Source: Victivallales bacterium (GTDB lineage: Bacteria > Verrucomicrobiota > Lentisphaeria > Oligosphaerales > Lenti-02). Taken from it: 48,973 bases of DNA. The notes under the pieces were generated by a model. The model ran no database searches and was not told the DNA's origin. It saw nothing but the letters and a program-made list of their open reading frames with translations. A program made the position numbers and the translations under genes. This document shows, in pieces, positions 1-48,973 of the stretch (positions are counted from its first letter, which is position 1; each line of letters begins with the position of its first letter). The DNA lies in the NCBI GenBank assembly GCA_003245525.1, contig QKCY01000601.1:1-48973 (forward strand). The letters run 5' to 3'.

Positions 1-96
1 TTTGTACGCCGGGAAGGGACCGGCGATCTGCTCTGCGAACTGCACGTGCGCGGCGGGACCGGCGGCACCGCCCGGATCGCCGTACGGGTGCCCTGA
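1..96 (+). CDS. C-terminal fragment of an unidentified protein (5' end outside window)
   Basis: The first frame is open from base 1 to a TGA at 94-96. It has high GC at third positions, like the real genes here, and encodes a short tail ending in GGTARIAVRVP, which resembles the last strands of a beta-rich domain. The start lies before the window. It points toward secG (minus strand), and the repeat-filled gap after it resembles other convergent junctions in this window. Too little is visible to name a family. The other forward frame open across this segment runs on through secG in antisense and is not credible. Confidence 0.4.
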   Translation, partial: FVRREGTGDLLCELHVRGGTGGTARIAVRVP

Positions 97-154
97 CCCC
101 AACCCGTGCTCTCAGGCTCCCTGCATCCACGGGGGCCGAATCAGGATCCTGGCA

Positions 155-240
155 GCACGGTCCGCGGCGGAGGCCCGCCGCTTCTCCAGAGCCTGGCAAC
201 GAACCAGTGTGCTGGAGAAGCGCCCGGCCTCGGGCGCGGA
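155..240. repeat. 86-bp direct repeat, copy 1 (hairpin-rich)
   Basis: This is the first of two 86-bp copies starting 155 bp apart (copy 2 at 310-395), closely similar and without gaps. The unit is itself an imperfect inverted repeat. It holds a hairpin with stems 164-170/175-181 and loop AGGC, a long-range stem CGCTTCTCCAG (179-189) with CTGGAGAAGCG (212-222), and a hairpin with stems 220-226/231-237 and loop GCCT. The two small loops are reverse complements of each other. No coding signal is seen. Confidence 0.75.
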
Positions 241-309
241 GGGCGTTGCCTGCGCGAGAACCGCCCTCCTTCCACGGCCCCCGATGGCACCAACCACAGA
301 GTGCTGGAG

Positions 310-395
310 GCACGGCCCGCGGCGGAGGCCCGCCGCTTCTCCAGAACCTGGCACAAAACCAACGTGCTGGAGAAGCGCCCGGCCTCGGGCGCGGG
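310..395. repeat. 86-bp direct repeat, copy 2
   Basis: This is the second copy of the 155-240 unit, with the same hairpins: stems 319-325/330-336 with loop AGGC and 375-381/386-392 with loop GCCT. The stems and loops are conserved, while the central spacer between the CTTCTCCAG and CTGGAGAAG arms has diverged. The rest of the gap between base 97 and the secG terminator contains another stem (238-245 with 262-269) and no gene that I can support. Confidence 0.75.
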
Positions 396-470
396 GAACA
401 TCGCCTGCACCGAGCCCCCCCGTGACTACCCACGTCAGTCTGGCGCAGGCAATACCCGGAGAAAGCAAAA

Positions 471-495
471 CGGCAGCACCGGGAAGGTGCTGCCG
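471..495 (-). terminator. Rho-independent terminator of secG
   Basis: A perfect 10-bp stem (CGGCAGCACC with GGTGCTGCCG) and a 5-nt loop lie just downstream of the secG stop. On the minus strand the stem is followed by TTTTGCTTTC, so it works as an intrinsic terminator for secG. Confidence 0.85.
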
Positions 496-520
496 TTGGG
501 TATCGGGTAGGAGAGAGAGC

Positions 521-994
521 CTACTGGGCGGCCGGGGCCTCGGCGGGCTTGGGCGCTTCCGCAGGCTTGGCCTCGGGAGCGGTCTCCGTCGCCGGAGCCT
601 CGGCAGGAGCGGTTTCGGGAGCCTTGGCTCCGTCGGTGTCCGCAGCCGGCACAGTCTGCTCGGTCTGCTCGGTCGGAGTGACCGCCTTGTCGGCATCCTT
701 GCTGTCCGCCGCCTTGGCTTCGGTCTGGATGGACTCGGTCAGGCTCTTCTTGGCGGGGTTGTGGACGCTCAGCACCTGGATCAGCAGAGCCGCAGTCAGG
801 AAGATGCTGGCGAGAATGACAGTGCCTTTGGTCAGCACATTGCCCGCCGTGGCTCCGAACACCGTCTCGGTGGTGCCACCGCCGACCGCGCCCAAACCGC
901 CACCAGCCTTGCTCTGCTGGATGAGGATGATGCCGATCAGCAGGAAAGCCGACAACAGTTGCACGACGACCAGAAGAGTGATCACAATATCCAT
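521..994 (-). CDS. secG: Preprotein translocase subunit SecG
   Basis: SecG is a small inner-membrane subunit of the SecYEG channel that aids export of unfolded preproteins. The 157-residue protein has two hydrophobic helices (about 3-25 and 54-75). Between them lies the family's cytoplasmic loop, QQSKAGGGLGAVGGGTTETVFG, close to the classic GGLG-G pattern. After the second helix comes an unusually long low-complexity tail (about residues 80-157) of Ala, Pro, Glu and Lys, absent from short SecG proteins but common in long-tailed ones. It stands alone on the minus strand with its own promoter-like sequence (1100-1127) and terminator (471-495). The family call is secure; the tail's role is unknown. 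Confidence 0.95.
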   Translation of the reverse strand: MDIVITLLVVVQLLSAFLLIGIILIQQSKAGGGLGAVGGGTTETVFGATAGNVLTKGTVILASIFLTAALLIQVLSVHNPAKKSLTESIQTEAKAADSKDADKAVTPTEQTEQTVPAADTDGAKAPETAPAEAPATETAPEAKPAEAPKPAEAPAAQ

Positions 995-1099
995 AGAAGC
1001 CTAGCCTCCAGCCGAATCCATGTTCTCCTGCCCAGCCGGTGCGACATCGCGCGATCCCCGGCCCCAAACAGGGGATGACGTCTCTGCGGACAGACTGAG

Positions 1100-1127
1100 A
1101 ATATAGGACCGCCTCACCCAAACGCAA
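1100..1127 (-). promoter_or_regulatory. Probable sigma70-type promoter of secG
   Basis: On the minus strand TTGCGT (1127-1122) and TATATT (1105-1100) are separated by 16 bp. Transcription would start about 90-100 bases upstream of the secG ATG. Inferred from the motif and position only. Confidence 0.5.
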
Positions 1128-1218
1128 CCCATGTCGAACGAAAGGTTGAGCCCGACGGAATATTGTATACATTATGCCTTCGCCGTGCTCCATACCCAGT
1201 CTGGCAAAGAGGTCCGCC

Positions 1219-2523
1219 ATGACCGAAGAACCCGCCGTTTCCGGGTGGCATGTCCGCCCCCTGGCGCAGGAATCCACCGTAGTCTGCGAGTCCCCGGACC
1301 CGGCCCGGGTGTTCTGCTACAGCCCGGGGATCTGCCGCCTGCCTTCGGGGCGCCTCGTGGCGACGATGGACTTCGGCGGACCCGGAGCAAAGGACCTGCC
1401 CGGTCCCGATGGCGCGCCCTGGCAACGGGACCACCAGAGCCGCTTCTTCACCAGCGACGACGGGGGAGCGACCTGGCAGTTGCGGGCGGTCCGCCCGCTC
1501 CTGCATGCCCGTCCCTTCGTGGCGGGCGGCAGGGTCTATGTTCTCGGCCACCGCGGGGACCTCCGCGTCTGCCGGAGCGACGACGACGGGGAAAGCTGGA
1601 GCGAGACCGTCCAACTGACCGACGGACAGAACTGGCATCAGGCCCCCTGCAACGTGTGGTATGCCAACGGCTGCGTCTATCTGGTGATGGAGCGCCGCCT
1701 GCCGCGCGGCATTCGGGCCTGGGGAGTGGGCGAACTGGCACCGGTCCTAATGCGCGCCCGGCTCGATGCGGACCTCACCCGGCGGGAGAACTGGACCTTC
1801 GCCAGCGAACTGGCCTTTCTCGACGTGGTGGACCAGGAGAAACTGGACTGGTTCGGCGCTCCCTTCTACCCGTGTCCGTACCCGACCGGGGCGGACGCGG
1901 ATGGCGTGAAGGGCCGGGACTGCGCGCCGATGGGCTGGCTGGAAACCAACGTGGTGCAATTCGCCGATCCGAAGCACTACTGGTACGACCCCACCGGCCG
2001 GACGTTCCATCTCTGGATGCGGTCCCATACCGGCGGCGCAGGCCTGGCCTGCGTCGCCAAAGCGGTGGAGTTGGGGGACGAGCCGGGCACGGGAGAGATC
2101 CGGACCGAGCTGGAGACCGTGCCGTCGGGTCGGCATGCCCTGTTCGTGCCCTGCCCCGGCGGCCAGATGAAGTTCCACATTCTGCACGACGGGCAGACCG
2201 GCCTGTTCTGGTTGCTCAGCACGCAGGCGACGGACAGCATGACCCGCGCCACGCTCCTGCCGCCGGACCGCTACAATCTGCCGAACAACGAACGGCGCCG
2301 CCTGCAACTGCACTTCTCCCGCAACTGCGTGGACTGGTGCTTTGCCGGCCTGGTGGCCGTCGGGGAAGTGGAACGGGCCTCGCGGCACTACGCCAGCATG
2401 GCCATCGACGGGGAGGATCTGGTCGTCCTCAGCCGGTCGGGCGACGCCCGCGCCGCCACCGCCCACAACGGGAATCTGATCACCTTCCATCGGGTCCGCG
2501 ACTTCCGCCAGCTCGCCTACTAG
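1219..2523 (+). CDS. Sialidase-like (BNR/Asp-box) protein, copy 1
   Basis: A 434-residue protein of the sialidase/neuraminidase beta-propeller superfamily. Asp-box motifs are visible: SDDGGATW near residue 78 and RSDDDGESW near residue 119, with the RSPDPARVFxYSPG-type N-terminal segment shared with its neighbour. Family members hydrolyse or bind sialic acids or related glycans; the exact substrate cannot be read here. No signal peptide is visible from this start, so a cytoplasmic location is possible. I chose the ATG at 1219 because AAGAGG lies 6-7 bases before it; an in-frame ATG at 1174 has no such site. The next gene, 16 bases on, is a close paralogue (many long identical blocks, especially the last 80 residues), so this is a recent tandem duplication. 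Confidence 0.8.
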   Translation: MTEEPAVSGWHVRPLAQESTVVCESPDPARVFCYSPGICRLPSGRLVATMDFGGPGAKDLPGPDGAPWQRDHQSRFFTSDDGGATWQLRAVRPLLHARPFVAGGRVYVLGHRGDLRVCRSDDDGESWSETVQLTDGQNWHQAPCNVWYANGCVYLVMERRLPRGIRAWGVGELAPVLMRARLDADLTRRENWTFASELAFLDVVDQEKLDWFGAPFYPCPYPTGADADGVKGRDCAPMGWLETNVVQFADPKHYWYDPTGRTFHLWMRSHTGGAGLACVAKAVELGDEPGTGEIRTELETVPSGRHALFVPCPGGQMKFHILHDGQTGLFWLLSTQATDSMTRATLLPPDRYNLPNNERRRLQLHFSRNCVDWCFAGLVAVGEVERASRHYASMAIDGEDLVVLSRSGDARAATAHNGNLITFHRVRDFRQLAY

Positions 2524-2539
2524 CTCCGGAGTGCTCTCC

Positions 2540-3796
2540 ATGCCGCACCGCCGCATCCGTCCCCTCGCCCCCGGCTACACCGTGGTCTTCCGCTCGCCCG
2601 ACCCGCAACGGGTGTTTGGCTACAGTCCGGGAATCCTGGCCCTGCCCAATGGCCGCCTGATCGCCACCTGCGATTTCGGCGGCCCGGGAGCCATCGACCT
2701 GCCGGGGATCAAGACCGACGCGGGGGATTTCGGTCGACCGAACCAGGGCCGGGTGGCAACCAGCGACGATGGCGGCAAGACCTGGACCGAGCGGGCCACT
2801 CTGCCTCTGATGCACGCCACCCCGTTCGTGGCAGGTGACGCGGTCTACATCGTCGGACACGGGCGCGATCTGGGCATCGTGCGGAGCGACGACCAGGGCA
2901 CCACCTGGGGCGAGCGGGTGAAGTTCACCCAGGGAGAGACCTGGCACCAGGCTCCCACCAACGTGTGGTACACGCGGGACAGGGTCTATCTGGTCATGGA
3001 ACGCTATCTCCAGTTCGCCTGGGCCCACTGCGCCCCGGTCGTGATGAGCGCCCCGGTCACGGCGGACCTCACCCGGCGGGAGTCCTGGACCTTCTCCAAC
3101 CAGACCACGTTCCGCGAGCTGGTCGGGGAGCGGGTCCCCTTCCTCGGCGTTCCCTTCTTCACCCCCGGCAGCACCGCCCCGGGCAATCCCGGCGACAAAC
3201 GCAACATGGCTCCGCTGGGCTGGCTGGAAACCCATCTCATCCAGTTCCAGGACCCCGACCACGTGTGGTACGATCCGACGGGACGCACCTTCCACCTCAT
3301 CGGCCGGGCCCATACCGGAACCACCAACCTGGCCTGCCTGGCCAAAGCGGTGGAGGGGGAGGACGGCAGCATCACCGTGGGCCTGGAACACGCCCCCAGC
3401 GGCGAACCCATGGTCTATCTCCCCTGCCCCGGCGGCCAGATGAAGTTCCATATTCTGTACGATGCCGTGACCAAGCTCTTCTGGCTTCTGAGCACCCAGG
3501 CCACGGATTCCATGGTCCGCCCCGACCGCCTGCCCGCCGACCGCTTCAACCTGCCCAACAACGAGCGGCGCCGACTGCAACTGCATTTCTCGCGCAACGC
3601 GGTGGACTGGTGCTTCGCCGGGCTTGTGGCGGTCGGGGAAACGGAGCGTTCGTCCCGCCACTACGCCAGCATGGCCATCGCGGGGGACGACCTCGTCATC
3701 CTCAGCCGCTCCGGCGACCGGGAGGCCAAAGATGCCCACAACGGGAACATCGTTACCTTCCACCGCATCCCCCGGTTCCGCGAACTGGTGTACTGA
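2540..3796 (+). CDS. Sialidase-like (BNR/Asp-box) protein, copy 2
   Basis: A 418-residue paralogue of the preceding gene, with Asp-boxes SDDGGKTW and RSDDQGTTW in the same places and a near-identical C-terminal third (PNNERRRLQLHFSRN, VDWCFAGLVAVGE, RHYASMAI). GGAG at 2528-2531 is 8 bases before the ATG at 2540, so this start is preferred to the GTG at 2531. The genes are probably co-transcribed. Relative to copy 1 a loop near residues 155-175 differs, and copy 2 has an insertion rich in Gly and Pro where copy 1 has another, so the copies may differ in substrate loops. Sialidase activity is an inference from fold; the Arg-triad residues were not placed with confidence. Confidence 0.8.
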   Translation: MPHRRIRPLAPGYTVVFRSPDPQRVFGYSPGILALPNGRLIATCDFGGPGAIDLPGIKTDAGDFGRPNQGRVATSDDGGKTWTERATLPLMHATPFVAGDAVYIVGHGRDLGIVRSDDQGTTWGERVKFTQGETWHQAPTNVWYTRDRVYLVMERYLQFAWAHCAPVVMSAPVTADLTRRESWTFSNQTTFRELVGERVPFLGVPFFTPGSTAPGNPGDKRNMAPLGWLETHLIQFQDPDHVWYDPTGRTFHLIGRAHTGTTNLACLAKAVEGEDGSITVGLEHAPSGEPMVYLPCPGGQMKFHILYDAVTKLFWLLSTQATDSMVRPDRLPADRFNLPNNERRRLQLHFSRNAVDWCFAGLVAVGETERSSRHYASMAIAGDDLVILSRSGDREAKDAHNGNIVTFHRIPRFRELVY

Positions 3797-4070
3797 TCCC
3801 CACTCCGCGCTCTGCGTCCGGAGTGCGGGAGCCGCCGCAATCCGCTCGGACCAGGCGGAGGCGAGAACCGGATGCAACGCGCTCCTCGCCGCACGGAGGC
3901 GGCTTCCACGTTGCGGCCCCGGATGGTGGGCATGTGGTCGGCGAACGTGCGGATTCCGGGGCCAGCAGAACCGGCTGACTGTGGGAAAAGACAATGCGTT
4001 CGCGGCCCGTCTTGTACCATCGACTCGGTTGGTTCCTGTCAATCATTTCCAGGCAAATGCGCAACATTCG
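3797..4070. other. Intergenic region with stem-forming sequence, no gene seen
   Basis: About 270 bases without a convincing reading frame. A 7-bp stem (CACTCCG 3801-3807 with CGGAGTG 3819-3825) directly after the sialidase stop may act as a weak terminator, though no T-run follows. Bases about 3830-3905 can form a larger imperfect structure (GCCGCC/GGCGGC arms, with GGCGAG/CTCGCC inside). GC content falls toward the promoter at 4071. Confidence 0.45.
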
Positions 4071-4099
4071 TTGCCAGAATCGCTTGCCTGCGCTATACT
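4071..4099 (+). promoter_or_regulatory. Strong sigma70-type promoter for the CNNM/CorC operon
   Basis: TTGCCA (4071-4076), a 17-bp spacer and TATACT (4094-4099) make a near-consensus housekeeping promoter in an AT-rich patch of an otherwise GC-rich window. It lies about 40 bases before the short reading frame at 4139 and about 195 before the first CNNM gene. Confidence 0.75.
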
Positions 4100-4138
4100 T
4101 TGCGCTTAGTCCTCCTTTTGTCCTATGGTAGTTGATGA

Positions 4139-4297
4139 ATGAACGACGAACTGACATCCGCCGACGAACCTCCGCCTAGGCGCGGGCCCCAGGGGCCCAG
4201 CGATCCTGCTCTCTCCGCCGACGAAGACGACGACTCGCGAAGACCGCGCGGGCTGGTCGGTCTGCTCAAGTCCCCGCCGCGAGGTCGCCGGGGATGA
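4139..4297 (+). CDS. Possible 52-residue leader or coupled small protein
   Basis: An ATG at 4139, shortly downstream of a strong promoter, opens a 52-codon frame. It encodes an acidic N-terminal half (NDELTSADEPPP, ADEDDD) and a basic Arg/Gly/Pro-rich end. Its TGA overlaps the next gene's ATG as ATGA (4294-4297), the same arrangement that joins the two CNNM genes, so translational coupling is plausible. The acidic start and basic end loosely recall the N-terminal linkers of CorC-type proteins. No Shine-Dalgarno sequence precedes it. It could instead be untranslated leader. Confidence 0.4.
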   Translation: MNDELTSADEPPPRRGPQGPSDPALSADEDDDSRRPRGLVGLLKSPPRGRRG

Positions 4298-5619
4298 AGG
4301 AGTTCCTGGCGATGATTCCCAGCCTCTTGGGGCTGGGCATACTGCTTTCGTTGTCCGCCTTTTTCTCGGGGTCGGAAACGGCACTGTTCTCCCTGACCCG
4401 CTCCCAGGTCCGCCGCTTGCGCGAAGGCCAGGGCGGCGAACGGGCGGCGAGCGAATTGCTGCGGGCACCCCACCGTCTGCTCAGTTCGCTGCTGGTGGGC
4501 AACATGGTGGTGAACATCATGCTGGCCAGCGTGGTCGCCAGCATGACTGAACGGCTGTTGCCGGAGGATGCAGGCTCCTGGGCCGCCGCCGGTGCCATCG
4601 CGGTCAGCACGCTGCTCCTCATGGTGTTCGGGGAACTGACCCCGAAAACCCTGGCCGTGCATCACGCCCTGCCCTTCTCCCTGACTATCTCGCGTCCCTT
4701 GCTGCTGTTCAGCCGCCTGATCGCTCCGATCCGCTGGGTCCTGCGGGTGGTGACCACCGGCCTGCTCCATCTGCTGGGCCAGGCCAATGTGCCCGGCTGG
4801 GGCGCGCTGACCCGCGAGGAACTGGCCGCCACCCTGGCGGCTGGCGAGGCGGCCGGGGCCACCGATGCCCATGAGCGCGAGTTGGTCGAACACATCCTGC
4901 AATTGGGCACCGTGCAAGCCCGCGAGATCATGGTCCACCGCATGGACGTGGTAGGCATCCAGGACGGCCTTACCGTGGAACAGGCCTATGCCCGGGCCTG
5001 CACCATGCGGCGTTCCCGGCTGCCGGTCTACCACGAGGACCTGGACGACATCTGGGGTATCATCTCCGCCGTCGACCTGCCCCGGTGGCAGGGCTCCGAA
5101 CTGCGCGACATGCCATTGGCCGAGCTGCGCGCGCGGGTCCAGGCAGGCGAACGTGGCCTGCCGGTCTACCAGGCCCATATGGCCCCCGAAACGGTGCCGG
5201 TCGAGCGGCTGCTGGCAAACATGCGTGAGCTGCGTACCCATTTTGTGGTGCTGGTGGGCGAATACGGCGGCACCAGCGGCATTCTGACCCTCGACGATAT
5301 CCTGGGGGAGCTGCTGGGCCATCTGCCTCCCGGAATCGAGGGTGCCACCAGCGAACCGTCCGAAGAGGGTGCCATCTTCGCCGACGGGCGCACCCCGTTG
5401 CGGCAACTCAACGAGGCCCACGACCTCAACCTCCAGACCGAGGAGGCGGATACCCTCGGCGGCTACATCCACGAACGCCTCGGCCGCCTGGCCCGGGCAG
5501 GCGACGAGGTCCCCGACGGCCGCTATGTCTTCCAGGTGGTCCGCATGTCCGGCCGCCGCATCGGCATGGTCCGCATCCGCCGGGTTGACACGAACCACGA
5601 GGAGGAGGCCGACGCATGA
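4294..5619 (+). CDS. CNNM/CorC-family (DUF21-CBS-CorC_HlyC) membrane protein, copy 1
   Basis: A 441-residue protein of the CNNM/CorC (HlyC) family, linked in other organisms to Mg2+ or other divalent-cation transport. Residues about 1-180 form the DUF21 membrane domain, with FFSGSETALFSLTRSQ near the N-terminus and the hallmark LMVFGELTPKTLA at about 109-121. A CBS-pair region (VREIM-type motif, AREIMVHRMDVVGI; later HFVVLVGEYGGTSGILTLDDIL) spans about 205-340. The CorC_HlyC domain occupies about 350-430. Full length for the family. The start is fixed by ATGA overlap with the small upstream frame. The next gene is a paralogue overlapping by ATGA, so the pair may form a heteromer. The transported ion is not shown by the sequence. 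Confidence 0.88.
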   Translation: MKEFLAMIPSLLGLGILLSLSAFFSGSETALFSLTRSQVRRLREGQGGERAASELLRAPHRLLSSLLVGNMVVNIMLASVVASMTERLLPEDAGSWAAAGAIAVSTLLLMVFGELTPKTLAVHHALPFSLTISRPLLLFSRLIAPIRWVLRVVTTGLLHLLGQANVPGWGALTREELAATLAAGEAAGATDAHERELVEHILQLGTVQAREIMVHRMDVVGIQDGLTVEQAYARACTMRRSRLPVYHEDLDDIWGIISAVDLPRWQGSELRDMPLAELRARVQAGERGLPVYQAHMAPETVPVERLLANMRELRTHFVVLVGEYGGTSGILTLDDILGELLGHLPPGIEGATSEPSEEGAIFADGRTPLRQLNEAHDLNLQTEEADTLGGYIHERLGRLARAGDEVPDGRYVFQVVRMSGRRIGMVRIRRVDTNHEEEADA

Positions 5620-6929
5620 TGCCCCTCCTACTCATGGCTGGCGCGGTGTTCCTCCTGGTTCTGCTGGAAGGGTTCTTCAGCGGTTCCGAGACCGTTTTCA
5701 CCTCCACCAGCAAGGCCTTTGTCCATGACTTGGCCGAGAAGGGCGACCCCAAGGCCCGGCTCATCCTGCGCATGTTGGCGAAGATCGAGCGGTTCCTGGG
5801 CACGACCCTGCTGGGCACGAACCTGGCGGTGGCCTCCTCCACCACCCTCTGCCAGATTCTCCTGGCCCGGTCGCTGTTCGCCAACCCGCACGTGCTGGAA
5901 TCCCTGCAGCGCATCCCCATTCCCTGCAACTGGGAAACCCTGATCAACACCCTGGTGATGACCCCCGTCATCCTGCTGTTCGGCGAGTTGGTGCCCAAGT
6001 CCCTGGCCCGAGCCCATGCCGACTCCCTGGCTCCCCGCCTAGCCCGTCCCTTGCAGTGGGCAGGCTGGATTCTGCGGCCGGGAGTGATCTTCATCGGCTG
6101 GATCGCCCGTCGGTTGGTGCGCCTGCTAGGCGGCGAGCCCAGTGGGCTGCTCACCCCCCATGTCACCCGCGAGGACCTGCGCGCCCTGGCCGACATGGCA
6201 GCCGAACAGGGCCTCGTGCCGGAACAGGCTGGCACCATGCTGAAGACGGTTTTCCACCTCGACCAGCGCCCCGTCGCCGCCATGATGACCCCGCTGGTGG
6301 ACGTACAGTCGTTGCCCCTCACCGCAACCATCGCGGACGGCGAGGCGCTCGTGGCCCAGTCGGGCCATGCCCGTTTCCCCGTCTACGACACGCGGGTGGA
6401 CGAGATCGTGGGCACGCTGGACATGCGGGCGCTGCTCTTCCGCCGCAACCACGATCCGCAGGTGAAACCCGAGACCCGCATCGCCCCCTTCGTGGACCGC
6501 CATGCGGCCTTCGTCCCCGAATCCAAGTCGGTCGTTGACCTGCTGGCCGACCTGCGCTACCGCAAGACCCCCATGGTGATCGTGGTGGACGAGCATGGCG
6601 GGGTGACGGGCATCGTCACCATGCGCGACCTGCTCGAAGAGATCGTGGGCGAACTACAGGACGAGCGGGACCGTCCCGGCAACGCCGTGGAACGGATCGG
6701 CGGCCAGACCCTGGAGTGCGACGGACGCCTGGACGTGCGCGAACTCGCCGACCATCTCGCCATCCAACTGGAGCCAAACGGCTTCGAGACGGCAGCCGGG
6801 CTTGTCCTCAAACTGGCCGGGCGGATCCCCCAGGAGGGGGAGACCTTCCCCCTCGACGACTACGACATCACCGTCCTGAGCATGGACCGGCACCGGATCG
6901 GGCGCCTGCGTTTCGTCCACCGGACCTAG
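5616..6929 (+). CDS. CNNM/CorC-family membrane protein, copy 2
   Basis: A 437-residue paralogue of the preceding gene with the same domain order: DUF21 membrane domain (LEGFFSGSETVFTSTSKAF; LLFGELVPKSLARAHAD at about 126-142), CBS pair (AAMMTPLVDVQSLP; TPMVIVVDEHGGVTGIVTMRDLLEEIVGE) and C-terminal CorC_HlyC domain. Its ATG overlaps the TGA of copy 1. The pair recalls tandem DUF21-CBS genes in several Gram-negative phyla, but overall similarity between the copies is moderate, so the duplication is old. Acts in the inner membrane, probably in divalent-cation homeostasis. Confidence 0.88.
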   Translation: MMPLLLMAGAVFLLVLLEGFFSGSETVFTSTSKAFVHDLAEKGDPKARLILRMLAKIERFLGTTLLGTNLAVASSTTLCQILLARSLFANPHVLESLQRIPIPCNWETLINTLVMTPVILLFGELVPKSLARAHADSLAPRLARPLQWAGWILRPGVIFIGWIARRLVRLLGGEPSGLLTPHVTREDLRALADMAAEQGLVPEQAGTMLKTVFHLDQRPVAAMMTPLVDVQSLPLTATIADGEALVAQSGHARFPVYDTRVDEIVGTLDMRALLFRRNHDPQVKPETRIAPFVDRHAAFVPESKSVVDLLADLRYRKTPMVIVVDEHGGVTGIVTMRDLLEEIVGELQDERDRPGNAVERIGGQTLECDGRLDVRELADHLAIQLEPNGFETAAGLVLKLAGRIPQEGETFPLDDYDITVLSMDRHRIGRLRFVHRT

Positions 6930-6994
6930 CCGCTACGGCTTTCGCCATCACTCCCCTTGCGCGCCCCACCGGACGCAGTAACGTGTGGGCGGGT

Positions 6995-7013
6995 GGAACC
7001 GGGCTCCGGTTCC
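6995..7013. repeat. Hairpin with GCT loop upstream of the aminotransferase gene
   Basis: A perfect 8-bp stem (GGAACCGG with CCGGTTCC) with loop GCT lies before the Shine-Dalgarno sequence of the DegT gene. Read on the minus strand the loop is AGC, as in the hairpins at 23310-23330 and 36552-36570. Confidence 0.5.
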
Positions 7014-7041
7014 GGGTATACAGGTCACGGAGAATGCGACG

Positions 7042-8304
7042 ATGGCACGCACGAAGCTGGCGATCCACGGTGGTGTCAAGACGGTTCCGGACGGGCTCAT
7101 GAAGAGTTGGCCGCCGGTGGACCAGACGGACCGGGATCTCATCCTGGGCTCCCTCGACCGCCAGGAATACACCTACGGCACGAACTACAAGGCCCTGGAA
7201 CGGGAGTTCGCCGAGTGGCTGGGCATCTCCGTGCCCACCGTGTTCTGCAATTCCGGCACCGCCGCCCTGCACATGGCCGTGGTCGCCTGCGGCTGCGGCG
7301 TGGGCGACGAGGTGATCGCCCCCGCCTACACCTGGCCCTCCTCGGTCACCTGCTGCCTGCACCACAATGTCATCCCGGTCTTCGTGGACATCGACTGGGC
7401 CACCATGAACATCGACGTGGACCAGATCGAGGCCGCCATCACGCCCCGCACCAAGGCGATCATCGCCGTCCACCTGCACGGCCTGCCGGTGAACATGGAT
7501 GCGGTCGGGAGCATCGCCAAGAAACACAACCTGAAGGTCATCGAGGACTGCTGCCAGGCTCACGGTGCCACCTTCAAGGGCCGCAAGGTGGGGACCTTCG
7601 GCGACTGCGCCGCCTTTAGCTGCAACCACAACAAGCTCATGTGCGCGGGCGAAGGCGGCTTCTTCGTCGCCGCCAACGAGCAACTGCTCGGCCTGGGGAA
7701 GACCCTCTGGTACTTCGGCGAGAACCGTCCGCCAGTGGAGGATGGCGACTTCCACACCTACGGCATGGGCTGGATGTACCGCAGTTCCGAGCTGGTGGCC
7801 AGCTTCGCCCGCGCCCAGCTTGCCAAGCTCGACGGCTACATCGCCCGGATCGCCCAGAACGCGATCTGCCTGCACGAACTCCTGGCCGACTGCCCCCACC
7901 TCATCCGCCCCTACGTGCCGGAAGACACGGTGATGAACTGGTACAACTACACCGTCCGCTTCGACATGGAGGCCCTCGGCCACGCCGACAACCCCGCCGC
8001 CTTCCGCAACAAGATCGTGGACGCCCTCCGCGCCGAAGGGGTCCAGACCGGTGTCTGGCAAGGCTGGCCCGTCCCCAAGATGACCGTCTTCCAGGCCAAG
8101 AACGGCTACGGCAAGGGCTGCCCCTGGGCCTGCCAGACCGCGAGCAAGCCCGACTACCGGCTCAGTAGCTTCCCGGTCGCCCAGAAGCACGCCGACTGCC
8201 ACACCGGCATGACCTTCCCCCTGCGTCCCCCGAACGGCACCGAACTGGTCCGCTACGTGGCCGAGGCCTTCCACAGGGTCCTCGCCAACGCCGACCAACT
8301 CTAG
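7042..8304 (+). CDS. DegT/DnrJ/EryC1/StrS-family PLP aminotransferase
   Basis: A 420-residue protein of the family that transaminates keto-sugars or makes amino-cyclitols, used for surface polysaccharides and secondary metabolites. The N-terminal half has the fold-type I core: FCNSGTAALHMAVVACG, GDEVIAPAYTWPSS and VIEDCCQAHGA (the Asp holds the PLP pyridine nitrogen). Lys198 in CNHNKLMCAGEGG is the expected Schiff-base lysine. The ATG at 7042 has GGAG 9 bases upstream and is preferred to one at 6985. It stands alone; no nucleotide-sugar gene is adjacent, so the substrate is unknown. Confidence 0.9.
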   Translation: MARTKLAIHGGVKTVPDGLMKSWPPVDQTDRDLILGSLDRQEYTYGTNYKALEREFAEWLGISVPTVFCNSGTAALHMAVVACGCGVGDEVIAPAYTWPSSVTCCLHHNVIPVFVDIDWATMNIDVDQIEAAITPRTKAIIAVHLHGLPVNMDAVGSIAKKHNLKVIEDCCQAHGATFKGRKVGTFGDCAAFSCNHNKLMCAGEGGFFVAANEQLLGLGKTLWYFGENRPPVEDGDFHTYGMGWMYRSSELVASFARAQLAKLDGYIARIAQNAICLHELLADCPHLIRPYVPEDTVMNWYNYTVRFDMEALGHADNPAAFRNKIVDALRAEGVQTGVWQGWPVPKMTVFQAKNGYGKGCPWACQTASKPDYRLSSFPVAQKHADCHTGMTFPLRPPNGTELVRYVAEAFHRVLANADQL

Positions 8305-8735
8305 CCCGGTGCCATCTGCATAGAGCCGCAGCATCCGTGACGCAGGCGCCCTCGCCTGCTGAGGGCATTGGGTTTTGTCCCGCATTATTCATGCGCTTCG
8401 CAGTGCGTTGCGGATCGGCTTGCTACTGCTTCGGTAATCCCAACGGGATTGGGTCCCCTAGCCCAGGGTTGTCCCGCCACTGCGGGACTACCCTGGGATC
8501 GAGTGCCCCTCCTGATCTCCAACCCCAACCGGGGTTGCGTTGTCCCGTTGCCTGACACAACCCCAGTGGGGTTGACGGAAATGACCGACCCTACCCAGGG
8601 TAGGCCCGCGTACCGCAGGCCAACCCTGGGCTATCGGACGCAGCCCCCTTGGGGCTTATTCCCCAATGCCGTTCACACTCGGCCCGCGCCCCCACCGGCC
8701 GAGAAGGCGGAATCGGAGCGCATGAACCCAATGGG
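8305..8735. repeat. Cluster of palindromic repeats between convergent genes
   Basis: About 430 bases with no gene, built from short palindromes. They are a hairpin 8342-8359 with loop CCCT; AATCCC/GGGATT (8436-8450, loop AAC); a compound hairpin about 8462-8497 with inner GTCCCGC/GCGGGAC; CAACCCC/GGGGTTG twice (8520-8537 and 8558-8574); CCTACCC/GGGTAGG (8590-8604); and AGCCCC/GGGGCT (8642-8656). A 13-bp sequence TAGCCCAGGGTTG occurs at 8459-8471 and inverted at 8621-8633. It separates the ends of the aminotransferase and GH20 genes. Confidence 0.75.
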
Positions 8736-11627
8736 CTAGGGAATGACCACCAGGGCAGTCAGCCCGACGAGGGCCAATCCTCCATCGGCCGGAGCGGTCA
8801 GCCGGATTTCGCGGATGCCCTGTTCCGGCTTGGGATTGCGCCATTCGGTGAGGGAGAGTTCCACGGTACGACCGTCTAGCGTGAGCCCGCGCCAGCCGAG
8901 AGTGGCGTTGCAGCAGTAGGTCTGCTGGCGGGCGGTCTGCCAGGAACCGTAGGACACCGGTTTGAGCCAGCCCGCCACGTCGATGGTATTGCGAAGCGCG
9001 AAGTCCACGGTGCTGCCATCCGCGTAGACGATCTGGTAGGTGCCTGCCGGACGGGTTGCGGAGTTGTCGGCCGTGTCGGCATGGAGGAAGACGAGGGCGG
9101 CGGCCCGCGATCCCACAGGAACCGTGGCCGTCGGCGGCACCCCTGCCAAATCGGCCTTCTCGCCGCCAACCAGCACGCAGCGACCGCCCTCCTTGCCCGG
9201 AATGGCGAAGGAGAAGGAACGGTCGTAGGCGGTGGTTTGGAGCAGTCCTGGCTTCAGAGCCGAGAGGTCGCGGGATGGGCCGAAATCCAGCCAACCCTGG
9301 CCATCGCCGGGAAGCGGATCGCCCAGATCGCGGTTGGCGACGGGGGTCAGGTCGATGGTCTGTTGCTGGTAGGGACGGTCCGAGACCCGGGGCGGCTGCA
9401 AGAGGGCATGGAATAGGTCCAACTCATCGTAGTTGAGTTCCTCCAGCGTGGGACGGCCTGCGGTCCAGGCGTACTCCCCGAGCAGCGATCCCATCATGGT
9501 GGGATTGGTGGCGGAGCAGTACATCCAACTGCTGCCCGCCGCCCAGGTCGCTCCAGCCTGGTGTGCATTGCGCAGGAAGTAGAAGTTGTTTCTGGGGCTG
9601 TACCAGGTGGTCGGGAAGACCGCGAAACCGGCCTGCTGGAGATAGGCCAGTTGCGGATGCTCCTCGGCGGCCCCGTAGTACCAGTTGGCCAGCAGGATAT
9701 CCTTGGGGATCAGGGCCAGGGCCGGCGCGGTATCCACGTTGCCATAGTGGGCGGCCTTGCTGTTGGCGGCGGAACTCGCGGAGAAGGTGCCGTGGTCCAG
9801 CAGCATGTCGGCCCACATGATCATCTGCAGCCCCCGCTGCCGCAACCAGGCATCGACCGCCGTGATATGCTCGGCCACCACCTCGGCGGGCGTCCGGTCA
9901 CCGCAGATGAGTTCCAGCCCCTGGGCCTCGTCGAACCCCACATGGAAGTAGCCCTTCGCCTGGAAGGCATCGATGGCGTCGGCATAGATGTCGAAGATGA
10001 AATCCCGCACGTCCTGGCGGGTAATGTCGAAACAGGGGGCCCGGCCTGCCGCCTTCGGGGCGAGCAGATCAGGGCGACTACCCGCCAACGGTCCGGTGTG
10101 GCCGAATCCCTGCACGTGGGGTACCGGTTCGATGAAGTTCGCCCGCGCCAAGTCCGCCAGTTCGCGGATCTGTTCCGGGGTGAAGGGGTTGTCGCTGGCC
10201 ACCTCGGGGTGGCTGGGCCAGCGGACCTTGCCCAGGCTGGCGCCGCCGATGAAGACCATGTTCACCCGTTGGCGCGGCAGCACTCGCCGCAGGGTCTGGC
10301 GCAGGAAATCCATCTGGCTCGGGCTACCCAGGGTGAGAGTCATCGCCCGCACGGCGAAATCCGGCCAATCCTCCACCCGCACGCAGGGCATGACCAGCTC
10401 GGTTCCCCGCCAGCCCGGCAACTGGAGCAGAGCCTGCACGCCATACCACGTCCCGGCCGCATCCGCACCCGCCAGCAGCACCCGTTCCGGGGTCAGCGAC
10501 AGACAGAACGCCTCCTGGCGCGCCGTATCCAACCGTGCCAGGAGTTTCTTGGCCTCGGCAGTATCGATCAGAATGGCCGATCCCTGCCCCGACCAGGCAC
10601 TTTCGGCGACGACCCGAAGCGATACCCCCTGGTATTCGGCCAGTTCGTCCCGCAGGCGCTCCGGTCCCCGCCTCTCCGCCTCGGAAGCGGTATCGGGAAC
10701 CACGATGACCGTCTGGGACGAGACCACGAACTCCCCCGGCAACCGTTCATAGTGTTGCGGGGTGGGGTAGAGCACCACTCCCCCCGCCGCCGCGATCCGG
10801 GCCTGGCGCGCTGCCGTCTGGGCCGCCAGTTCCGCCATCTTCCGGTCGCGGTCCTCTTCCTTGCGGGCCTGCAGGGCCGCCAGTTTCTCGTCGAGGTCGG
10901 GGCTCGGCGTGAAGGTGAACCGGTATTCGGTCTTTCCCTCGGTCACCGCGCCGGACTCGAAGGGATGGACGTTCATCAGAGTGAACGTGCGCCGGTCGTC
11001 CGCCCCCCATGTCCGGTCGCAGACGCTGCGCAGTTCCCAGGCCTGCCCGGCCGTCCCTTGCGGCCCCGTGTAGGAGTCCGTCACCGCGATGGCGACGCCG
11101 CCCAAGTCGGTGGGGAACTCCACCCGCTGGAAGCCCTTCCCGTAGGTCGTCGCCGCCCCCACGGCGAAGGTGCCTGTCGTTCCATTGTCAGTGGAAAAGC
11201 CACGATTCGCCAGAGTGTCACGGGCAAGGAAGCACTCCGAGTAGCAGTAGCCGCCTCCGGCGTCCGCCGTGAGCGTGAACTCGTAGGCGATCCGCAACTC
11301 GTTCTTCGCCAGGCTGACCGTCGTCGCGCAAGTCCCTTTGCCCGCCACTCCCGCCGCGACCTTGAGGACCCGCGCCTCGCCATCGCGGGCCTCGGTCACC
11401 CGCAGTTTGGGCGTGCGACCGGGAACCACGTTCTGCCAATCCGTGCTCGCCATCTCGAAGGAGGACGCAGTCACCAGGGGCAAATCCAGATACCACACCC
11501 GCAACGTGCCGCCCGGGTCCAGCGTCACCCGAAACCCTTCCGTCCGTAGATCGCGCAGGGCCTCCTGGGCACCCAGCGAAAGCACCCCGACCAACAGCAG
11601 ACCCAAGGCATGGCGAATCCGACGCAT
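8736..11627 (-). CDS. Secreted GH20-like beta-N-acetylhexosaminidase
   Basis: A 963-residue exported protein of the glycoside hydrolase family 20 type. The signal peptide is RRIRHALGLLLVGVLSLGA with cleavage before QEA. A beta domain of about 240 residues follows, then a coiled, charged segment (KLAALQARKEEDRDRKMAEL). A GH20b-like alpha/beta domain starts near 285 (VVLYPTPQHYERLPGEFVV), and the TIM barrel follows from about 430. The catalytic Asp-Glu pair appears as HVGFDEA (Asp566-Glu567). A C-terminal beta domain of about 200 residues ends the protein. Such enzymes release N-acetylhexosamines from glycans by substrate-assisted catalysis. The start has GAGGAGA 6 bases upstream; an upstream ATG at 11696 would precede the signal peptide and is rejected. 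Confidence 0.85.
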   Translation of the reverse strand: MRRIRHALGLLLVGVLSLGAQEALRDLRTEGFRVTLDPGGTLRVWYLDLPLVTASSFEMASTDWQNVVPGRTPKLRVTEARDGEARVLKVAAGVAGKGTCATTVSLAKNELRIAYEFTLTADAGGGYCYSECFLARDTLANRGFSTDNGTTGTFAVGAATTYGKGFQRVEFPTDLGGVAIAVTDSYTGPQGTAGQAWELRSVCDRTWGADDRRTFTLMNVHPFESGAVTEGKTEYRFTFTPSPDLDEKLAALQARKEEDRDRKMAELAAQTAARQARIAAAGGVVLYPTPQHYERLPGEFVVSSQTVIVVPDTASEAERRGPERLRDELAEYQGVSLRVVAESAWSGQGSAILIDTAEAKKLLARLDTARQEAFCLSLTPERVLLAGADAAGTWYGVQALLQLPGWRGTELVMPCVRVEDWPDFAVRAMTLTLGSPSQMDFLRQTLRRVLPRQRVNMVFIGGASLGKVRWPSHPEVASDNPFTPEQIRELADLARANFIEPVPHVQGFGHTGPLAGSRPDLLAPKAAGRAPCFDITRQDVRDFIFDIYADAIDAFQAKGYFHVGFDEAQGLELICGDRTPAEVVAEHITAVDAWLRQRGLQMIMWADMLLDHGTFSASSAANSKAAHYGNVDTAPALALIPKDILLANWYYGAAEEHPQLAYLQQAGFAVFPTTWYSPRNNFYFLRNAHQAGATWAAGSSWMYCSATNPTMMGSLLGEYAWTAGRPTLEELNYDELDLFHALLQPPRVSDRPYQQQTIDLTPVANRDLGDPLPGDGQGWLDFGPSRDLSALKPGLLQTTAYDRSFSFAIPGKEGGRCVLVGGEKADLAGVPPTATVPVGSRAAALVFLHADTADNSATRPAGTYQIVYADGSTVDFALRNTIDVAGWLKPVSYGSWQTARQQTYCCNATLGWRGLTLDGRTVELSLTEWRNPKPEQGIREIRLTAPADGGLALVGLTALVVIP

Positions 11628-11724
11628 GGCAATCTCCTCGAAACGTGGGCGATGGACAATCCAGGCAAAGCGTAGGCCCTTCCCCGACAGATGCAAATCC
11701 AGGCGTTTGGCGGTATGGTGACTG

Positions 11725-11740
11725 CAAAGGAACTCCTTTG
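11725..11740. promoter_or_regulatory. Palindrome in the leader of the duplicated-domain lipoprotein gene
   Basis: CAAAGGA and TCCTTTG separated by 2 bases form a short perfect palindrome about 20 bases before the ATG at 11759, just before the Shine-Dalgarno region. It could be an operator or a leader hairpin. Only its position supports a role. Confidence 0.3.
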
Positions 11741-11758
11741 TTCAGTGGGGAAGAGACC

Positions 11759-13525
11759 ATGCCCTGTGTCCGCCTTCTCTCTGCTCTTCTCGGCCTACTG
11801 CTCGTCGGTTGCCGCCTGACGCCCTCTCCCCTGGAAACGCCGCCCCCCAACTCGACGGCTTCTCCACCAGAACCGGCGACCATCCGGCTGCCTTACGGAT
11901 TGGCTGAACTGGTCCGGCGCTGGGACTCCCCCTCCGGCACCATGCCCGACCAGCCCGAAGACGTAACGGCGAGTGAGGGCGAGTTCCAGAACCGTTTCCA
12001 CCGGTTCTGCCTCGATGTCGGCATTCTGGCCGCCGGTGAACCGTCCTTGCCGCTGGAGGATACCATATACGGGCATAGGGTCCAGGTACTGCCCGGAACC
12101 CCGGCCCACATGCGTCTCCAGGAGCTCTGCCGCCTGCTGGCACCGATGGTGGAACCCCGCCAGGCGACCGTGGACCTGCTCGTGCTCGATGTCCCTGGCA
12201 AGCTCGCCCGGGGTTGGGGGCTGGACGGCCTGCCTGCCGCCGGAGAACCGCCGCCGCTCCTCAAGGACGGAATCCCCGAGTCAATGGGGGACGAGACCTT
12301 CGCCGAGTTTCGTTCGTTGCTTCTGGACCAGCCCGGGACGAGCATCCTCGCCGTCGCCAGCGCCGTGGCCCGACCGGGGGAGACCGCCGTGGTCCGCCAG
12401 GCTCCGGCCATTCCCGCACCGGAACCCGAGGCCCCAGACAACGAGGACGAAAACCCTCTCGAAACCCCGCCCTCCCTCGCCGCCTCCGAACCGGGCCTGC
12501 TGTTTGCCGTCACTCCCGGCAAAGCCCAGGCCGACGGCTGGGCAAGCAACGTCGAAGTGAGACTGGAGATTGCCGACGGGAAGACCGCAGGCCAGACGCA
12601 ACCCGACAGCAGTCCGAGCCTGGTTCTGCGCACAAGGACAGACTGCACCATGGGGCAAACCACCTTCCTGGGAAGCATGGCTGGGCAGACGGGGCATTCC
12701 TGCCGTCTCGTCTTTCTCACCCTCCGCTGGTTGGAGCCGATGCCGAGCCTCCTCGCCTTTGCCGACTGCGGACCTCAGGGATACCAGTTCCTCGCTTTCC
12801 GTTTCACCTGGCTCATCGATATCCTGTATCCCCGCAGGCACTCCCGCCCCCGCATCGACTGGGGCGACGAGGACGAAAGCGAAGAAGACGCGGACGAGAA
12901 GGCGAGGGAACAGGTCACTGCCGGGACTCATCAGTTTCTCCAGAATTTCGGCATCGACTTCAGCCAGTCCGGGAAGCTTATCCCCATCTTGGTGGGACCG
13001 GGGCAGTCCTTCGACGAGTCCGAGACCGTCGTGGTGTGTTTCGGCCCGTTCGAGAAGGCGATCCGGCGCGTTGACCGTCTCTTTGCCGAAATCATGAAGC
13101 TGGACCATTCCGCTACGTTCTGCCACGTTACTACGCTCCAAGTGAGCCCGGAGAAGTGGGTGGAGCTCACCGGCGAGAACGCACCAGACCGCCAACTCAG
13201 CCGCGAGGAGGTCCGCAACCTTCTGGATGGAAGCGGACAGAACGAGTCGCCGGTCGTGCTGGCGACGAGCAGCGTCTCGGTTCGTTCCCTGGGAACTGTC
13301 TCCATTCACAACCCCAACGGACAAACGGTGACCGTGAGACGGCTGTTGAGGGAGCTGGCCGGGTTGGTGAGTCTGGGTATCCAGGCAGACTACGCTGGTT
13401 CTGGCCACCCGGCCAACACCATCGAGACCCAGGCGACCCTGAAATGCGGGCACTACGCCCTCCTGGGCGGCGGCGGGGGCAACAGCGGGAGTCCGGTCGT
13501 CCTCTGGCTTGTGGGTGTGGAGTAG
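11759..13525 (+). CDS. Lipoprotein with two copies of a secretin-like module, function unknown
   Basis: A 588-residue protein with a lipoprotein signal (LLLVGC, Cys18) and a Pro-rich linker to about residue 45. Two related modules follow. The first (about 70-370) runs FHRFCLDVGI, LAPMVEPRQATVDLLVLDV, LLDQPGTSILAVASAVARPGETAVV and LVLRTRTDCTMGQTTFLGSMAG, with an acidic linker in the middle. The second (about 385-588) runs FLQNFGIDF, FAEIMKLDHSATFCHVTTLQV, GSGQNESPVVLATSSVSVRSLGTVSI and ETQATLKCGHYALLGGG. The order and spacing suggest internal duplication. The pattern of short strands ending in GQTTFLGSM or GHYALLGGG faintly resembles secretin C-domains, but the pore signature is not clear. The ATG at 11759 follows GGGGAAGAG. 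Divergent from the GH20 gene and upstream of a glycosidase. Confidence 0.6.
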   Translation: MPCVRLLSALLGLLLVGCRLTPSPLETPPPNSTASPPEPATIRLPYGLAELVRRWDSPSGTMPDQPEDVTASEGEFQNRFHRFCLDVGILAAGEPSLPLEDTIYGHRVQVLPGTPAHMRLQELCRLLAPMVEPRQATVDLLVLDVPGKLARGWGLDGLPAAGEPPPLLKDGIPESMGDETFAEFRSLLLDQPGTSILAVASAVARPGETAVVRQAPAIPAPEPEAPDNEDENPLETPPSLAASEPGLLFAVTPGKAQADGWASNVEVRLEIADGKTAGQTQPDSSPSLVLRTRTDCTMGQTTFLGSMAGQTGHSCRLVFLTLRWLEPMPSLLAFADCGPQGYQFLAFRFTWLIDILYPRRHSRPRIDWGDEDESEEDADEKAREQVTAGTHQFLQNFGIDFSQSGKLIPILVGPGQSFDESETVVVCFGPFEKAIRRVDRLFAEIMKLDHSATFCHVTTLQVSPEKWVELTGENAPDRQLSREEVRNLLDGSGQNESPVVLATSSVSVRSLGTVSIHNPNGQTVTVRRLLRELAGLVSLGIQADYAGSGHPANTIETQATLKCGHYALLGGGGGNSGSPVVLWLVGVE

Positions 13526-13541
13526 CCGACTACCTGTTGCA

Positions 13542-13570
13542 TTGGCGCGTTGGCGGTAGCAAGGTATGGT
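13542..13570 (+). promoter_or_regulatory. Possible promoter of the large glycosidase gene
   Basis: TTGGCG (13542-13547), a 17-bp spacer and TATGGT (13565-13570) lie about 25 bases before the ATG at 13596. Each hexamer matches consensus at four of six positions. Confidence 0.35.
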
Positions 13571-13595
13571 CTTCCCCCTTTGCCAGGAGATGACG

Positions 13596-16500
13596 ATGAT
13601 CCGCTTTGCCTCTCTTGCCGCCACTCTGCTCGCGCTTTCGGTCCACGCCCAATTGGTGGACACGTTCGGCAACCCTGCGGATTGGCATGCTGCCGACGAT
13701 GGCGGCAATGCGCCCGCCCTGTCCGCCGTCGCGGGAGGAATGCAAGCGGTCTACCAGGAGGCGAAGCCCGGCTGGGGCAATATCGTCCGCGACCTGCGAC
13801 TGACTGGCAAGGAAACGCTGGTCCGGCTGGACGTGCAGGTGGTCAGCGCTCAGCCCAAGGCGGCCATGCACCTCTGGTTGGTGGAGCCAGATCAGGACAT
13901 GTGGCTGATCCAACTCGGCATCGACGGCAAGTCCACAGGGGCGCTCGGCCCCGGCGACTACTCCTTCGAGGTGCCGTTGGACAAGCTCGCTTTCCAGCCA
14001 CGCGGCAAGCAGACCAAGGAGTTGTTTGCCAGTAACCGGCTGCTGATCGGCTTCAACTACGGCGACCAGACCGTGGTACTGAAGCGCCTGGCCTTCGAGT
14101 TCGACGCCGCCACCATGGCGCGGATCAAGGCGGAACAGGAGGGCAAGCAAGCCGCCGTACAAGCGGTCCTGGCCAAGGGCGGCTACCGGGAGGGCACCAC
14201 GTACCGGATTGCCCTGTTCGACGATCCTAAGGTTCCCACCCCCACCGTCGCCAGTTCGCCCGAGCGGCTCGCCGCCATCCTCGGCGGCGACGGCATCGGT
14301 ATCACCCGGCTCGATGCGACCGGCCTGAGCAATCCAGCGGTGCTTGACGCCAGCCGGTTCGACCTGTTGGTCCTGCCCTACGGTCCCAGCTTCCCCGCCG
14401 AAGCGGAGGAATCCATCCGCACCTTCTGCAAGCAGGGGGGAGACTTCCTCTCCCTGGGCGGCTACGCCTTCGACGAGCCCTATGCGCTCCAGGAAGCGGG
14501 GCCACCGCCGAACCTCATCCGGAATCCGGGTTTCGAGGACGCGGATACCACCATGTGGGGCCTGGACAAGGCCAGCATGCAGGAGGGAGATCCCAGCCAA
14601 GTCGTCCGTCGGCCCTCGACCGACCAGCCCCAGGCCGGGGCCGCGTGCTTCGAGATCACCGTGCCGGACGGCGTGCCGAAGGCCTGGTACAACGTCACCC
14701 AGAAGGTGGAGACCGTCCTCCCCGGTCATAGCTATCTGGCCACCTGTCAGTTGCGCACCCAGAACGTACACGACGGCTTTGCCTACATGGCCGTCGGGTT
14801 CTACGACAAGGAGGACAAGCGCATCTCCTTCGTCCATGCCACCGCTACCATCAAAGCCGAGGGCACCACGCCCTGGACCGAGCAGAAGGTTGCCTTCACC
14901 GTACCAAAAGGCACCGTCTACGCCACCGTCCACGGCCATCTCTACGGCTTCGGAACGGCTTGGTTCGACGCCTTCGAGCTGAAGGAGAACGCTTCCGTCC
15001 AGCTCAACACCCGGCACGGCAAGGCGGGCGACGCCCTCGGGCTGCGCGACGACCAGATCGGCGTGTTCGATCCCTCCTACGTCTTCGAGCGCACCACCCA
15101 CACCGAGTCCGCCCCGCTCCAGCACATCGTCCCCGCGACGGTGGCCCTCAAGGCCGAACTGAAGGGCTACGTGGCGGTGGGTATGACCAGCCCCAACAAC
15201 GCCGTCTCGCCCAAGCCCCGCGCCCGCTGGACCTCCCTGGTCCAGGCCTTCGACGACTATGGGCGGTTGACTGGTACGGTCCTCGGCATCTCCCACAACT
15301 TCACCGGCACCTTCAAGCACTCCCTGTGGGCCTACTGCGGGGTGGAGAACCAGGACCTGACCGCCGATCCCGCCTTCGCCACCGCCCTGCGCGAGGTCCG
15401 CGACCACCTGCGGCGGGGCGTCTTTCTGCACAGTCCCGCCACCGAGTACATGCTCTACCATCCCGGCGAGACCATCCAGGCCACGGCCCAGCTTGCCAAC
15501 GCGGGCAAGGAGGCGGGCACCTATACGGTCCGTTGCCGGCTTCTCGTCTCGGGCCAGTCCGTGGCCGAACAACAGACCACGGTCACGGTCACTCCCGGCG
15601 GCGACGAGCCCGCCAGGCTGACTTTCACCTGCCCGGAACCCGCCACCGGCACGGTTGAGGTCCGCTTCGAACTGCTGGACAACGGGCGCGCCATCGACCT
15701 GCTCCGCACCGGCTTCCTGATCCCCCTTGCCAGCGACAGCCAGGGCCTGGCCCTCGGCTACCAGGACAACTACTTCACCGCCGACGGGCATCCCGCCATC
15801 CTCTTCGGCACCAATCAGACCGGCGTCATGTTCGGCCCCGACTACGAGAACGTGCTCACCTGGATGGAGGACTACGGGCGCTGCCGCGACTACGGTCTCA
15901 CGGTCTGGCGGCTGCTGCACATCTCGCCCTACGCCGATCCCGACTTCCGCAAACGCGGCTACCAGATTCTGGACAATCCCCCGGAATGGCTCCTGCGCCG
16001 GATGGACGCGGTCTTCCTCCTCGCCCAGCGCTACCAACTCGCCCCCTTCCCCTGCTGGCACGACTGGACCGGCGGCACGGCGGTGTCGGACGAGAACCTG
16101 CGCCAGCAACAGGCCTTCGTGAAGGTCTATGGCGAACGCTACAAGCACCTGTCCGCCATGCTCTGGGATGTTTCCAACGAAGCGGCGACTGGCTACACGC
16201 CCATCGACGACCTCAACCGCCTGCTCGGCGGATTCCTCAAACAGAAGTACGGCACCGATGCCGCCCTCCGGGCCGCCTGGGGAGATCCGGCCATCACCTT
16301 CGCCACGGCAAGGTACGAGAAACCGCCCCAGTCCTGGGACAGCCGCCGGGCCCGCGACATCGAACTCTTCCGTGTGGAGGTGGCCAGCCGCTGGTTGCGG
16401 GGCAATGTCAGCGCCATGCGCGAGACCGGCGACACCCATCCGGTCTCCGACGAGTACTACCTGCTGCCGGGCGGCGACGCCTTCGGCGCGCGGGACACCA

Positions 16501-17945
16501 TGACCTTCGCCAACATCCACCGTTATCCCGACTGGACTCCCGGCGCGCTGCGCTACTACGACCGCCGGACGCAGGGCCGCGGCTTCGTGGTCGGCGAGTT
16601 CGGTCGCCGCCATCACCCGAGCATGAGGAGCGGCGGCTGGAGCTGGCTGCCCGAGCCCGAGGTCCGCAACTTCTTCCGCCGCGCCACCTTCATGGGCGTG
16701 GGCTGCGGCATGGCCAGCATGAGCAACTGGGACTGGAAGGATATGCGCGGGTGCGTCTTCCCCTGGGGCATCAACTATCCCAACGAGCTGGTCCCCAAGC
16801 AGGTGTCCCGCGATTTCCGCAATCTGGCCGTCTTCTTCCGTTCCTTCCGCCCCGTACACCGGCCCGAGGACGTGTGGTACGTCATCCCCGACCAGTTCCT
16901 GCTGGGCGGTCGGCAGAGCGAACTCGAACGGCGCATCCAGATCTCCCTCGATGCCATGTCCGACACCAACATCCCCTTCTCCGTCATCCGCCAGTACGAA
17001 CTGCCGAGCCTGCAGACCGCGTCCCCCAAGGCCATCGTCTTCCCGTTGCCCTATGTACTCAGCGACAGCGAAGTGGCTCTGCTGGTCGGCTTCGCGCTCC
17101 AGGGCGGCACCGTCTATCTCTCCGGCGACGCCAGCTACGACAGCGACCGGCAGCCCACCCGGCCCCAGATCATCGAGATTCTCACCGGCACAAAGCTGGC
17201 CGGCCGTCGCTATCCCGACATCCGCCGGGCCGGTGATCCGGTCCCGGCCTTCGCCGACCTGCCCGAAATCCGCTACGACGCCTATCCGGCCCTGGAATTG
17301 GCCGATCGCACCGACGTGCTCGTCCGCCACTCCCTTGCCCGCGGCCAGATTCTCTTCCTGAACGACCCCATCGAGTTGCACGCTAGCCGCGAGACCCTCC
17401 GCAAGGTCTACGCCCACCTACTGCCCGTGCCGCCCCTAACCAAAGACGCCAGCGTGCTGGCCTACCATCTCCCCACCCAGGACGGCGAGCTCCGCCTCCT
17501 GCTCAACGAAAGCGAGGAACAACGGACCCTCGCCCTGCCGCGGGTTGCGCTTCCTGTTGTCGCCGGTTCCCAAGTCGCGGTCCATGTCACCAAGGCCGGT
17601 GCCGTAACCGCCCTGGCCATGGATGGCACCGCGACGGTGGGGGGCACGCCCTTCGCCAGTGGCAGTGGTCGCCAGCTCGTTCTCTCTCTCGACGGGCAGG
17701 ACGTGAACAAGGCGGCAGCCCTCTTGGTCCTGCCTCTGGGCGAAGGCGAACTCAAGCTCGCCCGCGATCTGCCGGTCGCCATCGGCGAGGTCGTGGACGG
17801 TACTTGGCAGACCTACGAGACCTTGCCCTCCAGCCAGGACGTGGCCATCAGCGAACTCCGCTCCACCGCCTTCCTCCTCCTCTGCCCCGCCGATCAGCGC
17901 GACCGCTGGACCCAAGCCGTGGCCGCCCTCGTCATCCAGCCATAG
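13596..17945 (+). CDS. Giant exported clan GH-A glycoside hydrolase (beta-galactosidase-like)
   Basis: A 1449-residue secreted multidomain enzyme. The signal peptide ends near LLALSVHA. A jelly-roll-like N-domain follows to about 175, then an amidotransferase-like alpha/beta segment (about 195-300, DLLVLPYGPSFPAEAEE). A CBM4/9-like domain starts with NLIRNPGFEDADTTMWG (about 305-470). The catalytic barrel (about 720-1090) has WDVSNEA with presumed acid/base Glu862 and VVGEFGRR with presumed nucleophile Glu1001. A second amidotransferase-like domain (about 1145-1230), as in GH42 beta-galactosidases, and C-terminal beta domains follow. Family (GH42, GH5 or a relative) is uncertain, but the two glutamates and barrel order fit a retaining clan GH-A enzyme. 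AGGAG lies 6 bases before the ATG at 13596. Confidence 0.78.
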   Translation: MIRFASLAATLLALSVHAQLVDTFGNPADWHAADDGGNAPALSAVAGGMQAVYQEAKPGWGNIVRDLRLTGKETLVRLDVQVVSAQPKAAMHLWLVEPDQDMWLIQLGIDGKSTGALGPGDYSFEVPLDKLAFQPRGKQTKELFASNRLLIGFNYGDQTVVLKRLAFEFDAATMARIKAEQEGKQAAVQAVLAKGGYREGTTYRIALFDDPKVPTPTVASSPERLAAILGGDGIGITRLDATGLSNPAVLDASRFDLLVLPYGPSFPAEAEESIRTFCKQGGDFLSLGGYAFDEPYALQEAGPPPNLIRNPGFEDADTTMWGLDKASMQEGDPSQVVRRPSTDQPQAGAACFEITVPDGVPKAWYNVTQKVETVLPGHSYLATCQLRTQNVHDGFAYMAVGFYDKEDKRISFVHATATIKAEGTTPWTEQKVAFTVPKGTVYATVHGHLYGFGTAWFDAFELKENASVQLNTRHGKAGDALGLRDDQIGVFDPSYVFERTTHTESAPLQHIVPATVALKAELKGYVAVGMTSPNNAVSPKPRARWTSLVQAFDDYGRLTGTVLGISHNFTGTFKHSLWAYCGVENQDLTADPAFATALREVRDHLRRGVFLHSPATEYMLYHPGETIQATAQLANAGKEAGTYTVRCRLLVSGQSVAEQQTTVTVTPGGDEPARLTFTCPEPATGTVEVRFELLDNGRAIDLLRTGFLIPLASDSQGLALGYQDNYFTADGHPAILFGTNQTGVMFGPDYENVLTWMEDYGRCRDYGLTVWRLLHISPYADPDFRKRGYQILDNPPEWLLRRMDAVFLLAQRYQLAPFPCWHDWTGGTAVSDENLRQQQAFVKVYGERYKHLSAMLWDVSNEAATGYTPIDDLNRLLGGFLKQKYGTDAALRAAWGDPAITFATARYEKPPQSWDSRRARDIELFRVEVASRWLRGNVSAMRETGDTHPVSDEYYLLPGGDAFGARDTMTFANIHRYPDWTPGALRYYDRRTQGRGFVVGEFGRRHHPSMRSGGWSWLPEPEVRNFFRRATFMGVGCGMASMSNWDWKDMRGCVFPWGINYPNELVPKQVSRDFRNLAVFFRSFRPVHRPEDVWYVIPDQFLLGGRQSELERRIQISLDAMSDTNIPFSVIRQYELPSLQTASPKAIVFPLPYVLSDSEVALLVGFALQGGTVYLSGDASYDSDRQPTRPQIIEILTGTKLAGRRYPDIRRAGDPVPAFADLPEIRYDAYPALELADRTDVLVRHSLARGQILFLNDPIELHASRETLRKVYAHLLPVPPLTKDASVLAYHLPTQDGELRLLLNESEEQRTLALPRVALPVVAGSQVAVHVTKAGAVTALAMDGTATVGGTPFASGSGRQLVLSLDGQDVNKAAALLVLPLGEGELKLARDLPVAIGEVVDGTWQTYETLPSSQDVAISELRSTAFLLLCPADQRDRWTQAVAALVIQP

Positions 17946-18212
17946 CGGGCTCCGCAGGAATAGCCAACAGGCCCGTCCGGCGTCCAGGCTGTTCCCTGCC
18001 GTCGCTCGGGTCGGGGTGGAGAACTCATCCCTGGAGTATCAGGCTGGTTTGGACAGGGGTGCCGACCATCGGCTCCCCGGCCAGGACGCCCCTGTCGCGG
18101 GCTCGGCGAGCCCGCGACTATCCATCAGCGACCACGCCGGTGTCTTCCACTCTGCGTGCTCCCGGCTTCCGGGACTGGCAACGGTAACCCGGCGTTGCGG
18201 GCCCGAACCGGA
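17946..18212. repeat. Convergent intergenic region with hairpin elements
   Basis: There is no gene between the ends of the glycosidase and the secreted-protein gene. GACAGGGG (18052-18059) pairs with CCCCTGTC (18089-18096). Directly adjoining, an 11-bp perfect stem (18094-18104 with 18108-18118) closes a GGC loop and is followed by TAT. The second hairpin matches the three-base-loop hairpins at 23310 and 36552 in design. No T-run follows, so classical intrinsic termination is not obvious. Confidence 0.6.
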
Positions 18213-19100
18213 TCACTGGCCCTTCGAGCGGAACTGGCCGTTCTCGTCGATGATGTAGTCGACCCCTTCGACGGCCAGGCGTCCATTGACCACCTTGATG
18301 TAGCCGGGGCTCCGGCTGAGGTGGGGGACGGTGCCATCGGGCGAGTAATAACTCTGCTGCCGAAGCTTGACCCGCGCCCCAGCCAGGCTGTACACCTGGT
18401 AGGAGTAGAGCCGGGAGGCCACCTGTAGCAGCAGATGCACATCGCTGGTGGCGTCGGCGTCCATCTCCGGCTCGGAGGAGTTGATCTGCCGCCCCAGGCG
18501 GATGGTGCTGTAGACGAGATCATCGTCCTCGACACGCAGACAGTAGATGCCTTGGTCGTCGTCCTGGAACAGCAGCAGGCTCACCTTCAGCGCCTTGATC
18601 TTGCCGTTGGCGTCGTCGCCGGGCAACCCCACGTTGCGGGAAGTGACCATGAGCCCGTCGCGCACCTCGAAGGTGACCTCATCGCTCTGGTAGTCGTTGC
18701 TCAGTCGGGCATGCCCGACCTGGGCCTTCACGGTGTAGGACCCCGGTGACTGCAGGTCGAAGAAGGTGTTCAGGGAAAGGCTCAACGCCTTGGTCTCGCC
18801 CGCGTTCAGAACCAGCCCGTCGGCCGGGTTGTCCTTGGCCTTGAGGGATTTCACCATCCGCCCGTTGTGGGTATCCACCAGGAAGAAAAGATAGCCCCGG
18901 TTCGGCCCTTCCTTGCTGAACGTCAGCGTATTGCCGCTGTAGTTCCGCAGGGTCACCGTCACCTCGATCGGCTCGTAGCGCAGGAACTTGTTGTAGCTCG
19001 CGGTCAGGGCGATGCCAAGCTGGGCCCAGGTCGGCAGGGCGGCGAGGAAGAGGAAGGCAACCAGCAACAACGGGAGAATTCGCGGGGCGGGGCGTCTCAT
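18213..19100 (-). CDS. Secreted protein with Ig-like beta domain, function unknown
   Basis: A 295-residue exported protein with a clear signal peptide (PRILPLLLVAFLFLAALPTWAQ). Residues about 27-150 look like an Ig-type beta sandwich (FLRYEPIEVTVTLRNYSGNTLTF; later SPGSYTVKAQVGHARLSNDY). The remainder (about 155-295) is a mixed beta domain with DDQGIYCLRVEDDDLVYSTIRL. No catalytic motif was recognised. Its ATG overlaps the TGA of the upstream GT9 gene (19097-19100), and AAAGGAG is 8 bases before the start, so it is the last gene of a three-gene minus-strand operon. An ATG at 19253 would bury the signal peptide and is rejected. Confidence 0.75.
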   Translation of the reverse strand: MRRPAPRILPLLLVAFLFLAALPTWAQLGIALTASYNKFLRYEPIEVTVTLRNYSGNTLTFSKEGPNRGYLFFLVDTHNGRMVKSLKAKDNPADGLVLNAGETKALSLSLNTFFDLQSPGSYTVKAQVGHARLSNDYQSDEVTFEVRDGLMVTSRNVGLPGDDANGKIKALKVSLLLFQDDDQGIYCLRVEDDDLVYSTIRLGRQINSSEPEMDADATSDVHLLLQVASRLYSYQVYSLAGARVKLRQQSYYSPDGTVPHLSRSPGYIKVVNGRLAVEGVDYIIDENGQFRSKGQ

Positions 19101-20170
19101 GGGGCAGTCTCCTTTCCAGCGGCAGGCACGGGGTTCGCTTCTCTCGACATCATGCCCACGAGGGCATCGACAACGCGTTTGGTCTGGACCGACTCGACGC
19201 ACTCCTGCTCCTCGCGGGGACAGACTTGGCGGAAGCAGGGGCCAATCGGGCACTGGCCCACGAAGACTTGGTGGCCGGGACCATAGGGGCCGGTCAAGTC
19301 GGGCGAGGTGCTGCCAAACAGGGCTACGGTGGGCACGCCCAAGGCCGCCCCCAGGTGCATCGGCCCCGTGTCGTGGGCCAGGAGGGCATCGGAAGCCCGC
19401 AACAGTTCACAAAGCGCGCCCAGATTGGTCTGACCGGCCAGATTGACGGGCGATGCCACCCGGCAGGCGGTCCGGACCTCTTCCGCCACGGACTGCTCAT
19501 CGCGGGAGCCCAGCAGCCACATGGCCGTCCCGGGCCGTTCCTGGGCGAGCTGGTCGAGCACCTTGCCAAAGAACGCCGCCGGCCAGCGCTTGCTCTCCCA
19601 GCGGGTTCCGGGCGCAACCGCCAGCAGTCCCTGCCCTTGGTCGAGACGGTGTTGGTGGAGGAGTTGGCGGGCGAGCTTGACGAAGTCGTGGTGCTGGCGC
19701 AGGGGCGGCTGGCGCACCTCGCCGGTCAGCCGCAGGGCGCTGCGCACGAGGAACACGTTCTTGTCCACCGCATGGGTGAGGTTGGCCGGCACCATGACCT
19801 TCTCGGTATAGAACATCCGGGCCCCCTCCCGCGCCGAACGGAACCCGATGCGGGTCGGTGCCCCGGTCAGCCAGGTCAGGAGGCCGCTGCGGAACAGCCC
19901 CTGGAAGTCGATCACCACGTCGAATCCCCGCTGGCGCAAGTCGCGGGCGAAGGGCAGAATCTCGGGGCAATGGCGCAGCTTGCCGAACCGCCGCCGGGGA
20001 AAGGGGATCACGTCGTCGATGCCCGGCAACAGATCAATCAGCCCGGAGAAAGAGTCGTTCACCAGCCAGGTGATGGTCGCATCCGGGTATTCGCGGCGCA
20101 GCAAATCAACCGCGGGGAACGTATGGATAATGTCCCCGAAACTGCTGGGTTTGACCACCAGGATATTCAC
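19097..20170 (-). CDS. Glycosyltransferase family 9 (heptosyltransferase-like)
   Basis: A 357-residue cytoplasmic enzyme of the GT9 family, which transfers heptose or related sugars to lipopolysaccharide core or other surface glycans. The start NILVVKPSSFGDIIHTFPAV matches the family's KxSSxGD nucleotide-binding opening. VVIDFQGLFRSGLLTWL and the C-terminal DALLAHDTGPMHLGAALGVPTVALFGSTSP (the D-T/S-G-P-hMHLA block) are typical. A TTG at 20179 would add three residues; the GTG at 20170 gives the canonical N-terminus. An extra C-terminal Cys-rich segment (GQCPIGPCFRQVCPREEQECVES) follows the last domain, as in many GT9 enzymes. Placed between a phosphoesterase and a secreted protein. Confidence 0.88.
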   Translation of the reverse strand: MNILVVKPSSFGDIIHTFPAVDLLRREYPDATITWLVNDSFSGLIDLLPGIDDVIPFPRRRFGKLRHCPEILPFARDLRQRGFDVVIDFQGLFRSGLLTWLTGAPTRIGFRSAREGARMFYTEKVMVPANLTHAVDKNVFLVRSALRLTGEVRQPPLRQHHDFVKLARQLLHQHRLDQGQGLLAVAPGTRWESKRWPAAFFGKVLDQLAQERPGTAMWLLGSRDEQSVAEEVRTACRVASPVNLAGQTNLGALCELLRASDALLAHDTGPMHLGAALGVPTVALFGSTSPDLTGPYGPGHQVFVGQCPIGPCFRQVCPREEQECVESVQTKRVVDALVGMMSREANPVPAAGKETAP

Positions 20171-20207
20171 GGAATGCAATTCGTTGCCGGGACCGCCGCG
20201 GCAGGCT

Positions 20208-20939
20208 TCAGCGACCGAACGTCAAGCGTTCGGCCAGTCGCTCGGGCAACCCGGCCGCGATGATCTTGGCCTGGCTGGTGGCGACGTCGTATTCGACCCG
20301 GTGCAGGGTGACGAGGCGGTCGTCGGTGGAGTAGGTGACAAAGGCAGCCCGAGGATCCCCATCCCGCGGTTGCCCCACGCTGCCCACGTTGATCAGGTAT
20401 TTGTGGTTCGGCTCGATGCGGATCTGGTCGTAGCGTCCGCCCGAGACGGTGCCGCCGAACTTGTCGAAGGCCAGGGGCACATGGGTGTGCCCGAACAGGC
20501 ATACCGGCGAGAACTGGTATTCGAGACAGACTTCCGCGCTGAACTTGTCGAAGATGTAGCCCCACATGTGGGGCATGTCGAGGGTCGCATGGACCAGGGT
20601 CAGCTTTACCCCGACGCGCTCCTTGTAGGGGAGCGCGGCCAGCCAGTCGCGCTGGTCGTCGTCGAGCTGCCGACGGGTCCACTGGATCGCCTTCGCCGCC
20701 TGGGGGTTGAACCCCAGAAGGTCGCTCTCCGTGCTGGCCTGCTCGTCGTGGTTGCCCTTGACGCACACTTCCATGTCGAGTTGGCGGACGATGTCCACAC
20801 ACTCGCGGGGGTTGGCGTTGTAGCCGACGATGTCCCCGATGCACATGAACCTTTCCACCCCCTCCTCTTCGGCTTTGGCAAGCACGGCCAAGAGGGCTTC
20901 CAGGTTGGCGTGGATATCTCCGATGATCGCGTATTTCAT
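20208..20939 (-). CDS. Calcineurin-like metallophosphoesterase
   Basis: A 243-residue two-metal phosphoesterase. All motifs are present: GDIHAN (7-12), GDIVGYNANP (35-44), KGNHDEQ (61-67), a later VHATLDMPHMWGY and CLFGHTHVP. This small YfcE/MJ0936-like class often hydrolyses phosphodiesters or nucleotides; the substrate here is unknown. The ATG at 20939 gives the family-typical KYAIIGDIHAN start; the frame is open further upstream but without family similarity. First gene of a minus-strand operon, 37 bases before the GT9 start, and divergent from the glycyl radical enzyme gene. Confidence 0.88.
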   Translation of the reverse strand: MKYAIIGDIHANLEALLAVLAKAEEEGVERFMCIGDIVGYNANPRECVDIVRQLDMEVCVKGNHDEQASTESDLLGFNPQAAKAIQWTRRQLDDDQRDWLAALPYKERVGVKLTLVHATLDMPHMWGYIFDKFSAEVCLEYQFSPVCLFGHTHVPLAFDKFGGTVSGGRYDQIRIEPNHKYLINVGSVGQPRDGDPRAAFVTYSTDDRLVTLHRVEYDVATSQAKIIAAGLPERLAERLTFGR

Positions 20940-21182
20940 GAAGGTGCTAACTACCCAACAGACGCTAGGATCAACCGCACGCCACAGGCACACGGCCCGA
21001 CTGAACAGACACTGTATTCCCGCCCGTCGCCATGTGCAACCGCTCCCGAGGCAGGAGCCGGTGAACGATCCTCCTTCCGCTCCGGTCTGGAAACCATGGC
21101 GGCGCCAGCCATTCCAGTTCGCGCCCCAGCCATGGACGAGCCATATTGGCCATGGCTCCCGGTGAAGGACAGGGCTCCGGCG

Positions 21183-23282
21183 ATGGCAGACACCCTAGCA
21201 GTAGACAACGCAACCCGTTGGCGCGAGGTCCTCTCCGCCAGCCGACAGCATCCGCGAGACGGACGGTACGACCTGCGGAAGTACTGGCGGGCTCTCGCCT
21301 ACCGGGAGCATCGGGGCGAACCGGAGCCGGTGGTCCGCGCCCAGGCGTTTGCCCATGTGCTGCGCCACATTGGCCTGCATGCATATCCCGGCGAAGCGAT
21401 CGCGGGAAGCCGGGCAGAGTTTGTCGTGAACGAGCTCCCCGCCAGTATCTGCGAGGCAGACTATCAGCAGGCCCTCGCCGAACACGACGCCCGCGGCCAG
21501 CGCACCTTCCAGGCTGGCTTCGACCATGCCACCCCCGACTACCCTGCCCTGCTGGCCGCGGGGATTGATGGCCTAATCCGGCGGGCGCAGGCAAGCCGGG
21601 AACGCCATGCGCAGGCCGCCGAACAGGCGTTTCTCGCTGCCGTCGCGATCTGCTTGGAGGGTCTGGGGGCCCTGGCGGAACGCTACGCCGCCATCAGTCC
21701 GGCCCCCGTGGACTTGCGCCACCTTGCCCATCAGTCGCCCCGAACCTTCCACGAGGCGCTCCAACTCGTCTGGCTGGTCCATCTCGCCTTCGTGAGCGAA
21801 GGACGCTACGCCATGGCCCTGGGTCGGATCGACCAGTACCTCTGGCCCTTCTACCGGGCTGATGTGGCGGCCGGACGTCTCTCTCCGGAGACGGCGTTGG
21901 ATTTGCTCTGCCACACGTGGGCCAAGATCGAGGAATTGGGCGAGATCACCAACATCTGCGTCGGGGGGCTCACGCCAAAGGGCGAGGACGCCACCAACGA
22001 GTTGAGCTACCTGGTCATCGAGGCCACCCGGCTGGTGCAATCCCCGCGCACCAATCTCTCGGCCCGCTTCCACGACGGCTCGCCGGAACGCTACCACCGG
22101 GCCTGTTTCGAGTGTCTGCGGACCGGCGTAGGTTTCCCGGCCCTGTTCAACGACCACGCCCTGATCCCCGGCCTGGTGGAACTGGGCATTCCCCTGGAGA
22201 CCGCCCGCGACTACTCCATGGTGGGTTGCATCGAGACCTACTTCGCCGGACGACAACCCGCCTGGGGCGACGGCGTGCCCGGCTTCCGGGGCGAGAGCAA
22301 CCAGCAGTGCCTCGACCGCGCCTTGCGCGCCATCGCCACGGAACCGAGTCCCACCTATGAAAAACTGGTGGACCGGTTCCGCCTGGAGTTGCGCGCCTTC
22401 TTCCGGCAGTGCGCCGATCGGGTGAACGAGTACGTCGCCCGCTTCCCCCCGGAGCGGTTCCCCGACCCCTTCCTCTCGGCTCTGACCCAAGACTGCATCG
22501 GCCGGGCGCGGGATATCAACGACGGCGGGGCGATGGTACCCCGTTTCTACAAATGCGCGGGCGGGGAGAACCTGGCCAGTCTGGCGGACTCCCTCGCGGC
22601 GGTGAAGAAGCTGGTGTTCGACGAGCGCCAGCTCACCCTCGCCGACCTGGTCGCCTCGCTCGATGCGGATTTCGCGGGTTTGGAGCCCCTGCGCAATCTC
22701 CTGCTCAACGCCGCGCCCAAATACGGCAACGACGATCCGTATGTGGACAAGATCGCGGCGGCGATGCTGGAACTGGTTACCGAAGAGGTCATGGCTCTAC
22801 CGCCGGTCCATGGCGGTGGCCGCTTCGTGGCCTGCGCGGCAGGCAACGTCCACAACATCGTGCGGGGAAAGCAGGTCGGGGCCACACCGGATGGCAGGCG
22901 GGCGGGCGAACCGCTCGCGGACGCCACCAGTCCCTTCTTCGGGCGCGACCGGCAAGGCCCGACCGCTATCCTGAACTCCATGGGGCGGACCGCCTGCCGC
23001 CAGGTTCTCGGCGGCCGCGTGGCCAACCTGAAATTCGAACCCGAGCATTTTGCGGGCGAGGAAGGGGTCCGGCGTTTCGGGGCCTTCACCCGCCTGTTTG
23101 TCGAGCGCCGCATCCAGGAACTCCAGGTGAACTTCACCGGCAACGCCATCCTCCGCGACGCCCGCCAAAACCCCGAACGGTACCGGAATCTGGTGGTGCG
23201 CGTCAGCGGCTTCTCGGCCTACTTCACCCAGCTCTCGCCCGAAGTCCAAGACGACGTCATCCGCCGCCGCGCCCATATGTAG
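21183..23282 (+). CDS. Glycyl radical enzyme of the PFL superfamily, dehydratase-like
   Basis: A 699-residue oxygen-sensitive radical enzyme. The radical site is Gly676 in RVSGFSAYF, 23 residues from the end. The thiyl Cys349 lies in YSMVGCIETYF. The Cys-x-Glu pattern (Glu351) is that of eliminating enzymes such as glycerol dehydratase or choline TMA-lyase; pyruvate formate-lyase has Cys-Cys. SPRTNLSARFHDG and GVGFPALFNDHAL are further family blocks. The length is shorter than usual (about 760-850). The start is uncertain: ATGs at 21096, 21132 and 21183 are in frame and none has a strong Shine-Dalgarno. No radical-SAM activase is visible in the window. It is convergent with a sugar operon; the substrate is unknown. 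Confidence 0.85.
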   Translation: MADTLAVDNATRWREVLSASRQHPRDGRYDLRKYWRALAYREHRGEPEPVVRAQAFAHVLRHIGLHAYPGEAIAGSRAEFVVNELPASICEADYQQALAEHDARGQRTFQAGFDHATPDYPALLAAGIDGLIRRAQASRERHAQAAEQAFLAAVAICLEGLGALAERYAAISPAPVDLRHLAHQSPRTFHEALQLVWLVHLAFVSEGRYAMALGRIDQYLWPFYRADVAAGRLSPETALDLLCHTWAKIEELGEITNICVGGLTPKGEDATNELSYLVIEATRLVQSPRTNLSARFHDGSPERYHRACFECLRTGVGFPALFNDHALIPGLVELGIPLETARDYSMVGCIETYFAGRQPAWGDGVPGFRGESNQQCLDRALRAIATEPSPTYEKLVDRFRLELRAFFRQCADRVNEYVARFPPERFPDPFLSALTQDCIGRARDINDGGAMVPRFYKCAGGENLASLADSLAAVKKLVFDERQLTLADLVASLDADFAGLEPLRNLLLNAAPKYGNDDPYVDKIAAAMLELVTEEVMALPPVHGGGRFVACAAGNVHNIVRGKQVGATPDGRRAGEPLADATSPFFGRDRQGPTAILNSMGRTACRQVLGGRVANLKFEPEHFAGEEGVRRFGAFTRLFVERRIQELQVNFTGNAILRDARQNPERYRNLVVRVSGFSAYFTQLSPEVQDDVIRRRAHM

Positions 23283-23284
23283 CC

Positions 23285-23335
23285 GTAGCGCAGGCGTCCT
23301 CGCCTGCCGCGCGCGGTCAGCGACCGCGCGACTAC
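23285..23335. repeat. Bipartite hairpin element between convergent genes
   Basis: An outer GTAG/CTAC pair (23285-23288 with 23332-23335) encloses two perfect hairpins. The first is GCAGGCG/CGCCTGC with loop TCCT (23290-23307). The second has 9-bp stems (23310-23318 with 23322-23330) and loop AGC. The same plan with different stems is seen at 36516-36576. It fills the gap between the convergent glycyl radical enzyme and oxidoreductase genes and may act as a bidirectional terminator or a REP-like mobile repeat. Confidence 0.75.
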
Positions 23336-23356
23336 CTGTCTGGCATGTCCGCTACG

Positions 23357-24622
23357 CTACGGGCGCGACTGAAGATGCTCGCTGACTTGCCGGATGAAGA
23401 TGTCCGCCGCTGCGTCTCCGTGGCGTTGGCGCAGGTCGAGGCAGTAGCCTTTGAACTCGTCCAGGGACACGCTGGCACCGTGCCGGAGTTCCGATAGGTA
23501 GCTGGCCCCGATCACGGCCATCGCCTCGGCGGCGCGTTCCGCATCGTAGAGCGGGCGGCGGCCCTGTTGGATGCAACGGCAGGCCTCGCGGATCATCGCC
23601 ATGAAACCGGAGTAGGCGGGCTCTTTGCCCTCGGCGATGTTGTAGCCGGTCAGGGGATTCTGGGTCGGCACCTCATGGGCGTTGCCCCAGGCATCGAGCA
23701 CCTTCAGCGGACTGCCCAACACCAGCTCGCCCGCGCTGCCCACAATCCGGTTGCCAGGGCGATCCTGGCCGCTCCAGGAGGCCTCGATGTGGACCATGGT
23801 CCGGCTGCCCGTCGTGGGGCATTCGAGATCGAACACCACATGGGCATCGTCCTCTACGGCCACCTTCTCCAGCGCGCCGTTGACCAAACGTTCCGGCATG
23901 CGCAGCGCCACGCCGATCGGCCGCACCGCCTGGGCACGGACCGGTTTCTGCCCGAACCCGCAGATGAACCAGGCGGTGGCAATCGCGTGGACGCCCATAT
24001 CGGTCAGCGCCCCGCCGCCGCTCAGTTCGGGACTCCAGCGTACCGGCAGTACCTCCCGGATACCGAAGGAGATGTTCATCAGCAACGGCTGGCCGATGGT
24101 ACCGGAATCAAGCTGCTTCTTGGCGTCGTACCACGGCGACTCGAACATGAGGTTCTCGGCGCAGCAGAACTGCTTGCCGCTGGCCTGGACCGCCTCCAGC
24201 ACCGGCAGGCATTCCAGCCAGGTCCGGGTCATAGGCTTCTCGCAGAAGACGTGCAAGCCCGCCTCCAGAGCCAACACGGAGAGCGATGCGTGGGCCTTGG
24301 GCGGCGCGATGATATCCACCATGTCGAGCCCACCCGCGCGGCACATGGTCGCGGCGTCCGCATAGCCCTTGAGCTCGGCCGCATCGCTGCGCAATTCGGC
24401 GGCACGGGCGGTGTCCCCGGCTGCCTCCTGCTGCCGGGCCTCGTCCTCGAAAGCGGCCTTCACGGCAGCAACGGCCCGGGCGAGACGGTCGGGATTCGTC
24501 TCGCAGACGGCGGCGAGTTTCGCCTCGCGCACGTTGCGATAGGCGTGCAGATGCCCCGAACCGCCGCCCCAGCCATAGAAGATGCTGCCCGTGCCAATGG
24601 CGCCAATGCGTAGTCTGTCCAT
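23357..24622 (-). CDS. Gfo/Idh/MocA-family oxidoreductase
   Basis: A 421-residue NAD(P)-dependent sugar or inositol dehydrogenase family protein. The N-terminal Rossmann fold begins with RIGAIGTGSIFYGWGGGSGH. The FCEKPMTRT motif holds the conserved EKP lysine used in catalysis, and WSPELSGGGALTDMGVHAI is the DxxxH-type block before the C-terminal alpha/beta domain. AGGAG is 9 bases before the ATG at 24622. It ends a three-gene operon after the TIM-barrel isomerase gene (16 bases) and the GntR-LacI regulator, so it probably works on a sugar or sugar acid whose uptake or breakdown that regulator controls. The substrate is not determined. Confidence 0.88.
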   Translation of the reverse strand: MDRLRIGAIGTGSIFYGWGGGSGHLHAYRNVREAKLAAVCETNPDRLARAVAAVKAAFEDEARQQEAAGDTARAAELRSDAAELKGYADAATMCRAGGLDMVDIIAPPKAHASLSVLALEAGLHVFCEKPMTRTWLECLPVLEAVQASGKQFCCAENLMFESPWYDAKKQLDSGTIGQPLLMNISFGIREVLPVRWSPELSGGGALTDMGVHAIATAWFICGFGQKPVRAQAVRPIGVALRMPERLVNGALEKVAVEDDAHVVFDLECPTTGSRTMVHIEASWSGQDRPGNRIVGSAGELVLGSPLKVLDAWGNAHEVPTQNPLTGYNIAEGKEPAYSGFMAMIREACRCIQQGRRPLYDAERAAEAMAVIGASYLSELRHGASVSLDEFKGYCLDLRQRHGDAAADIFIRQVSEHLQSRP

Positions 24623-24638
24623 GGTCGTAGACTCCTGG

Positions 24639-25478
24639 CTACTGGATTTCCCGGAGAGCATTGACGAGGTATGCGCGGCTCTCGGCGATCATCCGCCGTC
24701 CCTGTTCGGGGGAAAAGCCGCCTTCGGATTCGAGGGAGAGCACGCTGTCGTAACCGTATCTGGCCAGGACGGCGATACACCCGGCCAGGTTCACCGTACC
24801 CTTGCCGAGGGCCACGCACTCGCTCCCGGCCACGTCCTTCACGTGGACATGGACCACGCGATCGACCACCGCGTCTAGAGTGGGCACCTCGTCCTGCTTC
24901 TCGCCGAAGGGCGTCCAGGAATAGGCACCTTGGACGGTCTCGACATATTGGGCGCGATGCACGTTGGCCGTGTCGTAGTTGATGCCCAGCCAGGGCGAGG
25001 CAGTGAGCCCGAGAATCCGACGCAGGCCGTCGGCGGTGAGGGAGAAGGTGCCGTGGGGTTCGATAGCTAGATAGACGCCGCATTCCTCGGCCACGGGCAG
25101 GATGGCATCGAGCCGCTGGCGGAGAAGATCGAGGGCCGACTCTTCGGTCATTCCCGCCGGTTTCTGGCCGTCGCCGGCGTTGACCACGGGAATGCCTGCC
25201 GCCCCGGCCCAGCGGATCGTCTGGCTGATTCCCTCGACGCAGGCCGGATCGGGGATCATTGCCCCATGGGGCGCCCATAGGGCCGTGGCCCCCGCGAAAC
25301 CGAAGTCCTTCACCTTCTGGCGGAAGACATCCGGATCGTCGTGCCAGGGGTCCACATGGGGACACCAGGGCGCGGTAGCCTGGGGCTCCACGTACTCGTA
25401 GCCAGCCTCCGCAATCCAGGCCATGGCCTGTTCGAGCGAGTGCTCGCGAAATGTCACGGTACCGCATCCGATCTGCAT
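24639..25478 (-). CDS. Xylose-isomerase-like TIM-barrel epimerase/isomerase
   Basis: A 279-residue protein of the sugar phosphate isomerase/epimerase (AP-endonuclease 2-like) family. The expected metal ligands appear in LAIEPHG (Glu), GINYDTANVHR (Asp, His), VHVHVKDV (His) and VLSLESEGG (Glu), ending the barrel strands. Such enzymes isomerise or epimerise ketoses or act on inositol derivatives. GGGAGAG lies 7 bases before the ATG. It starts 4 bases after the regulator's stop and is followed by a Gfo/Idh dehydrogenase, a classic pair in sugar or inositol catabolism. The exact sugar is unknown. Confidence 0.88.
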   Translation of the reverse strand: MQIGCGTVTFREHSLEQAMAWIAEAGYEYVEPQATAPWCPHVDPWHDDPDVFRQKVKDFGFAGATALWAPHGAMIPDPACVEGISQTIRWAGAAGIPVVNAGDGQKPAGMTEESALDLLRQRLDAILPVAEECGVYLAIEPHGTFSLTADGLRRILGLTASPWLGINYDTANVHRAQYVETVQGAYSWTPFGEKQDEVPTLDAVVDRVVHVHVKDVAGSECVALGKGTVNLAGCIAVLARYGYDSVLSLESEGGFSPEQGRRMIAESRAYLVNALREIQ

Positions 25479-25482
25479 GGTC

Positions 25483-26604
25483 TCACTCTCCCGTTGGATT
25501 CCGGTCGCCGCAGGTGCGCCGGACGATGAGCCGGGCGGGCAGAACTACCTGCCGATACTCCCCGGCGACCGCCACATTCTGGCCCTCGATCCTGCCCAAC
25601 AGGATGCGGGCCGCCATTTCGCCAGTTTCCCGGGCGGGCTGGGCCATGGTGGTCAGGCCCAGATCCGCCGCGTACCGGACATTGTCGAATCCCACCAGCG
25701 CCATATCATCCGGCACGGTTCTCCCAGCCTCTCCCAGCGCGCGCAAGGCCCCGACCGCGAGCCGGTCGCTAACCGCAAACACCGCCGTGGGCGGCGACGG
25801 CAGAGCCAGCAGGCGTTTCATCTCGTCGTAGCCGCCGCTGCTCGGTTCGTAACCGGACCCGCGCTCCGGGCCAGTGTCCATGATGCTGGCGACCAGCGTT
25901 TCGTCGTAGGCAATACCGTGACGCTCCAGCGCCCGGCGATAGCCCGCCAGCCGGTCCTCGATGGCGGTGGACATCAGCCAGCCCAGACAGCCAATCCGGC
26001 GGTGCCCCAACCCGGTCAGGTGGCCCACCGCGATCTCGGCTCCGGCCCGGTTGTCGGTCACCACCCAATCCGTGGGGATGTCCCGGAAGAAGCGGTTGAC
26101 GAGGACAAAGGGGAAGCCCGAGTCCTTCAGTTCGGCAATGGCGGGGGCATTGGCTCTGCCCCAGGTGGGAAAGATGATCGCGCCATCCTCCCGGCCTCCG
26201 ACCAGCGCCCGGATATGTTCCGCTTCCAGCGCCGCGTCGCGCTCCGAACTGTAGACCGACACCCGGCACCCGGACCGCCGGGCCGCCGCCGCCAATCCCC
26301 GGTGAATCTCGCAGACGAACAGATCCTCGATGTCTGGGACGATGAAGGCCAGCGTCCGGCTGCGGCTCGGCACCGATGGCGTCGCGAAGGTCCCTTTGCG
26401 CTGAATGCGGGTGACCAGACCTTCCTGGGCCAGGTCGCGCAGGGCATGGGTCACGGTGATCCGGCCCACCCCATAGTGCACCGCCAGCTCGTCCACCGCA
26501 GGCAGCGCCTCCCAGGCCGGATACGTGCCAGCCTCGATCCGTTGCCGCAGTTCCTCCCGGATCTGGACATACAGGGGCGTTTCACGGGTCCGCTCGACCG
26601 CCAC
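25483..26604 (-). CDS. GntR-HTH/LacI-sensor transcriptional regulator
   Basis: A 373-residue AraR-like regulator. Residues about 8-75 form a GntR-type winged helix (LYVQIREELRQRIEAGTY, ALPAVDELAVHYGVGRITVTHALRDL, EGLVTRIQRKGTF). Residues about 80-365 form a LacI-type periplasmic-binding-protein sensor (TLAFIVPDIEDLFVCEI, GAIIFPTWGR, VGHLTGLGHRRIGCLG, DDMALVGFDNVRYA). It is expected to bind a sugar effector and repress its own operon (isomerase, dehydrogenase). The GTG at 26604 is 7 bases after GGAG; a GTG at 26610 is also possible but too near that site. A promoter and direct-repeat operator candidate lie just upstream. Confidence 0.85.
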   Translation of the reverse strand: MAVERTRETPLYVQIREELRQRIEAGTYPAWEALPAVDELAVHYGVGRITVTHALRDLAQEGLVTRIQRKGTFATPSVPSRSRTLAFIVPDIEDLFVCEIHRGLAAAARRSGCRVSVYSSERDAALEAEHIRALVGGREDGAIIFPTWGRANAPAIAELKDSGFPFVLVNRFFRDIPTDWVVTDNRAGAEIAVGHLTGLGHRRIGCLGWLMSTAIEDRLAGYRRALERHGIAYDETLVASIMDTGPERGSGYEPSSGGYDEMKRLLALPSPPTAVFAVSDRLAVGALRALGEAGRTVPDDMALVGFDNVRYAADLGLTTMAQPARETGEMAARILLGRIEGQNVAVAGEYRQVVLPARLIVRRTCGDRNPTGE

Positions 26605-26625
26605 AGGCACTCTCCATATGCACCG

Positions 26626-26646
26626 AATAGAGTTTTAATAGACTTT
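26626..26646. promoter_or_regulatory. Candidate operator, direct repeat AATAGA(G/C)TTT
   Basis: AATAGAGTTT (26626-26635) and AATAGACTTT (26637-26646) form a 10-bp direct repeat with an 11-bp period, one helical turn. The patch is very AT-rich in a GC-rich region, lies upstream of the regulator gene and overlaps the -10 element at 26642-26647. It suits autoregulation by the GntR-LacI protein; GntR sites are often palindromic, so this is tentative. Confidence 0.45.
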
Positions 26647-26669
26647 ATTTTCTCCCGACACCCCGTCAA
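26642..26669 (-). promoter_or_regulatory. Promoter of the sugar-utilisation operon
   Basis: On the minus strand TTGACG (26669-26664) and TAAAGT (26647-26642) are 16 bp apart, about 40 bases before the regulator start. Confidence 0.55.
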
Positions 26670-26723
26670 GGGGCAATCCAACCTTTTGTCTGCCCCAAGA
26701 AACGGAAGCGCCAACCGCCGGTT

Positions 26724-28238
26724 CTAGGCGTTCCGGCGGCGGGGGAGCACGGTGAGCACCATGCCCACGAGGAAGAGTCCCAGCCCCACGGCGGGAGCGG
26801 CCACTTTCCCCGTCTGGGAGACCGGGCTGCGGGCGGTCTCCAGTTCGCGGGTAGTCTGTGGGCTCCACCCGGTCAGCCGGGCGTCGTCGGCGCGGGGCAG
26901 GTCCGCCCCGCCTTCGGTGAAGGCGTAGAGTTTGCCGTCGTGCCCGGGATAGAGCAGGAGGGCCTCGCCACCATCGCGCTGGAGGAGCGAAGGGGAGGAC
27001 CACAGGGAGGCACCGCGGGTCTCGTAGGACCACAGCATATCGCCCGAGGAAAAGTCCATGAGCGCACAACCCGTCTCGCCGTCGAGCGCATAGAGCCGGT
27101 TGTCCAACGAACAGATGAAGACGGTGGGGCGTCCCTTGATATGGCCCAAGGCCGGCGAGGACACCACGTACTTGCCCGTCTGGAACTTCCAGACCTCGTC
27201 GCCCGCCTTGGCCTCGATGGCGTGGACGCAGCGGTCGGAGGAACCGATGGCCAGGAGCAGCAAGTCGCCCGCCTTGTAGAGCACCGGCGTGGAAAGGATC
27301 TCGTGACCCGCCTTGTAGTGCCAGAGCGAGGCACCCGTGGCGGCATTCAGACAGCGGACCATGCCCCAGGCGTTGGCGGCGACCACGACCGGCACGTTGG
27401 CGATCTCGGCCACCAGCGGGGCGGCATCGATCCGGTGATCGGTGAGATAGGTCCACACCTCCTTGCCGGTACGGGCGTCGCAACAGTACAGCCTGCCGTC
27501 CTCGGAGCCGAAGTAGAGCCGAGGCTCGCCGCAGTCCTGGGAGTTCTTCTTGATCCGGTAGAAGGTGGGCGTGGTGAGGTGTCCGCTGGAGATGCGTTCC
27601 TTCCAGATCAGATTCCCGGTCGCCGCCTCGATGGCATAGAGGTCGCCGTTCTGGGTGGTGCGCAGGGGCCGCCGGTCGCCATTCCACATGGTGGAGAACA
27701 GAACGTCCCGACCGTCGAGATCCACCACCAGCGGCGATCCGGCCACGCTCTCGCCCACGGTGTAGGTCCAGTTGTAGGTTTCGTAGTTCCAGAGCTTCTT
27801 GCCAGTACGGGCGTCGAGGCCGTAGAAGCAGCGGTCACTCGAAGCGACGAACAGCATGGGCTGGCCCTTGATCCAGGCAAAAGCAGGAGACGCCTTCACC
27901 AGGCAGCCGGTGGTGAACCGCCAGATCTCCCGCCCGTTTTCGGGATCGAGGCAGTAGATGTTGTGGTCGTAGGAGCCGACGAAGATGCGCAGCTTCCCAT
28001 CCACCACCGCGCCGATGGCGTTGCTGGTCCAGACGCTGGCCCCCTGGCAGTACTTCCAGGTGTGACTGCCGAGGTCGAAGGTCCACAGGTGGCGATAGGG
28101 CGGGGTCTTGAGCTGAAGCCCGGACTGGCCGCTCCGGCTGGGATCGCCCCGGAACATGGGCCATTCGGGACGCGGCTTGTCCTCCTGGGCCGGAACCCAG
28201 GCCGCAACGAGCAGGAGAATCAGAGCCAGGTGCCTCAT
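26724..28238 (-). CDS. Exported PQQ-type beta-propeller protein with C-terminal membrane anchor
   Basis: A 504-residue protein with a signal peptide (RHLALILLLVAAWVPAQ), an eight-blade PQQ-like propeller and a C-terminal helix (VAAPAVGLGLFLVGMVLTVLP) followed by RRR. Blades repeat as (L/I)YxLDxxTGxxxWxxxTG: IYCLDPENGREIWRFTTG, FYGLDARTGKKLWNYET, LYCCDARTGKEVWTYLTD, VHAIEAKAGDEVWKFQTG, LYALDGETG. WPMFRGDPSRSG at the mature N-terminus is typical of this family. Quinone binding or simply a scaffold are both possible; no dehydrogenase Asp/Cys-Cys site was recognised. GAGGAGG precedes the ATG, which overlaps the polyferredoxin stop by ATGA. Extracellular or periplasmic location. Confidence 0.85.
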   Translation of the reverse strand: MRHLALILLLVAAWVPAQEDKPRPEWPMFRGDPSRSGQSGLQLKTPPYRHLWTFDLGSHTWKYCQGASVWTSNAIGAVVDGKLRIFVGSYDHNIYCLDPENGREIWRFTTGCLVKASPAFAWIKGQPMLFVASSDRCFYGLDARTGKKLWNYETYNWTYTVGESVAGSPLVVDLDGRDVLFSTMWNGDRRPLRTTQNGDLYAIEAATGNLIWKERISSGHLTTPTFYRIKKNSQDCGEPRLYFGSEDGRLYCCDARTGKEVWTYLTDHRIDAAPLVAEIANVPVVVAANAWGMVRCLNAATGASLWHYKAGHEILSTPVLYKAGDLLLLAIGSSDRCVHAIEAKAGDEVWKFQTGKYVVSSPALGHIKGRPTVFICSLDNRLYALDGETGCALMDFSSGDMLWSYETRGASLWSSPSLLQRDGGEALLLYPGHDGKLYAFTEGGADLPRADDARLTGWSPQTTRELETARSPVSQTGKVAAPAVGLGLFLVGMVLTVLPRRRNA

Positions 28239-29236
28239 GCTTCGTCCTCCTCGCTCTTTCGTTCCTCCCGCACGAAGCGGTAGTCGCAGACCCGGTTGCA
28301 CTGGCCGCAGTAGATGCAGCTCGATCCATCCACCTCGCCCCGGTCCAGCGCCCCCATTGGGCAGGTGGTGTCGCAGGTGCCGCAGTTCGTGCAGGGCGTC
28401 GTCTTGCGCACCCGGATGGGGCTGAACTTGGTCAGCCAACCCAGCGCGCCGCCCATGGGACAGAGATAGCGGCACCAGGCCATGGGCACGATCAGCGCCC
28501 CGGCCAGCACCGCCGCCAGGGAGACGGCGCTGGAATAGTCGATCTCGTCCCCGAAGAACGTACACCAGGGGCTGGTCACGAAGACCCCAATCACCGAGAG
28601 CCCCAGCCAAAGGACGACGGAGACGTACTTCACCCCCTTGAACCGCCGGTCGTGCAGCTCGAAGGGCAGCACCGCCGCCAGGAAAAGCAGCAGGGACGCG
28701 CCCCACATGGCCGCGATGTTCTCCGAGAAGAACTGCGTGCCGGGCCGCACCAGCCAGGCAAACCAGGTCACGACCACCAGCACGCCCGCCAGCATCAAAT
28801 AGCCCGCGATCAGCCGGCGCCCCTTGGGCAATCGCTGGCGCAGGCGGGCCGGTATACTCAAAAGTTCACTGAAGAGTCCCAAGGGACAGAGCCAACCGCA
28901 GAATAATCGGCCGAAGGCCAGGGTCAGCGAAACGAGCAGGACGAACATGCAGAGATGGCCAAAGGCCACGATATCGTTCCGCCCCACCTTGTTCAGCGCG
29001 AAGATCCAGCCCCGCAACATGCAGAGGCAGCGGTGCAGGAAGAGGATGAAGACGAAGGCTGCGGTGATCTGGCAGGCCCGCCGCCAGAGCTGCACGTGCT
29101 TGCCGCGATGCAGCAGCACGTGGGCGGCAATCAGAATGCCGAAGAAGATCACGAACGGCGCGGCGTCGATCCAGAATCCCTGGATCGGCAACAGGGCCTG
29201 TTTGGTGATCTTGAAGAGAGGAACGTCGATTCTCAT
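28235..29236 (-). CDS. NapH/CcoG-like membrane polyferredoxin
   Basis: A 333-residue integral membrane iron-sulfur protein. Helices lie about 26-45, 55-75, 92-112, 143-163, 177-195, 205-225 and 235-255. Two CxxxCP motifs follow membrane segments (CGWLCP 113-118; CRYLCP 255-260). Two ferredoxin-type clusters follow: CTNCGTCDTTCP (282-293) and CIYCGQCNRVC (307-317), with CP in the first only. This architecture occurs in NapH, CcoG/RdxA and NosR-type electron conduits. It probably passes electrons across or along the membrane. Both ends overlap neighbours by ATGA, so it is in a tightly coupled set with an ABC transporter (upstream) and the propeller protein (downstream). The partner is not known. 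Confidence 0.88.
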   Translation of the reverse strand: MRIDVPLFKITKQALLPIQGFWIDAAPFVIFFGILIAAHVLLHRGKHVQLWRRACQITAAFVFILFLHRCLCMLRGWIFALNKVGRNDIVAFGHLCMFVLLVSLTLAFGRLFCGWLCPLGLFSELLSIPARLRQRLPKGRRLIAGYLMLAGVLVVVTWFAWLVRPGTQFFSENIAAMWGASLLLFLAAVLPFELHDRRFKGVKYVSVVLWLGLSVIGVFVTSPWCTFFGDEIDYSSAVSLAAVLAGALIVPMAWCRYLCPMGGALGWLTKFSPIRVRKTTPCTNCGTCDTTCPMGALDRGEVDGSSCIYCGQCNRVCDYRFVREERKSEEDEA

Positions 29237-30297
29237 GCAGACGGGTCCTTGTCGAGAGCCATCAGATGGAGGCGGTCGGCGGGCAAGGACAGCCGGACCG
29301 TCTCGCCCAGGGTGAGACGCAGTCCCGCGACCACGCTCTCCGGCAGATTCACCTCGAAACGCCCCGCCGCCGTGTCCACGTCGAGCAAGGTATTGAAGCC
29401 CAGATCGCGCAGACCGGCCAGACGACCCGTCAGCGTGTTCGGCGCATCCTCGGTGCTCCGGGTCAGCAGGATATCGTCGGGGCGTACGCAGAAGGCCACG
29501 GGACCGCCCAACCCCTGCGGATTGGCGGCGGCCAGAACGACGCCTTCGGCCAGAGTCACCTGATCGCCGGCGACCGTAGCCTGTTTCACGTTCGAGACGC
29601 CGAGGAAGTCGGCGACAAAGGCATTGGCGGGATGGCGGAAGACCTCGCCCACGGAGCCGACCTGTTCCAGGCGGCCTTCGCGCATGACGCCCACCCGGTC
29701 AGCCAGGGCCGTCGCCTCGGAATAGTGGTGGGTCACGTGGATCACGGGCACGCCGAGCTCCTCGGTAATGCGAGGCAGGACCGCGATCACCTTCTCCCGC
29801 GCCCGCTGATCCAGCGAGGACAGGGGTTCGTCCAGCAGGAGCACCTCGGGACGAATCGCCAGAGCACGGGCCAATGCCACCTTCTGGGCCTCGCCACCGC
29901 TCAGGGAGGACGGCGTCCGCCGCCCGGCCAAGTCCTCGATGCCGAAGAGCGCGATCATCTCGTCGATCCGCTGTTCCCGTTCCGCCTTGGCGAGCTTGGT
30001 GTAGCGCAGGCCAAAGCCGATGTTGGTGCGGACCGAGAGATGGGGGAAAAGCGCGTATTGCTGGTAGACCAGCCCCACCCGCCGCCGTTCGGGCGGCAGT
30101 TGGGTCACGTCGCGTTCCCGGATGGAGATGCGCCCCCGCTTCACCGCATAGAGACCGGCGATGGTTTCGAGCAGGAGGGTCTTCCCCGAGCCGCAGGGGC
30201 CGAGGATCACGAAATACTCGCTGCCGTTGACTTCGAGCGAGACGTCCTTGAGCGAAAAGCCGCCCCAGGCACGGGAGAGTCGGTCCACGCGGATCAT
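29233..30297 (-). CDS. ABC transporter ATPase (molybdate/sulfate/Fe type)
   Basis: A 354-residue ATPase that energises the adjacent permease. Walker A is GPCGSGKT (33-40), the Q-loop YQQYALFPHLSV, signature SLSGGEAQKVALARAL (about 131-146) and Walker B EVLLLDEPLSSLDQ (151-164). It has the H-loop HVTHHYSEA. The C-terminal 100 residues form a TOBE/MOP-like regulatory domain (FCVRPDDILLTRST; FEVNLPE), as in ModC/CysA/FbpC. Transport class is the oxyanion or iron-type, not sugar-specific. ATG at 30297 overlaps the permease stop by ATGA. An upstream in-frame start at 30372 lies inside the permease gene. Confidence 0.9.
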   Translation of the reverse strand: MIRVDRLSRAWGGFSLKDVSLEVNGSEYFVILGPCGSGKTLLLETIAGLYAVKRGRISIRERDVTQLPPERRRVGLVYQQYALFPHLSVRTNIGFGLRYTKLAKAEREQRIDEMIALFGIEDLAGRRTPSSLSGGEAQKVALARALAIRPEVLLLDEPLSSLDQRAREKVIAVLPRITEELGVPVIHVTHHYSEATALADRVGVMREGRLEQVGSVGEVFRHPANAFVADFLGVSNVKQATVAGDQVTLAEGVVLAAANPQGLGGPVAFCVRPDDILLTRSTEDAPNTLTGRLAGLRDLGFNTLLDVDTAAGRFEVNLPESVVAGLRLTLGETVRLSLPADRLHLMALDKDPSA

Positions 30298-31517
30298 CGG
30301 CCGATCCTCCTCTCCCCGAAGATGGGGCCAAGCGTCGCGGTCTGCAGCCAACGGAGTAGCAGGAAACCCCACAGACAGACGATCACCAGCAACACCGCCG
30401 CCGGACGCGCCTCCTGCAAGCCGTACTGCACGAACATGTCATAGGTGTAGACCGAGACCGTGAAGGGATGGTAGGCGATCACCATCAGGCTGCCCACCTC
30501 CGAAATGGCCCGCGCCCAACAGAGGATGCAACCCGTGAAGATGCCCCCCGACGCCAGCGGCAAACTCACCCGGAAGAAGGTGCTGAGAGGTCCCGCACCG
30601 AGCGTCCGGCTGACGTTCTCCAGGGCAGGCCCCATGTCCCGGAACGCATTGGCCGCGCTGCGGATCAGGAAAGGCGAACTGACGAAGACCTGGCAGAGCA
30701 CGATCCCCAGCATGCTGCCGGAGACCTCGATCCCGAGGCGCTGATCGAGCCACGCACCCACCGGGGTTTTCGGCCCCAGTAGCACCATGATGGCGATACC
30801 CGCCACCGACTGGGGAATCACGATGGGCAAATCGATCAGGCTCTCGATGAATCCCTTGCCCTTGAAGTCCAGCCGCACCACCGCATAGGCCAGCGGCACC
30901 CCGAACACCAGCACCACCACCGTCGAGATGGTGGCCGACAGCAGACTCGTACGCAACGCTCCCCGGAAAGCCGAATCACCCATGCTGTTCAGCAGGGTCT
31001 GCGGGGTCACTTGGAAGCAGAGATAGAGCAACGGCAGCATGATCGCGAAGATCAGCAGGAAACCGAAGCCCAGACAGAACAGGTGGAACCGCTTCGTCCG
31101 CTGGGGCCAGATCGGCGCGATAATGGTGAACAGCAGACAAGCCAGGAGGGTCGTCTGAATCCAGTAGGGCGTGACGAAGACGATGGAAACAACGAGAATC
31201 AGCAGATAGCCCAGCAGCAACGGCGTCCGGAACATCGCCGCATAGAGCATCCCGAAGGTGGCGAAGAGCAACGGCGAACGGGCCACGGGCACGAAGAGCA
31301 GGAAGATCACGAAGAACCCGGTCAGGTACAGGTTCTGCCGCCGCTGGCCGAACTCCTCCCGGATGCGGAACGCCTGCCACACCGCGAAGGAGTCCGTACA
31401 CGCGAGCACCGCGCCCGTGCCCAGATCCAAGAGTCCCAGAAGAATGGCCGCCACATGGGCGAGCAGAACCCCGCCCGAGACGAGGTTGCCCCGGTTCAGC
31501 AATCGTTGTTCAGCCAA
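30294..31517 (-). CDS. ABC transporter permease with extra N-terminal membrane domain
   Basis: The C-terminal ~240 residues match ModB/CysT/WtpB-type permeases: TSLLSATISTVVVLVFGVPLAYAVVR, LPIVIPQSVAGIAIM, VSSPFLIRSAANAFRDMGPALENVSRTLGAGPLSTFFRVSLP (EAA-like loop), ISEVGSLMVIA. The first ~165 residues add about five hydrophobic helices not seen in standard 230-270-residue permeases of this class. Start: I prefer TTG at 31517, with AGGAG 7 bases upstream (407 residues). An ATG at 31568 has no Shine-Dalgarno. First gene of the four-gene minus-strand set; divergent from the lipoprotein/permease operon. Confidence 0.85.
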   Translation of the reverse strand: MAEQRLLNRGNLVSGGVLLAHVAAILLGLLDLGTGAVLACTDSFAVWQAFRIREEFGQRRQNLYLTGFFVIFLLFVPVARSPLLFATFGMLYAAMFRTPLLLGYLLILVVSIVFVTPYWIQTTLLACLLFTIIAPIWPQRTKRFHLFCLGFGFLLIFAIMLPLLYLCFQVTPQTLLNSMGDSAFRGALRTSLLSATISTVVVLVFGVPLAYAVVRLDFKGKGFIESLIDLPIVIPQSVAGIAIMVLLGPKTPVGAWLDQRLGIEVSGSMLGIVLCQVFVSSPFLIRSAANAFRDMGPALENVSRTLGAGPLSTFFRVSLPLASGGIFTGCILCWARAISEVGSLMVIAYHPFTVSVYTYDMFVQYGLQEARPAAVLLVIVCLWGFLLLRWLQTATLGPIFGERRIGR

Positions 31518-31753
31518 AGGTATGCTCCTGGGCGGATGCGGTTGTATCGACCGTACCGTATTGAGCATACTTTGCCACCGATTCGCCGACGACGAAAAAA
31601 GTGTGAAGATTCTTTGAAATGCCTCCTTCGCCAATCGCAATTTCCTGGCGGTTCCCCCGCCTCTCCACCATGGTAGAACCGTGCCAGTATGAAATCATCC
31701 CGGGCCAATCAGCCGGCAGCTTGCGGGCGGAGCCGGGTCACACGAGGTCCCCC

Positions 31754-32275
31754 ATGCCCTTCTGCTTGCTGCGGTCAATCCTGTATCTGGCTCTTGGGGT
31801 CTGCCTGGTTTCCTGCGGTCCCTCCGCCGACCAGGGAACGGCCTGCGAGAAGACGCCCCGCCTGGCCAGCCTGGTTGGCCAGCAGCTGGGCTCTCCGGAA
31901 GCCCCGGTACAGGTGGTGACCTTCCTGCCCGTGAACAACGGCTGCCAGGACGTGATCGGCGAGTATCTGGCCCAAGTGGCCGAGCGTTTCCCCGCCGTCT
32001 TCCAGGTGCGCATCCTGGCCATGAAGAGCCCGGACGCCAAGGAATTGATGGACGCCCACGAGATCCACTGCGCGGCGGTCATGGTCAACGGCAAGACCAC
32101 CTTTGATCTTGGCGGCGAAGAGGGCAAGTTCATCCTGGAAGGCCCCATGGACCCCCGGGATGTGGTCCGCGCCCTGAATGCCGCCGCCCGCGCCGCCGTG
32201 GGCGACCAGGCTCCCCAACTCCCTGCGCCCCCCGAACAGCCGGGTATCGAGAACATGCCCAAGAGGACATTCTGA
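31754..32275 (+). CDS. Thioredoxin-fold lipoprotein 1
   Basis: A 173-residue lipoprotein (LVSC, Cys21). The body resembles a thioredoxin-like fold: EAPVQVVTFLPVNNGCQDVIGEYLAQVAERFP (Cys64 at the active-site position but no CxxC), AMKSPDAKELMDAHEIHCAAVMVNGKTTF. Cys106 sits where SP (cis-Pro) occurs in the small CxxC protein at 35004, so the cis-proline is replaced by CA. A Pro-rich tail ends in PKRTF. ATG at 31754 has GAGG 6 bases upstream. Clearly related to the lipoprotein at 34525. Probably a periplasmic redox or metal-handling partner of the adjacent permease; the function is inferred. Confidence 0.75.
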   Translation: MPFCLLRSILYLALGVCLVSCGPSADQGTACEKTPRLASLVGQQLGSPEAPVQVVTFLPVNNGCQDVIGEYLAQVAERFPAVFQVRILAMKSPDAKELMDAHEIHCAAVMVNGKTTFDLGGEEGKFILEGPMDPRDVVRALNAAARAAVGDQAPQLPAPPEQPGIENMPKRTF

Positions 32276-33696
32276 TGCGCCGCTTTGCCCTGCTGCTCTG
32301 GCTGTGCCTGCTGGCCGGGACGCTCCCGGCTGCCGGTCCCTCTTTGCGCCTGTACGGCCACGTGCAGCAGGCTGTCACCAAGTCCGCCATTGCCAAGGGC
32401 GAAATCGAACTCCGCCTGCCGGGACACGAGGACACCTTCGCCTCCCGCACCGTCCCCCTGCGCGAGGATGGCACCTACGAACTGCTGCTGCCTTTCGCCG
32501 ATCTGCCCGAGAAACCCGGCGACCTGACCCTGAGCGCCCTGGCCGAGGGTTTCGAGACCAAGGAGGTGCCGCTAGTCTTCCCGGAAGGCGTGGGGATGCC
32601 CGAAGAGCTGAAGGTCAACTTCGTCCTGGCCGCCTCCACCCTGGACGGGGTGCTGGACATCTTTTCCTGCTGCGTGCTGAGCTGGTCGGTGCTGACCGTC
32701 ATGCTGCCCGCCTTCCTGCTGGGCGCGGCCATCACCGCCTTCGTGCCCAGCCACGCCCTGCTGCGCTGGCTGGGGCCCGCCGCCCCCAAACCCCTGGCCT
32801 ACGGGGCAGCCATCAGCAGCGGCATGGTCCTCAGCCTCTGTTCCTGCAATGTGGTACCGCTATTCGTGAGCATCTGGGCCGGCGGCGCGGGCATCGGCCC
32901 CGCCTTCGCCTTCCTCTATGCCGGACCGGCCATCAACCTGGTGGCCATCGCCTTCACCTGCCGGGTGATCGGGACGGGCATCGGATTCTTCCGGGTGATT
33001 GCCGTCGCCGTGATCTCCCTGATCGTGGGTCTGCTCATGGCCCGGATCTTCGGCGAACGCCAGGACCACAAGCCGCCCACCACCGATCTGGGCAGCATCT
33101 CGATGGGACCCTCCGGGCGGGTCACCACCGCGATTCTCGGCCTGCTCCTCTACCTGCTGGTTGCCAATTCCTTCCACTTTGGCCTGACCACGAATCTCCT
33201 GCTTGCCGCCCCCGGCGTAATAGCACTGATCGTGGTATGCTTCATCGGCCTGCGCCGTGACCACGTGGAACTCTGGGCACGGGAGACCTGGCGGCTGCTG
33301 ATGAAGGTGATTCCCATTCTCATCCCCGCCGTGCTCATCATCGGCTTCGCCGCCCAGCACGTGCCGCTGACCGCCACCCGTTGGCTGAGCGGCTCGAACG
33401 GGATCATGCGCAACTTCGTGGCGGCCCTTTTCGGTTCCCTCATGTACTTCCCGATCCTCACCGAAGTCCCCTTCGTCAAGACCATGCTCAAGGTCATGGG
33501 CATGGGCATCGGCCCCGGCATGGCCCTCCTCCTGACCGCCCCCGGCCTCAGTTTGCCGGGCATGATTATCGTCAGCCGGGAAATCGGCTGGAAACGTCTG
33601 TCCGTCTATGTGGTCTGTATCGTCCTGTTGGCCACGCTTACCGGTTGGTTCTTCGGTTCGGAATGGGGTGCCTACATATGCAACTGCCAGCTCTGA
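32275..33696 (+). CDS. PF03773-type permease (ArsP/YraQ/SO_0444-like) with exported N-terminal beta domain
   Basis: A 473-residue protein. It starts with a signal peptide (LLLWLCLLAGTLPAAG) and an Ig/transthyretin-like domain (about 20-120: LRLYGHVQQAVTKSAIAKGEIELRL, DGTYELLLPF, LSALAEGFETKEVPLVFP). Ten or so helices with family motifs follow: SLCSCNVVPLFVSIW, AFLYAGPAINLVA, GSLMYFPILTEVPFVKTML, LTAPGLSLPGMI. It ends in CNCQL. Known members export arsenicals or Cu/Zn; the substrate here is unknown. The ATG overlaps the upstream stop by one base (TGATG). The fused beta domain is unusual. Confidence 0.82.
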   Translation: MRRFALLLWLCLLAGTLPAAGPSLRLYGHVQQAVTKSAIAKGEIELRLPGHEDTFASRTVPLREDGTYELLLPFADLPEKPGDLTLSALAEGFETKEVPLVFPEGVGMPEELKVNFVLAASTLDGVLDIFSCCVLSWSVLTVMLPAFLLGAAITAFVPSHALLRWLGPAAPKPLAYGAAISSGMVLSLCSCNVVPLFVSIWAGGAGIGPAFAFLYAGPAINLVAIAFTCRVIGTGIGFFRVIAVAVISLIVGLLMARIFGERQDHKPPTTDLGSISMGPSGRVTTAILGLLLYLLVANSFHFGLTTNLLLAAPGVIALIVVCFIGLRRDHVELWARETWRLLMKVIPILIPAVLIIGFAAQHVPLTATRWLSGSNGIMRNFVAALFGSLMYFPILTEVPFVKTMLKVMGMGIGPGMALLLTAPGLSLPGMIIVSREIGWKRLSVYVVCIVLLATLTGWFFGSEWGAYICNCQL

Positions 33697-34496
33697 TCTC
33701 CCGTGTCTCCCTCGCGGCCGCCGCTCTCTTCCTGGCCGGCTGCGGCAAACAGGCGGAGACCGCCGCCCCCAGCTCGCTGCTGGTCCTGGTCCCCTGCGGC
33801 ATGGAACGGCCCTTCGACGAGTTGGCCACGGTCTTCGAGCAGAAGCACCCCGGCCTCGATGTGCGGATCGAACTCGAAGTGGCCCATGCCATGGCCAAAC
33901 GGGTGATCGACGGGGCCCGCCCCGACGTGGTAGTTTCCCCTGGCGGGGTCGAGCTTGAACCGCTGATTGACGGCAACTTCGTCGCCCAGGATGCGCCGGT
34001 CCGGTTCGGGGTCTACGACCTGATGCTCTTCACCCCCCGCGCCAACGAGGGCAAGGTCACCGACATGGAGAGCCTGCTGCAGGATTCGGTGAAGGTCATC
34101 GCCGTGGCCGATCCCGAGAAGACCTCCATCGGCCGGTTCACCAAGGAAGCCCTGGTGAAGAAGGGACTCTGGGACAAGCTCCAGAGCAAGATCGTCATCA
34201 CCGGCAGCGCCAGCGACACCTACGCCCATGTCTCCCGCGGCAAGGCCGATGCCAGCTTTGCCTACCGCTCCTGCCCGCTCAAGACCGCGCCCGACAAGCT
34301 GGAGTACTCCCGGGTACGGGTACTGGAGGAAGTCCCCCAGGATCTGTATGGTCCGGCCTATGCCACAGCTGCCGTCCTGACCCAGTCGCCGAACCCCGCC
34401 CTGGCGAAGGAATTCGTCGGCCTGCTCGTTTCCGACGAAGGACAGGGCATATTCCGCAAGTACGATCTGCCTTCCCTGGGGAAGGATGCGAAGTGA
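33678..34496 (+). CDS. ModA-like substrate-binding lipoprotein
   Basis: A 272-residue lipoprotein (LAGC, Cys22) of the molybdate-type binding-protein family (SBP_bac_11-like). Visible family blocks are PFDELATVFEQKHPGLDVRIEL, AKRVIDGARPDVVVSPGGVELEPLID, FGVYDLMLFTPRAN, VIAVADPEKTSIGRFTKEALVKKG, YAHVSRGKADASFAYRS and NPALAKEFVGLLVSDEGQGIFRKYDLPS. Its partner is probably the divergent ABC transporter of this locus. Cys40 in VPCGM and a Cys in YRSCPL lie in or near the predicted pocket. The ATG at 33678 lies within the last 19 bases of the permease gene. The ligand (molybdate, tungstate or another oxyanion or metal) cannot be read. Confidence 0.83.
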   Translation: MQLPALISRVSLAAAALFLAGCGKQAETAAPSSLLVLVPCGMERPFDELATVFEQKHPGLDVRIELEVAHAMAKRVIDGARPDVVVSPGGVELEPLIDGNFVAQDAPVRFGVYDLMLFTPRANEGKVTDMESLLQDSVKVIAVADPEKTSIGRFTKEALVKKGLWDKLQSKIVITGSASDTYAHVSRGKADASFAYRSCPLKTAPDKLEYSRVRVLEEVPQDLYGPAYATAAVLTQSPNPALAKEFVGLLVSDEGQGIFRKYDLPSLGKDAK

Positions 34497-34524
34497 CCCA
34501 CGTCAGCAACAGGAGACTTTCGCC

Positions 34525-35007
34525 ATGAACATCCGTACCACTAGCGCCTGGATTCTCGCCCTCGGCCTCGGCCTCGCCGTGACAGGCTGTGGCAAGAAGG
34601 AACAGACGGCCGATGTGGCCCCGCCCCAGGCCGAGACGGCCACCGATCCCGTCCAGTACTGCGACTTCGTCGGCGGTCCCGAGAATGCCCCCGTGCAAGT
34701 GGTTGGCTACTATCCCGGCGAGCACCCCGAGACCCTCGCGGTCCTCAAGGAACTGCTCACCAGCTATCCCGACAAGGTGCATGTGCAGATCGTCGACTGG
34801 CGCCGCGAGGAAGGCCGCAAGTTGCGCGACGCGGCGGGCCTGAGCTGCGCGGGCGTCACCATCAACGGCAACAACGTGCTGAAAATCGACCACGACGGCA
34901 AGGTTGACTCGGTGGCCTTCACCCGCGGCCTGACCAAGGGCGACTGGACCGTCGAGGATCTGAAGGCCGCCGTCGACCAGGAGCTGGCCAAGGCCGCCGC
35001 CCGATGA
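34525..35007 (+). CDS. Thioredoxin-fold lipoprotein 2
   Basis: A 160-residue lipoprotein (TGC, Cys22), paralogous to the one at 31754: ENAPVQVVGYYPGEHPETLAVLKEL, YPDKVHVQIVDWRREEGRKLRDAAGLSCAGVTINGNNVLKI. Cys108 is conserved with Cys106 of its paralogue, but the Cys at the usual active-site position is absent. AGGAG lies 9 bases before the ATG. Its stop overlaps the next gene's ATG (ATGA, 35004-35007), which encodes a small CxxC thioredoxin, so the pair may exchange electrons or metal. Confidence 0.72.
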   Translation: MNIRTTSAWILALGLGLAVTGCGKKEQTADVAPPQAETATDPVQYCDFVGGPENAPVQVVGYYPGEHPETLAVLKELLTSYPDKVHVQIVDWRREEGRKLRDAAGLSCAGVTINGNNVLKIDHDGKVDSVAFTRGLTKGDWTVEDLKAAVDQELAKAAAR

Positions 35008-35270
35008 GTGCGCCGGTCGAGCTGGTCCTGGTACACCGCGACCCGCCGTGCAAAAAATGCCTGACCACCAAGGCGATTCTGACCGAGGCCGCCGCCGAGA
35101 GCGGGGTCGAGACTAGCTTCCGCGAGGTCTTCATGGGCACCCCCGAAGCCGCCCCTTACGGGGTCGTCGTCAGTCCCATGGTCCTGATCAACGGCAAGGC
35201 CGCCTCGGCGGGCTTCACCCCCCTCAAGTCGGCACTAGTCAACGCGATCCGCAAGGAAGCCGGGGTCTAG
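35004..35270 (+). CDS. Small CxxC thioredoxin/glutaredoxin-like protein
   Basis: An 88-residue cytoplasmic protein with CKKC (Cys16, Cys19) after the first strand and VVSPMVLINGK with the cis-proline, the two hallmarks of a thioredoxin fold. There is no signal peptide. Length resembles TM0996/MTH895-type redoxins, which occur near PF03773 permeases. It is coupled to the preceding lipoprotein by an ATGA overlap and ends the operon. A redox partner role is likely; the target is unknown. Confidence 0.83.
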   Translation: MSAPVELVLVHRDPPCKKCLTTKAILTEAAAESGVETSFREVFMGTPEAAPYGVVVSPMVLINGKAASAGFTPLKSALVNAIRKEAGV

Positions 35271-35272
35271 GT

Positions 35273-35401
35273 AACCGCCAAGGCGCCAAGAACGCCAAGG
35301 AAAGACCAAGAAGAAACAAGAACGCGGCGTATGGCCCGCCTGCTGCGGGCCGTATGCCGCTTTTTCTTTGTCCTCTTGGCGTCCTTGGCGCCTTGGCGGT
35401 T
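35273..35401. repeat. 129-bp inverted repeat with embedded terminator
   Basis: The arms (AACCGCCAAGGCGCCAAG beginning at 35273 and its complement ending at 35401) are closely matched for about 30 bases. A less-paired A/G-rich segment follows, and the core is a 16-bp stem (see terminator). The arms are made of repeated GCCAAGG/CCTTGGC units. Located between the thioredoxin-type operon and yejB. Confidence 0.75.
35324..35365 (+). terminator. Rho-independent terminator of the permease-thioredoxin operon
   Basis: A 16-bp stem (35324-35339 with 35345-35360) with two G-U pairs on the plus-strand RNA, loop CTGCT, and TTTTT directly after. On the minus strand the same positions would be A-C mismatches, so the plus orientation is favoured. 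Confidence 0.8.
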
Positions 35402-35421
35402 CCCCCGGGTCGGACTATCTT
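35393..35421 (+). promoter_or_regulatory. Possible promoter of yejB
   Basis: TTGGCG (35393-35398), a 17-bp spacer and TATCTT (35416-35421) lie about 35 bases before the yejB ATG. The -35 element falls inside the right arm of the inverted repeat. Confidence 0.35.
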
Positions 35422-35454
35422 TGTTCCCACACTCCGTCGCTGCCGGAACCCGTC

Positions 35455-36495
35455 ATGGAACGCCTTCACTACTTCATCCGCCGCCTGCTGCTGACGATTC
35501 CGACCTTTCTGGCGATCACCCTGCTCTGCTTCGGGATTGCCCAGTTGGTGCCGGGCGGGCCGGTGGAGCAGCTCACCCGCCAGATGATGGGGGGAGCGGG
35601 CACGGGCGAGTCGGGGCCGCTCTCCGCCGCCGGCCCCGCCGTCTCCGAGAAGCAGCGCGAGGAGATCCGCAAGTATTTCGAGTTCGACCGCCCGCTGGTC
35701 GTCCGCTACTACCACTGGCTGGTACGGGACCGCATCGGCATGCTGATGCCCTCCTTCAAGTACAAGAAACCCGCCTGGGAGGTCATCCAGCGGCGGTTGC
35801 CGGTCTCGCTGGTCTTTGGGCTAACCGGGTTCCTGCTCTCCTATCTGGTCTGCATCCCGCTGGGCATCTCCAAGGCACTCCGCCACGGGAGCCCCTTCGA
35901 CATGGCTTCCAGCACCGTGGTCTTCGTCGGCTATGCGGTTCCCGCCTTCGCCTTCGGCATGGTGCTCAAGATGCTTCTCTGCGGCACCACGGAAGGCCTC
36001 TGGAACCTCTTTCCCATCGGCGGATTCCATTCCGACAACTTCGACACCCTGCCCTTCTGGCAGCAGGTGCATGACATCGCGGCCCACATGGCTCTCCCCC
36101 TGCTATGCTACGTCATCGGCAACTTCGCCGTGCTGACCCTGATGATGAAGAACTCGCTGCTGGAGCAGATCGGTGCCGACTACGTGCGTACCGTCTACGC
36201 CAAGGGCGGCAGCTCCGCCCGCGCCATCTGGGGCCACGCCCTGCGCAACGCCCTGATCCCCATCGCCACCGGGTTCGGCAGCATCTTCACCGTCATGTTC
36301 GCGGGATCGGTCATCATCGAACGGCTCTTCGACATCCCCGGCATGGGCCGACTCAGCCTGGACGCCATCGGCAGCCGCGACTACGCCGTCTTCATGGGCA
36401 TCGTCGCCCTCACCTCCATCCTCGGCCTGATCGGCAACATCTTCTCCGACTTCTGCTACGTCCTCATCGATCCCCGGATCGACTTCGAGAAGTAG
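35455..36495 (+). CDS. yejB: Peptide ABC transporter permease YejB
   Basis: A 346-residue inner-membrane permease of the DppB/YejB type, for import of oligopeptides or peptide-like compounds such as microcins in E. coli. It matches YejB in detail: LIPTFLAITLLCFGIAQLVPGGPVEQ-like opening, KYFEFDRPLVVRYYHWL, LPVSLVFGLTGFLLSYLVCIPLGISKA, FPIGGFHSDNFDTLPFWQQV and the ending LIDPRIDFEK. The EAA loop is GGSSARAIWGHALRNALIPI. The ATG at 35455 gives the family's N-terminus; no strong Shine-Dalgarno is seen. No yejA, yejE or yejF is nearby, so its partners must lie elsewhere or the gene is a relic. Confidence 0.85.
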   Translation: MERLHYFIRRLLLTIPTFLAITLLCFGIAQLVPGGPVEQLTRQMMGGAGTGESGPLSAAGPAVSEKQREEIRKYFEFDRPLVVRYYHWLVRDRIGMLMPSFKYKKPAWEVIQRRLPVSLVFGLTGFLLSYLVCIPLGISKALRHGSPFDMASSTVVFVGYAVPAFAFGMVLKMLLCGTTEGLWNLFPIGGFHSDNFDTLPFWQQVHDIAAHMALPLLCYVIGNFAVLTLMMKNSLLEQIGADYVRTVYAKGGSSARAIWGHALRNALIPIATGFGSIFTVMFAGSVIIERLFDIPGMGRLSLDAIGSRDYAVFMGIVALTSILGLIGNIFSDFCYVLIDPRIDFEK

Positions 36496-36515
36496 CCATC
36501 CCGATCACGCCTTCC

Positions 36516-36576
36516 CCGTGGCCGGAACGTCCTCGTTCCGGGCCTTCCCCACCGGAGCCAGCGGCTCCGGCCACGG
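36516..36576. repeat. Bipartite hairpin element (three-way-junction type)
   Basis: An outer stem CCGTGG/CCACGG (36516-36521 with 36571-36576) encloses two perfect 8-bp hairpins. CCGGAACG/CGTTCCGG has loop TCCT (36522-36541) and CCGGAGCC/GGCTCCGG has loop AGC (36552-36570). The loops and plan equal those of the element at 23285-23335, while all stems differ. Confidence 0.78.
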
Positions 36577-36694
36577 AATGCCTGGTGTCGGCGCTGGCAT
36601 CGGCGGGGCGATCCCCTATTGTACCGACTTCGCCACCGGCCACCCGGCCGGGGCAATGCGAGGATTCCTTCCGCACTACGGAGGCGATGTTCCC

Positions 36695-38005
36695 ATGGTC
36701 AAGATCGCGATCATCGGCGGTTCCGGTCTCGAAGACCCGCAGATTCTGCAGGATCCCCAAGTTCTCAACGTCACCACGCCCTACGGTCCCCCCAGCTCCC
36801 CGATCACCTGCGGGCGCATCGGCGGCGTCGAGGTGGCGATCCTCTCCCGGCATGGGCGCGACCACCATCTGCCTCCCACCCATGTCCCCAACCGGGCCAA
36901 CATCCAGGCCATCAAGGACCTCGGCTGCACCCATATTCTCGCCACCACGGCGGTGGGCTCCCTGCAGGAGGAGATCGGCCGGGGCGATCTGGTCATCATC
37001 GATCAGTTCATCGATTTCACCCGCCACCGGCAGGTGACCTTCCACGACGATTTCAGCGGTGGCATGCGCCACACGGCCATGGCCGAGCCCTTCGACAAAT
37101 CCCTCCGCGACTATCTCGCCGCCGCCGCCGCCGAACTGAGCCTCAAGGTTCATCGCCGGGGCACGGTGGTTACCATCGAGGGACCCCGCTTCTCCACCCG
37201 TGCCGAGTCCCACATGTTCCGGGCCTGGGGTGCGGACATCATCAACATGTCCACCGCACCCGAGGCGGCCCTGGCCAACGAGGCCGGCATCCCCTACGCC
37301 GCCGTAGCCATGAGCACCGACTACGATTGCTGGAAGGAGGACGAGGCACCGGTCACCTGGGAGGCCGTCCTTGAGATTTTCCACCAGAACGCGGCCAACG
37401 TGAAGAACCTGCTGGTCAAGGCCATTCCCGCCATCGCCAAGGGCACCCCGCCGCCCGCCCTGGACGACGCCACGCGGGACGAGATCAAGAGCATGTTCCG
37501 CACGGTACCGAACTTCCCCATCCCCGGGGTCATGTTCCGCGACGTCACCACCCTCATCAAGAACCCGCGCGGCCTGAAGCTCGTCACCGAGGCCTTCGCC
37601 GACCGCTACCGGGACCGGAACGTGGACGCGGTCGCGGGGATCGAGAGCCGCGGCTTCGTGCTCGGCAGCGTGCTGGCGCACGCCCTCGGAGTCGGGTTCG
37701 TCCTGTTGCGCAAGCCCGGCAAGCTGCCTGCCGACATCGAGCGGGTGGAATACACCACCGAGTACTCCACCGACGCCATCGAGGTCCATCGCGACGGCAT
37801 CGAGGCGGGCCAGCGGGTGCTGGTCGTGGACGACCTTATTGCGACCGGTGGCACCGCCCTGGCCGCCTGCCAGCTCGTCGAGAAGCTTGGCGGCAAGGTG
37901 GTCGAGTGCGCTTTCGTCGTGGACCTGCCCGATCTGGGCGGGGCGGACAAACTGCGCGAGGCGGGGTACAAGCCTTTCCATCTGGTCGAGTTCGAGGGCG
38001 AATAG
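36695..38005 (+). CDS. Fusion of 5'-methylthioadenosine phosphorylase and adenine phosphoribosyltransferase
   Basis: A 436-residue fused enzyme. Residues 1 to about 245 are MTA phosphorylase: VKIAIIGGSGLED, SRHGRDHHLPPTHVPNRANI, TVVTIEGPRFSTRAES, INMSTAPEAALANEAGI and MSTDYDCWKE. Residues about 262-436 are adenine phosphoribosyltransferase: MFRTVPNFPIPGVMFRDVTTLI, VAGIESRGFVLG, and the PRPP loop VLVVDDLIATGGT (375-387). The first half makes adenine and methylthioribose-1-phosphate; the second converts adenine plus PRPP to AMP. The ATG at 36695 has GGAGG 10 bases upstream. mtnA follows after 9 bases, completing the next step. Confidence 0.9.
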   Translation: MVKIAIIGGSGLEDPQILQDPQVLNVTTPYGPPSSPITCGRIGGVEVAILSRHGRDHHLPPTHVPNRANIQAIKDLGCTHILATTAVGSLQEEIGRGDLVIIDQFIDFTRHRQVTFHDDFSGGMRHTAMAEPFDKSLRDYLAAAAAELSLKVHRRGTVVTIEGPRFSTRAESHMFRAWGADIINMSTAPEAALANEAGIPYAAVAMSTDYDCWKEDEAPVTWEAVLEIFHQNAANVKNLLVKAIPAIAKGTPPPALDDATRDEIKSMFRTVPNFPIPGVMFRDVTTLIKNPRGLKLVTEAFADRYRDRNVDAVAGIESRGFVLGSVLAHALGVGFVLLRKPGKLPADIERVEYTTEYSTDAIEVHRDGIEAGQRVLVVDDLIATGGTALAACQLVEKLGGKVVECAFVVDLPDLGGADKLREAGYKPFHLVEFEGE

Positions 38006-38014
38006 GAGCCACCC

Positions 38015-39118
38015 ATGAAGGTCGACGGCATCCCCTACCGCACCATTTGGCCGGCGGCGGACGATCCCGGCGTGGTCGAGATCATCGATCAACGCCATCT
38101 GCCCCACCGCTTTGTCATCGAGCGCCTTGCTTCCGTGAACGAGGTCGCCATCGCCATCCGCGAGATGCATGTGCGCGGAGCCGGGCTGATCGGGGCCACG
38201 GCTGGCTGGGGCATGTACCTCGCCGCCCGCGAAGCCGCCGATGTCGCCGGCTTGCGCGCCTTTGGCGACCAGCTCAAGGCCACCCGGCCCACCGCCGTCA
38301 ATCTCGCCTGGGCGGTGGACCGCCAGCTCGCCGTCCTCGAACCCATCGTCGGGCAGCAGGCCCGAGTCGAAGCCGCCCGCGAGTTGGCCATGACCATCGC
38401 CGACGAGGATGCCGAATGCTGCCGTCGGCTGGGCCAGCACGGCCTCGAACTCATCCGCGAAATCGCCGCCCGCAAGGGGGGAAAGCCGGTCAATGTCCTC
38501 ACCCACTGCAACGCGGGTTGGCTTGCCTTTGTCGACCACGGTTCCGCCACCGGCCCCATCTATGCCGCCTTCGAGGCGGGCATCCCCATCCATGTGTGGG
38601 TGGACGAGACCCGGCCCCGCAACCAGGGCGCCCGGCTCACTGCCTGGGAGCTGGGGCAGCACGGCGTGCCCCATACCATCATCGCCGACAACACCGGCGG
38701 CCACCTCATGCAGCACGGTCTGGTAGACCTTGTGATCGTGGGAGCCGACCGGGTCACCTACACCGGTTTCGCCGCCAACAAGATCGGCACCTATCTGAAG
38801 GCCTTGGCTGCCGCCGACAACGGCGTGCCCTTCTATGTCGCCCTGCCCTCGTCCACCTTCGACTGGACCATGCAGGACGGCATCCGCGAGATTCCCATCG
38901 AACAGCGCGGCAACGAGGAGGTGAAGTACATGGACGGGGTCACGGCAGATGGCCGGATCGAAGAGGTGCTCGTCACCCCGCCGGGCAGCCCCGCCGCCAA
39001 CTACGGCTTCGACGTCACGCCCCCCCGGCTCATCACCGGGCTCATCACCGAGCGCGGCATCATCCGTCCTGCCGATGAGAAAACCATCCTGGCCGCCTTC
39101 CCCGAGAAGCGGAGCTAG
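38015..39118 (+). CDS. mtnA: Methylthioribose-1-phosphate isomerase
   Basis: A 367-residue enzyme that turns 5-methylthioribose-1-phosphate into the ribulose form in the methionine salvage pathway. Motifs are MHVRGAGLIGATAGWGM, THCNAGWLAFVDHGSA with catalytic Cys165, DETRPRNQGARLTAWEL, and VIVGADRVTYTGFAANKIGTYLKA with catalytic Asp245. It is the typical family length. AGGAG lies 6 bases before the ATG, 9 bases after the stop of the phosphorylase fusion, so the product of one enzyme feeds the next. The later mtn genes are not in the window. Confidence 0.93.
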   Translation: MKVDGIPYRTIWPAADDPGVVEIIDQRHLPHRFVIERLASVNEVAIAIREMHVRGAGLIGATAGWGMYLAAREAADVAGLRAFGDQLKATRPTAVNLAWAVDRQLAVLEPIVGQQARVEAARELAMTIADEDAECCRRLGQHGLELIREIAARKGGKPVNVLTHCNAGWLAFVDHGSATGPIYAAFEAGIPIHVWVDETRPRNQGARLTAWELGQHGVPHTIIADNTGGHLMQHGLVDLVIVGADRVTYTGFAANKIGTYLKALAAADNGVPFYVALPSSTFDWTMQDGIREIPIEQRGNEEVKYMDGVTADGRIEEVLVTPPGSPAANYGFDVTPPRLITGLITERGIIRPADEKTILAAFPEKRS

Positions 39119-39285
39119 TCAGCCTTGCCATCGCTGGAGTTGGGCGCTAGATTTGGCTTCCCCATAGTTCGGGCGGACAATATGGGAACCTCGGGCGTTC
39201 TTGCGTGACCAAACGTGTTCAGCCCCGCGTCCGCCACTCCTGTACAGTATTGTTTCAAGCCGACGTTCTGAAGGAACGAGACTAG
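39119..39285. other. Intergenic leader of the SPFH operon
   Basis: A 167-base gap with no gene. GTACAGTATTG near 39242-39252 is AT-rich and could contain a -10 element, but no matching -35 at good spacing was found. AAGGAACGAG precedes the ATG at 39286. Confidence 0.3.
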
Positions 39286-41244
39286 ATGAAAGATACGGGT
39301 CGGCCCTTCACCCTAAGCTGGATTGCTGCCCTGATCGGGTTCGGTCTGGAACTGGCGGCAGTGTTTCTCGGCAACGCCGCGAACTCGACGACGATGGCTT
39401 GCGGCTATCTTGCCACTGGCATGGTCATGGTGATGGCCCTCTTCGCGCTGGGGCGGACCCGCCTCGAGAAGCGGCGCCAGATCGAGTCGGAGCAACTGGA
39501 GGAATACCGGCGCACCCACGGGGCGACCGAGCTGTTCGACGACGCCGACGAGGCGGTGCGCCTCGCCGCCCGCGCCAGCGAGCAGTACGTGAAGTACTTC
39601 GTGCCGACCGTGACGGTCATCGTCGGGGGTCTGCTCATCCTGCGCGTATGGATGCGCTGGTACGCCTGGGACCGCCTCATGGTCTTCCCGTTGGCGGAAC
39701 GGCCGCTGGCCATGGGTGCCATCTCGATGGCCCTCTTCATCGGCTCGATCATCGCCAGCAGCTACTTCGTCGGCGTGTCCCGGGAGCATGGCTGCCGGTG
39801 GTTGCGCCCCGCCGGGTCCTGGATGTTCTTCGCCGGGCTCATCTTCCTGGCCAATTCCGGGGTCATGGCCTGCGAGCATTTCCAGAAATGGGCGGACGTG
39901 ATCGACCTGCGCGTGGCCCGGGTGGCGGCCGTCATCCTCCTGGTTCTTGGCGTGGAACTGCTCTTCAGTGTCGTCATCGAGTTCTACCGGCCCCGCATTC
40001 CCGGTGAACAGGAGCGGCCGATCGCCGAGAGCCGCCTGCTGGCCCTCTTCACCGAGCCGGGCGGCGTCGCCCGCAACATCGCGGCCAGCCTGGACTACCA
40101 GTTCGGCTTCCAGGTCTCCGAGGCCCGGTTCTACCGCTTCCTGGAACGCACCATCGTCCCGGCCGTTCTGCTGCTGCTACTCCTCCTCTGGGCCCAGACT
40201 TGCCTGGTCGTGGTGAAAGAGGACGAGAACGGCCTCCGCGAGCACTTCGGCAAGGTGGCCCGGGAGCCACTGGTGGCCGGTGTCTACTTCAAATGGCCGA
40301 CCCCCTTCGAGCGTATCCACCGCTTCCCCGTACACCAGGTCCAGAAAATTGGCCTGGGCTACACGGACGACGAGGATCCGCAACAGCCCACCAACGCGCA
40401 CCGAGTCATCGTCTGGTCGGTCCAGCACCGCAAAGAGGAGACCAAGTACATCGTGGCCAGCAAACTGGCCAAGGGGACCGACAGCGGCGGGCAGAACGAC
40501 GCGAAGGCCCCGGTTAGCGTGTATTCGCTCAGCGCCGATGTCCCCCTCTATTTCCGGGTGAAGAACCTCTACCAGTACATGTATGGCTATCAGACCGGGT
40601 TCGACGAAGTCAATCAGCGTCCCGTCTATGGTGCCAGCGAGGCACTCCGGAACATCGCCTCCCGCGAACTGGTCGACTACCTGTCGGCCGTGGACTTCTT
40701 TTCCATCCTGACCGGAGGGCGCGAGAAGGGGGCGGAGTTTCTGAAGACGCGCATCCAGCGGGAAGCCGACCAGCAGGGCCTGGGCATCGAGGTGGTGTTC
40801 GTCGGCCTCCAGGGAATCCATCCCCCGGTCGAAGTCGGTGCCAAGTACGACCAGGTCGCGGCTTCCAGCGAGGAGCGGGAGGAGATCATCCTCAAGGCCG
40901 ACTCCTACAGCATCCAGAAGGTCCTGCGGGCCCAGGGCGACCAGGCCCGCATTGTCGGCGAAGCCGAGAGCTACCGGGCCCAGCAGATGAGCGAGCCCAT
41001 CGCCATCGCCAACCGGTTCACCAAGCAACTGCTCGGCTACCGGAACTGCCCCCAGGTCTTCATCCTCTACTCCCTGCTCGACGTGATGGAGAACGAGGGC
41101 AACCAGGCCCGCAAGTTCGTCGTGGCGGCCGACACCGGCCGCCAGGTCTACATTCTCGACCTGCTCGACAAACTGAGCAGCGGCCTGCTCGACCTCCCCG
41201 TGAACGGACAGGCGAACCAGAACGACGAAAACAAGAATAACTAG
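39286..41244 (+). CDS. SPFH (HflK-like) protein with long N-terminal membrane region
   Basis: A 652-residue protein. The N-terminal 230 residues contain about six predicted helices (about 9-30, 36-56, 103-123, 140-162, 173-195, 208-230). A further helix (IVPAVLLLLLLLWAQTCLVVV, about 288-308) leads into an SPFH/band-7 domain: ENGLREHFGKVAREPLVAGVYFKWPTPFERIHRFP, LSADVPLYFRVKNLYQYMYGY, ALRNIASRELVDYLSAVD, and a helix-rich EEREEIILKADSYSIQKVLRAQGDQARIVGEAESYRAQQ. HflK/HflC-type proteins form membrane cages that regulate FtsH. First of three SPFH genes in a row. The membrane part before the domain is unusual; its role is unknown. Confidence 0.85.
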   Translation: MKDTGRPFTLSWIAALIGFGLELAAVFLGNAANSTTMACGYLATGMVMVMALFALGRTRLEKRRQIESEQLEEYRRTHGATELFDDADEAVRLAARASEQYVKYFVPTVTVIVGGLLILRVWMRWYAWDRLMVFPLAERPLAMGAISMALFIGSIIASSYFVGVSREHGCRWLRPAGSWMFFAGLIFLANSGVMACEHFQKWADVIDLRVARVAAVILLVLGVELLFSVVIEFYRPRIPGEQERPIAESRLLALFTEPGGVARNIAASLDYQFGFQVSEARFYRFLERTIVPAVLLLLLLLWAQTCLVVVKEDENGLREHFGKVAREPLVAGVYFKWPTPFERIHRFPVHQVQKIGLGYTDDEDPQQPTNAHRVIVWSVQHRKEETKYIVASKLAKGTDSGGQNDAKAPVSVYSLSADVPLYFRVKNLYQYMYGYQTGFDEVNQRPVYGASEALRNIASRELVDYLSAVDFFSILTGGREKGAEFLKTRIQREADQQGLGIEVVFVGLQGIHPPVEVGAKYDQVAASSEEREEIILKADSYSIQKVLRAQGDQARIVGEAESYRAQQMSEPIAIANRFTKQLLGYRNCPQVFILYSLLDVMENEGNQARKFVVAADTGRQVYILDLLDKLSSGLLDLPVNGQANQNDENKNN

Positions 41245-41277
41245 CCACTATCCAGCTTGTTCCGGAGACCCCTACCG

Positions 41278-42276
41278 ATGGCGAAGAAAAGTGAGTTGAT
41301 GCGGCACTGGCCAATCATCGTCCTGGCCCTGGTGGTGCTGGGCATTTTCCTGGCCGCCTGCGTGACCTTCCAGGTCCAGGAGTACGAGACCGCGATCGTC
41401 AAGACCTTTGGCGAGGCCCGCAAGAATGCCGACGGCACGGTCAAGATCTACGATCCGGGCCTCCACTTCCGTTGGCCCGCCCCCATCGACGACGTGTGGC
41501 GGCACGACAAGCGCATCCAGGCCTACGAACTGGAAACGGGCCGGGTGGAACAGATCCAGAGCAACGACGACTACATGGTCGTCGTCACCACCTTCGTGCT
41601 CTGGCGGGTGGGTGATGCCGGCCTCTTCATGCGGGCGGTCTCCAACACCAACGAGGCCGAGCGGAAGCTCGACGATCTCGTGCGCAACAGCCGCAACATC
41701 GTCCTCGGCCGCCACAACCTCTCCCAGCTTATCCAGGTTCGCGACCTGGGTGAACTCGCCAATCCCGAGAACGACGAACTTGGCAAGCTGGAGAAGGAAA
41801 TCCTCGACGACGTGAGCCCCCGGGCCCTCCGTGATTTTGGCATCGACGTTGTCCATGTGGGCATCAAGCACCTCGGCTTCCCGGCAGAAGTCACTCGCAA
41901 GGTCTTCGACCGGATGATCGCCGAGCGCGACCGCAAAGTCCGCGAGCACATCGCCGAGGGCGAGAGCCGCGCGGTCGAGATCAAGGCGGAAGCGGATCGC
42001 AAGGCGCGGGACATCCGCACCACCGCCGAGGCCAAGGCCAAGGGCATCCGGGCCGAGGGTGACGAAGCCGCCGCCAAGGCCTTTGCCGCCTTCGCCGAGA
42101 ACCCCGAACTGGCCAGCTTCCTCCGCAAGCTCGAATCCCTGCGCAAGACGCTGAGCGACAAGACGACGCTCGTGCTCGACACCAACACCCCCCCCTATGA
42201 CATGCTGAGCGCCGACGCCCTCAAGTTCGCCACCGAACAGGCCAAGCAGGCGGAGCAGAAGGACGCCGCGAAATGA
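41278..42276 (+). CDS. SPFH protein, HflC-like
   Basis: A 332-residue membrane protein with one N-terminal helix (WPIIVLALVVLGIFLAACVTF), then SPFH domain blocks: FQVQEYETAIVKTFGEA, DPGLHFRWPAPIDDVWRHDKRIQAYE, NDDYMVVVTTFVLWRVGD, LDDLVRNSRNIVLGRHNLSQLI, DFGIDVVHVGIKHLGFPAEVTRKVFDRMIAERDRK and a long helical Glu/Ala/Lys tail. It matches HflC in length and order. Start at 41278 avoids the short extension upstream; a GGAG lies 11 bases before it. It is between two other SPFH genes and coupled to the next by ATGA. Confidence 0.88.
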   Translation: MAKKSELMRHWPIIVLALVVLGIFLAACVTFQVQEYETAIVKTFGEARKNADGTVKIYDPGLHFRWPAPIDDVWRHDKRIQAYELETGRVEQIQSNDDYMVVVTTFVLWRVGDAGLFMRAVSNTNEAERKLDDLVRNSRNIVLGRHNLSQLIQVRDLGELANPENDELGKLEKEILDDVSPRALRDFGIDVVHVGIKHLGFPAEVTRKVFDRMIAERDRKVREHIAEGESRAVEIKAEADRKARDIRTTAEAKAKGIRAEGDEAAAKAFAAFAENPELASFLRKLESLRKTLSDKTTLVLDTNTPPYDMLSADALKFATEQAKQAEQKDAAK

Positions 42277-43460
42277 GTGAGGTCCCCGCCAGAACCGCAA
42301 GCGGCGAGCAGGCAGGGTCCGGGCTTCAGTCCCTGGTGAAGACCCTCCAGGTCCTCTTTTTCCTGCTCCGCATCACGATTATCATCATCTTCGTCTGGCT
42401 GCTCTTCAGCGGCGTGTTCTTCGTCGACGAGCAGGAAGAGGCGATGCTGTTCCACTTCGGCAAGCTCACTTCCCGCGTGATCGATCCGGCCCAGGGCCCC
42501 ACCAGTCTCCTGACCAGTGGCCGCTGGTACTGGGCCTGGCCCTACCCCATCGACACGGTCAAGCGCATCCCCGCCCGCAAGTCCATCACGGTCAGCACGG
42601 AAGGGCACTTCTGGCCCCCCATCAACCGGAACGCGACCGACGCCGCCACCGCCAGCATCAAGACCGAGACCCTGGAGCCCGGCCAGGGCGGCTACCTGCT
42701 GACCTACGACGCCAACATCATCCACGCCGAGTGGTCGGTCACCTTCCGGCCCAAGGATGCCAAGAGCTACTATCTCGATTTCTTCCAGGATCCCGCCGTC
42801 AGCGAGAAGAAGCGCGATATCGGGATGCAGCGTGGAATCGAGGCGGTGATCCGAGACCTCCTGGAGAACGCCGTGCTGGCCGAAACCAGCCAGTGGGACG
42901 CCGAGGATGTCATCCGCGGATCGCGCACTGTCCGGGACGCGAAGGACGAGGAGGTCGTGGAGACCCTCCAATCCAACGTCACCAACCGACTCATCCGGCT
43001 GGTCGATGAACTGCACATCGGCATCGAGGTCCAGCAGGTGAATCTGGTGGACCGCCAGCCTCCCCTGGCCACCGCTGCGGCCTTCCAGCAGGTCAGCGGC
43101 GCGGCCCAGACCCGCGACGAACTGGTCCGCGGCGCGGAAGCCTATGCGGCCCAGGAAGAGAGCCGCGCCGTCGGCGAGGCCCGGCGGATCGAGGAGGAGG
43201 CCATCGCCTACCGGACCCGCATCGTCGAATCCCTGGAGGCCGACCGCAAGTACTTCGAGGCCATGCTGGTCGAGTTCCGCAAGAACCCCGACACGATGCT
43301 GACCTCCCTCTACTCGGAGGCCCTGCGCGACATTCTGGCCCAGGTCCAGAAGAAGTACATCCTGCACACCAGCGCCAATGGCGAGCAGGAACTGCGCCTC
43401 CAGATCGGACCCGAGAAGCCCAGAGCGGCAAACACGGCCAGTACCGGCAGCGACCAATAG
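42273..43460 (+). CDS. SPFH protein, HflK-like (third copy)
   Basis: A 395-residue protein, starting in the ATGA overlap with the HflC-like gene. One helix (VLFFLLRITIIIIFVWLLFSGVFF, about 28-51) precedes the SPFH domain: VDEQEEAMLFHFGKL, SGRWYWAWPYPIDTVKRIP, LLTYDANIIHAEWSVTFRPKD, GIEAVIRDLLENAVLAETSQWDAEDVI, ELHIGIEVQQVNLVDRQPP and a helical tail (DELVRGAEAYAAQEESRAVGEARRIEEEA). Likely assembles with the two preceding proteins into a heteromeric cage. Three such genes in a row are more than the usual hflK-hflC pair. Confidence 0.87.
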   Translation: MSEVPARTASGEQAGSGLQSLVKTLQVLFFLLRITIIIIFVWLLFSGVFFVDEQEEAMLFHFGKLTSRVIDPAQGPTSLLTSGRWYWAWPYPIDTVKRIPARKSITVSTEGHFWPPINRNATDAATASIKTETLEPGQGGYLLTYDANIIHAEWSVTFRPKDAKSYYLDFFQDPAVSEKKRDIGMQRGIEAVIRDLLENAVLAETSQWDAEDVIRGSRTVRDAKDEEVVETLQSNVTNRLIRLVDELHIGIEVQQVNLVDRQPPLATAAAFQQVSGAAQTRDELVRGAEAYAAQEESRAVGEARRIEEEAIAYRTRIVESLEADRKYFEAMLVEFRKNPDTMLTSLYSEALRDILAQVQKKYILHTSANGEQELRLQIGPEKPRAANTASTGSDQ

Positions 43461-43489
43461 GCACCCGGCCCGAACTACGGAATCCATTG

Positions 43490-45451
43490 ATGCTTGCAGA
43501 GAACCTCAGCGAAACGTTCACGGCCCGTAGGCACGGTGACGGCAAGTCCAGCCGGAGCGATGCCATCCGCATGGCGTTCTGCCTGCTCGGGGGTATTCTG
43601 GTCTTCAACTCCTGGCTCGCCACCAAGTACTTTGCCTCCGCCATCGACGCCGAAGCCGCCCAGCTCAGCGCCGCCATCGGGGCGATCATTCTGAGCGCGC
43701 CGATCTTCGTCTCCGCCGTGCGCGACCTGCTCCGCGGCAAGGTGTACATGAACGAACTGGTGACCCTGGCCCTCATCGCCGCCTTCTCGGCCGGTGACTA
43801 TATCACGGCTGGCGCCGTGGCCTTTTTCATGGTCATCACCATCGCCATCGAGCATCGCACCGCCGTCGGTGCCGAAGCCTCCATCGAGTCCCTCATCCGC
43901 CTCACTCCCCGCCGCGCCCGCCGTCTCGCGGACGGCGCGGAAGAGGACGTGGACGTGCTGGATCTCAAGGTCGGCGACATCTGCCGGGTCCGCCCGGGCG
44001 AGAACCTCCCGGCCGACGGCGTTGTGGTCAGCGGCACGAGCAGCATCAACCAGGCCTCGATCACCGGTGAGTCCCTGCCCGCCGACAAGGGCGAGAAGGA
44101 CGAGGTCTACGCCGGTACCACCAACCTTACCGGCCTGATCGACATCCGGGTCACCCGCGTGGGCACCGACACGACCCTCGGCAAGGTGAAGGACCTGATC
44201 CTGGCCGCGGAGCACTCCAAGACCCCGGTCATGCGCATGATCGACCGCTACGTGGGCTACTACACGCCCACCATCCTGATGGTTGCGGCCATGGTCTTCT
44301 TCTTCACTCGCGACCTCAACCGCGTGATCGCCGTACTGGTCATGTCCTGCCCCTGCGCTCTGGTGCTCGCCACCCCCTCGGCCATCATCGCCGCCATCGC
44401 GTCCGCCTCGCGCCTCGGCATCCTCATCAAGGACGTGGCCCACATCGAGCTGGCCGCCAAGATCCGGGCCGTGGTCTTCGACAAGACGGGAACCCTCACT
44501 GAGGGCAACCTCGAAGTCGCCCGCCTGAAACCCGCCGAAGGCGTGGAGCTGGCCGAGCTACTCCAGGTCGCCACCTCCACCGAGTACCACAGCAACCACC
44601 CCGCCGCCGCCGCGCTCAAGCGCCTCGCCAAGGAAGCGGGCATCGCCTGGGAAGACCCCGACCGCTACACGGAAGTGGCGGGCAAGGGCGTCGAAGCGAC
44701 CTATGCGGGCAGCGTCTGCCGCGTCGGCCGCCAGAGCTGGCTCCAGGAGTGCGGACTCGACACCCACGCCGTGAGCGCCGGGCTGGAAGAGGACGACACC
44801 GCTGGCATGAGCGTGGTCTTCGTCTCGTGCGACGAGCGCGTGCTGGGTTGGATCGGTCTGCGCGACGCCATCCGCTCCGTCGCCAAGGAAGCCATTTCGC
44901 AGTTGCGTGAACTCGGCGTCGGCAAGTGCTGCATGGTTACCGGCGATATCGAGCGCGTGGCCCAGCTCGTCGGCGGCAAGATCGGCGTCACCGAGATCCA
45001 GGCGAGCTGCCTGCCCCAGGACAAGGTGACCTTCGTCGAGAACCTAAAGGCCCAGGGCGACCTGGTGGCGGTCGTTGGCGACGGCGTCAACGACGGCCCC
45101 GCCCTGGCGGCTGGTGACATCGGTATCGCCATGGGAGCCATCGGCAGCGACGTGGCCGTCCAGAGTGCCTCCGTCGCCCTCATGAACAACGACCTCCGCC
45201 GTATCCCCTTCTTCATCTCCCTCGCCCGCCGCACCCGCCTGCTGATGAACCAGAATCTGGCAATCGGCCTCGGCTTTATTGTTCTCGGTCTCTATTTCTC
45301 GACACTTGGCTATATTAACGCGGTCGTGGCTGCCGTGCTGCACAGTCTGGGCTCCCTGCTCATTCTCTTCAACAGCGCCCGGCTGGTCCGTACCGGCGAG
45401 GAACTCCAGACCCAGGATTCCGCAGCCGCTTCCAGAAATGTGAACGGATAA
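43490..45451 (+). CDS. P1B-type heavy-metal P-type ATPase
   Basis: A 653-residue ion pump. No HMA or CxxC metal-binding domain precedes the first helices. TM regions are followed by the actuator motif SITGESLPADKGEKD-like block (ASITGESLPADKG). The transport motif is SCPCALVLATP (Cys287-Pro-Cys289), phosphorylation site DKTGTLTEG (Asp331), nucleotide-domain HP motif SNHPAAAAL (His370) and hinge VVGDGVNDGPAL. The last helix has LHSLGSLLILFNSARL, unlike MxxSS of Cu+ pumps or DxG of Zn/Cd pumps, so the metal is uncertain. ATG at 43490; a TTG at 43487 would add one residue. It follows three SPFH genes by 29 bases. Confidence 0.9.
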   Translation: MLAENLSETFTARRHGDGKSSRSDAIRMAFCLLGGILVFNSWLATKYFASAIDAEAAQLSAAIGAIILSAPIFVSAVRDLLRGKVYMNELVTLALIAAFSAGDYITAGAVAFFMVITIAIEHRTAVGAEASIESLIRLTPRRARRLADGAEEDVDVLDLKVGDICRVRPGENLPADGVVVSGTSSINQASITGESLPADKGEKDEVYAGTTNLTGLIDIRVTRVGTDTTLGKVKDLILAAEHSKTPVMRMIDRYVGYYTPTILMVAAMVFFFTRDLNRVIAVLVMSCPCALVLATPSAIIAAIASASRLGILIKDVAHIELAAKIRAVVFDKTGTLTEGNLEVARLKPAEGVELAELLQVATSTEYHSNHPAAAALKRLAKEAGIAWEDPDRYTEVAGKGVEATYAGSVCRVGRQSWLQECGLDTHAVSAGLEEDDTAGMSVVFVSCDERVLGWIGLRDAIRSVAKEAISQLRELGVGKCCMVTGDIERVAQLVGGKIGVTEIQASCLPQDKVTFVENLKAQGDLVAVVGDGVNDGPALAAGDIGIAMGAIGSDVAVQSASVALMNNDLRRIPFFISLARRTRLLMNQNLAIGLGFIVLGLYFSTLGYINAVVAAVLHSLGSLLILFNSARLVRTGEELQTQDSAAASRNVNG

Positions 45452-45462
45452 GGTTCGAAACT

Positions 45463-46719
45463 ATGCCCGAGACTACCGCTACCGTCGGCACCGCCACCGC
45501 CGCCCCCGTTGCGCCGGGCCAACCAGTCGTCGAAGCCGTCGGTCTGTGCAAGATCTTCCGGGATTTCTGGGGACGCCCGAAGGCCCGCGCCGTGAACGGG
45601 ATCGACTTCACCGTCCGGCAGGGGCAGGTCTTCGGCCTCCTCGGCCCCAACGGTTCGGGCAAGTCCACCACCGTGAAGATGATCCTCGGCCTGCTCTACC
45701 CCACCCGGGGCAAGCTCGAGGTCTTCGGCTCGGCCCCCACCGATGTGCAGACCAAGCACCGGATCGGCTACCTGCCCGAAGAGACCTACCTCTACCGCTA
45801 TCTCACCGCCCGCGAGACCCTCGATTTCTTCGGCGCGCTCTTCGGCCTCTCCCCCACCGAGCGCAAGAACCGCATCGAGCAGTTGCTGGAGATGGTCGGC
45901 TTGGCCAACTCCTTCAACCGGCCGGTCGGCGAATTCTCCAAGGGCATGGCCCGCCGCATCGGCCTGGCCCAGGCTCTGGTGAACGATCCCGACCTGGTGA
46001 TCCTGGACGAGCCCACCAGCGGCCTCGACCCCATCGGTTGCCGCGAGGTGAAGGACGTCATCCGCCTCCTCGCCCAGCGCGGCAAGACCGTCATCCTGTG
46101 CAGCCATCTCCTGGCCGACGTCCAGGACGTCTGCGACGAGGTGGTCGTGCTCTACGGCGGCAAGGTCCGCACCAGCGGCAACCTTTCCGATATCCTGACC
46201 GTCTCCGAGCAGACCCGCATCACCAGCCCCCGGCTGGACCCCGCCACCCTCGACGCGGTCCAGGCCCTGATCCGCGAGCGGGTCGGCAAAGGCGATATCA
46301 GCGTGGACCATCCCACGATGGATCTGGAAGACTTCTTCCTCGAGGTCGTCCGGCAGGCCCGCGAGGCCAGCGTCGAGACGGCGGGCGTGCAGTCGGGTGG
46401 CCGGATCGCCCCCTACCTCCAGGGCGGCGAGGAGACCGCGCCAGCCGATGCCAACCAGTTGCTGGCCGCCCTCAACGCCAGCCGGGCGGAGCCCGTGGCT
46501 CCGGCCCCCTCTCCCGAGCCCCCGGCCGAAGCTCCGGCGGTGGATGTCAGCCGCCTCCAGAAGCTCAGTTCCGACGAACCGGCACCGGTCGCCCCCCCCA
46601 GCGCCGAACAGCGCCAGGAGCAGGAGGCCAAACGCCTGCAGGAGGCCGAGACGGCCCAGCGCAGCGAAGCCAACGAACGGCTCAAGGATCTGCTCGGCGA
46701 CAAGGGCAAAGGCAACTAG
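45463..46719 (+). CDS. ABC-type ATPase (ABC-2 subclass) with long charged tail
   Basis: A 418-residue ATPase. Residues about 22-250 form the ATP-binding domain: VFGLLGPNGSGKSTTVKMIL (Walker A 61-68), IGYLPEETYLYRYL, FSKGMARRIGLAQAL signature (variant typical of ABC-2 exporters), LVILDEPTSGLDP (Asp182-Glu183). Then about 130 residues are low-complexity Ala/Pro/Glu, ending in a helical RQEQEAKRLQEAETAQ segment. The usual partner, an ABC-2 permease, is not in the window. The gene begins 11 bases after the P-type ATPase, so a joint operon is likely. AAGG precedes the ATG. Confidence 0.88.
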   Translation: MPETTATVGTATAAPVAPGQPVVEAVGLCKIFRDFWGRPKARAVNGIDFTVRQGQVFGLLGPNGSGKSTTVKMILGLLYPTRGKLEVFGSAPTDVQTKHRIGYLPEETYLYRYLTARETLDFFGALFGLSPTERKNRIEQLLEMVGLANSFNRPVGEFSKGMARRIGLAQALVNDPDLVILDEPTSGLDPIGCREVKDVIRLLAQRGKTVILCSHLLADVQDVCDEVVVLYGGKVRTSGNLSDILTVSEQTRITSPRLDPATLDAVQALIRERVGKGDISVDHPTMDLEDFFLEVVRQAREASVETAGVQSGGRIAPYLQGGEETAPADANQLLAALNASRAEPVAPAPSPEPPAEAPAVDVSRLQKLSSDEPAPVAPPSAEQRQEQEAKRLQEAETAQRSEANERLKDLLGDKGKGN

Positions 46720-46770
46720 ACCCGATTTCCCTTCCCTCAGGAACCGTTTCTGAAGTGCTTGGAGCTAGGA

Positions 46771-46787
46771 GTGCGCGCGACGCGCAC
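46771..46787. repeat. Hairpin between the ABC ATPase and helical-repeat genes
   Basis: GTGCGCG and CGCGCAC with loop CGA form a perfect 7-bp stem just before the GTAGGAG ribosome-binding site of the next gene. It may influence transcript processing or translation. Confidence 0.45.
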
Positions 46788-46798
46788 GAAGTAGGAGT

Positions 46799-47584
46799 AT
46801 GACACCTGTGGCAACCGCGAACACGAACAGCACGAACCGCAAAAACGCCCCCACTGGCCTCGCCTCGTTGGACAACGCACATCCCGAAATCAGCCACTGG
46901 ATCCGGCGGGTTCTGCTGGTGGTGATCGCCGTTCTGGCGGTGATTCTGGTCGTGCGGCAGGTCCGCGCCTCCCATGACGCCAGCACCGCCAAGGCCTATG
47001 CGGCTCTGGCCAATGCCGTCACCTTCGAGGACTTCGAGCGGGTCGCGGCGGACTTCGCCGGGACCACTGTCGCCCAGCAGGCCCAGTTGGCCGCCGCCAA
47101 GGACCTCTTCGCCCAGGGCAACTATCCTCTCGCGGCCGATCGTTTCGCCGCCGCCGCCGCCAGTGGCAACGAAATCCTCTCCCTCCAGGGCACCCTCGGC
47201 CAGGCCGCCGTCTGCGAGGTCCTTGGCCAGCAGGACGCGAGCCAGCTTCCCAAGGCCATCGAGTTCTTCAAGACCGCCGGTGGCAAAGCCGCCACTCTCG
47301 GCCAGACCAGCGCCCAAGTCGATGCCATGCTCGGGCAGGTCCGCTGCTACCGTCAGAGCGGCGATGCCACCAAGAGCCAGGAACTGTTGGATGCCGCCAA
47401 GAAGCTCATCGCCCCCTTGGGCAAGAACAAGGGCGACGCGAGCGAGTTCAGTGCCCTCAACCGCGAGGTAAGCGGGGCCGAGGACGCTCTCGCCGCCTAC
47501 GCCCTGGCCGAAGCTGCACCCGTTTCTGCCGAACCCACTCCGGCCCCGGCGGAGCCCGCGCCGGCGGAGAAGGCGGCGAACTAG
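46799..47584 (+). CDS. Membrane-anchored helical-repeat (YfgM/TPR-like) protein
   Basis: A 261-residue protein with a single helix (WIRRVLLVVIAVLAVILVVRQV, about 34-56) and an exported region of alpha-helical repeats (AKDLFAQGNYPLAADRFAAAAASG; GQAAVCEVLGQQDASQLPKAIEFFKTAGG; MLGQVRCYRQSGDATKSQELLDAAKK), a TPR-like pattern. The last 30 residues are low-complexity Pro/Ala/Glu. The topology, a membrane anchor followed by TPR, resembles YfgM, an export chaperone-type factor. An alternative GTG at 46808 is better spaced from AGGAG (10 bases) than the ATG (1 base). Function not proven. Confidence 0.72.
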   Translation: MTPVATANTNSTNRKNAPTGLASLDNAHPEISHWIRRVLLVVIAVLAVILVVRQVRASHDASTAKAYAALANAVTFEDFERVAADFAGTTVAQQAQLAAAKDLFAQGNYPLAADRFAAAAASGNEILSLQGTLGQAAVCEVLGQQDASQLPKAIEFFKTAGGKAATLGQTSAQVDAMLGQVRCYRQSGDATKSQELLDAAKKLIAPLGKNKGDASEFSALNREVSGAEDALAAYALAEAAPVSAEPTPAPAEPAPAEKAAN

Positions 47585-47620
47585 CCCCGGCACCCGCCCC
47601 CATTCCTCCTGTCCAGTCAC

Positions 47621-47653
47621 CAAGGGGTGCCTGCTCCGTTGCGGCACCCCTTG
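47621..47653 (+). terminator. Terminator-like hairpin before rnhC
   Basis: An 11-bp stem (CAAGGGGTGCC 47621-47631 with GGCACCCCTTG 47643-47653) follows the helical-repeat gene and is trailed by TCTGTTG. It may end that operon or attenuate rnhC. Confidence 0.6.
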
Positions 47654-47671
47654 TCTGTTGAAGGCCATGCC

Positions 47672-48619
47672 ATGTCGAACTCCACCAACTACGTCTGCAC
47701 CCTTACCCTGGAGCAGATCGAGCAGTTCCGCCAGGCTCTGGTGGACCGGAACTGGAGCTTCGCCGAGGCCCCCTATGCCTGCTGGCAGGCCAAGCAGGAC
47801 AAGACCAGCATCGTGGCCTACTGCTCGGGCAAGGTGACCGTGCAGGGCCGGGGAACCCCAGACATCATCCAGTTCGTGCTGGAGCCCTACATCCTCCACG
47901 AGGCCCGTTACGGCTACGAGAACGATCTCGCCGAAGTGGAGAACCCCCAGATGTTCGAGCCCCATGCGGGCATCGACGAAAGCGGCAAGGGCGACTACTT
48001 CGGCCCCCTGGTCATCGCCGCCGCCTACGTCGAGAAGGAAACCGCCCGCCGCCTGCTCGAGATCGGCGTCACCGACTCCAAGGCCATCAAGAGCGACCGC
48101 CGTATCGCGGATATCGCCCAGGAGACCATCTCCCTCCTACGCGGCCAGTTCGCCCTCATCACCATCGGTCCCGAAGCCTACAACCGCATGTACGCCAAGA
48201 TCGGCAACGTCAACCGCATGCTGGCTTGGGGCCATGCCCAGGCTTTGGAGAATCTCCTGGAGAAAGTGCCCACCTGCCCCCGCGCCATCTCCGACCAGTT
48301 CGGCCGCAAGGAGACCGTGATCCGCGCCCTCAAGGAACGCGGACGCGCCATCGAGCTCGAACAGCGGACCAAGGCCGAGGCCGACATCGCCGTGGCCGCC
48401 GCCTCGATTCTGGCCCGCCACGAGTTCGTTCGCCGCCTCGAAATGCTGGGCAAGACAGCCGGTCACCCCCTCCCCAAGGGCGCGGGGTCCCATGTCCTTG
48501 CCCTGGCCAAGGACTTCGCGGCGGACGGCGGCCAAGAACGTCTCGGCAAGATCGCCAAGCTCCACTTCCGCACCACCCGCCAAGCCCTCGGTCTGCCCGA
48601 CGAGGACGGCGAGGAATAG
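47672..48619 (+). CDS. rnhC: Ribonuclease HIII
   Basis: A 315-residue RNase H that cuts the RNA strand in RNA-DNA hybrids. The N-terminal ~90 residues form the TBP-like substrate-binding domain of RNase HIII (NWSFAEAPYACWQAKQDKTSIVAYCSGKVTVQGRG). The catalytic domain has GIDESGKGDYFGPLVIAA with Asp102-Glu103, VTDSKAIKSDRRI, and QRTKAEADIAVAAASILARHEFV with the later acidic residues. The DESGKG signature separates HIII from HII. The ATG at 47672 has GAAGG 7 bases upstream. The family is usual in Firmicutes but also found in other phyla. Confidence 0.93.
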   Translation: MSNSTNYVCTLTLEQIEQFRQALVDRNWSFAEAPYACWQAKQDKTSIVAYCSGKVTVQGRGTPDIIQFVLEPYILHEARYGYENDLAEVENPQMFEPHAGIDESGKGDYFGPLVIAAAYVEKETARRLLEIGVTDSKAIKSDRRIADIAQETISLLRGQFALITIGPEAYNRMYAKIGNVNRMLAWGHAQALENLLEKVPTCPRAISDQFGRKETVIRALKERGRAIELEQRTKAEADIAVAAASILARHEFVRRLEMLGKTAGHPLPKGAGSHVLALAKDFAADGGQERLGKIAKLHFRTTRQALGLPDEDGEE

Positions 48620-48630
48620 CATCCTTCCTT

Positions 48631-48709
48631 TGGGAGCGCCGAGCACCAGCTCGGCGGTATCCGACCCGCTGCGGCATCCCACTCGCCGAACTGGTGCTCG
48701 GCGTTCCCA
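48631..48709. repeat. Long hairpin between convergent genes
   Basis: A 26-bp stem, 48631-48656 with 48684-48709, has one mismatch and one wobble. Inside the left arm CGCCGAGC/GCTCGGCG with loop ACCA forms its own 8-bp hairpin. It lies between rnhC and the ribokinase-family gene, where it could terminate both. No long T-run follows. Confidence 0.65.
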
Positions 48710-48774
48710 GGACGAAGCCCAGCCAACCCCACTGAGTTGAGCTCGGACTCACAGGTGGCAGTCCAGAGGTGGCG

Positions 48775-48973
48775 CTATACGTCCAGTTCCCGCGCCCAGG
48801 GAATGGAGTCCATCGCCCCAGGACGGGTCACGCTCAGCCCCGCCGCTTCGCTGGCATAGGCAAGCGCTTCGGCAGCCGTCTTTCCAGCCAGGTCGGCCGC
48901 CAGGAAGTAGCCGATGAAGGTGTCGCCCGCCGCCGTGGTATCCACGGGCTTGTGGGCCGAGGCGGGCTGGAAG
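48775..48973 (-). CDS. Ribokinase/PfkB-family sugar kinase, C-terminal fragment
   Basis: The minus strand at the right edge is open from base 48973 to a TAG at 48777-48775. It encodes the C-terminal ~65 residues of a ribokinase-type kinase. VDTTAAGDTFIGYFLAADLAGK carries the ATP-site AAGD with the catalytic base Asp, as in RbsK. ALAYASEAAGLSVTRPGAMDSIP is the family's final helix and strand. The 5' part is off the window. It probably phosphorylates ribose or a related sugar; the sugar is not determinable from this part. Confidence 0.88.
   Translation of the reverse strand, partial: FQPASAHKPVDTTAAGDTFIGYFLAADLAGKTAAEALAYASEAAGLSVTRPGAMDSIPWARELDV

Follow-up and report, generated by a model that had tools for sequence, protein, structure and literature searches.

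The window, i.e., the whole stretch of DNA that was analysed (48,973 nucleotides), carries at 21183-23282 of its plus strand a gene coding for a glycyl radical enzyme (GRE) of 699 aa, an oxygen-sensitive kind of enzyme, recognised from its stop-free translation and from Pfam. The frame is complete and has no internal stop; upstream, inspection of the ORFs shows that the same frame stays open as far as 19848, because the DNA is GC-rich. The protein matches the Pfam families PFL-like (E 1.5e-104) and Gly_radical (E 9.1e-21, residues 579-682), and this match to the GRE superfamily exceeds chance by far. Elsewhere in the window, at 13530-17945, long open frames occupy both strands of GC-rich DNA, and the plus-strand frame of 1459 residues seems, by eye, to be real and to encode a secreted protein.

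Homologues were collected by a scan of named genomes, from which the best 80 of 354 relatives were kept (loci, contigs and genomes are designated L, C and G, respectively). Among these 80, the nearest named relatives come from a Victivallales bacterium (78% identity) and a Lentisphaeria bacterium (66%); next are those from Planctomycetota, other Lentisphaerota, Chloroflexota, Armatimonadota and Bacillota. Matches at E 1e-100 or better occur in 17 of 47 genomes of the order. A 59-row alignment combines the window protein with 58 of the 80 loci; the other 22 were partial, near-copies or N-bearing, or in some cases omitted for space. The residues invariant in all 59 rows are His115, Cys349, Glu351, Asp363, Trp361, Asn257, Asn291, Arg295, Asn323, Asp324, Asn555 and Gly676.

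According to PMC11528403, the radical glycine of GREs lies in the motif RVxG[FWY]. The window protein has RVSGF at this point, and Gly676 (codon 23208-23210, plus strand like all those below), the glycyl radical site in RVSGFS, falls inside the Pfam Gly_radical match. Cys349 (codon 22227-22229), the thiyl radical site, occupies the mid-protein position typical of the superfamily, in a barrel fold matched over residues 7-699. Both residues had been named in the initial annotation, and translation, Pfam and the alignment (59/59 each) confirm them. Glu351 (22233-22235) completes the Cys-x-Glu of eliminase-type GREs, present in the window protein and all its aligned homologues (59/59).

A profile made from 17 relatives has glycerol dehydratase 1r8w as its top match (1.1e-161), and the resulting alignment places His115 (21525-21527), Cys349, Glu351 and Asp363 (22269-22271) on His164, Cys433, Glu435 and Asp447, which we take to be the catalytic set of that enzyme. 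The Cys-Ile-Glu site, read at the outset as dehydratase-like, is thus borne out and extended, with His115 and Asp363 completing the glycerol dehydratase set. The catalytic equivalents of a glycerol/1,2-propanediol GRE dehydratase are therefore in place, but the substrate-lining ones are not: His281, Ser282 and Tyr339 of 1r8w, presumably the residues that line the glycerol, are aligned to Ala210, Met211 and Ile255 (21945-21947; Val or Ile in 53/59), at positions that vary across the family. The lid loop that precedes Tyr339 is absent from the window protein. Furthermore, Arg208 (53/59) and Arg107 (49/59) stand where glycerol dehydratase has Asn.

Compact length and predicted fold

Solved GREs range from 759 residues (PflB) to 897 (large subunit of hydroxyphenylacetate decarboxylase), and some CutC-type enzymes are longer. 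The protein is indeed shorter than the characterised families, as had been noted, although the difference comes to about 60-200 residues and not to the 60-150 claimed. Most of the shortening lies N-terminal of the RxDQ motif (213 residues versus 286 in YbiW); another 19 residues are missing between this motif and the Cys, and 18 between the Cys and the Gly. The relatives L086, L087, L088, L091 and L092 are equally short (690-699 aa), and an AlphaFold model made with the 59-row alignment (pLDDT 92.8, pTM 0.93) comprises the whole GRE fold. A truncated gene is ruled out by this predicted full fold and by the equal-length relatives; judging from sequences and model, the short length is a family trait.

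As regards function, Foldseek gives 1,2-propanediol dehydratase, glycerol dehydratase and PflD as best matches (TMq 0.85-0.87), whereas the top matches of a second structural aligner are an Archaeoglobus GRE and an arylacetate decarboxylase. As the second aligner sets all of these enzymes within about 2 Z units of one another, the fold cannot pick out a function.

Phylogenetic position and gene neighbourhood

A maximum-likelihood tree of 52 GREs comprised the window protein with 25 of the 80 loci, eight anchors, and 18 of the 19 further GRE loci in the window's genome. All 26 members of the family unite in a single clade (100/100). None of the anchors (PflB, PflD, YbiW, HypD, a Pdu-type dehydratase, a CutC-type enzyme and two more GREs) falls inside it, nor does any of the 18 other GREs of that genome; many other branches of the tree are long and weakly supported, as the program itself warns. 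The window protein pairs with L084, and then with L085 (100/100), and this trio is nested among members that keep their partner genes. Among NCBIfam equivalogs (CutC, HypD, HpsG/HpfG, PRK09983, the HPA and indoleacetate decarboxylases, and PflB), every matched model scores below its curated cut-off, and the broad subfamily TIGR01774 reaches 442 against a cut-off of 678. Clear clustering with a characterised enzyme, the outcome that the initial annotation had set against its own reading, is seen neither in NCBIfam nor in the tree with its eight anchors. The suggestion that the substrate could be new gains indirect support from this lack of a clustering characterised family and from the differing pocket residues, both read from sequence.

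One possibility is that the gene encodes an ordinary B12-independent glycerol or 1,2-propanediol dehydratase which has lost its usual neighbours. These enzymes provide the nearest profile match and the nearest folds, and the window protein is like 1r8w and the 1,2-propanediol dehydratases 5i2g and 9rco in fold and in the Cys/Glu/Asp/His set, with the catalytic residues in register. But identity amounts to only 26-31%, their chains count 787 residues or more, the lid loop and Tyr339 are missing here, and the window family does not keep His281 and Ser282. In addition, the Kosakonia Pdu-type anchor is excluded from the clade with full support (100/100; 1r8w and 5i2g themselves are absent from the tree). 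Such an identity is, in consequence, unlikely.

Equally improbable is a YbiW/PflD-like action on an anhydro-sugar or a sugar phosphate, by opening or rearranging it. PflD and YbiW are among the best fold matches and head the single-sequence PDB matches (318 and 313 bits, respectively, with CutC and glycerol dehydratase close behind), yet in the tree they go with HypD and the Pdu-type enzyme and not with the window clade, and PRK09983 scores 353, far under its equivalog cut-off of 1109. With HypD, CutC, HpsG/HpfG, IslA, the decarboxylases, the X-succinate synthases and PflB the protein has in common the GRE fold and the Gly and Cys sites; it is set apart from IslA and the X-succinate synthases by PDB sequence and fold comparison only, and from PflB by having no adjacent Cys-Cys.

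On the opposite strand, Pfam identifies (i) a GFO/IDH/MocA oxidoreductase; (ii) a xylose-isomerase-like TIM barrel; and (iii) a GntR/LacI-type regulator. Hence, the sugar-metabolism neighbours first described are real, but they are not kept beside the gene in the 78%-identical L084 and are, for that reason, weak evidence. L084 keeps the upstream synteny, including the heptosyltransferase and phosphoesterase stretch, but not the downstream one, and the window's sugar genes were set aside as pathway partners. At 28238-29236 of the minus strand, the window also encodes a membrane protein with a Fer4_5 iron-sulphur domain, adjoined by a gene which is beta-propeller-like by eye.

Partner genes were counted at 81 loci (the window and the best 80 of 354 relatives) in same-strand clusters with gaps below 250 bp; contig ends make these counts lower bounds. 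A zinc alcohol dehydrogenase is present in at least 43 of the 81 loci, an adjoining activase gene, as in a dedicated GRE-activase pair, in at least 31, both in at least 24, and either in at least 50. In Lentisphaerota and Planctomycetota, a divergent AraC regulator is followed by dehydrogenase, GRE and activase; in Bacillota, the divergent AraC is followed by GRE, activase and dehydrogenase. The clusters of the window copy, L084 and L085 contain neither dehydrogenase nor activase. The TIGR02494 profile has no match, and there is no activase, on the whole 49-kb contig. The observation that no activase adjoins the window gene was therefore correct and can be refined to a loss, because many relatives keep an activase next door. 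As for the operon dehydrogenase, it is of a generic medium-chain type, below every NCBIfam equivalog cut-off, and a search for its orthologue in the window's genome found none (best match 32%).

A gene that has lost both partners, as have its two nearest relatives, might be a decaying relic. But its catalytic residues are all intact, the upstream gene order is kept in L084, and eight of the 12 GREs of another genome of the order (G014) are equally orphan. Between the window GRE and L084, dN is 0.144 and dS 0.798 (dN/dS about 0.18), that is, the gene is under purifying selection. On the dN/dS value and the intact residues, a relic was rejected as highly improbable.

Hydrolases of several kinds recur near the GRE: (i) an alpha/beta hydrolase within the cluster (L098, L111, L135) or as an N-terminal fusion partner of the GRE in two genomes of uncultured Victivallis (L106 7245-10076, L110 7257-10055); (ii) a GDSL-type hydrolase (L137 and, below cut-off, L146); and (iii) a carbohydrate esterase (L141, L150). 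In a domain search of 78 of the 104 cluster proteins, a rhamnosidase domain and a xylose-isomerase-like barrel were each found in 5 of the 78. Microcompartment genes, which would fit an ordinary dehydratase, were not recognised among the recurrent neighbours, 1 of the 78 proteins matching PTAC; L144 4441-5097, considered as a phosphotransacylase (PTAC), was ruled out, being Spore_II_R. A 495-aa neighbour recurring in six Bacillota loci has no match in Pfam or NCBIfam and looks, by eye, like a sugar-binding lipoprotein.

These clusters might be taken to encode a sugar-acid route, in which the dehydrogenase would form a lactone, the hydrolase would open it and the GRE would turn the aldonate into a 2-keto-3-deoxy acid. 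Dehydrogenase, hydrolase and GRE do occur in one cluster, the fusion at two loci joins the latter two, the Arg208 and Arg107 that replace Asn would suit it, and genes near the GRE include those for a KDPG/KHG aldolase and a pfkB kinase at L126 and for a DHDPS-family protein at L160. Nevertheless, aldolase genes were noticed at no more than two loci, through inspection of neighbours and not through a systematic count, the three unrelated hydrolase kinds fit esterases as well as lactonases, and NCBIfam does not allow the dehydrogenase family to be assigned. The route is doubtful, if slightly less so than the two enzyme identities considered above.

Glycyl radical enzymes and activases across genomes

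The window comprises the entire contig C33 of genome G000 (6.70 Mb, 607 contigs, 87.75% complete). This genome has 20 GRE loci, including that of the window, on contigs C116, C140, C372, C77, C390, C463, C510, C115, C159, C35, C490, C165, C327, C474, C62, C471, C419, C375, C391 and C33; 19 have the Gly domain, and median pairwise identity is 26%. Cys-x-Glu is found in 15 of the 19 G000 GREs that have the Cys region and is absent in four, one of them PflB-type. This split and the low median identity make several chemistries likely.

The expectation that an activase must be encoded elsewhere holds: a genome-wide TIGR02494 search found six in G000, so that the complete absence of activases, which would have suggested a relic, is not the case. 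All six pass TIGR02494 or, as contig-end fragments, match it. That on C116 adjoins the PflB-type GRE, those on C165, C375, C390 and C159 share a stretch with another GRE, and that on C126 is without a GRE. Weak TIGR02494 matches were left uncounted: of 12 extracted, 11 have ferredoxin-type Cys motifs by eye and the twelfth, on C67, proved to be AmmeMemoRadiSam; two more are on C426 and C56. The best candidate partner is on C165, since activases of its type sit beside the window GRE family elsewhere; it shares 51-54% identity with the operon activases of L087, L088, L090 and L091.

The 47 genomes of the order (G000-G046) contain 331 Gly_radical genes and 106 activases, and the 16 genomes with at least 10 GREs contain 240 GREs and 61 activases. 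In 20 other carrier genomes there are 113 GREs and 60 activases; the ratio is about 1 in G066, G074, G075 and G078, 7 to 1 in G061 and 16 to 4 in G064. Within the order, G017 has ten GREs and one activase, which is free-standing, while G035, G036 and G040 have 15 GREs each and 2, 3 and 3 activases, all free-standing (these three belong to one genus and, as close relatives, represent roughly one case). The one-contig genome G014, matched to that of L107, the cultured Oligosphaera ethanolica DSM 24202, has 12 GREs and six activases; none of the eight orphan GREs has an activase within 200 kb, and two of the activases have no GRE within 190 kb.

The surroundings of 53 activases were inspected, 52 from the order's 106, chosen mainly from genomes with at least 7 GREs, and one from G061. 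Of the 53, 26 have a GRE within 2.5 kb, 19 are flanked on each side by at least 3.5 kb without a GRE, and 8 are too close to a contig end. In an activase tree of 66 rows, which includes these 53, a 99/95 branch sets off 29 rows: eight operon activases of the window GRE family and 21 from the order or G061, among them C165 and 11 free-standing activases. The other half holds eight free-standing activases together with the Bacillota operon activases of L118 and L137. The free-standing label changes at least six times on the tree, implying that this state was gained or lost repeatedly. A ferredoxin-less activase was rejected as a free-standing generalist, as it is beside a GRE in 6 of the 7 genomes with enough sequence; the exception is C126 of G000 (3069-3728), with no GRE in the surrounding 9 kb, and its G001 homologue on C641 is cut by the contig end.

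According to PMC11528403, each GRE relies on a dedicated activating partner, as a rule encoded in its vicinity, and the activases of the enzymes studied there do not cross-activate. Here, in contrast, TIGR02494 activases are far fewer than GREs and often free-standing, and these counts do not fit dedicated partnering as a general rule in the order. Activase families of other kinds or incomplete genomes could account for part of the shortage, but not in the closed genome G014. On sequence counts, few activators and many GREs suggest that one activator serves many enzymes. No description of the window GRE clade or of the activase shortage was found in the open-licence PMC literature.

A putative C-O lyase and its proposed activation in trans

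The observed basis for interpretation consists of an intact gene with a predicted full fold, five conserved residues, purifying selection, a clade of its own and usual partners. On the simplest reading, the GRE is intact and of dehydratase type, its partner genes have been lost, and its radical is supplied in trans. More specifically, and with somewhat more confidence than doubt, the window protein is regarded as an active glycyl radical C-O lyase (a diol-type dehydratase) of a compact clade, acting on a larger sugar-derived substrate and trans-activated, most likely, by a C165-type activase.

The chemistry, C-O cleavage with removal of water, is probably that of the glycerol dehydratase family. 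A radical-SAM activase encoded elsewhere in the genome would place the radical on Gly676, from which it would move to Cys349. The Cys349 thiyl radical would then take a hydrogen from a hydroxyl-bearing carbon, Glu351 would deprotonate the hydroxyl, and His115 and Asp363 would help the neighbouring OH to leave; a carbonyl product would form and the radical would return to Gly676. Against a C-O lyase, the same core residues also occur in GREs cleaving C-N or C-S bonds.

The missing lid, the replacement of the glycerol-lining residues and the frequent Arg107 and Arg208 argue for a larger or charged substrate. The dehydrogenase, esterase, rhamnosidase and isomerase-like neighbours point to a carbohydrate. 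Taken together, the context suggests a larger polyhydroxy compound of sugar origin, whose conversion would also involve an NAD(P)-dependent dehydrogenase and, in many cases, an esterase; this sugar context is partly generic, as these genomes appear rich in glycosidases.

Activation in trans, with a C165-type activase as most likely candidate, is suggested by the genome counts and the activase tree. Against C165 itself, it adjoins another GRE and may be dedicated to it; against the C165-type link, the operon activases of L118 and L137 fall on the opposite side of the tree split; and against trans-activation as such, the genome is 87.75% complete and a dedicated activase may be missing from the assembly. 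A broader proposal, for and against which we see about equal grounds, is that, in this order of Lentisphaeria-type bacteria, a few generalist activases, one kind of which would be descended from or sister to the ancestral operon activase of the window gene, charge numerous and chemically diverse GREs in trans, the window gene being one of those served and acting on a sugar-derived substrate.

Time and again, the discovery of new GRE families has led to new anaerobic reactions, and this conserved clade, with its remodelled pocket, offers a definable target. Genomes with 10-24 GREs but 1-6 activases, including the one-contig G014, make activase specificity directly testable. A generalist activase, if it exists, would be a practical tool for GREs from uncultured bacteria without a known partner.

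Two GRE genes share one stretch in L120 (1724-6974, with the activase between them), L152 (5606-9893) and L085 (2161-9730). In L093 (1071-7619, Anaerolineae), the GRE is directly preceded by homologues of Ldh_2, LuxE and LuxC, a hint that the product at that locus is an aldehyde or an acyl compound.

Follow-up and report, generated by a model that had tools for sequence, protein, structure and literature searches.

The selenocysteine-assisted organometallic (SAO) system is attributed to Haft and Gwadz (2023) where it is cited in PMC13188914. Like the locus described here, SAO joins an ABC importer with Cys/Sec-type binding proteins to a PF03773-family efflux permease and a thioredoxin-like protein. 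The two differ in that our permease scores far under the SaoE cut-off (71.9 vs 325 bits), and in that our system adds a NapH-like protein, a propeller and, in relatives, NifS. ModABC and WtpABC share the importer fold and order with the locus, and a WtpA orthologue is encoded in its genome; the locus departs from them in having its oxyanion ligands replaced and Cys added, and in being tied to an exporter and redoxins. The NapH/MauN/NosR polyferredoxins have membrane CxxxCP motifs and two [4Fe-4S] sets in common with one of our proteins, but that protein falls under the NapH cut-offs and is encoded with an ABC importer and a propeller in place of a reductase. Finally, PF03773 operons of the ars type, of which C158 in the window's own genome is an example, share the permease family and a Thioredoxin_3 partner. 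The locus lacks their ArsR and DGC proteins and adds an N-terminal permease domain, a binding protein, thioredoxin-fold (Trx) lipoproteins and an ABC importer. It is no simple ars operon.

The window analysed is the whole of contig C33 (48,973 nucleotides), from a MAG of 607 contigs. The original prediction placed nine genes in two divergent operons between positions 26724 and 35270. The parts, as identified in this analysis, are:

26724..28238, minus strand: exported BamB/PQQ-like beta-propeller with a C-terminal anchor, 504 aa (PF13360/PF13570)
28235..29236, minus strand: NapH-like membrane protein, 333 aa (PF12801, Fer4_5; CxxxCP twice, plus two Cys sets for [4Fe-4S] at the C-terminus)
29233..30297, minus strand: ABC importer ATPase with TOBE domain, WtpC-like (PF00005, PF08402)
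30294..31568, minus strand: ABC importer permease, WtpB-like (PF00528; extra N-terminal membrane region of ~160 aa)
31569..31753, no strand: divergent intergenic region between both operons (no Rfam match)
31754..32275, plus strand: lipoprotein 1, thioredoxin-like, without CxxC (six-sequence alignment; alignment to lipoprotein 2)
32275..33696, plus strand: PF03773 (ArsP/SO_0444/SaoE-like) permease with an extra N-terminal domain (PF03773, 166 bits)
33678..34496, plus strand: ModA-fold binding lipoprotein, with Cys40 in a PCGM motif plus Cys199 (PF13531, SBP_bac_11; modA TIGR01256; AlphaFold2/Foldseek)
34525..35007, plus strand: lipoprotein 2, thioredoxin fold, without CxxC (AlphaFold2 model and Foldseek; alignment)
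35004..35270, plus strand: cytoplasmic CxxC redoxin, Thioredoxin_3 / MTH895-like (PF13192, 41 bits)

Open reading frames in the window account for all nine genes, Pfam matches all but the two lipoproteins, and the coordinates bear out the divergent arrangement. ATGA overlaps join permease to ATPase, ATPase to NapH, NapH to propeller and lipoprotein 2 to redoxin, and the lipoprotein 1/PF03773 junction is a TGATG overlap. The PF03773 permease gene overlaps the binding protein gene by 19 bases, and the latter is separated from lipoprotein 2 by 28 bases that include a Shine-Dalgarno-like GGAG. Although a long reading frame opens at 31619, the start of lipoprotein 1 was set at 31754 because the signal peptide and an orthologue in the same genus (L030) point there. 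No metal-resistance gene or metal regulator was found beside the window's copy, and sequence reading of the ORFs at 24000–38000 recognised no arsenic-responsive regulator or other ars gene.

The nine-gene set is more than a chance assembly, since the divergent pair recurs in two loci of the same order (L025 and L026) and the gene order of the exporter side is found again across Armatimonadota. The two same-order loci hold the whole pair with added parts. On one strand are lipoprotein 1, PF03773, a two-domain ModA-like tandem, lipoprotein 2, a NifS-like cysteine desulfurase and Thioredoxin_3, and the opposite strand carries a WtpA-like gene, ABC permease, ATPase, NapH and propeller. In a genome of the same family, the two halves lie on separate contigs (L024 and L031). 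The importer half (permease, ATPase, NapH-like protein and propeller) was found in 4 of 99 relatives. NapH-like orthologues, at 56–75%, were likewise found in 4 of 99 in all: the window's own genome and G002, G011 and G003. A full-length PF03773 orthologue occurs in 9 of the 99 genomes, including all four that carry NapH, WtpA and the ABC half. This co-occurrence, 4/4 drawn from 9/99, has a hypergeometric p of ~3e-5 with kinship not corrected, and the refuting outcome set by the original prediction, two halves that do not co-occur in related genomes, was not observed: every one of the four genomes with the importer half has both. The solitary PF03773 copies of G016 and G020 were excluded from the system. 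L030 carries lipoprotein 1, PF03773, a CGSG-type binding protein, a short permease, ATPase and lipoprotein 2 as one operon. Gene starts in the MAG loci are estimates.

A scan with the PF03773 alignment, one genome per species (OTHER ARRANGEMENTS), found only nine loci, in Victivallales/Lentisphaeria/Kiritimatiellota MAGs, one Armatimonadetes and one Zipacnadia. The detailed search covered two phyla, in MAGs with fragmentary contigs. In the phylum of Armatimonadetes, 65 of 251 genomes match with a permease relative at E below 1e-50. We read 32 Armatimonadota neighbourhoods, 30 of them of the close class, and in 22 of these 30 the permease has a binding protein no more than 8 kb away, and in 19 a Trx lipoprotein; in 8 of the 30, the permease has no binding protein in reach. 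Five loci (L094–L098) hold a complete seven-gene operon of PF03773, PCGM binding protein, Trx lipoprotein, tandem binding protein, ABC permease, third binding protein and ATPase. A single reading frame in L038 spans a binding protein and a Trx domain. At L115–L117, L119 and L120 the permease occurs without other parts, and several of these copies adjoin heat-shock genes. The link between import and export holds because ABC permease and ATPase share the exporter-half operon in Armatimonadota. Operon recurrence is the main evidence for a joint action of binding protein, redoxin, importer and exporter.

The binding lipoprotein scores 108 bits against modA TIGR01256 (cut-off 62.5), and an AlphaFold2 model compared with Foldseek has the ModA fold. 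An oxyanion had been proposed as one possible substrate, and the ligand sites argue against it. Taking the oxyanion-ligand Ser residues to be those of E. coli ModA, the first molybdate Ser position is Gly41, flanked by Cys40, and the second is Ala or His. P39-C40-G41 and C199 are kept in all eight aligned binding proteins, and by our count from the list, PCG[ML] is present in 33 of 33 strong core matches of a wider set. Among E. coli ModA structures, Cys40 aligns with a Cys of 3axf, the ModA mutant A11C/R153C with perrhenate. Conservation of Cys would by itself be no proof of metal binding, and regulatory disulfides can arise from Cys in a ModA (PMC11734730).

The WtpA orthologues are altered as well. 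In four of four, Ala takes the place of the second Asp of NPNDDP; at the Glu of SMEMEL, three have Cys and one has Val. We take these Asp and Glu positions to be tungstate ligands, the identities being those that Hollenstein is said to have reported for WtpA in 2009. At C517, the window's own genome also encodes ModB and ModC together with a ModA of the canonical kind (LFAAASTN). Molybdate uptake therefore need not involve the window genes, and because of this separate, normal ModABC the window system is probably not for molybdate uptake. Judged by its ligand sites, the system is not a plain ModABC or WtpABC.

Binding protein and importer had been thought to form one transporter. A link between the two is supported where they share an operon, in L030 and the five Armatimonadota loci, but a single transporter formed by the window's own pair is not supported: in the operon-sharing cases the permease beside the Cys-containing binding protein is shorter than, and different from, that of the window. 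A WtpA orthologue lies on another contig of the same genome (G000:C164, positions 1752-2759). It is present in all four genomes with NapH, is the first gene of the importer operon in relatives, and was found in none of the three searched genomes that have PF03773 without NapH (G001, G006 and G022). Given this co-occurrence with NapH, the window importer probably has its binding protein elsewhere, and the C164 orthologue is the more likely dedicated partner.

The nearest NCBIfam models for the importer are WtpC for the ATPase (NF040840, 355 bits, cut-off 440) and WtpB for the permease (254.6 bits, cut-off 340). The N-terminal extension of the permease is common to L024–L026 and missing from L030 and L037. 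The NapH-like protein scores 58.8 bits against TIGR02163 (cut-off 213), and its cluster Cys are invariant among orthologues. The propeller had been called PQQ-type. It has a BamB/PQQ-like fold, and Cys/His columns are invariant among its four orthologues, but it reaches only 86 bits against a PQQ-dehydrogenase model with a cut-off of 480, so PQQ chemistry is not implied. An identity as a PQQ quinoprotein dehydrogenase was dropped. NapH and propeller occur only alongside the WtpA-type importer and so have no place in the wider core. They may be an electron-supply add-on for that importer, a speculation drawn from co-occurrence.

At 166 bits, the exporter candidate is well above the PF03773 cut-off (32.3), and it scores 59 bits against SO_0444 (cut-off 300). 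Six Cys, in FSCC, CSCN and a C-terminal CxC, are invariant in all six sequences compared. The two lipoproteins gave no Pfam or NCBIfam match to a thioredoxin-type family, and the thioredoxin fold predicted for both is firmer for one than for the other. For lipoprotein 2, an AlphaFold2 model (pLDDT 82.5) has thioredoxins as its top Foldseek matches, with probabilities of 0.99–1.0 and E of only 8e-3. For lipoprotein 1, the fold is suggested by alignment to lipoprotein 2, at 22–23% identity with the Cys and following residues in common. CxxC is absent from both. Lipoprotein 1 has invariant GCQD and CAAV in a six-sequence alignment and lipoprotein 2 an invariant GL-x-C-[AG], and in both an invariant Cys appears to stand at the cis-proline place of thioredoxins. 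As PMC8161271 cites Su et al. (2007), mutation of the cis-proline lets thioredoxins bind an iron-sulfur cluster.

Models for SaoB, SaoX, SaoP, SaoT, SaoC and SaoL matched none of the nine window proteins at E up to 0.1. SaoL also had no match in 11 genomes, the window's own included, where the control was likewise silent. No selenocysteine was seen: the frames reach conserved C-termini, with Cys at the motif sites. The system would work like SAO, yet the SAO features tested were not found in it. The literature searched yielded no published description of a system with this composition, in keeping with the original prediction that it corresponds to no recognised named system.

Several accessory genes recur near the system. 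A NifS-type cysteine desulfurase is present in L025, L026, L036 and L102 and missing at many loci. MoeB/ThiF adjoins the permease in L110 and also, judging by sequence likeness, that of L112, and L106 has a MoaD-like gene. A second cluster in the window's own genome (C300) places Thioredoxin_3, NifS, a Trx lipoprotein and a PCGM binding protein beside a ThiS-ThiF fusion. L121 has a lipoyl-domain gene. As for metals, ArsD lies between system genes in L106 (98.1, cut-off 90), and L109 has a MerR domain with Thioredoxin_3. ArsD was not found in the window's own genome, which does carry a separate PF03773 gene (C158) with Thioredoxin_3, a DGC protein and, by sequence reading only, an ArsR-like regulator. 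Arsenic as the substrate has slight extra support.

We put at roughly one half the probability that the locus encodes a system for trafficking a soft (thiophilic) metal or metalloid at the envelope. Gene content, recurrence and the operon link between binding protein and ABC genes support the earlier view of a coherent transport-plus-redox system, and the soft-metal element of that view is supported by the invariant Cys, the replaced oxyanion ligands and the PF03773 relatives. The Cys-containing ModA-fold lipoprotein and the thioredoxin-fold lipoproteins, with exposed Cys, would capture the substrate outside the inner membrane. The Mod/Wtp-type ABC importer would then bring it in, its partner being an altered WtpA whose gene lies at another place in the window's genome. 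In the cytoplasm, the CxxC redoxin may keep it reduced or thiolated, in relatives together with the cysteine desulfurase and a ThiS-ThiF sulfur carrier, and the PF03773 permease, with its three conserved Cys pairs, would pass it back out. An importer and an exporter for the same substrate are an unusual pairing.

NapH-like proteins serve metalloenzyme systems, and the genes could instead assemble a cofactor: imported metal would be combined with sulfur from NifS and ThiS-ThiF and then sent out to a metalloenzyme in the periplasm, while NapH and propeller would take part in assembly or electron transfer. The C300 cluster beside the ThiS-ThiF fusion and the NifS genes at four loci fit this scheme, but no obvious client enzyme recurs beside the genes and many loci are without NifS, and we regard it as unlikely. 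Sulfur-carrier genes could also be read as Moco genes associated with a diverged molybdate or tungstate uptake system. The binding protein and a relative's WtpA (278.6 against TIGR03730, over 242.75) both pass family cut-offs, and MoeB-like, MoaD-like and NifS genes are nearby in relatives. Against uptake of this kind stand the replaced Ser and Asp/Glu ligands, the canonical ModABC at C517 and the constant presence of a PF03773 exporter; moreover, Rfam matched no riboswitch, the Moco type included, within the window. This makes the uptake reading quite improbable.

Trafficking of reduced sulfur or selenium species in place of a metal would suit the thiol-rich parts, the cysteine desulfurase and ThiS-ThiF of the wider system and the lipoyl-domain gene. 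We think it very unlikely, as both ArsD and the PF03773 relatives speak for metals or metalloids and the other PF03773 gene of the genome, at C158, has an ArsR-like regulator, Trx_3 and DGC as neighbours.

Under the soft-metal reading, family scores would mislead: the binding protein passes as molybdate-binding and the permease falls in the ArsP family, so misnaming is easy. A natural Cys occupies the site that was engineered to Cys in the perrhenate-crystallised ModA mutant, and, judging by the conserved Cys, an entire group of ModA-like proteins may have a ligand other than molybdate. Only tentatively, and against the odds as we judge them, might the genes represent an undescribed multi-gene system of at least two phyla, in which Cys-repurposed ModA-fold catchers, import and NifS / ThiS-ThiF sulfur modification lead to re-export through a six-Cys PF03773 permease. 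The hosts are uncultured lineages, Victivallales/Lentisphaeria-type MAGs and Armatimonadota, and in them the locus would offer a testable case of coupled soft metal(loid) import and export, apart from the selenoprotein-based SAO.

An imperfect long inverted repeat, consisting of AACCGCCAAGGCGCCAAG and its complement, lies directly downstream of the plus-strand operon (window positions 35270-35420). On the contig of a same-order relative that carries the whole divergent pair, an abiF RNA match was detected at L025:3250-3290 (39 bits over a cut-off of 37).

The window's own genome holds further ModA-like import sets. At L156:5179-11874 (G000:C575), two ABC permease-ATPase pairs and two ModA-like binding proteins, one CGAG-type and one AGAAS-type, surround a ThiF-family gene, and a similar binding-protein/permease/ATPase set is found on G000:C2.

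Among relatives, one full-length PF03773 orthologue stands alone (L061:1-1977; G020:C825), with an apparent ArsB/NhaD-type permease as its neighbour. In two Armatimonadota PF03773 clusters, a small lipoyl-domain protein adjoins tiny redoxin-like proteins (L121:11252-11846, lipoyl by Pfam; L109:11454-11696, lipoyl by sequence likeness). Another PF03773 cluster is adjoined by a MacB/FtsX-type permease and ATPase (L102:10512-13568), which two Trx-lipoprotein-like genes flank.

The cluster at L028:6755-16197 (G007:C47), which lacks PF03773, encodes a WtpA-like protein, long permease, ATPase, NapH and propeller; upstream of this set are genes for an HgdC-like activase, a reductase of the double-cubane-cluster type (263 bits against a cut-off of 350) and one more NapH-like protein. 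This is a further importer-plus-low-potential-electron cluster.
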